Origin: a virus
DNA length: 39,610 bases
Reading direction: 5' to 3' (one strand)
IMG/VR virus record: IMGVR_UViG_3300032240_002138
Coordinates: 1 to 39,610 of that record
Shown here piece by piece: positions 1 to 39,610 of this stretch. Within the stretch, counting starts at the first letter, position 1; each line of letters opens with the position of its first letter. Both the position numbers and the translations under genes were made by a program. The notes beneath the pieces were generated by a model, which made no database searches, was not told where the DNA came from, and worked only from the letters and a program-made list of their open reading frames with translations.

Positions 1-1
1 T

Positions 2-2992
2 GTAAAAATGTTGGATGACCAATTCAAATTTTTGGATTTGGCGGTAAGCGTTACCACAACAGGACATGTGCCATTTGAATGGTTTCACATGTCTTCCAGA
101 TTCATTGAAGGGGCTGTTATTACTTACATGCGCCGTAATGGGAACATGGTTGCACCAAACAAACCTGTAAAATTGGAAGATGATATTGACGAGGAAGCCA
201 ACAAACGATATGAAGAAATGATGATGGATAATACGGAAAAAGATGACGATGATGCCGACGAAGGGTTTACAGGCGCATACGTTAAAAATCCAATTCCAGG
301 TCTTTATTCATGGGTATTTTCAGCGGATATTAATTCGCTATATCCCAGCACAATTAGAACGCTGAATATTTCACCAGAAACTTATATCGGACGCATTTCC
401 AATTGGGATAATATAGAATTTACAAAAGGAACATTAAAAGAAGTTAAAATCGCTGATGAAATATACCCCATTGATAAATTTAAACAGTTTATTGAAGATG
501 AAAAGATTAATATCTCATCTATTGGTGCAATGTATAAAGGTGATAAAATGGGTATTATTCCTACAATATTGGAAATGTGGTTTAAACAACGCATTGAATA
601 TCAAGAATTAATGAAACAACATGCGAAAAATGGAGAAAAGGAAAAAGAAGATTATTATTCTCGCCGTCAGCATGTCCAAAAAATATTTTTGAATTGTTTT
701 TCACCAGATACTAATGTGGTTACACCGACAGGAATTAAATCAATTACAAATTTTAAAGTCGGGGATTTGGTTTATTCGTTAAATAGAACTACCGGAAAGA
801 CTGAAATAAAACCCGTAACACGAGTATATGAATATGATTATGAAGGTGATATGGTTCATTTCAATTCTGCTCATTGTGATTTTATTACCACCCCAAATCA
901 TAAATTTTGGGTAGCAAAATTAAAAAATAATAAATATCAAAATTTTGATTGGGAATTTTCAGGAAATATTATATCTGATAAAAAACGAAGAAAATTTCCT
1001 AAAATTGATACATTTCCCGAAACAAAAAAAGTATCAAAAATATATTTGATGGATTATGCCAAACGGTTTGGTATGGACTACGTTATTAAAAATAATAAGA
1101 TTAGAATTAAACGACAAAATGACTCCAATCAACAAAGACATACTTGTTTTGTTCCAAACGAATACGATATTAATGATTGGTTGGAATTTATTGGATGGTA
1201 TGTATCAGAAGGGTCGTTATACACCACCACCTCCAAAAAATATAAAACTTGTAGTAGAGGGATTAGTTATGGAATAACTCTTTCTCAGCAAAATTATAGA
1301 GATGAAATACGAAATCTGTTGAATAAAATGCAAATACCTTTTAGTGAAAATGAAAAAGAATTTAAAATATCAAACGATATTATTTATAAAATATTAGAGA
1401 CAGAATGTGGAAAATATAGTGAGAATAAAAAAATACCAAGTTGGGTGTTTGGGTTAAATAAAGAACATTTAAAGCATTTGTATAAAACATTAATGTTAGG
1501 AGATGGGCATAAAACCCAAGAAAGATATACAACAAAAAGTGTTCAGTTAAAAAATGATTTTATTCATTTATGTTTTAATATAGGGGATGTTTATGCTTTT
1601 TTACAAAGTTCTGATGGGTGTTACAGAATACAAATAAATAAAGTTAGAGGGAAAAATCCGGTATTAAAATCCGAACATAGAAAGTTGATTCCATATAAAG
1701 GTAAAGTTTATTGTGTTGAAGTGGAAGATAATCATACTTTATTATGTGGAAGAAATGATAAATATCAGTGGTGTGGACAAAGCGTTTATGGCATTCTTGG
1801 ATTACCCACAAGTCGGTTATATTTAAAAGATAATGCAGAATCTACCACATTAACCGGACAAACTATAATTAAAACATCCGAAAAAATCGTAATTGATTAT
1901 TTTAAGAAAAAATATGCACAATATGGAAAAAATTTAGAGGACATAAAAAACATTGTTCAATACATTGATACAGATTCAATATATTCTTCTGTTAACGAAC
2001 TTGGTAAGCTTGAAGGTATCAAGGAAGAGAATATGAAAGAATATACCAAAAAGATTTGTCAAGAAATTGTAGACATTTTGAATGCCACATATCCAATAAT
2101 GGTAAAACGATTATTTAATTCAGATTTTAATAAAATTAAAATAGCACCGGACACAATTAGTGCTACAGCGTTTTGGAAAAAGAAAAAAGCATATGCGTTA
2201 AACCAAACATATGACATGGGTAAAGGTAAAGATGTGAACAAGATTAAAGTGGTTGGATTAAGTAGTGTTCGTTCCGATTTCCCAATCAAATTTAAAGAGT
2301 TCTATGAAAAGTTCTTGAAAGATATTTTATATCGTGCAGGTGCTGAAAAGATTAGCGATTCTGTATTAGATTTGAAAACTTTATTGAAAAGTTGCACCAT
2401 TTATGAATTGGCAAAAAACACAGGTGTTAAATTTGCTAGTGAAAAGAAAGGAATAAATTTTAATCCAAAAAATCGCAATCGATTTTATGTTGAAAAGGGG
2501 GCGACGGCACAATGTAAAGCAGCATTGATGTATAATGATTTATTGATTAAATTTGGAGTGCAGCACACCGTTGAACCAATTTACAGTGGACAAAAAATCA
2601 AATACGTATATTTGAAAAATAATGAATATGGATTGGAAGCATTGGCATTTAAAGGTGATGGAACAGACCCAAAAGAAATCATGGAGTTTATTAATATTTA
2701 TTGTGATAAAACCAAGATGTATGAATCAGTTTTGGAAAACAAAGTCGAAGACTTTTTCAATATTTTGAAATGGAAAATGCCTACTCACGAAGCAAAGAAA
2801 ATGGTTGAATTTTTTAATGCAGAGAATAAAATTGAGAATTATGAAACACTTGTCAAAACAAAAAAAATTGCTACCGAAGTAGAAGATACATCGGAATTGT
2901 TTGACATTCGTATTAAGCCAAAAACCCCCACAAAAAAAATCAAAGAAAAAAAGCCTATGATGACTATCAACAAAACCCATAAATTGTTCTAA
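2..2992 (+). CDS. DNA polymerase, family B (T4 gp43-like), 5' truncated, contains an intein
   Basis: Replicative DNA polymerase. The reading frame is open to the left edge, so the 3'-5' exonuclease domain lies outside the window. Numbered from the first in-window Met (base 8, 994 residues to the stop), motif A is DINSLYPST near residue 108, motif B is KIFLN/SVYG interrupted by an intein after residue 229, and motif C is YIDTDSIY near residue 655. The later FWKKKKAYAL stretch matches the conserved KKKY region of the palm/thumb. The tail is lysine- and proline-rich and ends in a short hydrophobic peptide, as expected for a clamp-binding C-terminus. The sliding clamp and clamp loader follow within 3 kb, which supports a T4-type replisome. 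About 632 residues remain in the window after intein removal. Family assignment is very secure; the clamp-binding tail is inference. Confidence 0.97.
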   Translation, partial: VKMLDDQFKFLDLAVSVTTTGHVPFEWFHMSSRFIEGAVITYMRRNGNMVAPNKPVKLEDDIDEEANKRYEEMMMDNTEKDDDDADEGFTGAYVKNPIPGLYSWVFSADINSLYPSTIRTLNISPETYIGRISNWDNIEFTKGTLKEVKIADEIYPIDKFKQFIEDEKINISSIGAMYKGDKMGIIPTILEMWFKQRIEYQELMKQHAKNGEKEKEDYYSRRQHVQKIFLNCFSPDTNVVTPTGIKSITNFKVGDLVYSLNRTTGKTEIKPVTRVYEYDYEGDMVHFNSAHCDFITTPNHKFWVAKLKNNKYQNFDWEFSGNIISDKKRRKFPKIDTFPETKKVSKIYLMDYAKRFGMDYVIKNNKIRIKRQNDSNQQRHTCFVPNEYDINDWLEFIGWYVSEGSLYTTTSKKYKTCSRGISYGITLSQQNYRDEIRNLLNKMQIPFSENEKEFKISNDIIYKILETECGKYSENKKIPSWVFGLNKEHLKHLYKTLMLGDGHKTQERYTTKSVQLKNDFIHLCFNIGDVYAFLQSSDGCYRIQINKVRGKNPVLKSEHRKLIPYKGKVYCVEVEDNHTLLCGRNDKYQWCGQSVYGILGLPTSRLYLKDNAESTTLTGQTIIKTSEKIVIDYFKKKYAQYGKNLEDIKNIVQYIDTDSIYSSVNELGKLEGIKEENMKEYTKKICQEIVDILNATYPIMVKRLFNSDFNKIKIAPDTISATAFWKKKKAYALNQTYDMGKGKDVNKIKVVGLSSVRSDFPIKFKEFYEKFLKDILYRAGAEKISDSVLDLKTLLKSCTIYELAKNTGVKFASEKKGINFNPKNRNRFYVEKGATAQCKAALMYNDLLIKFGVQHTVEPIYSGQKIKYVYLKNNEYGLEALAFKGDGTDPKEIMEFINIYCDKTKMYESVLENKVEDFFNILKWKMPTHEAKKMVEFFNAENKIENYETLVKTKKIATEVEDTSELFDIRIKPKTPTKKIKEKKPMMTINKTHKLF
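695..1780 (+). other. Intein with LAGLIDADG homing endonuclease domain, inside polymerase motif B
   Basis: A 362-residue in-frame insertion splits the polymerase active-site motif KIFLN|SVYG. It starts with Cys (polymerase residue 230, block A CFSPDTNVVTPTG), has block B TPNH at residues 295-298, two LAGLIDADG-type helices (FIGWYVSEGS at 394-403 and LMLGDG at 495-500), and a block F stretch VEVEDNHTLLC before the end. It ends WCGQ and the next extein residue is Ser. Thus the terminal residue is Gln instead of Asn and the usual penultimate His is Gly. Such variants occur in some inteins and can still splice. The boundaries are fixed by the restored KxxxNSxYG motif. The endonuclease appears intact because both acidic residues (E401, D499) are present. 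Confidence 0.93.
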
Positions 2993-3008
2993 TATCGGCA
3001 TAATATGC

Positions 3009-3036
3009 TTGACACAAGAAATATTTAGATTATAAT
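3009..3036 (+). promoter_or_regulatory. Early sigma70-type promoter, leaderless
   Basis: Perfect -35 TTGACA at 3009-3014, 16-base spacer, perfect -10 TATAAT at 3031-3036, then 6 bases to the ATG at 3043. Transcription starting at the normal distance would begin on the A of the start codon. There is no Shine-Dalgarno sequence. Confidence 0.85.
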
Positions 3037-3042
3037 TGTAGC

Positions 3043-3588
3043 ATGAAAAATAAAGAAACATTAGTAGTTAATTTGTATGGTGGCCCAGGCAGTGGTAAAT
3101 CAACAACCGCCGCTGGAGTGTTTTTTGAATTGAAAAGTCAAGGAGTCAATGCGGAACTTGTTGCAGAATTCGCCAAAGATTTAACATGGGAGAAGCGACA
3201 TCATACTTTAGAAGACCAGATATATGTTTTTGGCAAACAATATCATAGGATTTTTAGATTGCTTGGAAAAGTTGATGTGATTGTCACAGATAGTCCAATT
3301 TTATTGTCGCCAATTTATGATTCTCAAAAACGCAAGTCTTTGAAAAGTTTAGTAATTGAAGAACATGATAAAATGTGGACATATAACGCTTTTTTGAAAC
3401 GAAAAAAGGCATATAATCCAAAAGGCCGTAATCAAACCGAGGATGAAGCAAAAGCGATTGATAGAACCATTTTAAACATGTTGGATGGTTGCAACGTTGC
3501 CTACGAAACATTTGACGGAACACCATCGGGCAAAGAAGCACTTGTCAAAAAAATAAATTTAATGTTAAAATATAAAGCAGTATTATGA
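3043..3588 (+). CDS. P-loop NTPase / AAA-type ATP-binding protein, kinase-like
   Basis: 181-residue protein with an N-terminal P-loop (GGPGSGKST, about residues 12-20) and a Walker-B-like strand ending in TDSP near residue 86. The size, early P-loop and TDSP segment resemble NadR-like and other small P-loop kinases often annotated simply as AAA ATPase in large phages. The substrate cannot be told from sequence. It is the first gene of a plus-strand early run and is driven by a perfect TTGACA/TATAAT promoter with the ATG at +1. Its stop overlaps the next start (ATGA at 3585-3588), so the two genes are probably translationally coupled. Confidence 0.75.
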   Translation: MKNKETLVVNLYGGPGSGKSTTAAGVFFELKSQGVNAELVAEFAKDLTWEKRHHTLEDQIYVFGKQYHRIFRLLGKVDVIVTDSPILLSPIYDSQKRKSLKSLVIEEHDKMWTYNAFLKRKKAYNPKGRNQTEDEAKAIDRTILNMLDGCNVAYETFDGTPSGKEALVKKINLMLKYKAVL

Positions 3589-3995
3589 GTTATCAACTTG
3601 CATTGGAAACCGCAGGAGCAAAAGTTATTTTGTTTGAGAATTTTGGTAGTTATCAAGGTTCTTGGTGGGCAAAAGTCGAACACAATAATGAAGTTTGGTG
3701 GGTAAATGGATATTACGGCAGTTGTAGTGGCTGTGATGCATTTGAATCAGAATTTGCTTATGAAAATCATACACATACAGATTGTGATTATTATAATCCG
3801 ATTTATGATGGAATCAAAGATGATTGTGAGAAATGTCAAGAAGTTAAAATTAGATTAAAAAATTTTGGTGAAAGTTATCTTATTGGTCATACCTTGACTC
3901 AATCCGAAGCGGAAAATGAAGTAAACAAACATGAAGCCTATTGGGATTCAGAAGATAAAAGAATGATAGATTTCATTAAAAACAATAAGATATAA
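3585..3995 (+). CDS. Hypothetical Cys/His-rich small protein
   Basis: 136 residues, not recognised. The N-terminal third is aromatic (GSYQGSWWAKV, then WWVNGYYGSCSGCDAF), followed by HTHTDCDYY and a CEKC pair. The CxxC...HxHxxC...CxxC arrangement could bind a metal, which is inference. The last 60 residues are charged and probably helical. Start chosen because the ATG overlaps the upstream stop (ATGA), consistent with coupling to the P-loop NTPase gene. No membrane segment or signal peptide is visible. Confidence 0.7.
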   Translation: MSYQLALETAGAKVILFENFGSYQGSWWAKVEHNNEVWWVNGYYGSCSGCDAFESEFAYENHTHTDCDYYNPIYDGIKDDCEKCQEVKIRLKNFGESYLIGHTLTQSEAENEVNKHEAYWDSEDKRMIDFIKNNKI

Positions 3996-3999
3996 TAAC

Positions 4000-4028
4000 T
4001 AGACAGTCGTGAACATTTGTGGTATAGT
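4000..4028 (+). promoter_or_regulatory. Sigma70-type promoter upstream of a 62-residue protein gene
   Basis: TAGACA at 4000-4005, 17-base spacer, TATAGT at 4023-4028. The expected start is near 4035, giving a leader of about 15 bases before the ATG at 4050. The first possible Met of that frame (4017) would lie between the promoter boxes, which argues for the start at 4050. Confidence 0.65.
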
Positions 4029-4049
4029 ATTAACAGAAAGTATAAAAAT

Positions 4050-4238
4050 ATGAATGAACTAATCGTAATTAACAAAAAAGCAGTAAAACAACTTGCATTA
4101 GATAGTGCCAAGTTTTATAAAAAGAATGAATTGACTCGTGTAAGTGCAGATTTCTTGGAACGTGCCAATCAAGCATTGTTGAAGTGGGTCGCTACAGAAC
4201 TAGAAAATCATCCAATCGATGGTAAAACAATCAAATAA
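4050..4238 (+). CDS. Hypothetical small early protein (62 aa)
   Basis: Short lysine-rich, probably helical protein beginning MNELIVINKKAVKQLALD. I do not recognise a family. The frame is open further upstream to 4017, but that start would fall within the spacer of the promoter at 4000-4028, so 4050 is preferred. A weak AGAAAG sequence lies about 10 bases before the start. It is followed after 4 bases by another small gene and then the sliding clamp, so it is probably part of the early replication transcript. The C-terminal half (LLKWVATELENHP) could form an amphipathic helix. Confidence 0.6.
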   Translation: MNELIVINKKAVKQLALDSAKFYKKNELTRVSADFLERANQALLKWVATELENHPIDGKTIK

Positions 4239-4242
4239 ACAT

Positions 4243-4434
4243 ATGGGAAAAAACTCTAAAAAGAATAATACTCCAGAGCAGAAAGTTCAATGGAAGAAAA
4301 ACCAAAAACTTTCAAGAGCTTCTAGTAAGTTCATCAAAGTAACGTCCTCCAAAGAATACGTTCCAGCAATTAAAGAGCCATCCAAACGTGATTTGCACAG
4401 AATGACATCAGGTTATAATAAGTATAATAAATAA
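4243..4434 (+). CDS. Hypothetical small basic protein (63 aa)
   Basis: Very basic protein starting MGKNSKKNNTPEQK, with many Lys, Ser and Asn residues and no hydrophobic core segment. It may be nucleic-acid binding, but that rests on charge alone. The alternative in-frame ATG at 4219 lies inside the upstream gene; 4243 gives a clean 4-base gap after that gene's stop and is preferred. The next gene, the sliding clamp, starts one base after its stop codon, so the genes are co-transcribed. Confidence 0.6.
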   Translation: MGKNSKKNNTPEQKVQWKKNQKLSRASSKFIKVTSSKEYVPAIKEPSKRDLHRMTSGYNKYNK

Positions 4435-4435
4435 C

Positions 4436-5179
4436 ATGAAAAAATCTTTGTTGGAAACATTCATTAAGAAATACAATCTTAATGGTAACATCAACGGTGC
4501 TAGATGGAAAATTGATACAAACGAAAAAACGTTGGTGTCATCTGGCATCAGTGATGACCAGCAAATTTTGTTTGATGTAACTTTGTCTGACTTCACTGAA
4601 TTGCAGGATATTGAATTTGGTGTATATAATACCAGTCGTCTAAAACAGATGATGGGGGTATTGGGGGAAGACATTGATTTATCATTGAACTACAATTCAA
4701 AAAACAACAAGTTGAATTCGATTTCATTGAAAGACACGGAAACCGAAATGCGATATGTGACCGCTGATTTGGCTGTAATTGCAGAAAAACCACCATTAAA
4801 GGTGAAACCTGTATATAATGCCGAAATTATTTTTAATGAAGCATATATCACAAAATTCATCAAAGCAAAAAATGCGTTGAATGATGTGGATGTGTTCACA
4901 TTATTGATGAATAGAAAAGATAAGTTGGAATTGGTTATTGGATATTCAAGTGTAAATAGTAATAAGATTACATTAGACGTTGCTACGGCAAATGGTAACG
5001 ATTCTGTGGCAAACCCCATTCATTTCAATGCCAAGTATTTGAAAGAAATCTTGATGAGTAATAGTGAATGTGATACGGCTACATTATACGTAAGTGATAT
5101 TGGTTTAGCAAAGATATCTTTCACAAAAGATAATTTTGTATCCAACTATTATCTAATTGAAATTAAAAATGTTGAGTGA
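4436..5179 (+). CDS. Sliding clamp, DNA polymerase processivity factor (T4 gp45-like)
   Basis: 247-residue protein of the size of T4 gp45 (about 228 residues). It starts MKKSLLETFIKKYNLNG, then shows the beta-strand-rich two-domain pattern of clamps: first domain about residues 1-120 with the VYNTSRLKQMMGVLG segment, a linker near PPLKVKP, and a second domain about 125-247 ending FVSNYYLIEIKNVE. The clamp trimer encircles DNA and tethers polymerase. Placement next to the polymerase and directly before the clamp loader supports the call. It ends at a strong terminator, so the clamp closes its transcript and the clamp loader has its own promoter. Confidence 0.88.
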   Translation: MKKSLLETFIKKYNLNGNINGARWKIDTNEKTLVSSGISDDQQILFDVTLSDFTELQDIEFGVYNTSRLKQMMGVLGEDIDLSLNYNSKNNKLNSISLKDTETEMRYVTADLAVIAEKPPLKVKPVYNAEIIFNEAYITKFIKAKNALNDVDVFTLLMNRKDKLELVIGYSSVNSNKITLDVATANGNDSVANPIHFNAKYLKEILMSNSECDTATLYVSDIGLAKISFTKDNFVSNYYLIEIKNVE

Positions 5180-5212
5180 GAAAAAAGCAAAACCTACATT
5201 ACAACCAACATT

Positions 5213-5248
5213 CCCCTTGCAACTGTTTTGCAGGGGGGTTTTCTTTTA
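5213..5248 (+). terminator. Rho-independent terminator after the clamp gene
   Basis: Stem CCCCTTGCAA / TTGCAGGGGGG with a single bulged A and two G-T pairs, loop of a few bases, then TTTTCTTTTAT. It lies 34 bases past the clamp stop codon. Confidence 0.85.
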
Positions 5249-5250
5249 TA

Positions 5251-5279
5251 TTGACAGTCTATTTTTTATATGATAATGT
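5251..5279 (+). promoter_or_regulatory. Early promoter of the clamp loader gene, near-leaderless
   Basis: Perfect TTGACA at 5251-5256. The -10 can be read as GATAAT (5272-5277, 15-base spacer) or TAATGT (5274-5279, 17-base spacer, 6 bases to ATG as in other promoters of this window). Either way, the transcript start falls within two bases of the ATG at 5286. Confidence 0.7.
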
Positions 5280-5285
5280 ATTCAA

Positions 5286-6245
5286 ATGAATAATCTTTTT
5301 GATAAGCCGTCCGTAAATTGTAATAAAAAAGACCATTATATTTGGGTGGAACGATATCGTCCATCGACAATAGATGATTATATTGGCGATGAAGATTTCA
5401 AAAATGAATTAAAACAAATATTAAAAAGCAACCAATTAAATCATTTGATGCTTCACGGACAATCACCAGGAACAGGAAAAACTTCGGCGGCAAAGTTAAT
5501 TGCAAACATTATAAATTGTGACCACATTTATATCAACGCTTCTGATGAAAATAATGTTGATACTGTAAGAACCAAAATTACTTCATTTGCATCCACGGTG
5601 GGATTCAATGACATAAAGATTGTTATTTTGGACGAGGCAGATGCAATGACTCTACAGGCACAAAAAGCATTAAAAAACACAATTGAAACATATAGCCTTC
5701 ATACCAGATTCATATTTACTTGCAATCATCTTGAAAAAATTATTGACCCAATTTTATCTCGTTGTGACGTATTTGAAGTAGTTCCTCCATCTAAAAAAGA
5801 CGTAGCATTTAGATTAAAGCACATCCTTGATAGCGAAATGGTTAAATATTCCGCAGAAGATTTGGGGTATATTGTGAACACATACTATCCTGATATGCGA
5901 GAGATAATAAATTTTGCACAGAGATGCAGCAAGAGTGGTGAATTAAAAATACGCAAATGTGAAGATAATGTAAAAGTTAAAGTCAGAATCATAGAACTTC
6001 TAAAGAAATATAATGCCGCATCCACGTTTAATGAAATTAGACAATTGATTGCAGATAATGATGTAAAATACTATGAAGAATTATATCAGGAATTATATGA
6101 TAAAACGGTAGAATATGCTCCAGACCGACAAGCATTGATGATTTTGACTATTGCAGAATATATGTTCCAAAGCAATATGGTGGTGAATAAAGAGATTACA
6201 TTTATGGCATGTATAGCTAGAATTTTAACGGAGTTGAAAAAATGA
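5286..6245 (+). CDS. Clamp loader AAA+ ATPase, large subunit (T4 gp44-like)
   Basis: 319 residues, the same as T4 gp44. It loads the sliding clamp on primer-template DNA with ATP hydrolysis. Visible motifs in order: KYRP-like WVERYRPSTIDDYIG near residue 16, Walker A HGQSPGTGKTSAAK near residue 57, Walker B VILDEADAM near residue 116, sensor 1 FTCN near residue 150 and the clamp-loader SRC motif ILSRCD near residue 160. The C-terminal collar region follows. A gene for the small clamp loader subunit (gp62) is not evident in the window. The gene has its own TTGACA promoter and overlaps the next gene by ATGA (6242-6245). Confidence 0.94.
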   Translation: MNNLFDKPSVNCNKKDHYIWVERYRPSTIDDYIGDEDFKNELKQILKSNQLNHLMLHGQSPGTGKTSAAKLIANIINCDHIYINASDENNVDTVRTKITSFASTVGFNDIKIVILDEADAMTLQAQKALKNTIETYSLHTRFIFTCNHLEKIIDPILSRCDVFEVVPPSKKDVAFRLKHILDSEMVKYSAEDLGYIVNTYYPDMREIINFAQRCSKSGELKIRKCEDNVKVKVRIIELLKKYNAASTFNEIRQLIADNDVKYYEELYQELYDKTVEYAPDRQALMILTIAEYMFQSNMVVNKEITFMACIARILTELKK

Positions 6246-6778
6246 ATTTATTAAACAAAACTAAAACATATTTGGTAGGCCATATGCAATATGCCGATGG
6301 TAGAGGATGGCGACAAAAGGTTAGAGAAGAGTTAAAACCTTTGAATATTACGGTTTTTGACCCGTATGATAAGCCATTTGTTAAAAATTTAAATGAAGAT
6401 GAGACGGTTAGGGCAACTTTTAAAACAAAATTGGAAAACGGCGAATATGATTTTATTCAGGATAGAATGCGAGAAATTCGCATTTTCGATTTGAATTTGG
6501 TAGACCGCAGTGATTTCATTATTGCCCATATCATACCAAGTGTAGCTAGTTGGGGTAGTGCCGAAGAATTGGTATGGAGTTGTCGTTTAAAAAAGCCAAC
6601 ATTTATTAGTGTTGAAGGCGGGAAAAAATGCTGTCCATTATGGATACTTGGTATGTTTCCACACCGTTATATTTATAATAATATTGATGAAATACTTAAT
6701 ATAATAAAAGGCATTGATAGTGGCGATATATCTATTAATAATGACAGATGGCGTTTATTGCGTCCTGAATACCGATAA
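6242..6778 (+). CDS. Nucleoside 2-deoxyribosyltransferase-like protein
   Basis: 178 residues. The start TYLVGHMQYADGRGWRQKV matches the N-terminus of the nucleoside 2-deoxyribosyltransferase-like superfamily (yLaGpm...gw R..v...L), followed by FDPYDKP, a long acidic helix region, DLNLVDRSDFIIAHI and SWGSAEELVWS, where the Glu following GSAEE-type turns is usually the catalytic nucleophile. Family members cleave or exchange the N-glycosidic bond of nucleosides or nucleotides; the substrate here is unknown and could relate to phage nucleotide pools or to modified bases. It is coupled by an ATGA overlap to the clamp loader gene and ends 5 bases before the first glycosyltransferase. Confidence 0.72.
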   Translation: MNLLNKTKTYLVGHMQYADGRGWRQKVREELKPLNITVFDPYDKPFVKNLNEDETVRATFKTKLENGEYDFIQDRMREIRIFDLNLVDRSDFIIAHIIPSVASWGSAEELVWSCRLKKPTFISVEGGKKCCPLWILGMFPHRYIYNNIDEILNIIKGIDSGDISINNDRWRLLRPEYR

Positions 6779-6783
6779 TAGTT

Positions 6784-8340
6784 ATGATTGAGCAAATAAA
6801 AAAAGATTTCGTTTTATCAAAGAGTTGGGATAACCTAGAAACCAATCCTGAGTCCGGTTTGCAATATAGATGGAGCAAAGACAGTTCTAGCATTTATATT
6901 TCAAATAGCACTTATTATAAAGCGTTAAAGGTTAGAATATATAATGGTGTGGATACGTTTAAAAAACGAATTTTGAACGTTTTAGTAGATGAAACTCTTT
7001 ATAAATCTTATATTTTTACCGAAAATATTCCATATGTTGACGTTAAAATTGATATTTTTGGAAAAAAATCAGTAACTTTCAATACAGACGATGCATTTTG
7101 TCCTTCTAAAGTAGATAAAAATTCAAAAGATTCTCGTTTGTTAGGATTTAAATTTTATGCGATTGTAGTGGATTCGGAAAATGAATCAGATATATTGATA
7201 CCGATTGGTGATTTAAAAGTTGAATGTGAGGAGGAGTTTTTTGTAGATTCTGATAATTACAATTATAACATTTCTCGCCTTGCATTGAAAAATGACCGAG
7301 CCACAATTTTTTATGTTGGACAATATGGAACATCTGGTTATGCAACGGCTGCAAAAGGTTACATTTACAGATATTTCATCAACAATTATGATATCAAATG
7401 GACACCGTTAAGATTTGATGAAACTGGATTGAGTAAAGATTGCCCATATAATTTGATTGCCGAATCAACTATAAATAAAAATTATTCGGAATATGATACT
7501 TTTATATATCATAGCACCCCCGATTTATGGGAATCTTTCAATACACAATATTTATCATTAAACCGTAACAAGAAAAAAATTGGTTATACTGTGTGGGAAA
7601 CGAGTAAATTACCAGAAAAATGGACAGGATATATTAATAATAATGTAGAAGAAGTCTGGTGTCCATCCAGTTACAATTATCAAGTATTCAAAGAATCTGG
7701 TATTACAATACCAATTAAAATTGTACCACATATATTTTTACAAAAACCTTTGATATCAAAAAAGGATATACTGTTTTATAGTATAAACGGACAACCCATA
7801 ACTTTAAAAGATGACGTTTATACATTTTATACAATCGGAGAATTGAATGCCCGTAAGGGAATTGAAGACTTGATTAATGTATTTTGTAAAACATTTGATA
7901 AAAATGATAAAGTGCGTCTTATAATTAAAACGCATTATAAGAATTATACATCAAATAATAAGAAATATTGTCTGGATAGAATTAATGATATTTTAAAACA
8001 GTATAGTAATCCGCCGGAAATTCACTACTTAATTGATAATTTAAGCGAGAGAGACATATTAGCGTTGCATAGCTTAGGAGATTGCTATGTCAGTTTAACT
8101 AAATCCGAAGGGTTTGGTATGACAATATTCGATGCAGTAAATTATCATAAACCCACGATTGTTCCGGGTTATGGAGGACATATGGATTTCTTGACATCAG
8201 AATATCCAACATTAGTCAATTATAAATTGGATTATGTCAAGGACATGACAAGCTTTTCAAGTGACTATGATGAAAAAACGGTATGGGCTTATCCAGATTT
8301 AGAACATGCTGGTGAATTAATGCGGAGCATTGTAAAATGA
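6784..8340 (+). CDS. GT-B glycosyltransferase with N-terminal accessory domain
   Basis: 518 residues in two parts. Residues about 10-150 form a beta-rich accessory domain with W15, RWS at 29-31 and the signature DSRLLG at 116-121, shared with three other proteins of this cluster. Residues about 165-518 form a glycosyltransferase 4/1-type GT-B enzyme: YVGQYGTSGYATAAKGY, the WETSKLPEKW segment, YTIGELNARKGIEDLI at the start of the nucleotide-sugar-binding Rossmann domain, and SEGFGMTIFDA with the glutamate typical of the E-x7-E motif. The donor and acceptor are unknown. The gene overlaps the next by ATGA (8337-8340). It heads a run of overlapping glycosylation genes. Confidence 0.85.
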   Translation: MIEQIKKDFVLSKSWDNLETNPESGLQYRWSKDSSSIYISNSTYYKALKVRIYNGVDTFKKRILNVLVDETLYKSYIFTENIPYVDVKIDIFGKKSVTFNTDDAFCPSKVDKNSKDSRLLGFKFYAIVVDSENESDILIPIGDLKVECEEEFFVDSDNYNYNISRLALKNDRATIFYVGQYGTSGYATAAKGYIYRYFINNYDIKWTPLRFDETGLSKDCPYNLIAESTINKNYSEYDTFIYHSTPDLWESFNTQYLSLNRNKKKIGYTVWETSKLPEKWTGYINNNVEEVWCPSSYNYQVFKESGITIPIKIVPHIFLQKPLISKKDILFYSINGQPITLKDDVYTFYTIGELNARKGIEDLINVFCKTFDKNDKVRLIIKTHYKNYTSNNKKYCLDRINDILKQYSNPPEIHYLIDNLSERDILALHSLGDCYVSLTKSEGFGMTIFDAVNYHKPTIVPGYGGHMDFLTSEYPTLVNYKLDYVKDMTSFSSDYDEKTVWAYPDLEHAGELMRSIVK

Positions 8341-9353
8341 ATATTTTATACATATCATGTCATTCTATATTGGAGTACGATGAATTGAGAATGTTCCATG
8401 ATTTGGGACACACTGTATATTCTATAGGTGGATATATCAACCCAAGAAAACCTCATGTAGACATTAGACCACCATTAAACTTCGATGTAAGTGAGATACA
8501 CGAGTCAGCTTATCGGAGAATGAGAAGTGTGCTGCACAAAAACCCAATTACTACTGATTACACTAGTGAATTTTTGGATTTATTTGATGCAATTGTTGTG
8601 ATGCATCTGCCGGATGTAATAAAAAAGAATTGGAGACTTTTTAAAGGTCGTAAAGTTATATGGCGAACTATTGGACAATCAAACCCAGACATTGAAAACC
8701 ATATGAAATCTTTTGTATCTGAAGGATTGCAAGTGGTCAGATATTCTCCAATGGAGCGATTTTTGGAAAATTATTGTGGCGAATTGGCCACGATAAGATT
8801 TATAAAATACCCCGTAGATTATATTAGTTGGGAGGGGAGTAATTTAACGGCCAGCACTTTTGTTCAGAGTTTAGGAGATAGAAAAGACGCATGTAATGCT
8901 TCTGTTATAGAGTCCATTGCTTCAAATGTAGATTTTAGCTTATATGGGCTTAATAACAGCGGATATTCGTTTTGGAAAGGGTATTTAAGACCAGAAGAAC
9001 AGTTCAAAGTTCTATCTAAATCTCGTGCATATTTTTATACGGGGACGCACCCCGCACAATATACATTAAATTTTATAGAAGCTATGTTGGCAGGAACACC
9101 TATTGTGTCAATCGGATGTGGATTGGCACACATTCCATCTAAATTTCCATTTGAAGTCCCAGATATTTTAAATAGAATAGACTCGTTGTATTCCGACGAT
9201 TTGGAAGATTTGAAAAAAATGATACATAGATTGCTGAATGATTTTGATTATGCGAAAATGGTATCGGACAAGCAAAAAATTATAGCCAATGATTTATTTT
9301 CTTTTGAGAAAAATGGCTATTTATGGGATAATGTATTAAATTCTTTAAAATGA
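8337..9353 (+). CDS. GT-B glycosyltransferase
   Basis: 338 residues. The N-terminus MNILYISCHSILEYDELRMF and the spacing of hydrophobic strands suggest a GT-B fold N-terminal domain. The C-terminal domain has TGTHPAQYTLNFIEAMLAG TP-like architecture: a turn followed by an NFIEAM helix carrying the conserved Glu and the AGTPIV strand typical of GT4/GT1 nucleotide-sugar binding. It lacks the accessory domain seen in the neighbours. It overlaps both flanking genes (ATGA at each junction), so it is translated from the same message. Sugar specificity cannot be inferred. Confidence 0.8.
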   Translation: MNILYISCHSILEYDELRMFHDLGHTVYSIGGYINPRKPHVDIRPPLNFDVSEIHESAYRRMRSVLHKNPITTDYTSEFLDLFDAIVVMHLPDVIKKNWRLFKGRKVIWRTIGQSNPDIENHMKSFVSEGLQVVRYSPMERFLENYCGELATIRFIKYPVDYISWEGSNLTASTFVQSLGDRKDACNASVIESIASNVDFSLYGLNNSGYSFWKGYLRPEEQFKVLSKSRAYFYTGTHPAQYTLNFIEAMLAGTPIVSIGCGLAHIPSKFPFEVPDILNRIDSLYSDDLEDLKKMIHRLLNDFDYAKMVSDKQKIIANDLFSFEKNGYLWDNVLNSLK

Positions 9354-10351
9354 ATATATTGATAGACTTACATCATGGCGCATTAATGCGCAGTTTACAT
9401 CATTTGTTCCATAGACGATATGGACATAGTGTATATCTTCCACTTGGAGAAAATTGGTGTAATACCGGAGGTATATATGCCAATTATCCTGCTCCAATAG
9501 TAAAACAGATGGCTTGTGACTGGATACACCATTCGGAATTTAAAAAGATAGGAATTCCGTTGTCATATAACGAGTTTGTTGAGTCCAATAAAATCGATGT
9601 TATAATTGTTACATTATGGGAAAACTATAATAAATTTAAGGAGTTATTAAATAGAACTGGCAAACGTATTAAACTTATTTTACAGGTCGGGAACAATTTA
9701 ATTGGTAGCATTTTACATGAGAGTGGTGTGGAAAATTTAATGAGTTCTGCATATTCAACATATCAAATGTTTAAAGGAAATAAAATATTTTATCACCAAG
9801 AATTTGATACCAATCATTTTAAACCAGTTTACACAAACCGAATAATAAAATCTATTGGAAACTTCAAAAATATAATGGAAGATAGCGAATATGAACTTAT
9901 TGATAAATTGGGGAAATATTTACCTGATTGGGATATAAAATGTTATGGTATAAACAATCGAGATGGCATGTTGCATGATAGTGAAAGTGAAATGGCAAGT
10001 AAAATGAATCAATACGGTTTTTTATTTCACGTCAAAAACACAGATGGTTATGGGCATGTGATACATAATGGGTTTGCATGTGGTATGCCAGCCATAGTGA
10101 ATTTAAAAATGGCCGAATTGGATTGGTGTGGAGAGATAATAAAAACTTCGTCTTCATTTTTATTTGAACCAAATATTACTGTTATAGATTATACATTGCC
10201 GATTAATGTTATAGGAGACACTTTAAAATATATGGCAGACAATTATGAAGCATACTCTCAAGGAGTACACAAAAAATTCAAAGATAATGTGGACTTTGAT
10301 AAAGATGCTGAAAAAGTAATGAAATTCGTAGAAAATGTAATTGGTAAGTAA
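9350..10351 (+). CDS. GT-B glycosyltransferase-like protein
   Basis: 333 residues beginning MNILIDLHHGALMRSLHHLF. The C-terminal half contains VKNTDGYGHVIHNGFACGMP, which corresponds to the GT-B acceptor-to-donor helix region (GxGxxxxxxxAxGxP), followed by AIVNLKM. The N-terminal half is less conserved but shows the alternating strand-helix pattern of a Rossmann-like domain. It probably adds a sugar to the same glycan as its neighbours. It overlaps the upstream glycosyltransferase by ATGA and is followed by a 21-base gap before the nucleotidyltransferase-like gene. Confidence 0.72.
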   Translation: MNILIDLHHGALMRSLHHLFHRRYGHSVYLPLGENWCNTGGIYANYPAPIVKQMACDWIHHSEFKKIGIPLSYNEFVESNKIDVIIVTLWENYNKFKELLNRTGKRIKLILQVGNNLIGSILHESGVENLMSSAYSTYQMFKGNKIFYHQEFDTNHFKPVYTNRIIKSIGNFKNIMEDSEYELIDKLGKYLPDWDIKCYGINNRDGMLHDSESEMASKMNQYGFLFHVKNTDGYGHVIHNGFACGMPAIVNLKMAELDWCGEIIKTSSSFLFEPNITVIDYTLPINVIGDTLKYMADNYEAYSQGVHKKFKDNVDFDKDAEKVMKFVENVIGK

Positions 10352-10372
10352 TATGAAATCTATTATAGTAAT

Positions 10373-11509
10373 ATGAATGAATTAGATACCAATAAAACTG
10401 TATATGAAGTCTTAGATTATCTAAAAGACCAAACAGTTAATAGTATATATAAAAATCATATTTTTTTATGGGGAGGATTCTTGAGAGATAAAGTCTTAAA
10501 CATAACCCCGTTGGACATTGATATAATTATAGTTATACCAAAATCTTTAATCGGCAATCATATGATTAGTTTACAGGAACTTTTTAATGAAGATTGTTTC
10601 ATAAACACTTCCCCATCAACAGTTCAAGTTGAAAAATTTGGCATAAAATTTGACATAAGATTATTAGAAAACACAAACGACGAATCGCCAGTAGAAATTG
10701 TTAAAAGAAGTATATTATACAACACCGATTTCAATATTAATACAATGTGTATGGATATTTGTAAAACTGCAATATTAGACTTTACTCATCAGGCGATGAA
10801 TGACTTAAATAATAAAATTCTCAATATAAATAGACATATTGGTCTTGATATATTTTCACAATATCCTATTAGAATATATAGACTCATACGCATTAGTTGT
10901 ACGTTAGATATGAAAATTCCATTGTCATTATTACGTTATATAAAAAATAATGCATATATTATGAATTTTACGGAAAGAAAACAAGTAGATTCGGAGTTTC
11001 AGAAAATACTTGCATCTACCAATGCTGAAAGGGGAATTAGATTATTGAAATTTTTTGGTATTGATGTGGGTGATGTAAAAAATAATCTAATCACACTTAA
11101 TAAGGGATGGTATGAAATTGAGCCAGGAGTTGTGCCACATAGAGTAATATTAGAAAATAATCAGCGTTGGTCTGAAAGTAAAGCACAAATTTGTATTCAT
11201 CCCGAAGTATTTGCATTAAGATTTGAAATGATAAAGAGTGAGCATAATGATAAAAATATATTTGAGTATTTTTACGATAATAATGAAGGTGATATAAAAT
11301 TTGTGAATATTACACAAGGTCATAATATTGTGATTATTGACACAATTGGAAAAAAATCCATCACAATATTGACTCCAATTTTTATACCTGCCAAATTAGG
11401 AAAATCAACGGATGTCAGAGAACTAGGTCATTGTTTTAAACGTTTTTGGGTATTTACAAATAGGGGAATGCAGGAAATACCAATTAAGGACATATCTTAT
11501 ATTTTATGA
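10373..11509 (+). CDS. CCA-adding/poly(A) polymerase-type nucleotidyltransferase head fused to the cluster's accessory domain
   Basis: 378 residues. Residues about 20-230 match the class II CCA-adding enzyme and poly(A) polymerase head and neck: GGFLRDKVL at 34-42, catalytic LDID at 47-50 (DxD), third acidic residue in KFDIRLLE (D94), TDFNINTM at 118-125 corresponding to rDFTINAM, and YPIRIYRLIRIS at 164-175 corresponding to DPLRxLRaxRFA. The usual long body and tail RNA-binding domains are missing. Instead residues about 245-378 carry the accessory domain found in three neighbouring glycan proteins (GWYEIE, RWSES, IFIPAKL, DVRELG at 347-352). The catalytic residues look intact. Whether it acts on RNA or on a glycan-linked substrate is unknown; the fusion and the position within the glycosylation operon favour the latter. 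It overlaps the next gene by ATGA. Confidence 0.8.
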   Translation: MNELDTNKTVYEVLDYLKDQTVNSIYKNHIFLWGGFLRDKVLNITPLDIDIIIVIPKSLIGNHMISLQELFNEDCFINTSPSTVQVEKFGIKFDIRLLENTNDESPVEIVKRSILYNTDFNINTMCMDICKTAILDFTHQAMNDLNNKILNINRHIGLDIFSQYPIRIYRLIRISCTLDMKIPLSLLRYIKNNAYIMNFTERKQVDSEFQKILASTNAERGIRLLKFFGIDVGDVKNNLITLNKGWYEIEPGVVPHRVILENNQRWSESKAQICIHPEVFALRFEMIKSEHNDKNIFEYFYDNNEGDIKFVNITQGHNIVIIDTIGKKSITILTPIFIPAKLGKSTDVRELGHCFKRFWVFTNRGMQEIPIKDISYIL

Positions 11510-12789
11510 CTAGTCAGATAGATTTTTTAATAGATGATACTTCCAAGTGGTGGCAAAAAGAACATGATACCACTGGGTTGTTTATTTGGTCATCAAAAGT
11601 GTCCACGATGAAAATAAATGCGGATAAAGTAGACAAAGTGGAGTTGAAAATTGATTATAATGGAATTCCTAATAACGAGATTGTCATTATAGTAAATCAT
11701 TTAGAAAAGAGATATGCATTAGAGATTGGTAAGAATGTAATATCAATTGATACTGATAACGTATGTACGTTATCAATTAAATCAGATGTGTTTGTTCCCA
11801 ATACTATAACACCCACCAGTCCTGATTTGAGACTTTTAGGTGTAATGTTAAGAGGAATTAGATTATTTTCCAATGATATATGGACAGTATGCGATTTGAA
11901 CGATATACCGTTTATACATCAATTAAGTGATTATACAAAATTTAATAATGAATTTAATTCGTGTGGTAGACTAATTGAATTACCTGAGAAGAAATATCCT
12001 GTCATATTAACCAAACCAAAAATAGGAATTTTACTATTTCTTCATGCGCCTGCGCCAAAAATATTTGAATCTTTAAACAAGTATAGGATTTCAAAACATG
12101 ATTATGATGTAATCATTTTTTCTGACAATCCAGCAGTATATGAATTTGATGATAGAATCTTACGAGTTAATAATTGTCAAACCACAGATGGGAATCCATC
12201 ATTTAAAAAAACATATGGTGCTGCAAAAATGTTTAGAACGGCAATAGATATTGCTAGTGAAAGAAATATGGATTACTTCTTTTTGCTAGAATGGGATTGC
12301 TTGTTTGGAAAAGATTATTGGTTTGACACATTGGTTGATGAGCATAATTCGTGGGGGCCAACTATCGTATCTGGTACTCCCATCCAAACACCTACTATTC
12401 ATACTTCTGTCAAAGAAGGATATAATCTTCACTATTTAATGCAAGATTTCGTGTCACGATATATCATTGACACAAAATTAGCAATGGGTAGTATTCCACA
12501 TCCCCGAAATTCATTATACTTTATCAACGGCGGATTGGCATTTTATAAAACAGAAGAGATGAAGGAATATTTTTCTGATTATTCCATGAAAGAACTCAGT
12601 GTTGGGTTTGATGTACACATAGGCATTAAGGGTTTTTCAAAATATAAAGATAAAGTTTTTGATAAATTTGTTTGGTTAAAATCTAGTTATTCAGGGGGAA
12701 ACCCATATAACATATATACACATGAACAACGAATGAATATGTTTGCATTAAAATCAAAAGTGGCAATTCATCCTTATAAAACTCAGTAA
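11506..12789 (+). CDS. GT-A-type glycosyltransferase with N-terminal accessory domain
   Basis: 427 residues. Residues about 13-140 are the accessory domain (WW at 15-16, FIWSS at 26-30, DVFVP at 94-98, DLRLLG at 107-112). From about residue 165 a GT-A-like Rossmann domain begins (KIGILLFLHAPAPKIFESL), with DVIIFSDNP, a conserved FLLEWDCLFGKDYWF segment in the place of the metal-binding DxD, and a C-terminal region with INGGLAFYK, which resembles the acceptor-side motif of GT-A enzymes. Function is probably sugar transfer to the same glycan. The exact GT family is uncertain. It starts in an ATGA overlap and is followed one base later by the sulfotransferase. Confidence 0.72.
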   Translation: MTSQIDFLIDDTSKWWQKEHDTTGLFIWSSKVSTMKINADKVDKVELKIDYNGIPNNEIVIIVNHLEKRYALEIGKNVISIDTDNVCTLSIKSDVFVPNTITPTSPDLRLLGVMLRGIRLFSNDIWTVCDLNDIPFIHQLSDYTKFNNEFNSCGRLIELPEKKYPVILTKPKIGILLFLHAPAPKIFESLNKYRISKHDYDVIIFSDNPAVYEFDDRILRVNNCQTTDGNPSFKKTYGAAKMFRTAIDIASERNMDYFFLLEWDCLFGKDYWFDTLVDEHNSWGPTIVSGTPIQTPTIHTSVKEGYNLHYLMQDFVSRYIIDTKLAMGSIPHPRNSLYFINGGLAFYKTEEMKEYFSDYSMKELSVGFDVHIGIKGFSKYKDKVFDKFVWLKSSYSGGNPYNIYTHEQRMNMFALKSKVAIHPYKTQ

Positions 12790-12790
12790 T

Positions 12791-13384
12791 ATGGCTGTAT
12801 TCCCAAATTTAAAAAAGGTGTTTATCCATATTCCTCGAACTGGAGGAACATCGGTATCATTGGCCTTAAATACCTTGGATAAAGCACTCCCTGAAGATTT
12901 TAAACACTATGATTGTAGGTATTATGAATCGAAGTATGATATATTAGAGTATCAAAGATTTGCAGTTGTAAGGAATCCGTACACCAGACTAATATCATAT
13001 TACAATTATCATGATAATGTAGACATGAATGTTGTTGCAGAGCTAAATAAATATCCCAATATTAAAGATAGATTCTTAAAATATCTTGAGTTAAATTTAA
13101 CAACTGTGCCATTCACATATGGTAGAATAAAACCCTTATTGTTATATAAACGCCAAATCGAATATGTTGATAATAACACAACATTATTACGATTTGAGTC
13201 TTTAAATGATGATTTAATAATGTATTTGAACCATGAATTTGAATTACCTCATTGGAAAGGATATGATTCTAAAGAGAAATATACTATGGAAGACTTATTT
13301 TCAACTGATGCAATTCAAATTATTAATGAATATTTCGCCATAGATTTTAGAGAGTTAAATTATGATAAAAGATGCAATATATAG
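12791..13384 (+). CDS. Sulfotransferase family protein
   Basis: 197 residues. The N-terminus shows the 5'-phosphosulfate-binding loop of PAPS-dependent sulfotransferases (FIHIPRTGGTSV, residues 11-22) and the 3'-phosphate-binding segment FAVVRNPYTRLISYYNY (about 57-73), the hallmark pair of the carbohydrate sulfotransferase superfamily. It would transfer sulfate from PAPS to a hydroxyl, here most likely on a sugar because the gene is embedded among glycosyltransferases. The size is on the short side but comparable to other bacterial and phage members. An APS-kinase-like gene, which could supply PAPS, lies at 29220-29648. Confidence 0.85.
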   Translation: MAVFPNLKKVFIHIPRTGGTSVSLALNTLDKALPEDFKHYDCRYYESKYDILEYQRFAVVRNPYTRLISYYNYHDNVDMNVVAELNKYPNIKDRFLKYLELNLTTVPFTYGRIKPLLLYKRQIEYVDNNTTLLRFESLNDDLIMYLNHEFELPHWKGYDSKEKYTMEDLFSTDAIQIINEYFAIDFRELNYDKRCNI

Positions 13385-13487
13385 ATTTCCAAATGAACAA
13401 CGTGGATATTATTTGAGTGATTTGTTACCAACAATAAGCTATTTATGTAGTAATACATTAGAAAAACAGATTTTAGTATATGAATAA
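13362..13487 (+). CDS. Short ORF of 41 aa, possibly a gene remnant
   Basis: Reads MIKDAIYRFPNEQRGYYLSD and continues to residue 41, ending LEKQILVYE. It starts inside the sulfotransferase 3' end and overlaps the next short ORF, so the packing is like that of real genes here, yet the length is only 41 residues and no family is recognised. Because the following ORF is a clear truncation, this one may be the surviving start of a lost gene. It is kept at low confidence. Confidence 0.35.
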   Translation: MIKDAIYRFPNEQRGYYLSDLLPTISYLCSNTLEKQILVYE

Positions 13488-13722
13488 ATCTATTTATTTT
13501 CTAGGTGAAAAAGTTAGTGGGGTTGGTATAATGCGTGGAAAGCAGGTTGCTGAAAAGTTAAAAAATTTAGGGTATACTACCGAATACAGAACATTCGATG
13601 CATTTTCTGATATTAAAAATTCTATAATTTTTTCATTGAAAGCACCATTAACTTTTTCAGATTTTGAGATATTAAAAAATAACAACAATAAAAACTATGT
13701 TGATAGTAACCGCTGCCGATAA
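13480..13722 (+). pseudogene. Truncated N-terminal fragment, glycosyltransferase-like
   Basis: 80 residues beginning MNKSIYFLGEKVSGVGIMRG, which looks like the first Rossmann strand and glycine turn of a GT-B glycosyltransferase, then EYRTFDAFSDIKNSIIFSLK. After the Asn-rich stretch NNNNK the frame ends in a few residues (NYVDSNRCR) that are just the out-of-frame start of the next gene. No donor-binding domain follows. The most economical reading is a deletion that removed the rest of the gene and abutted the next gene. A functional short protein cannot be excluded. Confidence 0.5.
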
Positions 13723-14890
13723 TAGACAGAAAGATATTTTGTTGTTGTCACAAAAGAACAATATTAAGGTTGGGTATAATAATATACAAACATATAATCT
13801 CGATGGCACTTTAGATTTTGGGATTCCATTTACAAGACCATTAGAATGTAAAGTCAATAATGCTTTTGGTAAAATTCCAGAAAAATCTTTACTTATAAAA
13901 GATGCAATTCTCCGAAACCTCCATGAGCCATGCATTACCTACATGGACGCTGATGCGTTTGCGATACGAAATTTTGATGAAATAGAAAAAATGGACGATT
14001 TTGATTTGGGAGTAACCTTACGACACTACAATGAATATTCAATTGATAATAGAGATTGGCTTTCATATGTTAATGCAGGAGTAATTTTTATAAAACCGTC
14101 ACAGAAACTAATAAAGTTTATGGACAGATGGTACGAGGGGACATTGAAATTAAATACATTATCAGACCAACATGGTTTGAATAAAATATTGCTGGAAAAT
14201 TCAAACATGTGCCATCGAGATTCATATGTGGATATTGATGGAATTAGAATAAAATTTTTCCCCACTGAAATATACAATTGGTATTATTGGCCAAATTCTC
14301 CCTTCCAAGATACTAAAATTTTGCATTTAAAAGAGCATAAGAATAAAAAAGAGTGCGTAGATTATTGGGCGATACATGGAATTGATTCGGGTTTTGATTA
14401 TGTTAAAAATCGTAGGGATGAACGAGGTATATCAGGACTAAATAATATGATGGACTATATTGAAGGAGAAAATTTGAACATATTGGAAGTTGGTTCGTAT
14501 GCAGGAGAATCCGCTCTAACATTTTCAAAAAATAAAAGAGTTAAAACCGTTGTTTGTGTAGATTATTGGAAGCTTCCTCAAGTTGAAAGAAAATTTGATG
14601 AAAACGTTAAAAATAATAGTAAAATTATCAAAATAAAAAATACCTCCGTAAATGCCTCAATGCTTTATCCAGATAAAAGTTTTGATGTGATTTATATCGA
14701 TGCTAATCACAATTATGAGCATATTTTAACTGATTTAACAATGTGGACAAAAAAAACGAAACGGTATATTGCTGGACATGATTATACATGGAAAATGAAA
14801 GGTGTCATCCAAGCCGTGAGTGAAAAGTTTGATAGACCCCACAGGGTATTTGAAGATGGCTCGTGGATTGTGGATTTATCAAAAGATTAA
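13697..14890 (+). CDS. Glycosyltransferase (GT-A, GT8-like) fused to SAM-dependent methyltransferase
   Basis: 397 residues in two domains. Residues about 1-235 are a GT-A-like domain: MLIVTAADNRQKDILLLSQK at the start, the metal-binding TYMDADAFAIRNF (DxD) near residue 80, and VNAGVIFIKPS near residue 125 as in GT8-type enzymes. Residues about 245-397 are a class I methyltransferase of the Methyltransf_24 type: motif I ILEVGSYAGESAL near residue 260, VCVDYW near 290, YIDANHNYEHILTDL near 330 and AGHDYTWKMKGV near 355. The pairing suggests that a sugar is added and then methylated, or capped. The 3' end overlaps the convergent minus-strand gene by 12 bases. Confidence 0.85.
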   Translation: MLIVTAADNRQKDILLLSQKNNIKVGYNNIQTYNLDGTLDFGIPFTRPLECKVNNAFGKIPEKSLLIKDAILRNLHEPCITYMDADAFAIRNFDEIEKMDDFDLGVTLRHYNEYSIDNRDWLSYVNAGVIFIKPSQKLIKFMDRWYEGTLKLNTLSDQHGLNKILLENSNMCHRDSYVDIDGIRIKFFPTEIYNWYYWPNSPFQDTKILHLKEHKNKKECVDYWAIHGIDSGFDYVKNRRDERGISGLNNMMDYIEGENLNILEVGSYAGESALTFSKNKRVKTVVCVDYWKLPQVERKFDENVKNNSKIIKIKNTSVNASMLYPDKSFDVIYIDANHNYEHILTDLTMWTKKTKRYIAGHDYTWKMKGVIQAVSEKFDRPHRVFEDGSWIVDLSKD

Positions 14891-15523
14891 ATCGGGTTTT
14901 AATATTGGGACATGTGGAATTCTGGCGAAATATTGAGAATATTCATTTAAATCAATAATTTTCACATTGTTGTTATCAGATATAATTTTTGGTAATGATA
15001 ATTGGTCACGAAATCCATATACACATATATCAGTCCACCATTTTTCGTTTAAATTGTTAATTGCATCTGTATGTTTTCGTATTAAGAAACAATTCCAAAA
15101 TAGTTTATCGCAGTTTGGGTATGAATTTAGCTGATTTATAACTAAATTTGGGTATTCATTTTGTGACGATATTAGCCATCGAGCTTCATCAATTATATTA
15201 TTTTTTTTTGGAGGATGTTTCAACAAAATCATATCATACTCCGACATATATTTATCTATTAAAATCATTGGGGATTTTATTAGTTTTATGTTACCATCAA
15301 TCCAGATTGATACATCACACTCAACATATTTATGTATCAATATTTTGTGAATTTTCGCATTTTGCCTGTCGTCATTGAATATATTGCAGGGTTTTTTAAT
15401 TTTCCACAGATTCGATGGTTGGTCAGTGAAAGCCACATAATTCAATCTGGGGTCATGAATTTGGTCATCCAGCAAGACATCTCGACCATCCCCCACAATA
15501 GAAGTTACCACATTTACATTCAT
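14879..15523 (-). CDS. DUF616/TOD1-type glycosyltransferase-like protein
   Basis: 214 residues. The order YVAFTD, NDDRQNAKIHKILIHKYV and SIWIDGNIKL is the core signature of the DUF616 (TOD1/MUCI70) family of putative glycosyltransferases, in which the IWIDGN segment carries the DxD-like metal site. A later DMILLKHP and a histidine-rich tail also fit. The gene overlaps the upstream minus-strand gene by ATGA (15520-15523), so it is the last gene of a minus-strand operon. It converges on the GT-methyltransferase gene. Confidence 0.78.
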   Translation of the reverse strand: MNVNVVTSIVGDGRDVLLDDQIHDPRLNYVAFTDQPSNLWKIKKPCNIFNDDRQNAKIHKILIHKYVECDVSIWIDGNIKLIKSPMILIDKYMSEYDMILLKHPPKKNNIIDEARWLISSQNEYPNLVINQLNSYPNCDKLFWNCFLIRKHTDAINNLNEKWWTDICVYGFRDQLSLPKIISDNNNVKIIDLNEYSQYFARIPHVPILKPDLIF

Positions 15524-16476
15524 TTTATTATTTGTTGTGATAATATAATACCGTTTATATACCCTATTGTTTTTAAAAAATCATTTTTATAAGTATATTT
15601 GTCTGAATTAACAAAATCCAGAATATTATTTATATTCGAGATAAAATGTTTAATTATATTAAATTTTGCAATTATATTGTAATTTGTTGGTATTAACACC
15701 GAATATTTATCTTTCAAATCAATATTAAACAACGCCCGCCATTCTATAAAGGAATCATCATAATACATTTCATGAAATTTGGGTAATAAATTTAAAGGAG
15801 CTTCCTTCCAATCCGATTTTTGAGATTTTTGGAATATTTTATTTAATTTAATACCCAATTTTCTATAATCTTTTGAGTTCGGGTCGTGATTTTTTGGGGT
15901 AAAAGTATCAACGGAAAAGAATATAGTATGATATCCATTCATTATATTATCCGATGTTAAATCAAAATTGAATGTATTGTCCCCTAATAACAAATTTCTA
16001 GTAAAAACGTTTTCTTTATAAATTATCTTTAATTTTTCACCAATTAGAGAAGGTCGGTGAAATTCGAATCGTAAATTAGTTATATTTTTTCGGATTTTTA
16101 ATGATGCCATGTTTTCGCTCCAGATAAAAAATGAAGAATCCCTCTCCAATCCATGCCATCCACCATTTAGAAAAACATCAAATTCATCATGGTTTTTCCA
16201 ACCAAAATCATATTTTGTTTGGTTTTTATTGCACAGTATGCCAACACTTTGATATTCCATCTTCTTTAATTTATCATCAAAAGATTCGAATATATCAAAA
16301 TCTCCATCAAAAAATACAACGAAATCGTAGTCTTTTTTGAGGTTGGATAGATTTTTTAGAATCGACTCAGCCGGTTTGGTAGGCTCTACGTCAAAAATAT
16401 CACAATTTGTTCCAATTTTGTTTTGTATTATCAAATTTGAGTATGATGATAGATTTAGAATCAATATATTTTTCAT
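15520..16476 (-). CDS. Accessory-domain protein of the glycan cluster
   Basis: 318 residues. The first 95 residues form an alpha/beta domain (MKNILILNLSSYSNLIIQNK, VVFFDGDFD near residue 53) that could be a degenerate glycosyltransferase or nucleotide-binding domain. Residues about 105-215 are the accessory domain shared with three plus-strand neighbours: W107, FIWSE at 117-121, DTFTP at 190-194 and DYRKLG at 203-208. The C-terminal 100 residues are probably helical with no motif that I recognise. It has its own perfect TTGACA/TATAAT promoter and is translationally coupled to the DUF616 gene. Function is unknown; glycan binding or acceptor recognition is inferred from the shared domain. Confidence 0.7.
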   Translation of the reverse strand: MKNILILNLSSYSNLIIQNKIGTNCDIFDVEPTKPAESILKNLSNLKKDYDFVVFFDGDFDIFESFDDKLKKMEYQSVGILCNKNQTKYDFGWKNHDEFDVFLNGGWHGLERDSSFFIWSENMASLKIRKNITNLRFEFHRPSLIGEKLKIIYKENVFTRNLLLGDNTFNFDLTSDNIMNGYHTIFFSVDTFTPKNHDPNSKDYRKLGIKLNKIFQKSQKSDWKEAPLNLLPKFHEMYYDDSFIEWRALFNIDLKDKYSVLIPTNYNIIAKFNIIKHFISNINNILDFVNSDKYTYKNDFLKTIGYINGIILSQQIIK

Positions 16477-16484
16477 ATCATTCC

Positions 16485-16512
16485 ATTATACTACAATTTT
16501 AAAAAATGTCAA
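16485..16512 (-). promoter_or_regulatory. Early sigma70-type promoter on the minus strand, near-leaderless
   Basis: On the minus strand: perfect TTGACA (16507-16512), 16-base spacer, perfect TATAAT (16485-16490), then 8 bases to the ATG at 16476. The predicted start of transcription is one or two bases before the ATG. Confidence 0.85.
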
Positions 16513-16522
16513 ATTTTTATAT

Positions 16523-17497
16523 TTATTTAAATTTATCGGGGAATAGATTTTTAAACCTAAAAAATATTTTATTGGCTATATATTTTTTATCGAGTTGAGT
16601 GTGTTGTTGAATACAAGCATTTATTCTGTTTTCCGTGGTAGATGCGGATAATGCACGGTCTATAACACTTTTTAAGTCCGACCAGTCTGGTTTGCACCAA
16701 AATACAGAATCATTTTCTCTAAACAAATTTTCTGATATAGTAGAAAACGATGTATCTGGTTTAATTAAAATGTTCATGGCCAACAACGCCTCGAAATCCC
16801 TAAAACATGTTTCTCCATATCCCCAAGGTGATATGCAGATTTTAGACCCAAGTAATAGTTCCGCAAATCTATCTTTTTCGATTTTATTATTGACAATTTT
16901 GGCTACCACTCTCAAATTGGTAATTTTGTTCAATTCTTCTATCAATTCCATACGATGTTTACTTAAAGTTGGGCGTCCTATAAACATTATATCAATGGGT
17001 CTATGATTCAACTCAATTCCATCTCCAGATTTCAACATATTATTTGAAGTATTTATTAAAGAACTGATTGTGTTGGTCATCCCAAAATTATAAATATTGG
17101 TCAATTTATCATAATAGTTTGTAATTCTATCCAAATCATATTCAGTAAATGAACTTTTTCTATATTTTACCCATGAATTTTTATTATAATCATTGAGATA
17201 TTCTTTTTTAAATAGTGATGTTTTTTGATAAGAAAAGACATGTGGATTCATTAATAAATCACAGTTTATTTCATTGAATCCGTCAACACAATCTTCTAAA
17301 ATCGTGGGTCTTATTGGAATTATTGGCGTTGTTTTAAAATTCTTTTCGATATATATGTCGGCATCCGCATTTTTAATTGGAGCATTATATTCATCAATAA
17401 AATTGAGAAATAGTCCATAAGAATCCAATATTTTTTTAGAATTTAAATAAATAAGATATTGTTTATTTGGAGACTTACCATATACGTTTACAATCAT
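16523..17497 (-). CDS. GT-B glycosyltransferase (Glyco_trans_1_2-like)
   Basis: 324 residues beginning MIVNVYGKSPNKQYLIYLNS. The diagnostic segment is KICISPWGYGETCFRDFEAL near residue 226, typical of glycosyl transferase family 1 proteins with the conserved Glu in the FE helix, preceded by IDIMFIGRPTLSKHRMELI at the start of the C-terminal Rossmann domain. The start is supported by a T4-late-like TATAAATA box 4 bases upstream. It lies upstream of the separate promoter for the next minus-strand gene. Confidence 0.78.
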   Translation of the reverse strand: MIVNVYGKSPNKQYLIYLNSKKILDSYGLFLNFIDEYNAPIKNADADIYIEKNFKTTPIIPIRPTILEDCVDGFNEINCDLLMNPHVFSYQKTSLFKKEYLNDYNKNSWVKYRKSSFTEYDLDRITNYYDKLTNIYNFGMTNTISSLINTSNNMLKSGDGIELNHRPIDIMFIGRPTLSKHRMELIEELNKITNLRVVAKIVNNKIEKDRFAELLLGSKICISPWGYGETCFRDFEALLAMNILIKPDTSFSTISENLFRENDSVFWCKPDWSDLKSVIDRALSASTTENRINACIQQHTQLDKKYIANKIFFRFKNLFPDKFK

Positions 17498-17501
17498 AAA
17501 T

Positions 17502-17509
17502 TATTTATA
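17502..17509 (-). promoter_or_regulatory. T4-late-like TATAAATA box
   Basis: Minus-strand TATAAATA, identical to the T4 late promoter consensus, ending 4 bases before the ATG at 17497. It sits in a TA-repeat tract, so chance occurrence is possible. Confidence 0.35.
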
Positions 17510-17536
17510 TATATATGTAATTTGGAAATCTAAAAC

Positions 17537-17546
17537 ATATTTATAT
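17537..17546 (+). promoter_or_regulatory. Candidate late promoter motif ATATTTATAT
   Basis: ATATTTATAT ending 3 bases before the ATG at 17550. The same motif at the same spacing occurs at 38294-38303, and near variants precede other plus-strand genes. No TTGACA-type -35 is seen. Confidence 0.5.
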
Positions 17547-17549
17547 AGT

Positions 17550-18197
17550 ATGAGAAAACCCTTAATGGATAGATTAATCAATGAAGTTGGTGATTTAGGC
17601 GACAGAATGATGCTTGGACTACCTTATACGGCAGGTGGTAGTGTTATAAATGTGGGAGTGCCTACACCATCTTCTCCTGATAATACACAAAATCCTGATG
17701 AATTTGCTACGGATGGAACCAATAATCCAGACCAATATAAGGATGTTGAACCTGATAACAATAGCCAATATTCTCCCGATATTGCAGGTTCTCAACGAAA
17801 TGTAAATGTTGGAATTCCAGACGAAAACACTCAACCAAATAGACCCACCAATACCGCTGCTAATCCAACGAATTATGATACTAATGCCCAATCGAAAGAT
17901 TTGACCGACACCCAAGCTGGTATAAACGATATTAAATATAAAGTTACTCCCGATGAAGTTATTCAAGGTATTAATGCGGAATTAAAATCCGCAGTTTTCA
18001 AAAGACCAGATGTTGCCAAAGCTTTAGTAATTAAGAATTTAAGAAAAGACCCGAAATACTATAGTAAATTAAAATTTCTCAATGTGGATGATAGTTTAGA
18101 TGAATCTTTTAAAAACATGACGCCTCAACAAATAGCAATTGCTAAAATTGTCAGAGAAATGCACGAGAAAAAGAAAAAAAGGGGGCGTTATGAGTAA
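17550..18197 (+). CDS. Putative virion protein with DUF5661-like C-terminal segment
   Basis: 215 residues. The N-terminus MRKPLMDRLINEVGD is an amphipathic stretch ending in I-N-E, resembling a T4-type capsid-targeting sequence. Residues about 25-125 are low-complexity, rich in Asn, Pro, Asp and Gln and probably disordered. Residues about 130-173 (PDEVIQGINAEL then DPKYYSKL) match the pattern of the DUF5661 family also present in the protein encoded at 18875. The C-terminus is strongly basic. It is the first gene of the late-type operon. A role in the head is inferred from context. Confidence 0.65.
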   Translation: MRKPLMDRLINEVGDLGDRMMLGLPYTAGGSVINVGVPTPSSPDNTQNPDEFATDGTNNPDQYKDVEPDNNSQYSPDIAGSQRNVNVGIPDENTQPNRPTNTAANPTNYDTNAQSKDLTDTQAGINDIKYKVTPDEVIQGINAELKSAVFKRPDVAKALVIKNLRKDPKYYSKLKFLNVDDSLDESFKNMTPQQIAIAKIVREMHEKKKKRGRYE

Positions 18198-18873
18198 ACA
18201 AGAAGGTCATAAATTTCCCCAAAAATTACAAGGTAATTGGAAACAGGTTGGAAATGGTAAACCAACAGAATCCATCAAGAAAAACATGAAAGGTCGTTGG
18301 ACAATTAAATGGGGCAACGAGAACGGAAAAACTTTTGGTAAATTAAATAGTAAAATAAATTTTCAAGATAGTTTGAAGGAATATGAAGAAATTGAACAGG
18401 GTGATGAGTTCAATATATCTAGTAAAAGTAAAGGAGATTTAGATTATTTAAAAGAACGTCACATGAATTATAATAGTCATTACAAATATTTGAAAGAAAA
18501 TAAAGAAATTGTGACATTAAAACCTACAGATATACTGTCCGTCAAACAAGGGCAATTATTTGTAAATAATATGCCATTCGAACTCACAGACCCCGACGAA
18601 TCATTGGATTGGCCAAAATCTGTAGAAAATAATGAATTGATTACATGGTTCAGAGGAAATTCGTCAATGGTTAATAGATGGAAACCCGAAGAAATGTCTG
18701 GATATTATACTAATTTAAAAGAAGGAGATGTCAATGCGTTGAACGCTCCTGCAAAAATTCAATATACCGACAATGATGATTATGTCAATTCCACAGACAG
18801 TAACAAAAGTGTGCCAAATGTGGTTCCTCCATTAAATATGGATACTGTCGTAAATTCCATACCAAACATTTAA
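18190..18873 (+). CDS. Hypothetical protein of the late operon
   Basis: 227 residues, not recognised. The start at 18190 (MSKQEGHKFPQKLQG) is preferred over the further upstream Met at 18139, because it is preceded by a good Shine-Dalgarno AAAAGGGGGCG and overlaps the upstream stop by 8 bases. The N-terminal 60 residues are rich in Lys, Gly and Trp (GRWTIKWGNENGKTFGKL), then come acidic and polar stretches with DESLDWP. No membrane segment or catalytic motif is visible. The next gene starts one base after its stop. Confidence 0.65.
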   Translation: MSKQEGHKFPQKLQGNWKQVGNGKPTESIKKNMKGRWTIKWGNENGKTFGKLNSKINFQDSLKEYEEIEQGDEFNISSKSKGDLDYLKERHMNYNSHYKYLKENKEIVTLKPTDILSVKQGQLFVNNMPFELTDPDESLDWPKSVENNELITWFRGNSSMVNRWKPEEMSGYYTNLKEGDVNALNAPAKIQYTDNDDYVNSTDSNKSVPNVVPPLNMDTVVNSIPNI

Positions 18874-18874
18874 T

Positions 18875-19495
18875 ATGAAATATAGAGATTTTTACAAAGA
18901 ATTGAGTGAAGACAATGTATTGCAAGGCGGCATTGGCGATGCTACGGCTCCACATGATGTTATTCCATCGGAATTAGCAATGGGAGTTGCCACCGAAATG
19001 GAACATACAACAGACACAAAAGTAGCTACGGAAATTGCATTAGACCACTTGGCTCAAGACCCACATTATTATACTAAATTGAATGATGCTGGACTTGCTC
19101 CTGAATTTAAAACAGTATCGCCAAGCGGATACGGAAATCCTAATTCAAGTTTTAATCAACAAGATAGACTCGGCAGCACTGTTACTTGTGGACCCGGAAA
19201 TAATATCGTTGGCGGTATTGGTAAAACACCAGATGGACATGTTGATGGTAAACGTGACAGCAATCCTATTGTTAATAAAACCGTTGATATTGATGTTCCC
19301 GAACCACAATTCAATGATTTAAGAGAAGCTATTTTTGAATCTAAAAAATCCAAGAAAAAAGTAAAACCTGCTAATGCGTCTTTATGGAAAGCAAAATTAG
19401 CCGCCGCAAAAAAGAAATACAAATCACAAAAAGATATTAATATTGCCGCCGAGAAAGAATATAAAAAAGCTGGTGGTAAATGGAAAACACATTAA
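18875..19495 (+). CDS. DUF5661-family protein with capsid-targeting-like N-terminus
   Basis: 206 residues. The start MKYRDFYKELSED closely resembles the T4 internal-protein capsid-targeting sequence (MKTYQEFIAE), with a possible L-S-E cleavage site. Residues 29-69 (IPSELAMGVATEMEHTTD, then ALDHLAQDPHYYTKL) are a clear DUF5661 match, a small domain of unknown function common in phages. A glycine-rich central region follows and the last 60 residues are very lysine-rich, ending KKAGGKWKTH, which suggests DNA contact. It probably is a head or DNA-associated protein, which is inference. Confidence 0.75.
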   Translation: MKYRDFYKELSEDNVLQGGIGDATAPHDVIPSELAMGVATEMEHTTDTKVATEIALDHLAQDPHYYTKLNDAGLAPEFKTVSPSGYGNPNSSFNQQDRLGSTVTCGPGNNIVGGIGKTPDGHVDGKRDSNPIVNKTVDIDVPEPQFNDLREAIFESKKSKKKVKPANASLWKAKLAAAKKKYKSQKDINIAAEKEYKKAGGKWKTH

Positions 19496-19498
19496 TTT

Positions 19499-20974
19499 AT
19501 GAGTAATCAAGCATTTAAAATTGGAAGTAAAGCTAAAATTTCACAAGGAAGTGGAATTGATAGTGGTAAAATTGTAACTATCGTGGATAGGTCTGCCATC
19601 AAAACCGATGGACGTAATATCCCAACTAACGTTCAGGGTGCATATAAACCAGTCGATTGGTCACGAGAAGTTGCTATACAATATGCCGATGGCAAATTTG
19701 GCACCATGTTTAAAAATAGAATGACTCCGGTTTCTGGACTATCTGAAAAAGTAAGAACCATTCATGAATTTGCTAAAAAATGCATGATGAATGAAAAACT
19801 TATATTGAAAAGAAAAGACGATAAGATTTACACGGTGAGTGATGACCCCGATGAAAAGAAAAAATCATTTAAAGATTGGGAAACCGTTCGCAATAAAGAA
19901 AAATTGAAAAAAGCTGGATTTTCATTCGATGGTGTAGCTTGGTGGTTACCAACTTCAAAACTCAAACAAGCACAAGAAATTATCGCACAAATAAACAATT
20001 CTCCAATTGAAAAATTGTTGGATAAAGTTGAAGACTTGCCTGAATTTATTGATGCCACCGACGATTTTACTAAAAAGGGTGAATTAACTCGTAAAATTGA
20101 AGGATTTATTGATACATTAAGTGGTGAAGTTGATGCAGTAAAGGCAAGTGAAGCATTTAAATCATATGTTGAATTTTCAACCAAATTCCATTCATACAGT
20201 TTTAATAATATTATGTTGATTTATTTGCAAAACAAAAATGCAACTAGATTGGCAGGTATTAAAAAATGGAATGAATTGCATAGACGTGTCAAACCAGGTG
20301 CTAAAGCAATTTGGATTTTAGCTCCGGTTATAGTTAAAGATGATGACTATCAAGCGGGTGATGATTCTAAAGTGGATGATGCTGTAAAATCCAAAAGAGT
20401 AATTGGTTTTAGAGCAGTTAGAGTGTTTGATGTTGCTGATACCGAAGCAATTGACGAAAGAGGGAATATTCCAGAAAAACCACAATGGCATGGTAATGAT
20501 GAACCCGAAGAAAAAGCCGATAAATTAGTAGAATTGGGTATTAAATTAGCAGATGAATTGGGTGTTAAAGTTGATAGAGAAGCTGCTCGTCGTGGTGAAA
20601 AAGGATGGGCAAAGGGTGACCATATCAACGTTGTGACGGGTATTGCAGGAGCAGGTGCATTTGGAACATTGGTTCATGAAATTGCTCACTCATTAATGCA
20701 TTTTAAAGAAACTTCACCATTTTATGTTAATGATGAAAAACGTTTGTCTAGCGCAGAAATGGAATTGGAAGCCGAAACTATATCATATGTAGTATTAAAA
20801 CACTATGGTTTACCTGCACAACACCATCCTGTGTATTTGGCATCATGGAAAGCAAATAAAGATTCATTCCAAAAACACATGGCTATTATGACCAAAGTAT
20901 CGTCCTTTATTATTAAAAACTTGGATAGATTAGCAAGTAAAACAAATGAACCAGCACCAGCACCAACAGCTTAA
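19499..20974 (+). CDS. ArdC-like domain protein with zinc metallopeptidase domain
   Basis: 491 residues with several domains. Residues about 1-85 look like a KOW/SH3-type barrel (AKISQGSGIDSGKIVTIVD). Residues about 195-310 match the ArdC N-terminal (DUF1738) ssDNA-binding domain: FHSYSFNNIMLIYLQNKNAT, AGIKKWNELHRRVKPGAKAI and WILAPVIV. The C-terminal part is a zincin with HEIAH at 393-397 and a downstream glutamate in MELEAETISYVVLKHYGLP, as in the metallopeptidase domain of ArdC and ImmA-like proteins. ArdC proteins are known as anti-restriction factors of mobile elements. Here the gene is in the middle of a late operon, so the product may be packaged and delivered with DNA; that is inference. 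It overlaps the lysozyme gene by 29 bases. Confidence 0.82.
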   Translation: MSNQAFKIGSKAKISQGSGIDSGKIVTIVDRSAIKTDGRNIPTNVQGAYKPVDWSREVAIQYADGKFGTMFKNRMTPVSGLSEKVRTIHEFAKKCMMNEKLILKRKDDKIYTVSDDPDEKKKSFKDWETVRNKEKLKKAGFSFDGVAWWLPTSKLKQAQEIIAQINNSPIEKLLDKVEDLPEFIDATDDFTKKGELTRKIEGFIDTLSGEVDAVKASEAFKSYVEFSTKFHSYSFNNIMLIYLQNKNATRLAGIKKWNELHRRVKPGAKAIWILAPVIVKDDDYQAGDDSKVDDAVKSKRVIGFRAVRVFDVADTEAIDERGNIPEKPQWHGNDEPEEKADKLVELGIKLADELGVKVDREAARRGEKGWAKGDHINVVTGIAGAGAFGTLVHEIAHSLMHFKETSPFYVNDEKRLSSAEMELEAETISYVVLKHYGLPAQHHPVYLASWKANKDSFQKHMAIMTKVSSFIIKNLDRLASKTNEPAPAPTA

Positions 20975-21800
20975 AGAATCAATCAAACGCTTTATAAAAA
21001 AAGAAATGATTTATAAAGGTAATGTGGGTATAGTAGAGTTGATGGATTTTTATAAAAAAGCCGACAAGTCTCTTGTAACTAAAGTTGATGAATTGTTTGC
21101 CACAGGAGAACCTAAAGCAGCATGGCGAATAGTTCTTCAATTTTTAAATAAACCAATTAATGAAGAAGATATGAACGAATTTAATTGGAAAGCTGCTGCC
21201 GCTGCTGGATTGCTAGGGTTATCTACTCTTGCTACAGGTGCTGCTCAAAAACATAATGCAGTAACCACCCACAAACCAGCCATGACACATGCTGTAAAAT
21301 CTACGGTAGATATATTTAAAGACTCTATAGATACCATATTGAAGCATTATGAGAATAGCACAAACAATCCGGTTGGTGGTTTTGATAAATCCGTAGGAAA
21401 ATGGTTTCCACATAAAAGTATTGAAGGGGGAACTGATACAATTGCATATGGACACAAAATTGTTTCTGGCGAAAATTTCAGTAATGGTTTAACAGATTCG
21501 GAAGCCACGCAATTATTGAAAAAAGATATTTCCGCAAAAGAATCTTTTGCCAAAAGGAAAATAGAAAATTATGACAAATTACCTCAATATGTTAAAAATG
21601 GTATTATTAATGCTTTATATAGAGGTGATTTGGGACCAAAAACTTTAAAATTGATGAATATGGGTCAATGGGATGGAGTTGCGAAAGAATATTTAAATCA
21701 CCCTAACTATACTAGTGGAAAATATCCAAAGATTAAAGAACGAATGAAAATGAATGCAGACGCATTTGAAAAATATGCTGCGGAGTTACGAGGTAAGTAA
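20946..21800 (+). CDS. Lysozyme/endolysin, GH24-like, with N-terminal extension
   Basis: 284 residues. The C-terminal 155 residues resemble T4-type GH24 lysozyme: ILKHYENS with the probable catalytic Glu at 136, then EGGTDTIAYGHKI at 160-172, corresponding to the T-I-G-x-G-H core, and GLTDSEATQLLKKDI, corresponding to the t..EA..LL..D segment. It would cut peptidoglycan for release or entry. The N-terminal 80 residues are a charged helical region of unknown function, with an LKE/S site near residue 9-12, followed by an Ala/Leu-rich hydrophobic stretch (residues 82-100) that could be a membrane anchor or linker. The gene begins within the 3' end of the ArdC-like gene and ends in a TAATG junction. 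Confidence 0.82.
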   Translation: MNQHQHQQLKESIKRFIKKEMIYKGNVGIVELMDFYKKADKSLVTKVDELFATGEPKAAWRIVLQFLNKPINEEDMNEFNWKAAAAAGLLGLSTLATGAAQKHNAVTTHKPAMTHAVKSTVDIFKDSIDTILKHYENSTNNPVGGFDKSVGKWFPHKSIEGGTDTIAYGHKIVSGENFSNGLTDSEATQLLKKDISAKESFAKRKIENYDKLPQYVKNGIINALYRGDLGPKTLKLMNMGQWDGVAKEYLNHPNYTSGKYPKIKERMKMNADAFEKYAAELRGK

Positions 21801-22108
21801 TGGATGAGTATCCAATAATTCAGAATCCGTTTGGTAATATGGGAAATACCGCATCCGACCCGATATATACCATGATGTTAAGGCGTAAAAAGCAATTAGA
21901 TACTCCTGATGCCCCCCTGCCCCCTGAATTAAAATACCAAGATGCTGACATTATGGAATTGGAAGAGTTTTGTAGAAATCATAATATATTGGGATTTAAC
22001 TGTGGAAATATGAATCCCAAAACTGCATTAAGAATATTAAAAGGTAAGATGGGCATCAAAGATGATTATAATAACTCCGTAAAGAGTAATAATCTATTAT
22101 TGGGTTGA
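21800..22108 (+). CDS. Hypothetical protein (102 aa)
   Basis: Starts MDEYPIIQNPFGNMGNT in a TAATG overlap with the lysozyme gene. The middle has a proline-rich stretch (PDAPLPPELKYQ) and the second half contains MELEEFCRNHNILGFNCGNM followed by PKTALRILKGKMG. No family is recognised. The position between the lysozyme and a membrane protein could suggest a virion or lysis accessory, but there is no sequence support beyond the context. Confidence 0.65.
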   Translation: MDEYPIIQNPFGNMGNTASDPIYTMMLRRKKQLDTPDAPLPPELKYQDADIMELEEFCRNHNILGFNCGNMNPKTALRILKGKMGIKDDYNNSVKSNNLLLG

Positions 22109-22119
22109 TATATATTTAC

Positions 22120-23076
22120 ATGAATACACGTATTAAATTTGAACAGAAAGGTGAAGCAACCTTAATTGTAATTGCAATTGTTGCTGTTGTTTGTTTATTT
22201 GGAGGTTTTGTAGCCCATAAAAAATTAGCAGGAAATAGCACAATATCAAAACCAGATACCACCCAACAACAAGCAGTGACGGCGGTGCAAAGTAATATCG
22301 TCGCACAAGATACCAAATTGTTGAATTTAAATATACATAAACTGCAAGATATTGCCGTAATTGCAACGGGAACCGATTATTCATTGGATAAAGTAACGAA
22401 TCCTCCACCAGCAGTAACTGTGGCTAAAGAATTAAATCAACGAGTGATTGCCGAAGCGGGTTATAATCCGTCTATTGAAGAATTGAAAAAAATGCAAAAA
22501 ATGGTAGATGATTTGATTGTATCAAACAAACTTGGACAAATTGCATTAGCCCAAAAAGATAAAGATATTGAACAATTAAGACAAGAAGAAGAACTAATCC
22601 TCAAAGAAAAGGGCAATCAAATTGGAAAATTAAGTGCGATTGCTAAAAAAACCGCAGAAATGGCAGATAATACAAAGTCTGAATTAAATAAATACACACA
22701 ATGGTTTGGTCTGGGTGCAGTATATTATGGATTAAAAACATTTCTGACCACAAGTTTCTGGGTGTTAATTGGTATTGGTATAGTGTGGATTGTGTTACGA
22801 TTATTATCAACAGTGAATCCTATTTTCGGTGCAATTTATGGCATTGTAGATACTATTGGTAGCATGATAATTCATATAATTTCAGTAATTACACCCAAAG
22901 CGTTGAGTATGGCACAAAGCGTAGAGACTAGCACAGTGCATAAATTGGTAGATACCATACAATACGTTAAAGACTCAAATGGCGATATTGAAAAATTGAA
23001 AAGTGAATTAAATACTGCACTTTCAGATAAAGAAAAAAATCTTATTACCGAAATAAAGAAAAAATATAATTGGTAA
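22120..23076 (+). CDS. Membrane protein with coiled coil
   Basis: 318 residues from the ATG at 22120; the frame is open back to a TTG at 22105 but the ATG is preferred. A hydrophobic segment at about residues 13-32 (LIVIAIVAVVCLFGGFVAH) is an N-terminal membrane anchor. Residues about 125-195 are highly charged with heptad-like spacing (KDKDIEQLRQEEELILKEK) and probably form a coiled coil. A second strong membrane span (TTSFWVLIGIGIVWIVLRLL) is near residues 210-235, and a third, amphipathic hydrophobic stretch follows near 240-265. The architecture of two or three spans with a coiled coil would suit a lysis-related or envelope-spanning protein, but no family is recognised. Confidence 0.7.
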   Translation: MNTRIKFEQKGEATLIVIAIVAVVCLFGGFVAHKKLAGNSTISKPDTTQQQAVTAVQSNIVAQDTKLLNLNIHKLQDIAVIATGTDYSLDKVTNPPPAVTVAKELNQRVIAEAGYNPSIEELKKMQKMVDDLIVSNKLGQIALAQKDKDIEQLRQEEELILKEKGNQIGKLSAIAKKTAEMADNTKSELNKYTQWFGLGAVYYGLKTFLTTSFWVLIGIGIVWIVLRLLSTVNPIFGAIYGIVDTIGSMIIHIISVITPKALSMAQSVETSTVHKLVDTIQYVKDSNGDIEKLKSELNTALSDKEKNLITEIKKKYNW

Positions 23077-23086
23077 CTATAAAAAC

Positions 23087-23115
23087 TTGATATATCACAA
23101 GTTTTAGTATACAAT
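23087..23115 (+). promoter_or_regulatory. Sigma70-type promoter with overlapping inverted repeat
   Basis: TTGATA (23087-23092), 17-base spacer, TACAAT (23110-23115), 13 bases before the ATG at 23129. An inverted repeat AAAACTTG/CAAGTTTT (about 23082-23105) covers the -35 box and could be an operator or a weak terminator of the upstream operon. Confidence 0.6.
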
Positions 23116-23128
23116 ATTAATTAAAGTT

Positions 23129-23428
23129 ATGACATACTATATATTAGACACAACCGTTGGAAAATCACCGATATTTTTCAACACTTTAAATGAAGTTATA
23201 AAGCATCTTGAGGGTTCATGCCAAAGATTGCATGGTCTTTCAAGAGAGCAATATATGCAAAATCTTGCAGACTTGGGGCATTCAGCCGATGAAGCCACTG
23301 GTAGAAATTTCATTGTTGCAATGTCGGATACGTTGAATGTGGGTTTGGTAAAGGATAATAGATTATTGCGTTGCGATGTATTCGCTGCAACGCATTATGC
23401 AAATTATCTTACGGAAATGGGTGACTAA
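23129..23428 (+). CDS. Hypothetical protein (99 aa)
   Basis: Starts MTYYILDTTVGKSPIFFNTL, with a mixed alpha/beta composition and a central LEGSCQRLHGLSREQYMQNL segment. No family is recognised and no catalytic motif is seen. It has its own promoter and is followed after 3 bases by the helicase gene, so it probably belongs to the early or middle class rather than to the late operon that precedes it. Confidence 0.65.
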   Translation: MTYYILDTTVGKSPIFFNTLNEVIKHLEGSCQRLHGLSREQYMQNLADLGHSADEATGRNFIVAMSDTLNVGLVKDNRLLRCDVFAATHYANYLTEMGD

Positions 23429-23431
23429 GCC

Positions 23432-25078
23432 ATGCTTCCAAACGTTCAATTCAACTGGCAAGAGCCGTATCATTTCACGGATGAAAATGGTAAAATTTCT
23501 TGGAAACGAGAATTTTTGATTCCCGTAGAAGTTCGTGGACAATTTTTCACATATTGGAAAAAATTGGGATTTTTGCAAAAACAAAAAGGGTATTCTGTTG
23601 CCAAAAAAGAAAAAGATTGGTATTTGATTCAAACTGCCAAGTCAAAGGAAGAGTTTACCAAATCTACTACTACCCCCACCCCCAAAATTGATAATTTTGA
23701 ATTGAAGCCCAGTATCGTAAAAAACACCGATGGATTGCGTCCGTGGCAAGTTGATGCTGTAGCTAAAATATGTTCGGCTATAAACCACTGGGGTGCGGCA
23801 ATTGATGGTTCAGATTTGGGTATTGGTAAAACATATACGGCATGTGGAGTAGCAAGAGAACTCAATATGCGTATTGTAGTAATATGTCCAAAAGCCGTCA
23901 TGGAAAGCTGGCGACGTGTTATAAAGAATCATTTTAAAATGGGTGATAAGTTAGAAGGAATTATCAATTATGAATCTTTGCGACTGGGTAAAAAAGATAG
24001 TCAAATTGCAAGTTTTGTAAAGAAAAGAGACACTCGTAGAAATGAATTTGTATGGAAAATCCCAAAAAACACATTAATTGTGTGGGATGAAAGCCAGAAA
24101 CTAAAAAATGCCAAAACTAAAAACAGTGAAACTTGTTTAGCTGCATTAAAACAAGGATATAAAATGTTGTTTTGCAGTGCAACTAATGCAACAAATCCCT
24201 TGGAGCTAAAAACGGTTGGAATGGCAATTAAATTGTTTGAGAACAACAAACGTTATTATGAATGGTTATATGCCCACGGTGTTGTTAAAGGACGATTTGG
24301 TTTAGAATTTACGGGCAACAAAGATGTATTGAAAAAACTGCATAAAGATATATTCGTTAATAGAGGCACTCGTCTTACAAGAGATACCATCCCAAATTTC
24401 CCAGAAACCCAACTGACCGCAGAATGTTTTTCGATGGAGGAAGATTCTACTCAAAAAATTAATGACATTTATGCTGAAATGTCTAAAGAATTGGCAATTT
24501 TAAATAAAAAAATAAAAAAAGAAAGTAAAAAGGGAGATGAAAATAGACTTACAGTAATATTAAGAGCAAGACAGAAAATAGAATTACAAAAAATCCCAAT
24601 TTTCATTGAATTAATTGAAGAAGCATTGGAATCTGGCATGAGTATTGTGGTATTCCTTAACTTTGAAGATAGTATTAATGCTTTATCCGAAAGATTTAAT
24701 ACAAAGTGTATTATTCGTGGTAGTAATAAGAATGAAGAACGCCAAAAGAATATAGATGATTTTCAATCTGATAAAGAACGATTGATAATCGTCAATGTTG
24801 CTAGTGGAGGTGCGGGGATTTCATTAAATGATATAACTGGCAAATATCCAAGACTTGCTTTAATTTCTCCGTGTTATAGTGCGGTTTTAATGCGGCAAAG
24901 TGTTGGTAGGGTTTGGCGAGACAGTTCGAAAACAAAATCAATACAAAAAATAGTGTTTGTAGGTAATACAATAGAAGAGGAAGTTTGCGAAAAAGTTAAT
25001 CAAAAATTAAAAAATTTGGATTTATTAAACGATGGTGATTTACAAGATGATGAAAAAAGTAATAGTATTTCTGGATAA
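23432..25078 (+). CDS. SNF2-family helicase/ATPase
   Basis: 548 residues. It has the full set of SF2 motifs: LRPWQVDAV (Q/I region) at 102-110, Walker A SDLGIGKTYT at 127-136, motif Ia VVICPKAV, motif II as WDESQKLKN (DESQ at 219-222 in place of DEAH), SAT at about 250, and in the second RecA domain VNVASGGAGISLND (motif V) and MRQSVGRVWR (motif VI). The GxGKT with DESQ and the QxxGRxxR spacing fit SNF2-like phage helicases, which remodel DNA or protein-DNA complexes in replication and recombination. The N-terminal 95 residues are a separate domain with alternating strands. The next gene starts inside its 3' end. Confidence 0.9.
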   Translation: MLPNVQFNWQEPYHFTDENGKISWKREFLIPVEVRGQFFTYWKKLGFLQKQKGYSVAKKEKDWYLIQTAKSKEEFTKSTTTPTPKIDNFELKPSIVKNTDGLRPWQVDAVAKICSAINHWGAAIDGSDLGIGKTYTACGVARELNMRIVVICPKAVMESWRRVIKNHFKMGDKLEGIINYESLRLGKKDSQIASFVKKRDTRRNEFVWKIPKNTLIVWDESQKLKNAKTKNSETCLAALKQGYKMLFCSATNATNPLELKTVGMAIKLFENNKRYYEWLYAHGVVKGRFGLEFTGNKDVLKKLHKDIFVNRGTRLTRDTIPNFPETQLTAECFSMEEDSTQKINDIYAEMSKELAILNKKIKKESKKGDENRLTVILRARQKIELQKIPIFIELIEEALESGMSIVVFLNFEDSINALSERFNTKCIIRGSNKNEERQKNIDDFQSDKERLIIVNVASGGAGISLNDITGKYPRLALISPCYSAVLMRQSVGRVWRDSSKTKSIQKIVFVGNTIEEEVCEKVNQKLKNLDLLNDGDLQDDEKSNSISG

Positions 25079-25364
25079 AGACCGCTATGAAATGGAAGTG
25101 GATTCAGAGGAATTTGAAGACTACAAATTAGAAGCTTGCACACGGATAATTGAGCGATTATTCAGTGCGGGAAATTTTAAAGTTCCAGCAATAATGTTTT
25201 GTGAAGAAGTTGCTGGTAAAAAGACAAAATACGGCGGCACTTACAATACTTATAAATTGATTATAAATGCGGGATATCATAGTAAGGCAGAATTATTGCG
25301 TAAAATTTGTTTGAAGGAAGATAAAATTGATTGGGCAAATGAGCCTATACAAAGTAGTAAATAA
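25047..25364 (+). CDS. Hypothetical protein (about 105 aa) overlapping the helicase 3' end
   Basis: Starts MMKKVIVFLDKDRYEMEVDS; a possible further start at 25032 exists, and a second ATG at 25050. The fold looks alpha/beta, with a basic C-terminal half (KAELLRKICLKEDKIDW). No family is recognised. Overlap of about 30 bases with the helicase gene and a one-base gap to the next gene show that it is part of the same operon. Confidence 0.6.
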   Translation: MMKKVIVFLDKDRYEMEVDSEEFEDYKLEACTRIIERLFSAGNFKVPAIMFCEEVAGKKTKYGGTYNTYKLIINAGYHSKAELLRKICLKEDKIDWANEPIQSSK

Positions 25365-25365
25365 T

Positions 25366-26139
25366 ATGGACGAAGTTTCAATACAACAATTACTTGATAC
25401 AGTATCAGCTATGAGCGAACGACTTCAGTTAGTCGAGTCGGAAAATGCTTCCTTAAAAAAGGATATTGGAGAAATTAAAGATTTGAACGATATTGGTAGA
25501 GATGTTGCCAAAGAAGTGACTGATGAATACGATTTGTTAAAACAAAATGGAGTAAAAATACGTTTTGTAGAGAAAAAAATAGCCAAATATCAAGTCAGAG
25601 GCAAAAGAGGTAAGTTGGCAAAACCTTTGACTAAAGAAGAAATTTTAGATATGCAGAAAGTATCGACTTCAGCACATGAAGTTGCTAGAAAATTGGGAGT
25701 GACATATCCAACATATAAAAAGTATGCAAAGATGTATGGTGTGCATACTTTGATAAATTATCCACCACCAAAAGGTGTCAGACCAACAGGATGTTTAGTC
25801 AATCCAAACAAAGGAAAATATCCAATTGAAGAAATATTACAGAGTAAATGGCCTGATTTTCCTATTCACCGATTAAAAGACAAACTAATTAGAAGTGGTA
25901 AAAAAGACTCTTGTTGTGAGCAATGTGGTTTTAAAGAAAGACGTATAACCGATGGCAAAATACCATTATTATTAAATTTTGAAGACGGTAATAGTAAAAA
26001 TCATAGTATTGAAAATTTAAAGATATTATGTTATAATTGCACTTTTGTATCTGGTAGAGGATATATTAATAAAGGAGCAAAAAGATTTGACCCCGATATT
26101 TTGCAAGATGCAAAAAATATCTTACCTGCAAGACATTAA
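25366..26139 (+). CDS. HTH and degenerate HNH zinc-finger DNA-binding protein
   Basis: 257 residues starting MDEVSIQQLLDTVSAM; the ATG at 25366, one base after the upstream stop, is preferred over the Met at 25327 inside the previous gene. Residues about 12-45 are a coiled coil. Residues about 95-120 (STSAHEVARKLGVTYPTYKK) are a helix-turn-helix. The C-terminal region has CCEQCGF and, 40 residues later, LCYNCTF, the zinc knuckles of phage HNH nucleases, flanking LLLNFEDGN. In active HNH enzymes the latter is xxDHIDGN, so the catalytic histidine is missing, as is the His after the second CxxC. It is probably a DNA-binding regulator, or a decayed homing nuclease. Confidence 0.7.
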   Translation: MDEVSIQQLLDTVSAMSERLQLVESENASLKKDIGEIKDLNDIGRDVAKEVTDEYDLLKQNGVKIRFVEKKIAKYQVRGKRGKLAKPLTKEEILDMQKVSTSAHEVARKLGVTYPTYKKYAKMYGVHTLINYPPPKGVRPTGCLVNPNKGKYPIEEILQSKWPDFPIHRLKDKLIRSGKKDSCCEQCGFKERRITDGKIPLLLNFEDGNSKNHSIENLKILCYNCTFVSGRGYINKGAKRFDPDILQDAKNILPARH

Positions 26140-26164
26140 AATAATTTTATGATGTGTTTTGAGA

Positions 26165-26174
26165 ATATTTATTT
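26165..26174 (+). promoter_or_regulatory. Candidate late promoter motif (ATATTTATTT)
   Basis: One mismatch to ATATTTATAT, ending 3 bases before the ATG at 26178, the same spacing as at 17537 and 38294. Confidence 0.4.
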
Positions 26175-26177
26175 TTA

Positions 26178-26666
26178 ATGAGTAGAAATTTAAACCATTT
26201 GTTATTAAAGCACGGTATTTTAACTTCATTAAGTGTAGCTAGAAAGTTAAATGATGCTGACACTCATGCTATGACCGAAAGAGTAAGAGCCATAGCAAAA
26301 AACAAAGTGGATTTCAATAATAAACTTCGTTCGGAAATTGAAAAGGAAACTACAAGTTTAATAATGAATGGACGCATACCTGGAGTAATATTAAATTCAA
26401 AAACAGAACCCGATATTATGCCAGAAAATACTCATATACCAAAAGAAGATAAACCAAAAAGAAAAGTATATAACGTTGACAAAGAGCGATTATCTTTATT
26501 GTATGCAATCGCTGCAATGTTTAACAAAGAAGCATTAACTAATAAGTTATCTAAAAATGATATTTGTTTTACGATATATACCATATTAAATTTTCTTGAA
26601 ATCAGTCAGGATGATTTTAAAAAATTTCATGACGAATTAGATAATCCAAATAATGAAAATGAATAA
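26178..26666 (+). CDS. Hypothetical protein (162 aa)
   Basis: Starts MSRNLNHLLLKHGILTSLSV. Two probable helical regions flank a proline- and charge-rich linker (PENTHIPKEDKPKRK). The C-terminal domain (YNVDKERLSLLYAIAAMF to FKKFHDELDN) looks like a compact helical bundle. No family is recognised. A late-type motif lies immediately upstream and the gene overlaps the dehydratase gene by 14 bases. Confidence 0.65.
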   Translation: MSRNLNHLLLKHGILTSLSVARKLNDADTHAMTERVRAIAKNKVDFNNKLRSEIEKETTSLIMNGRIPGVILNSKTEPDIMPENTHIPKEDKPKRKVYNVDKERLSLLYAIAAMFNKEALTNKLSKNDICFTIYTILNFLEISQDDFKKFHDELDNPNNENE

Positions 26667-27720
26667 CATAGCTTTAATTACTGGCGCAAACGGAATGGAT
26701 GCTAAAACACTAACCCATCTGTTATTAAGTAAAGATTATAAAGTGATTTTAACATATCGCCGCAATACCTACTTTGATGAGGATAAAATCAGAGCAATAT
26801 TTAGCAATGACCTAAACAAATATCCAAAATCCGAACTTCATTTGCAAGTGTGTGATATTGCATGTCAGGATAGTGTTAGGAATTGTATCAAATCGGTATT
26901 AAAGGAACATAGTCGTATTGATGAATTATATTTGTTAGCCGCAAATAGTCATGTAGGCGAGTCATTCAAGAATAAAGAATTATCCATTCAAACCAACGGT
27001 ATGAGTGTATATTATTTTCTCGAAGCGTTGAAGCAATTTAGTCCAAAGACTCGAACTTATTTCGCCGCTACCAGCGAATTGGTGGGTGGTGTGGAACATG
27101 GTGCATATAGTGAAAACGAACCGTGGAACCCTCGCAGTCCATATGCAATTGGTAAAGCATTAGGTGCAAGATGGATAAATTTCTATAGAGACAGTCTTGA
27201 TAGTGGATTGTTTTGTTGTTATGGCATTTTATTCAATCATAGTAACACCTATCGCAGTAAAGATTTCGTCATTCGTAAAATCACCAATACCGCTGCCAAA
27301 ATTGCATTGGGCAAAGAAACTGAATTAAAACTTGGTCATTTGCATTGGGCTAGAGATGAACATTGGTCTGATTTTGGCTGTGAAGCCATGTGGAAAATGT
27401 TGCAACTTGAAAAACCTGAAAATTTTGTGGTAGGTAATGGTATTACTCATTGGGGCGAAGAATATGTAGAAGCTGCATTTGGTCATTTCAATCTCAATTG
27501 GAAAGATTATGTTAAATTTGATGATGGGCTAAAGCGACCAAATGAAGTTGTCAAATTGGTTGCGGATTCTAATAAAGCACAAGATAAGATTGATTGGAAA
27601 CCATGTCGTATTCCATTTGATTTGCACATTAAATTAATGTGTGATTATGATTATGCTTTAGAAAGCGGTAATCCCACAGTTCGTCCTGACATATTTGAAA
27701 TAGAAAAAACCCTAGTATAA
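26653..27720 (+). CDS. GDP-mannose 4,6-dehydratase-like SDR enzyme
   Basis: 355 residues. The N-terminus ALITGANGMDAKTLTHLLL is the NAD(P)-binding glycine motif in the form typical of GDP-mannose 4,6-dehydratases. Downstream are LLAANSHVGESF (GMD-like AAQSHVxxSF), catalytic SPYAIGKALG with YxxxK near residue 165, and GILFNHSNTYRSKDFVIRKI, matching NHESPxRGxxFVTRKI. The reaction would make GDP-4-keto-6-deoxymannose, a precursor of fucose, rhamnose or perosamine-type sugars, and so could feed the glycosyltransferases at 6784-17497. An alternative start is the ATG at 26659. The stop codon lies inside a strong hairpin. Confidence 0.87.
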   Translation: MKMNNIALITGANGMDAKTLTHLLLSKDYKVILTYRRNTYFDEDKIRAIFSNDLNKYPKSELHLQVCDIACQDSVRNCIKSVLKEHSRIDELYLLAANSHVGESFKNKELSIQTNGMSVYYFLEALKQFSPKTRTYFAATSELVGGVEHGAYSENEPWNPRSPYAIGKALGARWINFYRDSLDSGLFCCYGILFNHSNTYRSKDFVIRKITNTAAKIALGKETELKLGHLHWARDEHWSDFGCEAMWKMLQLEKPENFVVGNGITHWGEEYVEAAFGHFNLNWKDYVKFDDGLKRPNEVVKLVADSNKAQDKIDWKPCRIPFDLHIKLMCDYDYALESGNPTVRPDIFEIEKTLV

Positions 27721-27737
27721 ATCAATATACTAGGGTT
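27704..27737 (-). terminator. Terminator of the HNH gene, hairpin shared by convergent genes
   Basis: Perfect 12-bp stem AACCCTAGTATA (27708-27719) / TATACTAGGGTT (27726-27737) with a 6-base loop. On the minus strand it is followed by TTTTTT, a proper T-tail for the HNH gene. On the plus strand it contains the stop codon of the dehydratase gene but has no T-run, so plus-strand termination is less certain. Confidence 0.85.
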
Positions 27738-27760
27738 GAATTAATATGTTCATTGAACAT

Positions 27761-28414
27761 TTATTTGTAACTCACCAAAAATGGCATCCAAGTAGGGTGT
27801 TTTGCCTCGGTTATTGTTTCATAAGCCGCCATTGGACGTGGAACCGTTGGCTGCTTAATTAATTTTAATCCGATTTCGTGATTGAGTTTATTACCTTTTT
27901 CAAAGTTAATATCTTTATCGCATAATACCATATTAGTCCAAGTATTTGGGTCACCTTTACATTTTGATTTTGGTAAAATGTGGTCAACTGATGCACTACT
28001 TCTGTCTAATTTCTTTCCAGAATATTGACAGATACCTTTATCACGTAGCCAAATACCTTCCTTATTAGGCTTTTTTCTAAAAAGTTTAACAGGCATCTTG
28101 GTATAATTAACAGCAACTGTAACCGTTGGAGCACGAACTGTTAATTTAGGACTGTGAACAGCAAAGTCAAAATCCCGAATTTCAAGCGTTACCCATTCTT
28201 TCCAAGCAACAGGTCTGATTGATTTTGCATTGTTAAAATCAGGTGTTCCATCTGGTAACATCTCGTATTCAATATCTAATGCAAAACATGTATCTGCACC
28301 AGTAGTTTCACTAGAGCATAGGTCAACAATTGCTGCCCCAACGGTTCTTACGTTGACAGCTTGCCAGCCCTTATTTAAACATAGACTTATTGGTTTGTTA
28401 ATTACATTACTCAT
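27761..28414 (-). CDS. HNH endonuclease family protein
   Basis: 217 residues from the ATG at 28414 (MSNVINKPISLCLNKGWQAV). The longer frame to 28519 is rejected because it would run across a good promoter. The N-terminal 120 residues are beta-rich with VRAPTVTVAVNY. The HNH domain is at about 133-195: WLRDKGICQYSGKKL, SVDHILPKSKC with the catalytic DH, and NMVLCDKDINFEKGN. This form (CQYSGKKL ... DHILP.S.GG..TW.N.VL....N..KGN) is common in stand-alone HNH nucleases of phages and bacteria. Catalytic residues are intact. It could nick DNA during replication, packaging or host takeover. Confidence 0.85.
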   Translation of the reverse strand: MSNVINKPISLCLNKGWQAVNVRTVGAAIVDLCSSETTGADTCFALDIEYEMLPDGTPDFNNAKSIRPVAWKEWVTLEIRDFDFAVHSPKLTVRAPTVTVAVNYTKMPVKLFRKKPNKEGIWLRDKGICQYSGKKLDRSSASVDHILPKSKCKGDPNTWTNMVLCDKDINFEKGNKLNHEIGLKLIKQPTVPRPMAAYETITEAKHPTWMPFLVSYK

Positions 28415-28422
28415 ATACATAT

Positions 28423-28450
28423 ATACTATCATAGATATATAAAAAGTCAA
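28423..28450 (-). promoter_or_regulatory. Early promoter of the HNH gene, near-leaderless
   Basis: Minus strand: TTGACT (28445-28450), 16-base spacer, TAGTAT (28423-28428), 8 bases to the ATG at 28414. Confidence 0.65.
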
Positions 28451-28469
28451 GGGTTTTTTAAAGTTTTTC

Positions 28470-28488
28470 AGTGTTTTGCAAAACCACT
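28470..28488. promoter_or_regulatory. Palindrome upstream of the HNH promoter, operator or weak terminator
   Basis: AGTGTTTTGCAAAACCACT is an inverted repeat with one unpaired base, centred on TTTTGCAAAA, located 20 bases upstream of the -35 box. On the minus strand it is followed by A/T-rich sequence but no clean T-run. Confidence 0.35.
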
Positions 28489-28548
28489 CACCAAATATTG
28501 GAAAATTAATTAATAACAAAATAAATATTGTTAAGGGATGGAAATTAA

Positions 28549-29169
28549 TTAAATAATTTCATCAACCAAGCCAAATTCTTTACATTGTTCCGCACTTAAA
28601 CATAAATCGTGCTTGAGTAGTTCTGTAAGCTGTTTCGATTTAAACCTAGTGTGTTCGAGATAAATTTTTTTAAGAATTTCCATATAAAAATCCAAATTAT
28701 CTTTTTCATCGGAAATACTTTCATATGTCCCTACAGCACCACCTCTAATTTGATGGACTAATATATTTGAGTTTTTTGTTATGAATCGTTTCTTACCAAC
28801 TACAGATATTAAAGACCCTGCACTGGCACACATACCTTCCACATATGTATGGATTGGAATAGGATTGGTTTTTATTTTATCAATCAAACTTAATGCTGGA
28901 TTTACTTCCCCGCCGTCAGTGGATACGTGCAACTCAATGGCAGGAGACGATGGTAGATTATATACCAACTCTATCATTTTCAACTGCCTTGTAACTTCAT
29001 CAATTTGTTTTGATAGAGTTAAAATTGAAGACCTAGTTATGTCTTCATATAAATAGAGTTTATTACCAACAGGAGCCGTGTTACTTAACAATCCAGAAGT
29101 TGATAAAGTTATAATTTGTTGTGATTCATCCGAATCCTCACCCTCAAGTTTACGTTTCCAGTTTATCAT
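28549..29169 (-). CDS. ClpP-type serine protease (S14 family)
   Basis: 206 residues, the usual length for ClpP. It has the strand-turn VSTDGGEVNPALSL near residue 83, the nucleophile motif EGMCASAGSLIS with Ser116, the histidine motif NILVHQIRGG with His139, and a C-terminal LCLSAEQCKEFGLVDEI containing the region of the third residue. The catalytic triad appears intact. Stand-alone phage ClpP-like enzymes either act as prohead maturation proteases or take part in proteolysis of host proteins. A late-type motif upstream would support the first option. It is separated from the adjacent minus-strand genes by gaps of 50 to 130 bases. Confidence 0.88.
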   Translation of the reverse strand: MINWKRKLEGEDSDESQQIITLSTSGLLSNTAPVGNKLYLYEDITRSSILTLSKQIDEVTRQLKMIELVYNLPSSPAIELHVSTDGGEVNPALSLIDKIKTNPIPIHTYVEGMCASAGSLISVVGKKRFITKNSNILVHQIRGGAVGTYESISDEKDNLDFYMEILKKIYLEHTRFKSKQLTELLKHDLCLSAEQCKEFGLVDEII

Positions 29170-29188
29170 AAAAATATTAAGCGGTCAT

Positions 29189-29198
29189 CTATAAATAT
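29189..29198 (-). promoter_or_regulatory. Candidate late motif upstream of the ClpP gene, inside a hairpin
   Basis: Minus strand ATATTTATAG (one mismatch to ATATTTATAT), 19 bases before the ATG at 29169. It overlaps an 8-bp inverted repeat CATCTATA/TATAGATG, which may end the upstream transcript. Confidence 0.35.
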
Positions 29199-29219
29199 AA
29201 AAAATATAGATGAAAAGAT

Positions 29220-29648
29220 TTAATATTTAGATAATAAATTGTGAAAAATTATATCAGCCCACAATTCCGAATTTTTTGTAACAACTATACAATTTGCATT
29301 TTTAGGAGGTTCAAAAATTTTATCAGTATCTTGGTGTTTGGATTCTTTAATGGTATTCACCCAAACTGTATAATCTGGATTGAATATGTCACGCATTTTT
29401 TGTAATGGTGCAATAAAATCCACAACTACATAATCTTTCATTGATTGATTTGCCATATTTGCCATGCGGTTTGCTTGGCGAATCCTACCCACCTCACTAA
29501 AATCCCAATCTTGGTGAACATTTCTTACAATATCAGCATTAAACCATTCCACAGATTTACCAGATTGTTCTATTAAAAAAACAAGACTTCTGGCAAGGGT
29601 TGTCTTACCAGAAGTTGATAATCCCATGATTAGTATTTTTATTGGCAT
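29220..29648 (-). CDS. Adenylylsulfate (APS) kinase-like protein
   Basis: 142 residues. P-loop GLSTSGKTTLA at 9-19, then WFNADIVRNVHQDWDFSEVG (35-54), matching the APS-kinase DGDNVRhGLnxDLgFsxxdR pattern, followed by RQANRMANMA, VVVDFIAPLQKMRDIF (iSPyxxxRxxxR) and IFEPPKNANCIVV (YExPxxPelvl). APS kinase phosphorylates adenylylsulfate to PAPS, the donor for sulfotransferases such as the one at 12791. It is shorter than cellular CysC (about 200 residues), and the RDPKGLYKKA loop is not evident, so another small-molecule kinase activity is possible. It is coupled to the upstream phosphoesterase gene by a TAATG junction. Confidence 0.72.
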   Translation of the reverse strand: MPIKILIMGLSTSGKTTLARSLVFLIEQSGKSVEWFNADIVRNVHQDWDFSEVGRIRQANRMANMANQSMKDYVVVDFIAPLQKMRDIFNPDYTVWVNTIKESKHQDTDKIFEPPKNANCIVVTKNSELWADIIFHNLLSKY

Positions 29649-30415
29649 TACAAGTCTATATAATTCTTAATGGTCAACTTACCATTTTGAATTAACAAAT
29701 ATTGTGCTAGATGACAATCAATATCTAAATTATCACAGGTGGTAAAATCCAAATTACCATCAAGTTTATGATTTAGAATTGTTGGATGAGGAGTGTGACC
29801 AACAATTTGTTTGATTCCGTCAATTGGCTCGAATTCACAATCAAAATCTTGCCACGTAATTCCACCAATATTTTGTCTTCCACCACGAGCAGCACCAGCA
29901 TTGAATAGCCAATGACAACCACCCGCTTCAAGTGTTCGTTCCCCGAAACGAATTTGTTCGTTTAGCCAATTCGTGATGTTCTCCTTATCAATTTTCACCA
30001 TAGGATTAATATGATAAGTATTGATTCCAGCATGACTACATAGAAAATCATCAATCCAGATATACCATTTGAATTTGGCACGAATGGAAGGAAGCAAGTT
30101 ATTCAAACAATCTATAATGAACGTATCTTTACTTGGTGTATAGCCACTACAAATGGCATATCTGTTATCGTAAAGATAGTGAACATCGTGATTACCAATA
30201 CAGGTGTAGAAATTGTTTTTAAATACCCACTTTTTCAAAAAATTACAAGTCTTTTCAAGGTCATATTCGCTGTTATGAGTGAAACTATCAAACCAATCAC
30301 CAAGACACACTGCAATATCATAATTCTCGTTTTTGAGAATATATTCAACACGGTCAATTTCTTGATGCGGGTCACTAAAGACCAAAATCGTTTTTTTATC
30401 GCTATTAATTTGCAT
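29648..30415 (-). CDS. Calcineurin-like metallophosphoesterase (PPP-like)
   Basis: 255 residues. Metal-binding motifs in order: FSDPHQEID (DxH) near residue 13, LGDWFD (GDxxD) near 39, GNHD near 73, a histidine in CSHAGINT near 130, and VGHTPH (GHxxxH-type) near 215. The order and the HAG motif fit the PPP/serine-threonine phosphatase-like branch; related phage enzymes act on phosphoproteins, nucleotides or RNA ends. All metal ligands appear present. It is transcribed from a leaderless promoter whose boxes lie inside the preceding small gene, and it overlaps the APS-kinase-like gene. Confidence 0.87.
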   Translation of the reverse strand: MQINSDKKTILVFSDPHQEIDRVEYILKNENYDIAVCLGDWFDSFTHNSEYDLEKTCNFLKKWVFKNNFYTCIGNHDVHYLYDNRYAICSGYTPSKDTFIIDCLNNLLPSIRAKFKWYIWIDDFLCSHAGINTYHINPMVKIDKENITNWLNEQIRFGERTLEAGGCHWLFNAGAARGGRQNIGGITWQDFDCEFEPIDGIKQIVGHTPHPTILNHKLDGNLDFTTCDNLDIDCHLAQYLLIQNGKLTIKNYIDL

Positions 30416-30421
30416 CTTGTT

Positions 30422-30450
30422 ACTATAAACTTATTTTACGTCGGAGTCAA
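30422..30450 (-). promoter_or_regulatory. Early leaderless promoter embedded in an upstream gene
   Basis: Minus strand: TTGACT (30445-30450), 17-base spacer, TATAGT (30422-30427), 6 bases to the ATG at 30415. The -35 box lies within the last codons of the 48-residue gene at 30431-30577. Confidence 0.75.
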
Positions 30451-30577
30451 GCTTTTTCTTATTTTTCTTGGCTTCATTCTTTTTCCAAAAATCCCAACCG
30501 TCGCTCCATTTTTTCAAGTCACGGCCTTTTTCTGGCTTCTTGCCCTTACCATATTGTTTTTGTGGTTGATTATTCAT
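30431..30577 (-). CDS. Small basic protein (48 aa)
   Basis: Reads MNNQPQKQYGKGKKPEKG, then DLKKWSDGWDFWKKNEAKKN, ending LDSDVK. It is strongly basic with three tryptophans. It is too short for most gene callers but is supported by an ATGA overlap with the upstream kinase gene (30574-30577), the same coupling used throughout this genome. No family is recognised; nucleic-acid binding is a guess from charge. Confidence 0.65.
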   Translation of the reverse strand: MNNQPQKQYGKGKKPEKGRDLKKWSDGWDFWKKNEAKKNKKKLDSDVK

Positions 30578-31044
30578 ACCAAATGAATTTCCTTAAATCC
30601 CTCTCCCTCGGTAGGGCGGATATATTTTGCCAACATTTTATCCACCACAAATTCAGGAACAACCCTACCCCCACTAGCACCACGCTTGGCTTGATTAGCC
30701 ATTAATTGTGCCTTAGTTCGTTCAAAAACATAAGCAATTGCATCAACATCATATTTACGAGCAGCGTCTAAATAATCTCTGCGTTCCTTTGGATTCAACG
30801 ATGTTGCATCAATCATAACTGATTTGCCATTTTTTAAATTTTTATCCACTTCATGTTTAATTATACCAAATACTTGACCATTTACATGCTGTGAACTTTC
30901 ATCACCAGTTAAATTTTTTCGTATTTGGTCACTGCTTAAATAAATGGTAGTCGGATAATCTTTGAGATATTTGGTTGCAAATGTTGATTTTCCAGCACCG
31001 CTGCAACCAATCAATATATTTAAAGTTTGTTTGTCATTGTCCAT
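30574..31044 (-). CDS. Polynucleotide 5'-kinase-like P-loop kinase
   Basis: 156 residues. The layout matches the kinase half of T4 polynucleotide kinase: LIGCSGAGKSTFA (P-loop near residue 11-23), YLSSDQIRKNLTGD corresponding to the INRDDYRQS segment, VMIDATSLNPKERRDYLDAA corresponding to sDTNLNPxRR, and AYVFERTKAQLMANQAKRG with the lid arginines. The phosphatase domain of T4 Pnkp is absent; a separate HAD phosphatase gene lies at 32057. The probable reaction is ATP-dependent phosphorylation of RNA or DNA 5'-OH ends, in an RNA-repair role. It has a leaderless TTGACA promoter. Confidence 0.83.
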   Translation of the reverse strand: MDNDKQTLNILIGCSGAGKSTFATKYLKDYPTTIYLSSDQIRKNLTGDESSQHVNGQVFGIIKHEVDKNLKNGKSVMIDATSLNPKERRDYLDAARKYDVDAIAYVFERTKAQLMANQAKRGASGGRVVPEFVVDKMLAKYIRPTEGEGFKEIHLV

Positions 31045-31050
31045 TTAATA

Positions 31051-31078
31051 ATATTATCATAATATCTTAAAATGTCAA
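31051..31078 (-). promoter_or_regulatory. Early leaderless promoter of the kinase gene
   Basis: Minus strand: perfect TTGACA (31073-31078), 16-base spacer, TAATAT (31051-31056), 6 bases to the ATG at 31044. Confidence 0.8.
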
Positions 31079-31117
31079 GATGTTTTTGATTTTTATGACG
31101 TTTTATTCTATAACATA

Positions 31118-31127
31118 CTATTTATTA
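31118..31127 (+). promoter_or_regulatory. Possible late motif (CTATTTATTA)
   Basis: Two mismatches to ATATTTATAT, 22 bases upstream of the ATG at 31150. Weak by itself. Confidence 0.25.
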
Positions 31128-31149
31128 ATATGAAAGAGAATAATAGTAT

Positions 31150-31317
31150 ATGGGAAGAAAAAAAATCAACAGAACTAGAGAAGAACTCCTCGTCGCCCAA
31201 CGAATTAGAGCAAAAAGATACTACCAACGCCATAGGGACAGACTTAATGATGAATCAATGCGTCGATATTGGAATAATAAGCGGAATATACAAGATAATA
31301 AACAAAATCAACGGTAA
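31150..31317 (+). CDS. Small basic DNA-binding-like protein (55 aa), overlaps the GIY-YIG gene in another frame
   Basis: Starts MGRKKINRTREELLVAQRIR, then AKRYYQRHRDRLNDESMRRY, ending NKQNQR. The composition (KxxRTxEEL, YYQRHRDRLN) is like short basic proteins found next to homing endonucleases in large phages and resembles a basic-helix DNA-binding segment. It is read in a different frame from the longer ORF that begins at 31130; the amino-acid pattern here is far more protein-like than the N-terminal 40 residues of that ORF. An AAAGAG sequence lies about 12 bases upstream. Confidence 0.6.
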   Translation: MGRKKINRTREELLVAQRIRAKRYYQRHRDRLNDESMRRYWNNKRNIQDNKQNQR

Positions 31318-32065
31318 ATATTATGTTGGTAGTAGTATTAATTTAAATATTGGGTCAGATTGTAGATTAAAGACACATGCTAGATATCTAAAATCAAACA
31401 GGCATAAAAATGATTATCTTCAAAATGCTTGGAATAAATATGGAAAAAATGCATTTGAATTTGTAGTGGTTGAAATTGTAGACCCCGTTAAAGAAAAACT
31501 GTTGATGGTTGAGCAGAAATATTTAGATATTGCAAAAAATGAACCAAATAAAACATATAATTTGTGTTTCATAGCATCTGGTGCTGGAGAATTAAGTGAA
31601 TATAGTAAAAAGAAAAAAAGTGATTCATTAAAACGCTCATACAAAAATAATCCAAAATTAATAGAAAATCATATTAATTTCATGAAAGCATATTTTTCCG
31701 ACCCAAAAAATAAAGAATATTTAAAGACAGAAAAATATAGAGAAAGTTTGAGAGTTGGTCAAAAATTAAGACATGCAAATGTGACACAAAAGAAAAAACA
31801 TATAGAAATAATGAATTCTGAACGAGTGAAGAAAAAAATTAGTGACGGGGTATTAAAAAAATATAAAGAATGTCCCGAATTAAAGAAAAAAATTGGAGAA
31901 AGTAAAAAAAGTAAAACAGTATATACATTTAAAAATGTTAACACAAATGAGGTTTTTACAGGAACACAATATAATTTTCGTGCAAAATACAATTTGAATA
32001 AAAATAGTATTAGTAATCTTATTAAAAAAAGAAATAATTCATTACATGGATGGATATTACTTTAA
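31247..32065 (+). CDS. GIY-YIG homing endonuclease
   Basis: 272 residues from the ATG at 31247, which has a good Shine-Dalgarno AGGGA 8 bases upstream. The frame is open back to 31130, but those residues are an out-of-frame reading of the 55-residue gene. GIY-YIG catalytic core: SGIYKIINKINGKYYVGSS, then LKTHARYLKSNRHKN with the arginine and histidine region, and a C-terminal glutamate (VEQKYLD). After this come lysine-rich modular repeats and a C-terminal NUMOD-type DNA-binding segment (NLNKNSISNLIKKRN then HGWILL). It is the only plus-strand pair in a long minus-strand block, consistent with a mobile intruder. Its end overlaps a convergent gene by 9 bases. Confidence 0.85.
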   Translation: MMNQCVDIGIISGIYKIINKINGKYYVGSSINLNIGSDCRLKTHARYLKSNRHKNDYLQNAWNKYGKNAFEFVVVEIVDPVKEKLLMVEQKYLDIAKNEPNKTYNLCFIASGAGELSEYSKKKKSDSLKRSYKNNPKLIENHINFMKAYFSDPKNKEYLKTEKYRESLRVGQKLRHANVTQKKKHIEIMNSERVKKKISDGVLKKYKECPELKKKIGESKKSKTVYTFKNVNTNEVFTGTQYNFRAKYNLNKNSISNLIKKRNNSLHGWILL

Positions 32066-32521
32066 TATTTCTATGACACGTTTTACATTATTTTCTGTCA
32101 ACCCATCATCTGCATTGGTTTGCACAAATTCTATAGGATATGTTTCTGGAAAAAAGAATTCCACATCATCCACAATCGCAAATTTAGTAACATCGGAATG
32201 TCGGGTTAACCATTCATTCACTTCATTTTCACGATTTCTTGGAGAAATACTTTTGGTAACATCAATGATTTTTTCACCATATTGAAAACCTTTTTCTTTC
32301 AAGAACTTTTTTAAATCCGGCAACGAATGATGGTATCTCCATGCCGATGAAATAACAACGTCACAATTTGTTTGTTCAACGATTGCATTTAATCGCCTAA
32401 CCAATGTTTCAGATAAATGGACACTAGGATTTGAATAATCAATATCCTCGGCAGCAACCAAAAACCAATGTTTTCGATTGTTTAAAACTCCATCAAAATC
32501 TATGAATAAAATTTTACTCAT
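32057..32521 (-). CDS. HAD-superfamily phosphatase (HAD_SAK-like)
   Basis: 154 residues. Motif I is FIDFDGVLNN at 6-15 (DxDGVLxN), motif II is VVISSAWRYHH near residue 55, and the acidic motif IV is IVDDVEFFFP near 116. This exact combination (DFDGVLN, SSAWR, DDD/E) is the HAD domain known from Swiss-army-knife RNA repair proteins and many stand-alone phage proteins. Likely role: removal of 3'-phosphates or similar end phosphates during RNA repair, complementary to the kinase at 30574. It follows the phosphoesterase gene at 32523 with a one-base gap. Confidence 0.82.
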   Translation of the reverse strand: MSKILFIDFDGVLNNRKHWFLVAAEDIDYSNPSVHLSETLVRRLNAIVEQTNCDVVISSAWRYHHSLPDLKKFLKEKGFQYGEKIIDVTKSISPRNRENEVNEWLTRHSDVTKFAIVDDVEFFFPETYPIEFVQTNADDGLTENNVKRVIEILK

Positions 32522-32522
32522 G

Positions 32523-33071
32523 TTATTCCTGTTTACCGTGATGGTCGATTGGCTTGAATGTTTTCTTTGCCATTATTTTTGCCACTTCATCAAATGAGAG
32601 TGGTGTAAAATTATGACAGTCTACTCCACAATCAAAACTTAAACTATTCGGGTCATCTGGCAATGTTCCGTGTGAATGACCATACAAATGCCATGCGCCT
32701 CGGTGAGACTTGTTCCAAACCCTCATTGCATAGTGTGAAAGTGTAATGTCCTGTCCATTTACCTGAATTTCTCGGTATGAATCGGAATATGCATAAAACT
32801 TATCACGGAGTTTCCATGCCAACTTATCATGGTTTCCTTTGATAAATATAATTAAACCATTGAGTCTGCTCAAAATATTGGTCAAATAATAATCTTCTCC
32901 ACCAAAAGTAAAATCGCCCAAGTGATAAATTATATCATCTTTACCAACTTTATTGTTCCAATTGTTAATAATAATGTTATTCATTTCAACAGTATCATTA
33001 AAAGGGCGGTTGCAGTATTTGATAATATTTCCGTGGTGAAAATGTGTATCTGATGTAAAAAATGTATTCAT
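32523..33071 (-). CDS. Calcineurin-like metallophosphoesterase
   Basis: 182 residues. Motifs: TSDTHFHHGNII (DxH) near residue 6, HLGDFTFGG (GDxx) near 51, KGNHDKL (GNHD) near 78, LSHYAMRVW near 110 and LYGHSHG (GHxH) near 128. This compact form (SDTHFGHxNII ... GNHD ... GHxH) is common in phages and bacteria and its substrates are poorly known; a cyclic phosphodiesterase or phosphatase activity is plausible. The promoter with TATAAT 9 bases upstream makes it near-leaderless. It is co-transcribed with the HAD phosphatase gene. Confidence 0.88.
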   Translation of the reverse strand: MNTFFTSDTHFHHGNIIKYCNRPFNDTVEMNNIIINNWNNKVGKDDIIYHLGDFTFGGEDYYLTNILSRLNGLIIFIKGNHDKLAWKLRDKFYAYSDSYREIQVNGQDITLSHYAMRVWNKSHRGAWHLYGHSHGTLPDDPNSLSFDCGVDCHNFTPLSFDEVAKIMAKKTFKPIDHHGKQE

Positions 33072-33080
33072 AATGGTTGT

Positions 33081-33108
33081 ATTATATCAGATACCAAAGA
33101 AAAATCAA
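33081..33108 (-). promoter_or_regulatory. Early promoter, near-leaderless
   Basis: Minus strand: TTGATT (33103-33108), 16-base spacer, perfect TATAAT (33081-33086), 9 bases to the ATG at 33071. Confidence 0.75.
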
Positions 33109-33177
33109 GCTGTTTTTGCTACCGCTGTTCTGTATTCGCATAACACTCATCCTATGGAAACAGCAAAAATATAGGAT

Positions 33178-33654
33178 TCACTTGATTAAACTTTTTTTAT
33201 AACTCTCTAAGTAACTAATTATGTTGCGTTTACCAATAGAATTCATACTATGAACATAATATTCAGGAATATCAAGTCCTTTGTTCATGCAATATTCTAC
33301 GAGCCATTTGGCGCAATCATAGCCAGTTTTTTCTTTATATTTGGCGTAGTTTAATTTAAGGGGGTCAAGAATTTTATCTTCATCTTTTACCACGTTGAAA
33401 TAATCACGCATATGTTCAAACCCTAAGTCATGGTCGCTCCAATATTTAATTGGTAAACCATTGGATTCTATACACTTAACAAATTCATCATAGTTTCTAA
33501 CTAAAATGAATGGATAATCCGATGGAATTTTGTTATTGACATCGCAAAGATTGTCAACCTGATTTAACGTCCTCAAATCATCTAAAATTAAATAATATGT
33601 ATATTTTTCCATTTTATGGTCATTTACCAAATCGTGGTCTATATTTATATTCAT
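33178..33654 (-). CDS. Cyclic-phosphate processing receiver-domain (cREC)-like protein
   Basis: 158 residues. The core reads YLILDDLRT near residue 21, FILVRNYDEFVKCI near 49, YWSDHDLG at 71-78, TGYDCAKWLVEYC at 110-122 and YYVHSMNSIGKRNI near 132. This is the pattern of the cREC family, a receiver-like domain predicted to process cyclic phosphates in RNA repair settings. The DHDLG and HSMN motifs carry the expected active-site residues. The start at 33654 is supported by a promoter with 7 bases from TATAAT to ATG; a later Met at residue 15 is possible. It fits with the kinase, HAD and ligase genes nearby. Confidence 0.75.
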   Translation of the reverse strand: MNINIDHDLVNDHKMEKYTYYLILDDLRTLNQVDNLCDVNNKIPSDYPFILVRNYDEFVKCIESNGLPIKYWSDHDLGFEHMRDYFNVVKDEDKILDPLKLNYAKYKEKTGYDCAKWLVEYCMNKGLDIPEYYVHSMNSIGKRNIISYLESYKKSLIK

Positions 33655-33661
33655 ATGAAAG

Positions 33662-33690
33662 ATTATAACAGATAGCTAAATCGATGTCAA
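33662..33690 (-). promoter_or_regulatory. Early leaderless promoter; the -35 box contains the upstream stop codon
   Basis: Minus strand: perfect TTGACA (33685-33690), 17-base spacer, perfect TATAAT (33662-33667), 7 bases to the ATG at 33654. The TGA in TTGACA is the stop codon of the ABC-GNAT gene. Confidence 0.88.
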
Positions 33691-34796
33691 ATAAATAGTT
33701 TAGCATCCTGTTCATTGGCAGACTGTCCGATATATTCAAACGCATAACAATTTCTGGCAGATGAAAACCATCCTCGTGAATTCATACTTTCATTAATAGG
33801 ATTTCTGGATTTTCTACTATGTGTAGTCTCTTTCCATTTATCAAGATTCTTTAGGCGGTGAGCAATCATAGCTGGATGAGCAGTTTTACTAAAATATCTA
33901 CATCCATTTGCTTTGAAAACACTTCCCATAAAATCGCTCAATTTAACACCTATACCCAACCCCTGGTAATCCGGCAACACCACGGTTCTACTAGCTCTCC
34001 ACCCTTTCCTTACTACAGGGTGGGGAAAAGCCAGAATTGCAGTAAAAGCGACGGGAATCCCCTCCCATGTAGCAATGTAACATTTAGCCGATTTGTTTAA
34101 TTTTGCACTTAAATAATGATGTGGCTTGAACAAGTCCCACGCTTGATATTTACAACGGAATACTTCGAGTGAAATGTTAGGTCGGTGAAGTGACCCCCTT
34201 GGCAAAACATGAGTTTCGCCTTCGGTGGGGTTGTAAATCCAATCAGGTTGAACCCAATCAATGATATCACTATGACATGATGCCAATATAATCTTTTTAT
34301 TATGTTTCCTGATATATTTTTGAACACTATTACATGCGGATTTAGCAACATTTCTGTCAACCACACTAGTAAATTCGTCCACGAGAATAATATCATTTTT
34401 ACCCATCAGACTACGAGCCAAATCAGCACGAAATTTTTCACCATTGCTTAATGCATTATATGGTCTAATCCAAGCGGGAACAGTTCCAAATCCAACACTA
34501 CAAAGCACTTCGGAAGCTTCTTGTGGGGAGCAATCTTTGAAATTGCTAATCATTGGAATATTGTTGTCCCAACTGTGTTGGGTAATATCACCAAACTCTC
34601 TTAATAATGTAGATTTACCTGCACCACTTGAACCACAAATCAAACCGATGTTCCATTTATCAGGCAACTGTATATTGTTTTGAATGACTACCACACTTTT
34701 GTCTTCAATGGGAACATCAAACATTTTAGAAACAATGTCTGTGTATGTGTCTTTTACAACGGGCGATTCTAAAATAATTGTGTTAGATTTGGTCAT
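33687..34796 (-). CDS. ABC-type ATPase fused to a GNAT acetyltransferase domain
   Basis: 369 residues. The first 200 residues form a soluble ABC ATPase: Walker A GSSGAGKST at 55-63, signature LSNGEKFRADLARSL from 116, Walker B IILVDE at 136-141, D-loop region SVVDR and switch histidine in ASCHSDI (H175). Residues about 205-369 form a GNAT-like domain: CYIATWEGIPVAFTAILAF (strands 2-4), then SRTVVLPDYQGLGIGVKLSD with the acetyl-CoA pyrophosphate loop QGLGIG at 278-283. No membrane segment exists, so it is not a transporter. The substrate is unknown; modification of a nucleic acid or protein with ATP-driven remodelling is a guess. It overlaps the upstream gene by 14 bases. Confidence 0.82.
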   Translation of the reverse strand: MTKSNTIILESPVVKDTYTDIVSKMFDVPIEDKSVVVIQNNIQLPDKWNIGLICGSSGAGKSTLLREFGDITQHSWDNNIPMISNFKDCSPQEASEVLCSVGFGTVPAWIRPYNALSNGEKFRADLARSLMGKNDIILVDEFTSVVDRNVAKSACNSVQKYIRKHNKKIILASCHSDIIDWVQPDWIYNPTEGETHVLPRGSLHRPNISLEVFRCKYQAWDLFKPHHYLSAKLNKSAKCYIATWEGIPVAFTAILAFPHPVVRKGWRASRTVVLPDYQGLGIGVKLSDFMGSVFKANGCRYFSKTAHPAMIAHRLKNLDKWKETTHSRKSRNPINESMNSRGWFSSARNCYAFEYIGQSANEQDAKLFI

Positions 34797-35100
34797 AATG
34801 AAATAATCTTCCGCCGTGTATATTACATCTAGCAGCCAATTCTGTCAACCATTTATTATCTATATTTTTATCAAGGGCATATATAGTAGAGAATTTATAT
34901 CCACAAATATTTGATAAGTCGTTCTTTTTAAGGTCTATCCATACAATTTTACTACCATCGTTAAATTTAATATGATTACCACATTCTTCGGTAATAAGTA
35001 AAATAGTATCGTCGCTAAATATTGAATCGAGTATAATATCCTTCATGGAAAGAAATGAAGTATGAAAACTGGTAGCTACCCCTATTACATTGGCATTCAT
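34783..35100 (-). CDS. Hypothetical protein coupled to the ABC-GNAT gene
   Basis: 105 residues from the ATG at 35100 (MNANVIGVATSFHTSFLSMK). An in-frame ATG at 35109 overlaps the upstream stop and is also possible. It is alpha/beta in pattern (DDTILLITEECGNHIKF, KIVWIDLKK) with a C-terminal WLTELAARCNIHGGRLFHYD. No family is recognised. It lies one base after the phosphoesterase gene and overlaps the ABC-GNAT gene, so it may be a partner of the fusion protein. Confidence 0.65.
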   Translation of the reverse strand: MNANVIGVATSFHTSFLSMKDIILDSIFSDDTILLITEECGNHIKFNDGSKIVWIDLKKNDLSNICGYKFSTIYALDKNIDNKWLTELAARCNIHGGRLFHYDQI

Positions 35101-35101
35101 G

Positions 35102-35752
35102 TTATACATGATGGTCAACTGCAACAATTCCTTTACTATTCATGATACCACGAATTTCATCCATGTTATAAGGACGTTTCAAACCTTCCCACCCCACATC
35201 AAGAATCTTACTAGTCTTATTTTCGGCAGTAGACGGGTCAAAATTATAATGGGAGTGACCACAAAGATGCCATGCCCCATCTTTCATATAATTAAACACG
35301 CTTATTGGATAATGACCCAATATCATATATTGACCATCTACTGTGATTTCTTGATAGTTACCCAAAAATATAACATTCTTATATCGCAATGGATACACTT
35401 CAATATCATCCATATATTTACTTGCGATTTCACGCTTATAGATTTGCCATGTAGGAGCATTATGGTTTCCCCATAAAAGGTAAATGTTTTTACAGTTCAA
35501 TCGGGCAATAAATGCTTCAAATTGTTCCTCGGTGCAATTCAATGTAATATCACCAAGATGAAACAATATATCGTTAGGACGAACAATTGCATTGATTTGG
35601 GTAATTTCATCCTCGTTCATTTCTTCCACGCTATTGTAACCACGTTGCGCCCACAATGGCACAGGCCATTTTGGATTATGATTGTAATGTGTATCACTTA
35701 CAAAATAAACCTTTTGGTCATCAGTCTGCTTAAATTTTAATAACTTGTTCAT
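35102..35752 (-). CDS. Calcineurin-like metallophosphoesterase
   Basis: 216 residues from the ATG at 35752; a GTG at 35767 would add five residues. Motifs: FVSDTHYNHNPKW near residue 17, FHLGDITLN near 63, LLWGNHNAP near 91 (GNHN in place of GNHD), ILGHYPISVF near 145 and LCGHSHYNF near 162. It belongs to the same broad family as the phosphoesterase at 32523 but is clearly different in sequence, so the two are not recent duplicates. The GNHN variant keeps the metal-binding asparagine and histidine. It is in an operon with the ABC-GNAT gene. Confidence 0.86.
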   Translation of the reverse strand: MNKLLKFKQTDDQKVYFVSDTHYNHNPKWPVPLWAQRGYNSVEEMNEDEITQINAIVRPNDILFHLGDITLNCTEEQFEAFIARLNCKNIYLLWGNHNAPTWQIYKREIASKYMDDIEVYPLRYKNVIFLGNYQEITVDGQYMILGHYPISVFNYMKDGAWHLCGHSHYNFDPSTAENKTSKILDVGWEGLKRPYNMDEIRGIMNSKGIVAVDHHV

Positions 35753-35789
35753 GCTCCACTTTCCCACTCTTTCTCTTTGTATTTCAAAA

Positions 35790-36152
35790 TTATGCTTTCT
35801 TTATAGACTTCAATCCATCAGCGTATTTATTACCTTGTTCGGTGAGTCCGTATAGTGGTTCTCCGTGGGTATCATATTCTTTAACTTCAACCAAACCTTT
35901 TGCAACAAGGTCTTGAATGGTTTCACGAGTATTTTCCAGCATAATTTCATCAAACATGCGTTCGGCTTCTTCATCTGACACGGTATAATTAAGTTCTTCT
36001 TTAATCATACCAATTGCAGTTTCACGGTCAATTAAAACATTTTCATCATTAACAACGACTTTTTCAACAAAATCGGCGTTTGCTTGTGTGAAGTTTAACA
36101 AATCATCAATGCTGCCATTGAAAGGTTTTCCTAGAATATCATTTTGTTTCAT
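35790..36152 (-). CDS. Hypothetical protein with winged-helix-like C-terminus
   Basis: 120 residues starting MKQNDILGKPFNGSIDDLLN. The second half (ETIQDLVAKGLVEVKEYD then EPLYGLTEQGNKYADG) has the helix-wing pattern of winged-helix DNA-binding domains (xxLxxKGLVxxxxx...YxLTxxGxxxA). It could be a small transcription regulator, but this rests on pattern only. It has a TTGACA promoter with exactly 6 bases between the -10 box and ATG. Confidence 0.65.
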   Translation of the reverse strand: MKQNDILGKPFNGSIDDLLNFTQANADFVEKVVVNDENVLIDRETAIGMIKEELNYTVSDEEAERMFDEIMLENTRETIQDLVAKGLVEVKEYDTHGEPLYGLTEQGNKYADGLKSIKKA

Positions 36153-36158
36153 ACTTAA

Positions 36159-36186
36159 AATATATCAAATTTTATAAAAATGTCAA
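36159..36186 (-). promoter_or_regulatory. Early leaderless promoter; the -35 box contains the upstream stop codon
   Basis: Minus strand: perfect TTGACA (36181-36186), 16-base spacer, TATATT (36159-36164), 6 bases to the ATG at 36152. The TGA of TTGACA is the stop of the gene at 36183-36464. Confidence 0.85.
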
Positions 36187-36464
36187 GAATGAATTTTGGA
36201 TTGGGTGGTATCATTTTTAAGGTCTTGCATCATATCCCAATACACATCAATCATTTGTGGGGATGCTTCCATTAAAAACACATCTTTATCAATCCGACCA
36301 ATTAAATTAAATTCTTGGTCGGCATTCAATTCTTCTTTCAATGCTTGATACTCAATATCCGTGGGTTTTTCCCAATAACCACAGAAATGCAAGATGTATA
36401 AAGCACCTTCTACTTTTTCATAGGCAATTATACCGTGTGTAAATTTTTTGTTTGTATCTGTCAT
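36183..36464 (-). CDS. Hypothetical protein (93 aa)
   Basis: Starts MTDTNKKFTHGIIAYEKVEG, with a beta-rich first half (ALYILHFCGYWEKPTD) and a helical acidic second half ending DMMQDLKNDTT. No family is recognised. It lies just after the terminator of the RNA ligase gene and no consensus -35 could be found before it, so its promoter is unclear; some read-through is likely. Confidence 0.62.
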   Translation of the reverse strand: MTDTNKKFTHGIIAYEKVEGALYILHFCGYWEKPTDIEYQALKEELNADQEFNLIGRIDKDVFLMEASPQMIDVYWDMMQDLKNDTTQSKIHS

Positions 36465-36469
36465 AAATT

Positions 36470-36505
36470 TTAAAATGAAAAGTGGGTGTGTTTTACCACA
36501 CCCAC
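36470..36505 (-). terminator. Rho-independent terminator of the RNA ligase gene
   Basis: Perfect 9-bp GC-rich stem GTGGGTGTG/CACACCCAC (36482-36490 with 36497-36505), 6-base loop, followed on the minus strand by TTTTCATTTT. Confidence 0.88.
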
Positions 36506-36510
36506 GTTGA

Positions 36511-37545
36511 TTACTTTTTACTATCGTATGATTTGTTAATCACTTTGAACGATTTACCACCAGCCATTTTGATGACAACACCTTCAAATGGAACACCATT
36601 AATGGTATCAATTGCTTCATCATATTTTTTGATTAATTCAGGAGTTAAAACTACACCTTTTTCAATCATAGGCACGGTTTCAATACCTAACGCATCAGCA
36701 ACTTTTTCATAATAATGAGGGCTATCAGTGCCTTCATATTGAAGTGTGTCCAAATTGAACACATTGAACAATGCAAAACCAAGCGGTCTGGTTGCATGAG
36801 GATTGCTGGCAAAACCTTGAATATTGTTGCCATACATTTCACCACGCAATGCCAAATTAACATTATTCATGTTGCAATATGCTTTTAACTTGTCGATAAG
36901 ATTGTATTTCTTAACAACTTGTGTATACTTGTTATCGCAATCGGGTTTGAGTTCGAGACTACGAGACGTAATACCCGTAACATAATCAAGAACTTGGTCA
37001 ACTTTCTTGCAAAATACGGTCAAAGAACTACCATCAACCTTGAGGGTAACATCAACAATTTGACCAAACGGCAAATCGTCAATATTTTGGTATCTCGATT
37101 CGTCGGTTTTACCAAGACCAAATGGTAAATTACCTTTGGCATTTAAATCCTGTGGAGCAGGTGGTTCATACTTGGTAATACCGAGAATTTGAGACACCTC
37201 ATCCCCTTCTTCCCACGGAAATTGTGTTTCTACGGGGTTTCCCTTTCCATCATCAACCGCAACAGATTTCCCAATAGGAAGCAATGTAATGGATTCCACA
37301 ATACCAAAAGACCATTCCTTACGGAGTTTGATTGCTTTAACACGATTGCTCTTTGCTTTGTAGATTTTAGCCCATTCAGTATCTGGAAGCACAGTATCCG
37401 GCTGTATGAAACAAATTAATTCATTGGTTTTATACACATTTTTCTTTACAATCGATTGGTATCCTAATACACAAACAATTTCCAACAAATCTGCATTTGG
37501 ATGGGGAACAATTTTATTAATTCTCTCAATACTTGCTAATTTCAT
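36511..37545 (-). CDS. RNA ligase, DraRnl (Rnl5)-like
   Basis: 344 residues from the ATG at 37545; DraRnl has about 342. The N-terminal 120 residues look like the OB-fold domain typical of this branch (IERINKIVPHPNADLLEIV, IQPDTVLPD). The nucleotidyltransferase domain has motif I LKVDGSS with Lys169 as the AMP acceptor, motif III LRGEMYG at 233-239, motif IV FEGVVIKM at 320-327 and motif V FKVINKSY at 333-340. Enzymes of this branch seal nicks with a 3'-OH RNA end in duplex nucleic acid. All core motifs are present. It probably acts with the kinase, phosphatase and cREC-like proteins encoded in the same block. Confidence 0.92.
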   Translation of the reverse strand: MKLASIERINKIVPHPNADLLEIVCVLGYQSIVKKNVYKTNELICFIQPDTVLPDTEWAKIYKAKSNRVKAIKLRKEWSFGIVESITLLPIGKSVAVDDGKGNPVETQFPWEEGDEVSQILGITKYEPPAPQDLNAKGNLPFGLGKTDESRYQNIDDLPFGQIVDVTLKVDGSSLTVFCKKVDQVLDYVTGITSRSLELKPDCDNKYTQVVKKYNLIDKLKAYCNMNNVNLALRGEMYGNNIQGFASNPHATRPLGFALFNVFNLDTLQYEGTDSPHYYEKVADALGIETVPMIEKGVVLTPELIKKYDEAIDTINGVPFEGVVIKMAGGKSFKVINKSYDSKK

Positions 37546-37553
37546 ATACAATG

Positions 37554-37582
37554 ATTGTAATATATTTTTTTTATTTTGTCAA
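37554..37582 (-). promoter_or_regulatory. Early promoter of the RNA ligase gene, near-leaderless
   Basis: Minus strand: perfect TTGACA (37577-37582), 17-base spacer, TACAAT (37554-37559), 8 bases to the ATG at 37545. Confidence 0.82.
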
Positions 37583-37612
37583 TGAAATTTTCGACATTTT
37601 GGTTAAATTTGA

Positions 37613-37622
37613 ATATTTATAT
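37613..37622 (+). promoter_or_regulatory. Candidate late promoter motif ATATTTATAT
   Basis: Exact ATATTTATAT, ending 6 bases before the ATG at 37629. No sigma70-like boxes are seen. Confidence 0.5.
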
Positions 37623-37628
37623 TAGAGT

Positions 37629-37973
37629 ATGAGTATCAAAGACGCTATTACATTGTTAAAAGAGGCATCTGGTTCGGGGAATGTTGGCAACCAACAAGCC
37701 AAGGGGTCAACAAAAACAACCCAAACTGTAACTAATCCAGCAGGAACGGTGGTTCGCATGTCACAATCATTGAAAGATTCCACGAGACTGCATGGTGCAG
37801 ATGATAATACGTATGATTTTTTCCAATATAAAGGTGATAATAAAAAATATGGTAATACTCACACGTTAGGAACTGAAAAAAGAAGTGCAATTCCAACTAA
37901 TATGAAAAAAGATGGATTGAAAATGCCATCTTTAAAGAATATTATAAGTGAATTTATAAAAAAACAAAATTGA
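37629..37973 (+). CDS. Putative head-packaged protein (114 aa) with LKE-A cleavage-like site
   Basis: Starts MSIKDAITLLKEASGSG: an amphipathic helix ending L-K-E followed by A-S-G, which fits the T4 gp21 prohead protease consensus (L/I-x-E before A, G or S). The rest is polar, Thr/Asn/Lys-rich and probably flexible. It ends in another amphipathic stretch (SLKNIISEFIKKQN). A late-type motif lies upstream. No family is recognised. A head or ejected protein is inferred from the N-terminus and the promoter type. Confidence 0.6.
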   Translation: MSIKDAITLLKEASGSGNVGNQQAKGSTKTTQTVTNPAGTVVRMSQSLKDSTRLHGADDNTYDFFQYKGDNKKYGNTHTLGTEKRSAIPTNMKKDGLKMPSLKNIISEFIKKQN

Positions 37974-38047
37974 TTGTTTTAAAATTTCAAATGATATATA
38001 TAGAAAGTCAGATGTTATAGCATTTGATTAAGATAAAGGAAAATATT

Positions 38048-38209
38048 ATGATATTATTTATAGCAAAAATTGTTGTATTGGTCGGCGGCGGGTTCGTTGC
38101 TGGCGTATTGGTTGGTCGCAGAAATAAAACTTTAGTTGAAAAGGCAGTTACCGATGTTAAATCCGTTGGAACCGCTGCATCAACAGTTGTTGATACAATC
38201 AAAAAGTAA
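38048..38209 (+). CDS. Small membrane protein (53 aa)
   Basis: Starts MILFIAKIVVLVGGGFVAGV with a single membrane segment (residues about 2-23, glycine-rich), then a basic turn LVGRRNK and a polar amphipathic helix. The start at 38048 is preferred over the upstream TTG at 38024 because of a good AAAGGA Shine-Dalgarno 7 bases before it, one of the few clear ones in the window. The topology with positive charges after the span suggests an N-out orientation. Function unknown. A strong terminator follows. Confidence 0.65.
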   Translation: MILFIAKIVVLVGGGFVAGVLVGRRNKTLVEKAVTDVKSVGTAASTVVDTIKK

Positions 38210-38244
38210 AAATTTGGTGTCAGTCATTCAGTTCGTTCGTTCGT

Positions 38245-38289
38245 AAAAAAACCGTTAATTACCGTTTAATTAACGGTTTTCTTTTTTTT
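38245..38289 (+). terminator. Strong rho-independent terminator
   Basis: Perfect stem AACCGTTAATTA (38250-38261) / TAATTAACGGTT (38267-38278), extendable by flanking A-T pairs, 5-base loop, followed by TTCTTTTTTTT. Confidence 0.92.
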
Positions 38290-38293
38290 GTTG

Positions 38294-38303
38294 ATATTTA
38301 TAT
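38294..38303 (+). promoter_or_regulatory. Candidate late promoter motif ATATTTATAT
   Basis: Exact ATATTTATAT 3 bases before the ATG at 38307, directly after a terminator. Because transcription from upstream is stopped, a promoter is needed here, which makes this the best single piece of support for the motif. Confidence 0.6.
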
Positions 38304-38306
38304 CAT

Positions 38307-39431
38307 ATGTCAAGAATTTCATTAAAGCGTCTTTTAGAAGTTGATTGGAGTAAATTTTCAGATGTGGATAAAGTATGTTTAACATCTGAAGAAGTAGAGG
38401 CGAGATTAAATGCCGAGCTTGACAGGTTAAAAACTCCTACAAAATCTCGTCAAACTGCAAGTAAAGATTTTGCCAGAATCTCTAAAGGAAATATCCCAAC
38501 TTTTTCTGAAGGCAAGGCCAATATTGTTCAATTTATTAAAGATATCGCTAAAAGACCAAAAACAATATTTGACGAAGGAGAAAAATCTAAACATACCACT
38601 GATGAAAATATCATGACGATTAATACAGGCATTCCTGCATTAAAAGCGGTTCTTTGGGATGAAGAAGCTAAAAAATTCTATACAATAACAACTTGTCCAG
38701 GTGCAGGTCAATGTATTAAACCTTGCTATGCAATGAAAGGATTTTATATCATGAACGATGGCAAAAACCTGAAATTAATCAATCGTCTTCAATTAATGAT
38801 GAATCATCCTGATGAATATGAACGACTTGCATACAATGAAGCAGAAGTTTTTGCTTTTAAAGCAAAACAATCTGGTAAAACGTTGCAAATTAGATGGAAT
38901 GATGCTGGTGATTTTTTTTCAAAAGTTTATTTCGATATAGCTACACACGTTACCGATAAACTTAAATTGGCGGGATATGACGTTAATTCTTATGCATATA
39001 CAAAAGTTGGAAAATACATTTCATTAGGTGCTGAAAAAGGTATGACCATGAATTTTTCTGGAGGTGCAGCGGAAAAAGAAAAACAACAGGTTGAACTTGG
39101 AAAGATAAAAACTTCAGAAATCGTACCAAAAGAAGTTTTTGCAGATTTGTTTATTGGGTTCAAGGGAAGATTTGAGAAGGATGAAAACGGTTTGACTAAA
39201 TTTAAAGACCCTGAAACGGGTAGACCAGAGTTAAAACGAAGAATTGTAAAACATTATGCCCATAAACAAGGTTTTGATAATTTATCTGTGGATAATTTAT
39301 TATTTACCGACGAATTACCTCCTAGAATTGGAACGCCATTACAATATGACGCAATAATTTTACCAAATAACGATTCAGACCGCCCCGCCCAACGCAGTGA
39401 TGTTCGTACCACGTTTTTATTAGTTCACTAA
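38307..39431 (+). CDS. Gp88-like phage protein
   Basis: 374 residues. The central segment ITTCPGAGQCIKPCYAMKG near residue 129-148 and the preceding NTGIPALKAVLW match the phage Gene product 88 family pattern (nTgxxAxK ... CPGAxxCxxxCYA). The region LQIRWNDAGDFFSKVYFD further on is also typical. The clustered cysteines could hold a metal or an iron-sulfur centre. The N-terminus MSRISLKRLLEVDWSKF resembles the capsid-targeting-like starts of the other late-motif genes. The molecular function of Gp88 proteins is not established. It is transcribed separately, between a terminator and the next early promoter. Confidence 0.72.
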   Translation: MSRISLKRLLEVDWSKFSDVDKVCLTSEEVEARLNAELDRLKTPTKSRQTASKDFARISKGNIPTFSEGKANIVQFIKDIAKRPKTIFDEGEKSKHTTDENIMTINTGIPALKAVLWDEEAKKFYTITTCPGAGQCIKPCYAMKGFYIMNDGKNLKLINRLQLMMNHPDEYERLAYNEAEVFAFKAKQSGKTLQIRWNDAGDFFSKVYFDIATHVTDKLKLAGYDVNSYAYTKVGKYISLGAEKGMTMNFSGGAAEKEKQQVELGKIKTSEIVPKEVFADLFIGFKGRFEKDENGLTKFKDPETGRPELKRRIVKHYAHKQGFDNLSVDNLLFTDELPPRIGTPLQYDAIILPNNDSDRPAQRSDVRTTFLLVH

Positions 39432-39437
39432 TAAAAG

Positions 39438-39466
39438 TTGACTTTTGTTGGTATTTGTGATAATAT
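39438..39466 (+). promoter_or_regulatory. Early leaderless promoter
   Basis: TTGACT (39438-39443), 17-base spacer, TAATAT (39461-39466), 6 bases to the ATG at 39473. Confidence 0.75.
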
Positions 39467-39472
39467 CACCAA

Positions 39473-39610
39473 ATGAACACTTTTGATAAATTAGAAAAAT
39501 ATCTGAAATCCAGAGAACATTTTGGGCAGAAATTACCAGAAATTCGTTATTTTGATGGAACCAATTCCTTTTCCACTTCATCAGGCCAATACAAATCAGA
39601 AACTTTAGAA
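39473..39610 (+). CDS. Hypothetical protein, 3' end beyond the window
   Basis: 46 codons are visible, starting MNTFDKLEKYLKSREHFGQK; the frame is still open at the right edge. No family can be assigned. The start is fixed by the leaderless promoter placing +1 on the A of the ATG. Confidence 0.6.
   Translation, partial: MNTFDKLEKYLKSREHFGQKLPEIRYFDGTNSFSTSSGQYKSETLE

What the first reader, a model, noticed from the sequence alone, without database searches (positions are those of the whole stretch)
30574..37545. A dispersed RNA-repair suite
Within 7 kb of one strand are a Pnkp-type 5'-kinase (30574), a HAD phosphatase of the RNA-repair type (32057), two calcineurin-type phosphoesterases (32523, 35102; a third at 29648), a cREC-like cyclic-phosphate-processing protein (33178) and a DraRnl-type ligase (36511). 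Kinase, phosphatase and ligase are the steps T4 uses to repair tRNA cut by host anticodon nucleases. Here the T4 bifunctional Pnkp seems to be split and several alternative end-processing enzymes added, which suggests defence against more than one RNA-cutting host system. No tRNA gene was seen in the window.
Basis: partly seen in the sequence, partly recalled or inferred. Interest (0 to 1): 0.72.

Follow-up and report, generated by a model that had tools for sequence, protein, structure and literature searches.

The report
Phage RNA-end repair gene set
A T4-related virus fragment carries a set of enzymes that look able to trim, prime and re-join broken RNA; three of them (ligase, cREC, kinase) keep company in several unrelated viruses, so the set is probably a real repair kit against host RNA-cutting defences, of a kind already predicted in the literature.

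Summary
A second small kinase (29220) was missed. There is no tRNA. Relatives support a functional core. In IMG/VR contigs the ligase and the kinase lie close to cREC more often than chance (about 4 lineages seen against 0.7 expected, and 5 against 1.1, within 3 kb). In L100-L102 and L032-L033 ligase, kinase and cREC form one compact cluster. Phosphoesterase 32523 is 53% identical to a Chryseobacterium chromosomal enzyme whose gene sits near cREC and a T4-Rnl2-type RNA ligase. Three points change. The kinase resembles Clostridium Pnkp (68 bits) rather than T4 Pnkp (32 bits), so "T4 Pnkp split" is not supported. The HAD is only weakly linked, and phosphoesterase 29648 folds like protein phosphatases/ApaH, so its RNA role is unproven. 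The genes are not one operon: most start with their own sigma70-like promoter abutting the start codon (apparently leaderless). cREC-kinase-ligase neighbourhoods were predicted in 2021-2022, so this is a new variant of a known kind. Targets are unknown.

The parts
36511..37545 (-). Rnl5 (DraRnl/NgrRnl)-type RNA ligase: N-terminal OB fold plus nucleotidyltransferase (LKVDGSS, TSRSLEL, RGEMYG, EGVVIK, SFKVI motifs)
37554..37582 (-). sigma70-like promoter TTGACA-17-TACAAT, -10 ends 8 nt before the ligase ATG
36482..36505 (-). intrinsic-terminator-like hairpin just after the ligase stop
36159..36186 (-). sigma70-like promoter TTGACA-16-TATATT before the 35790-36152 small gene
35102..35767 (-). calcineurin-fold phosphoesterase, phrog_547 (paralogue of 32523)
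33687..34796 (-). ABC-ATPase/GNAT fusion protein (phrog_11143), role unknown; lies inside the block
33178..33654 (-). cREC (cyclic-phosphate processing Receiver-like) protein; DD, DHD and Lys conserved; predicted Rec-like fold
33662..33690 (-). perfect 12/12 sigma70-like promoter with TG extension, -10 ends 7 nt before the annotated cREC ATG
32523..33071 (-). calcineurin-fold phosphoesterase, phrog_547; 53% identical to a Chryseobacterium enzyme encoded near cREC and RNA ligase
33081..33108 (-). sigma70-like promoter TTGATT-16-TATAAT, -10 ends 9 nt before the 32523-33071 gene's ATG
32057..32521 (-). HAD_SAK_2 phosphatase; starts 1 nt after the 32523 gene's stop, so probably co-transcribed and coupled with it
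31130..32065 (+). GIY-YIG free-standing homing endonuclease inserted in the block, opposite strand
30574..31044 (-). polynucleotide 5'-kinase of the bacterial (CthPnkp) type; P-loop, SSDxxR, DAT and R motifs intact
31050..31078 (-). sigma70-like promoter directly before the kinase ATG
29648..30415 (-). PPP/ApaH-like metallophosphoesterase, syntenic with the kinase in relatives; RNA role not shown
30422..30450 (-). sigma70-like promoter TTGACT-17-TATAGT, -10 ends 6 nt before the 29648-30415 gene's ATG
29220..29648 (-). second small P-loop kinase (APS-kinase-like, phrog_10255); its homologue overlaps cREC in L100-L102

Best explanation
The block is a phage RNA-end healing and sealing kit. After a host (or rival) metal-independent ribonuclease cuts RNA, leaving 2',3'-cyclic phosphate and 5'-OH ends, cREC is proposed to open the cyclic phosphate. 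A phrog_547 phosphoesterase (32523, perhaps 35102) and/or the HAD would remove the remaining phosphate, the CthPnkp-type kinase would phosphorylate the 5'-OH, and the Rnl5 ligase would seal the ends. The functional core is ligase, cREC and kinase; the phosphoesterases and the HAD are exchangeable accessories; 29648 and 29220 are syntenic partners of uncertain role. Shown: gene identities, intact active sites, co-localisation in several virus lineages, and co-localisation of cREC plus the 32523 type with RNA ligases in Chryseobacterium. Inferred: every reaction step, the RNA substrate, and the anti-defence purpose.
For: Families and motifs. cREC-anchored linkage, 50 contigs: Rnl5 within 5 kb in 13 of 20 contigs (2.5 expected), kinase 14 of 25 (3.4), phrog_547 11 of 25 (3.2). 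Collapsed to lineages, within 3 kb: cREC-Rnl5 4.0 against 0.74 (p about 0.004), cREC-kinase 5.1 against 1.1 (p about 0.003). Unsupervised clustering of genes near cREC: the three commonest neighbour families are phosphoesterase (37 loci), small kinase (30), Rnl5 (26) (a fourth of unknown kind also in 26). Rnl5-anchored search: 11 of 35 loci hold cREC within the fetched flanks, among them ligase-kinase-cREC-29220-type kinase in L100-L102 and ligase-cREC-kinase in L095-L098. In 57 of 73 genomic cREC loci, nearly all Chryseobacterium, a homologue of 32523 lies about 2.8 kb downstream on the same strand, with a T4_Rnl2-type RNA ligase in 61. The same logic was proposed in PMC7824862 and PMC9503650.
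Against: No biochemistry exists for cREC in the papers read; PMC9503650 calls it experimentally uncharacterised. The four ligases closest to the window's own (L090-L093, 49-53% identity) lie without cREC or kinase in the fetched flanks, so this ligase copy may have joined the block separately. HAD linkage is weak. 29648 matches PPP protein phosphatases and ApaH, not Pnkp. phrog_547 phosphoesterases occur in 11 of 14 control genomes, so the family is not RNA-specific. Lineages are few and p-values are approximate; part of the synteny (ClpP, HNH, GMD) is plainly common descent.
Confidence: 0.72

Rival explanations
1. Counter-signalling: cREC, the phosphoesterases and the HAD mainly destroy host nucleotide or ADP-ribose-derived immune signals; the kinase and ligase are there for other reasons.
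For: PMC7824862 and PMC9503650 propose that cREC may act on cyclic ADP-ribose derivatives and link it to NAD-processing genes. Macro-like genes lie near some cREC genes (by sequence look only; Cellulophaga phage), and many cREC loci lack ligase and kinase.
Against: In this window no sirtuin, Macro, NADAR or Nudix gene was found among the proteins scanned, and ligase and kinase are the genes statistically closest to cREC.
Confidence: 0.15
2. Loose collection: common phage end-processing, nucleotide-metabolism or DNA-repair enzymes that happen to sit in one early region; the proximity is gene-rich accident plus shared descent.
For: Most of the genes have their own promoter-like site and the ligase has its own terminator-like hairpin. 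29648, ClpP, HNH and GMD are also syntenic without an RNA role. The window's ligase clade is elsewhere unlinked.
Against: Lineage-level clustering of cREC with kinase and Rnl5; tight or overlapping cREC-kinase-ligase arrangements in separate lineages; cross-domain recurrence in Chryseobacterium.
Confidence: 0.13

Closest known systems
cREC-containing phage RNA-repair neighbourhoods (PMC7824862; PMC9503650, configuration 2, Escherichia phage V5 and Proteus phage Mydo)
   Same: [quoted passage not shown] HAD Swiss-army-knife phosphatases proposed as partners
   Different: Here the ligase is Rnl5 rather than T4-like, the kinase is of the Clostridium Pnkp type, and no sirtuin, MazG, 2H or KptA gene was found in the window
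T4 Pnkp-Rnl1 tRNA repair
   Same: The same healing (5' kinase, 3' phosphatase) and sealing logic
   Different: Separate genes; a different kinase subtype, phosphatase family and ligase clade; no tRNA in this fragment
Bacterial Pnkp/Hen1 and Pnkp1-Rnl-Hen1 systems (PMC4411300)
   Same: The kinase is most similar to CthPnkp kinase; calcineurin-fold phosphatases are present
   Different: Separate polypeptides, no Hen1 methyltransferase found, an Rnl5 ligase, and 29648 is not recognisably the Pnkp phosphatase domain
Deinococcus radiodurans DRB0094 RNA ligase and DRB0098-DRB0100 end-repair operon (PMC1274311, PMC1997131, PMC11833690)
   Same: An RNA ligase (the DRB0094 family name is used for phage homologues) and, in a separate operon of the same replicon, a polynucleotide kinase/phosphatase in a proposed RNA/DNA repair context
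   Different: A macro-fold (PARG) and an HD phosphatase in place of cREC and calcineurin/HAD; a cellular, radiation-induced system
Chryseobacterium chromosomal cREC locus
   Same: cREC, a close homologue of 32523 and RNA ligases on one strand
   Different: Rnl2- and RLIG1-type ligases, RNase_T exonuclease and RNase H-like genes; no Pnkp-type kinase found

Membership tests
Rnl5 (DraRnl/NgrRnl) RNA ligases | N-terminal OB fold followed by a nucleotidyltransferase domain | tested here: met
   PHA02142 OB-fold domain at residues 5-85 and RNA_ligase at 168-338; full-length match to NgrRnl 5cot, E 3e-24
Rnl5 (DraRnl/NgrRnl) RNA ligases | Nucleotidyltransferase motifs including the KxDG lysine | tested here: met
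   KVDG, SRSLEL, GEMYG, EGVVIK and FKVI present and aligned
Rnl5 (DraRnl/NgrRnl) RNA ligases | Sealing of 3'-OH/5'-PO4 nicks in duplex RNA | not testable with these tools
   needs purified enzyme; the activity of the family is recalled from the literature, not read here
cREC | Receiver-like fold with conserved acidic pair, third Asp and Lys, no histidine-kinase partner | tested here: met
   PF20274 E 1.3e-18; invariant D25 D26, D74-H-D76, K116; fold hits are mainly Rec domains, but weak (best E 1.7e-3, TM about 0.4); no histidine kinase among the window proteins scanned
cREC | Cyclic-phosphate hydrolysis | not testable with these tools
   a prediction in PMC7824862; experimentally uncharacterised according to PMC9503650
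T4-type Pnkp | Kinase closest to T4 Pnkp and fused to its HAD phosphatase | tested here: not met
   CthPnkp 68 bits against T4 Pnkp 30-32 bits; standalone 156 aa
T4-type Rnl1 repair | Rnl1-type ligase | tested here: not met
   best PHROG is phrog_968 and best PDB match is NgrRnl
Bacterial Pnkp (CthPnkp-type) | CthPnkp-type kinase domain | tested here: met
   E 8e-18 over residues 7-155
Bacterial Pnkp (CthPnkp-type) | Pnkp-type calcineurin phosphatase | tested here: inconclusive
   29648 lies just downstream of the kinase, but profile and fold searches list PPP phosphatases and ApaH
Bacterial Pnkp (CthPnkp-type) | Kinase, phosphatase and ligase in one polypeptide, with Hen1 | tested here: not met
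   separate genes; no Hen1 found in the window
HAD_SAK_2 phosphatases | HAD motifs DxD, S/T, DD | tested here: met
   PF18143 100.9 bits; D8, D10, S58, S59, D118, D119 invariant
Sirtuin-cREC RNA repair neighbourhood (PMC9503650) | Linked sirtuin gene | tested here: not met
   none among the window proteins scanned; the contig is a fragment

The most novel reading that the evidence does not exclude
The Rnl5 ligase clade, whose natural job is unclear, works in phages as the sealing enzyme of a cREC-dependent repair pathway whose substrate is nicked structured RNA rather than the anticodon loop that T4 repairs. In this phage the pathway is built from separately promoted, leaderless early cassettes whose copy number or mix could be changed by the embedded GIY-YIG homing endonuclease (as SegB does for T6 anti-defence genes, PMC13096335).
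Probability: 0.2. Interest if true: 0.65.

Novelty: new variant of a known kind. Interest (0 to 1): 0.42.

Why it matters
It gives a compact, testable combination (Rnl5 ligase, cREC, Clostridium-type kinase, a Chryseobacterium-like phosphoesterase). That would let one reconstitution experiment settle three open points: what cREC does, what Rnl5 ligases are for, and which phosphatase serves cyclic-phosphate RNA ends. It also shows the same cREC/phosphoesterase pair near different RNA ligases in a bacterial genus and in phages.

Tried and rejected
Megablast of the window's first 25 kb against phages: no match. Single-sequence scan for the ligase in viral contigs: no relatives; an alignment was needed. 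Kinase profile A8 too diverse for a scan. 29648 as the Pnkp phosphatase domain: not supported. HAD: no usable PDB relative. One operon for the whole block: rejected because of separate promoter-like sites, a terminator-like hairpin and an opposite-strand homing endonuclease. tRNA or other known RNA: none. Contig-level counts overstate independence, so they were collapsed by lineage; after that the HAD link and, at short range, the phrog_547 link are not significant. Annotated regions of named phages with cREC or Rnl5: two have calcineurin-like genes within a few kb of cREC, and no annotated RNA ligase lies near cREC in these.
Full report
What was checked. The window is a 39.6-kb linear IMG/VR virus fragment with T4-like replication genes: family B DNA polymerase, T4-type clamp loader, helicase. 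Every gene named in the finding is there, at the stated coordinates, on the minus strand, with strong family matches and complete active-site motifs when aligned with relatives. ARAGORN finds no tRNA and Rfam nothing, but the contig is incomplete.

What each part is. The ligase matches the Rnl5 clade over its whole length (best PDB match Naegleria NgrRnl, E 3e-24). The kinase matches Clostridium thermocellum Pnkp kinase at 68 bits and T4 Pnkp at 30-32 bits, so it is not a piece of a T4-type Pnkp. cREC has the invariant DD, DHD and Lys of its family, and its predicted fold finds mainly Receiver domains, weakly. The HAD is a HAD_SAK_2 member. 32523 and 35102 are paralogous phrog_547 phosphoesterases. 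29648 is a PPP-type metallophosphoesterase whose profile and predicted fold match protein phosphatases and ApaH, so it cannot be called an RNA phosphatase on sequence.

Linkage. Starting from cREC, 88 viral loci were fetched. Clustering all genes around cREC without labels, the commonest neighbour families are phosphoesterase (37 loci), small kinase (30) and Rnl5 ligase (26). In 50 contigs searched whole, placement near cREC beat random placement for Rnl5 (13 of 20 within 5 kb, 2.5 expected), kinase (14 of 25, 3.4) and phrog_547 (11 of 25, 3.2), but hardly for HAD. Collapsed to lineages, cREC-Rnl5 and cREC-kinase remain significant (p about 0.003-0.004 at 3 kb), phrog_547 is suggestive (p about 0.02 at 10 kb) and HAD is not significant. 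Starting from Rnl5 instead, 11 of 35 loci hold cREC; the clearest arrangements are ligase-kinase-cREC-small kinase within 2.5 kb (L100-L102) and ligase-cREC-kinase followed by the 29648 homologue, ClpP and HNH (L095-L098). The window keeps the order ligase, cREC, kinase, 29648, ClpP, HNH, GMD of L033 with extra genes inserted. A caution: the ligases closest to the window's own (L090-L093) are not linked to cREC or kinase.

Cellular counterpart. In 73 genome loci found by cREC, nearly all Chryseobacterium chromosomes, a homologue of 32523 (53% identical over the whole length in C. indologenes) is present in 57 and a T4_Rnl2-type ligase in 61, all on the cREC strand within about 3 kb at the median; an RLIG1-like ligase is there in 16, plus RNase_T-type and RNase H-like genes. 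This is one genus, hence one independent case, but it ties cREC and this particular phosphoesterase to RNA ligation outside phages.

Organisation. The block is not one operon. Across 40 window genes, 10 have a sigma70-like promoter (at least 10 of 12 matches) whose -10 ends 3-9 nt before the start codon, against 0.7 expected in shuffles (maximum 6); SD-like motifs are rare (5 of 40). Six of the ten lie in the repair block: ligase, the 35790 gene, cREC (12 of 12), 32523, kinase, 29648. A terminator-like hairpin follows the ligase, and the HAD starts right after 32523. Similar abutting promoters precede the Rnl5 and 29648 homologues in several relatives. This suggests leaderless, probably early, separately expressed cassettes. 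It rests on consensus matches only.

Mechanism. The best reading is healing and sealing of broken RNA: cREC opens the cyclic end, phosphoesterase 32523 and/or the HAD clears the phosphate, the kinase adds the 5' phosphate, the ligase seals. The enzyme classes are established; the order and the substrates are inference. The Rnl5 clade is described in the literature as nick sealing on duplex RNA (recalled, not read here), so the target may not be the anticodon loop that T4 repairs. Rivals are counter-signalling (proposed for cREC in PMC7824862) and a chance collection of early genes.

Novelty. cREC, its linkage to RNA ligases, and neighbourhoods with nucleotide kinase and calcineurin-like phosphoesterase were described in PMC7824862 and PMC9503650. 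New here are the particular combination (Rnl5 with a Clostridium-type kinase and no sirtuin in view), the statistical linkage, the close cellular relative of 32523 and the promoter layout. Whether the figures or supplements of those papers, which could not be seen, already show some of these neighbourhoods is not known. It is a new variant of a known kind.

Noticed in passing
window 3043-37545, mainly 29648-37582: Apparent leaderless genes: TTGACA-N15-19-TATAAT promoters whose -10 ends 3-9 nt before the ATG in 10 of 40 genes (0.7 expected), few SD motifs; similar promoters before Rnl5 and 29648 homologues in relatives.
   Followed up: partly
window 31130-32065; L031 4179-5114; L016 10305-11099: A GIY-YIG homing endonuclease sits next to or between repair genes on the opposite strand in the window and two relatives. 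SegB of T6, also GIY-YIG, amplifies anti-defence loci (PMC13096335).
   Followed up: partly
L130-L202: Genus-wide Chryseobacterium chromosomal locus: RNase H-like gene, cREC, Rnl2-type ligase, beta-lactamase-fold protein, 32523-like phosphoesterase, RNase_T exonuclease; some with ATP-grasp and RLIG1-like ligase genes.
   Followed up: partly
window 8-2992, residues about 237-301: HINT-like domain inside the family B DNA polymerase, suggesting an intein.
   Followed up: no
L003 221-949; L094 9881-10522; L105 16071-16685; L106 550-2722: Rnl5 ligase genes of relatives look interrupted by inteins (HNFFANGMLVHN-like ends) or by a GIY-YIG element.
   Followed up: no
L014, L019, L028 about 8.8-9.5 kb: Predicted tmRNA-like genes upstream of the cREC-phrog_547 pair on the opposite strand; tRNA clusters of 13-29 genes near cREC in L003, L021, L024, L074.
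   Followed up: no
window 33687-34796; L027 10723-11798: ABC-ATPase/GNAT fusion (phrog_11143, unknown function); in L027 its homologue, in two ORFs, lies beside cREC.
   Followed up: no
window 10373-11509: Poly(A) polymerase head-domain nucleotidyltransferase (PF01743, E 1.9e-8), possibly relevant to RNA 3' ends.
   Followed up: no
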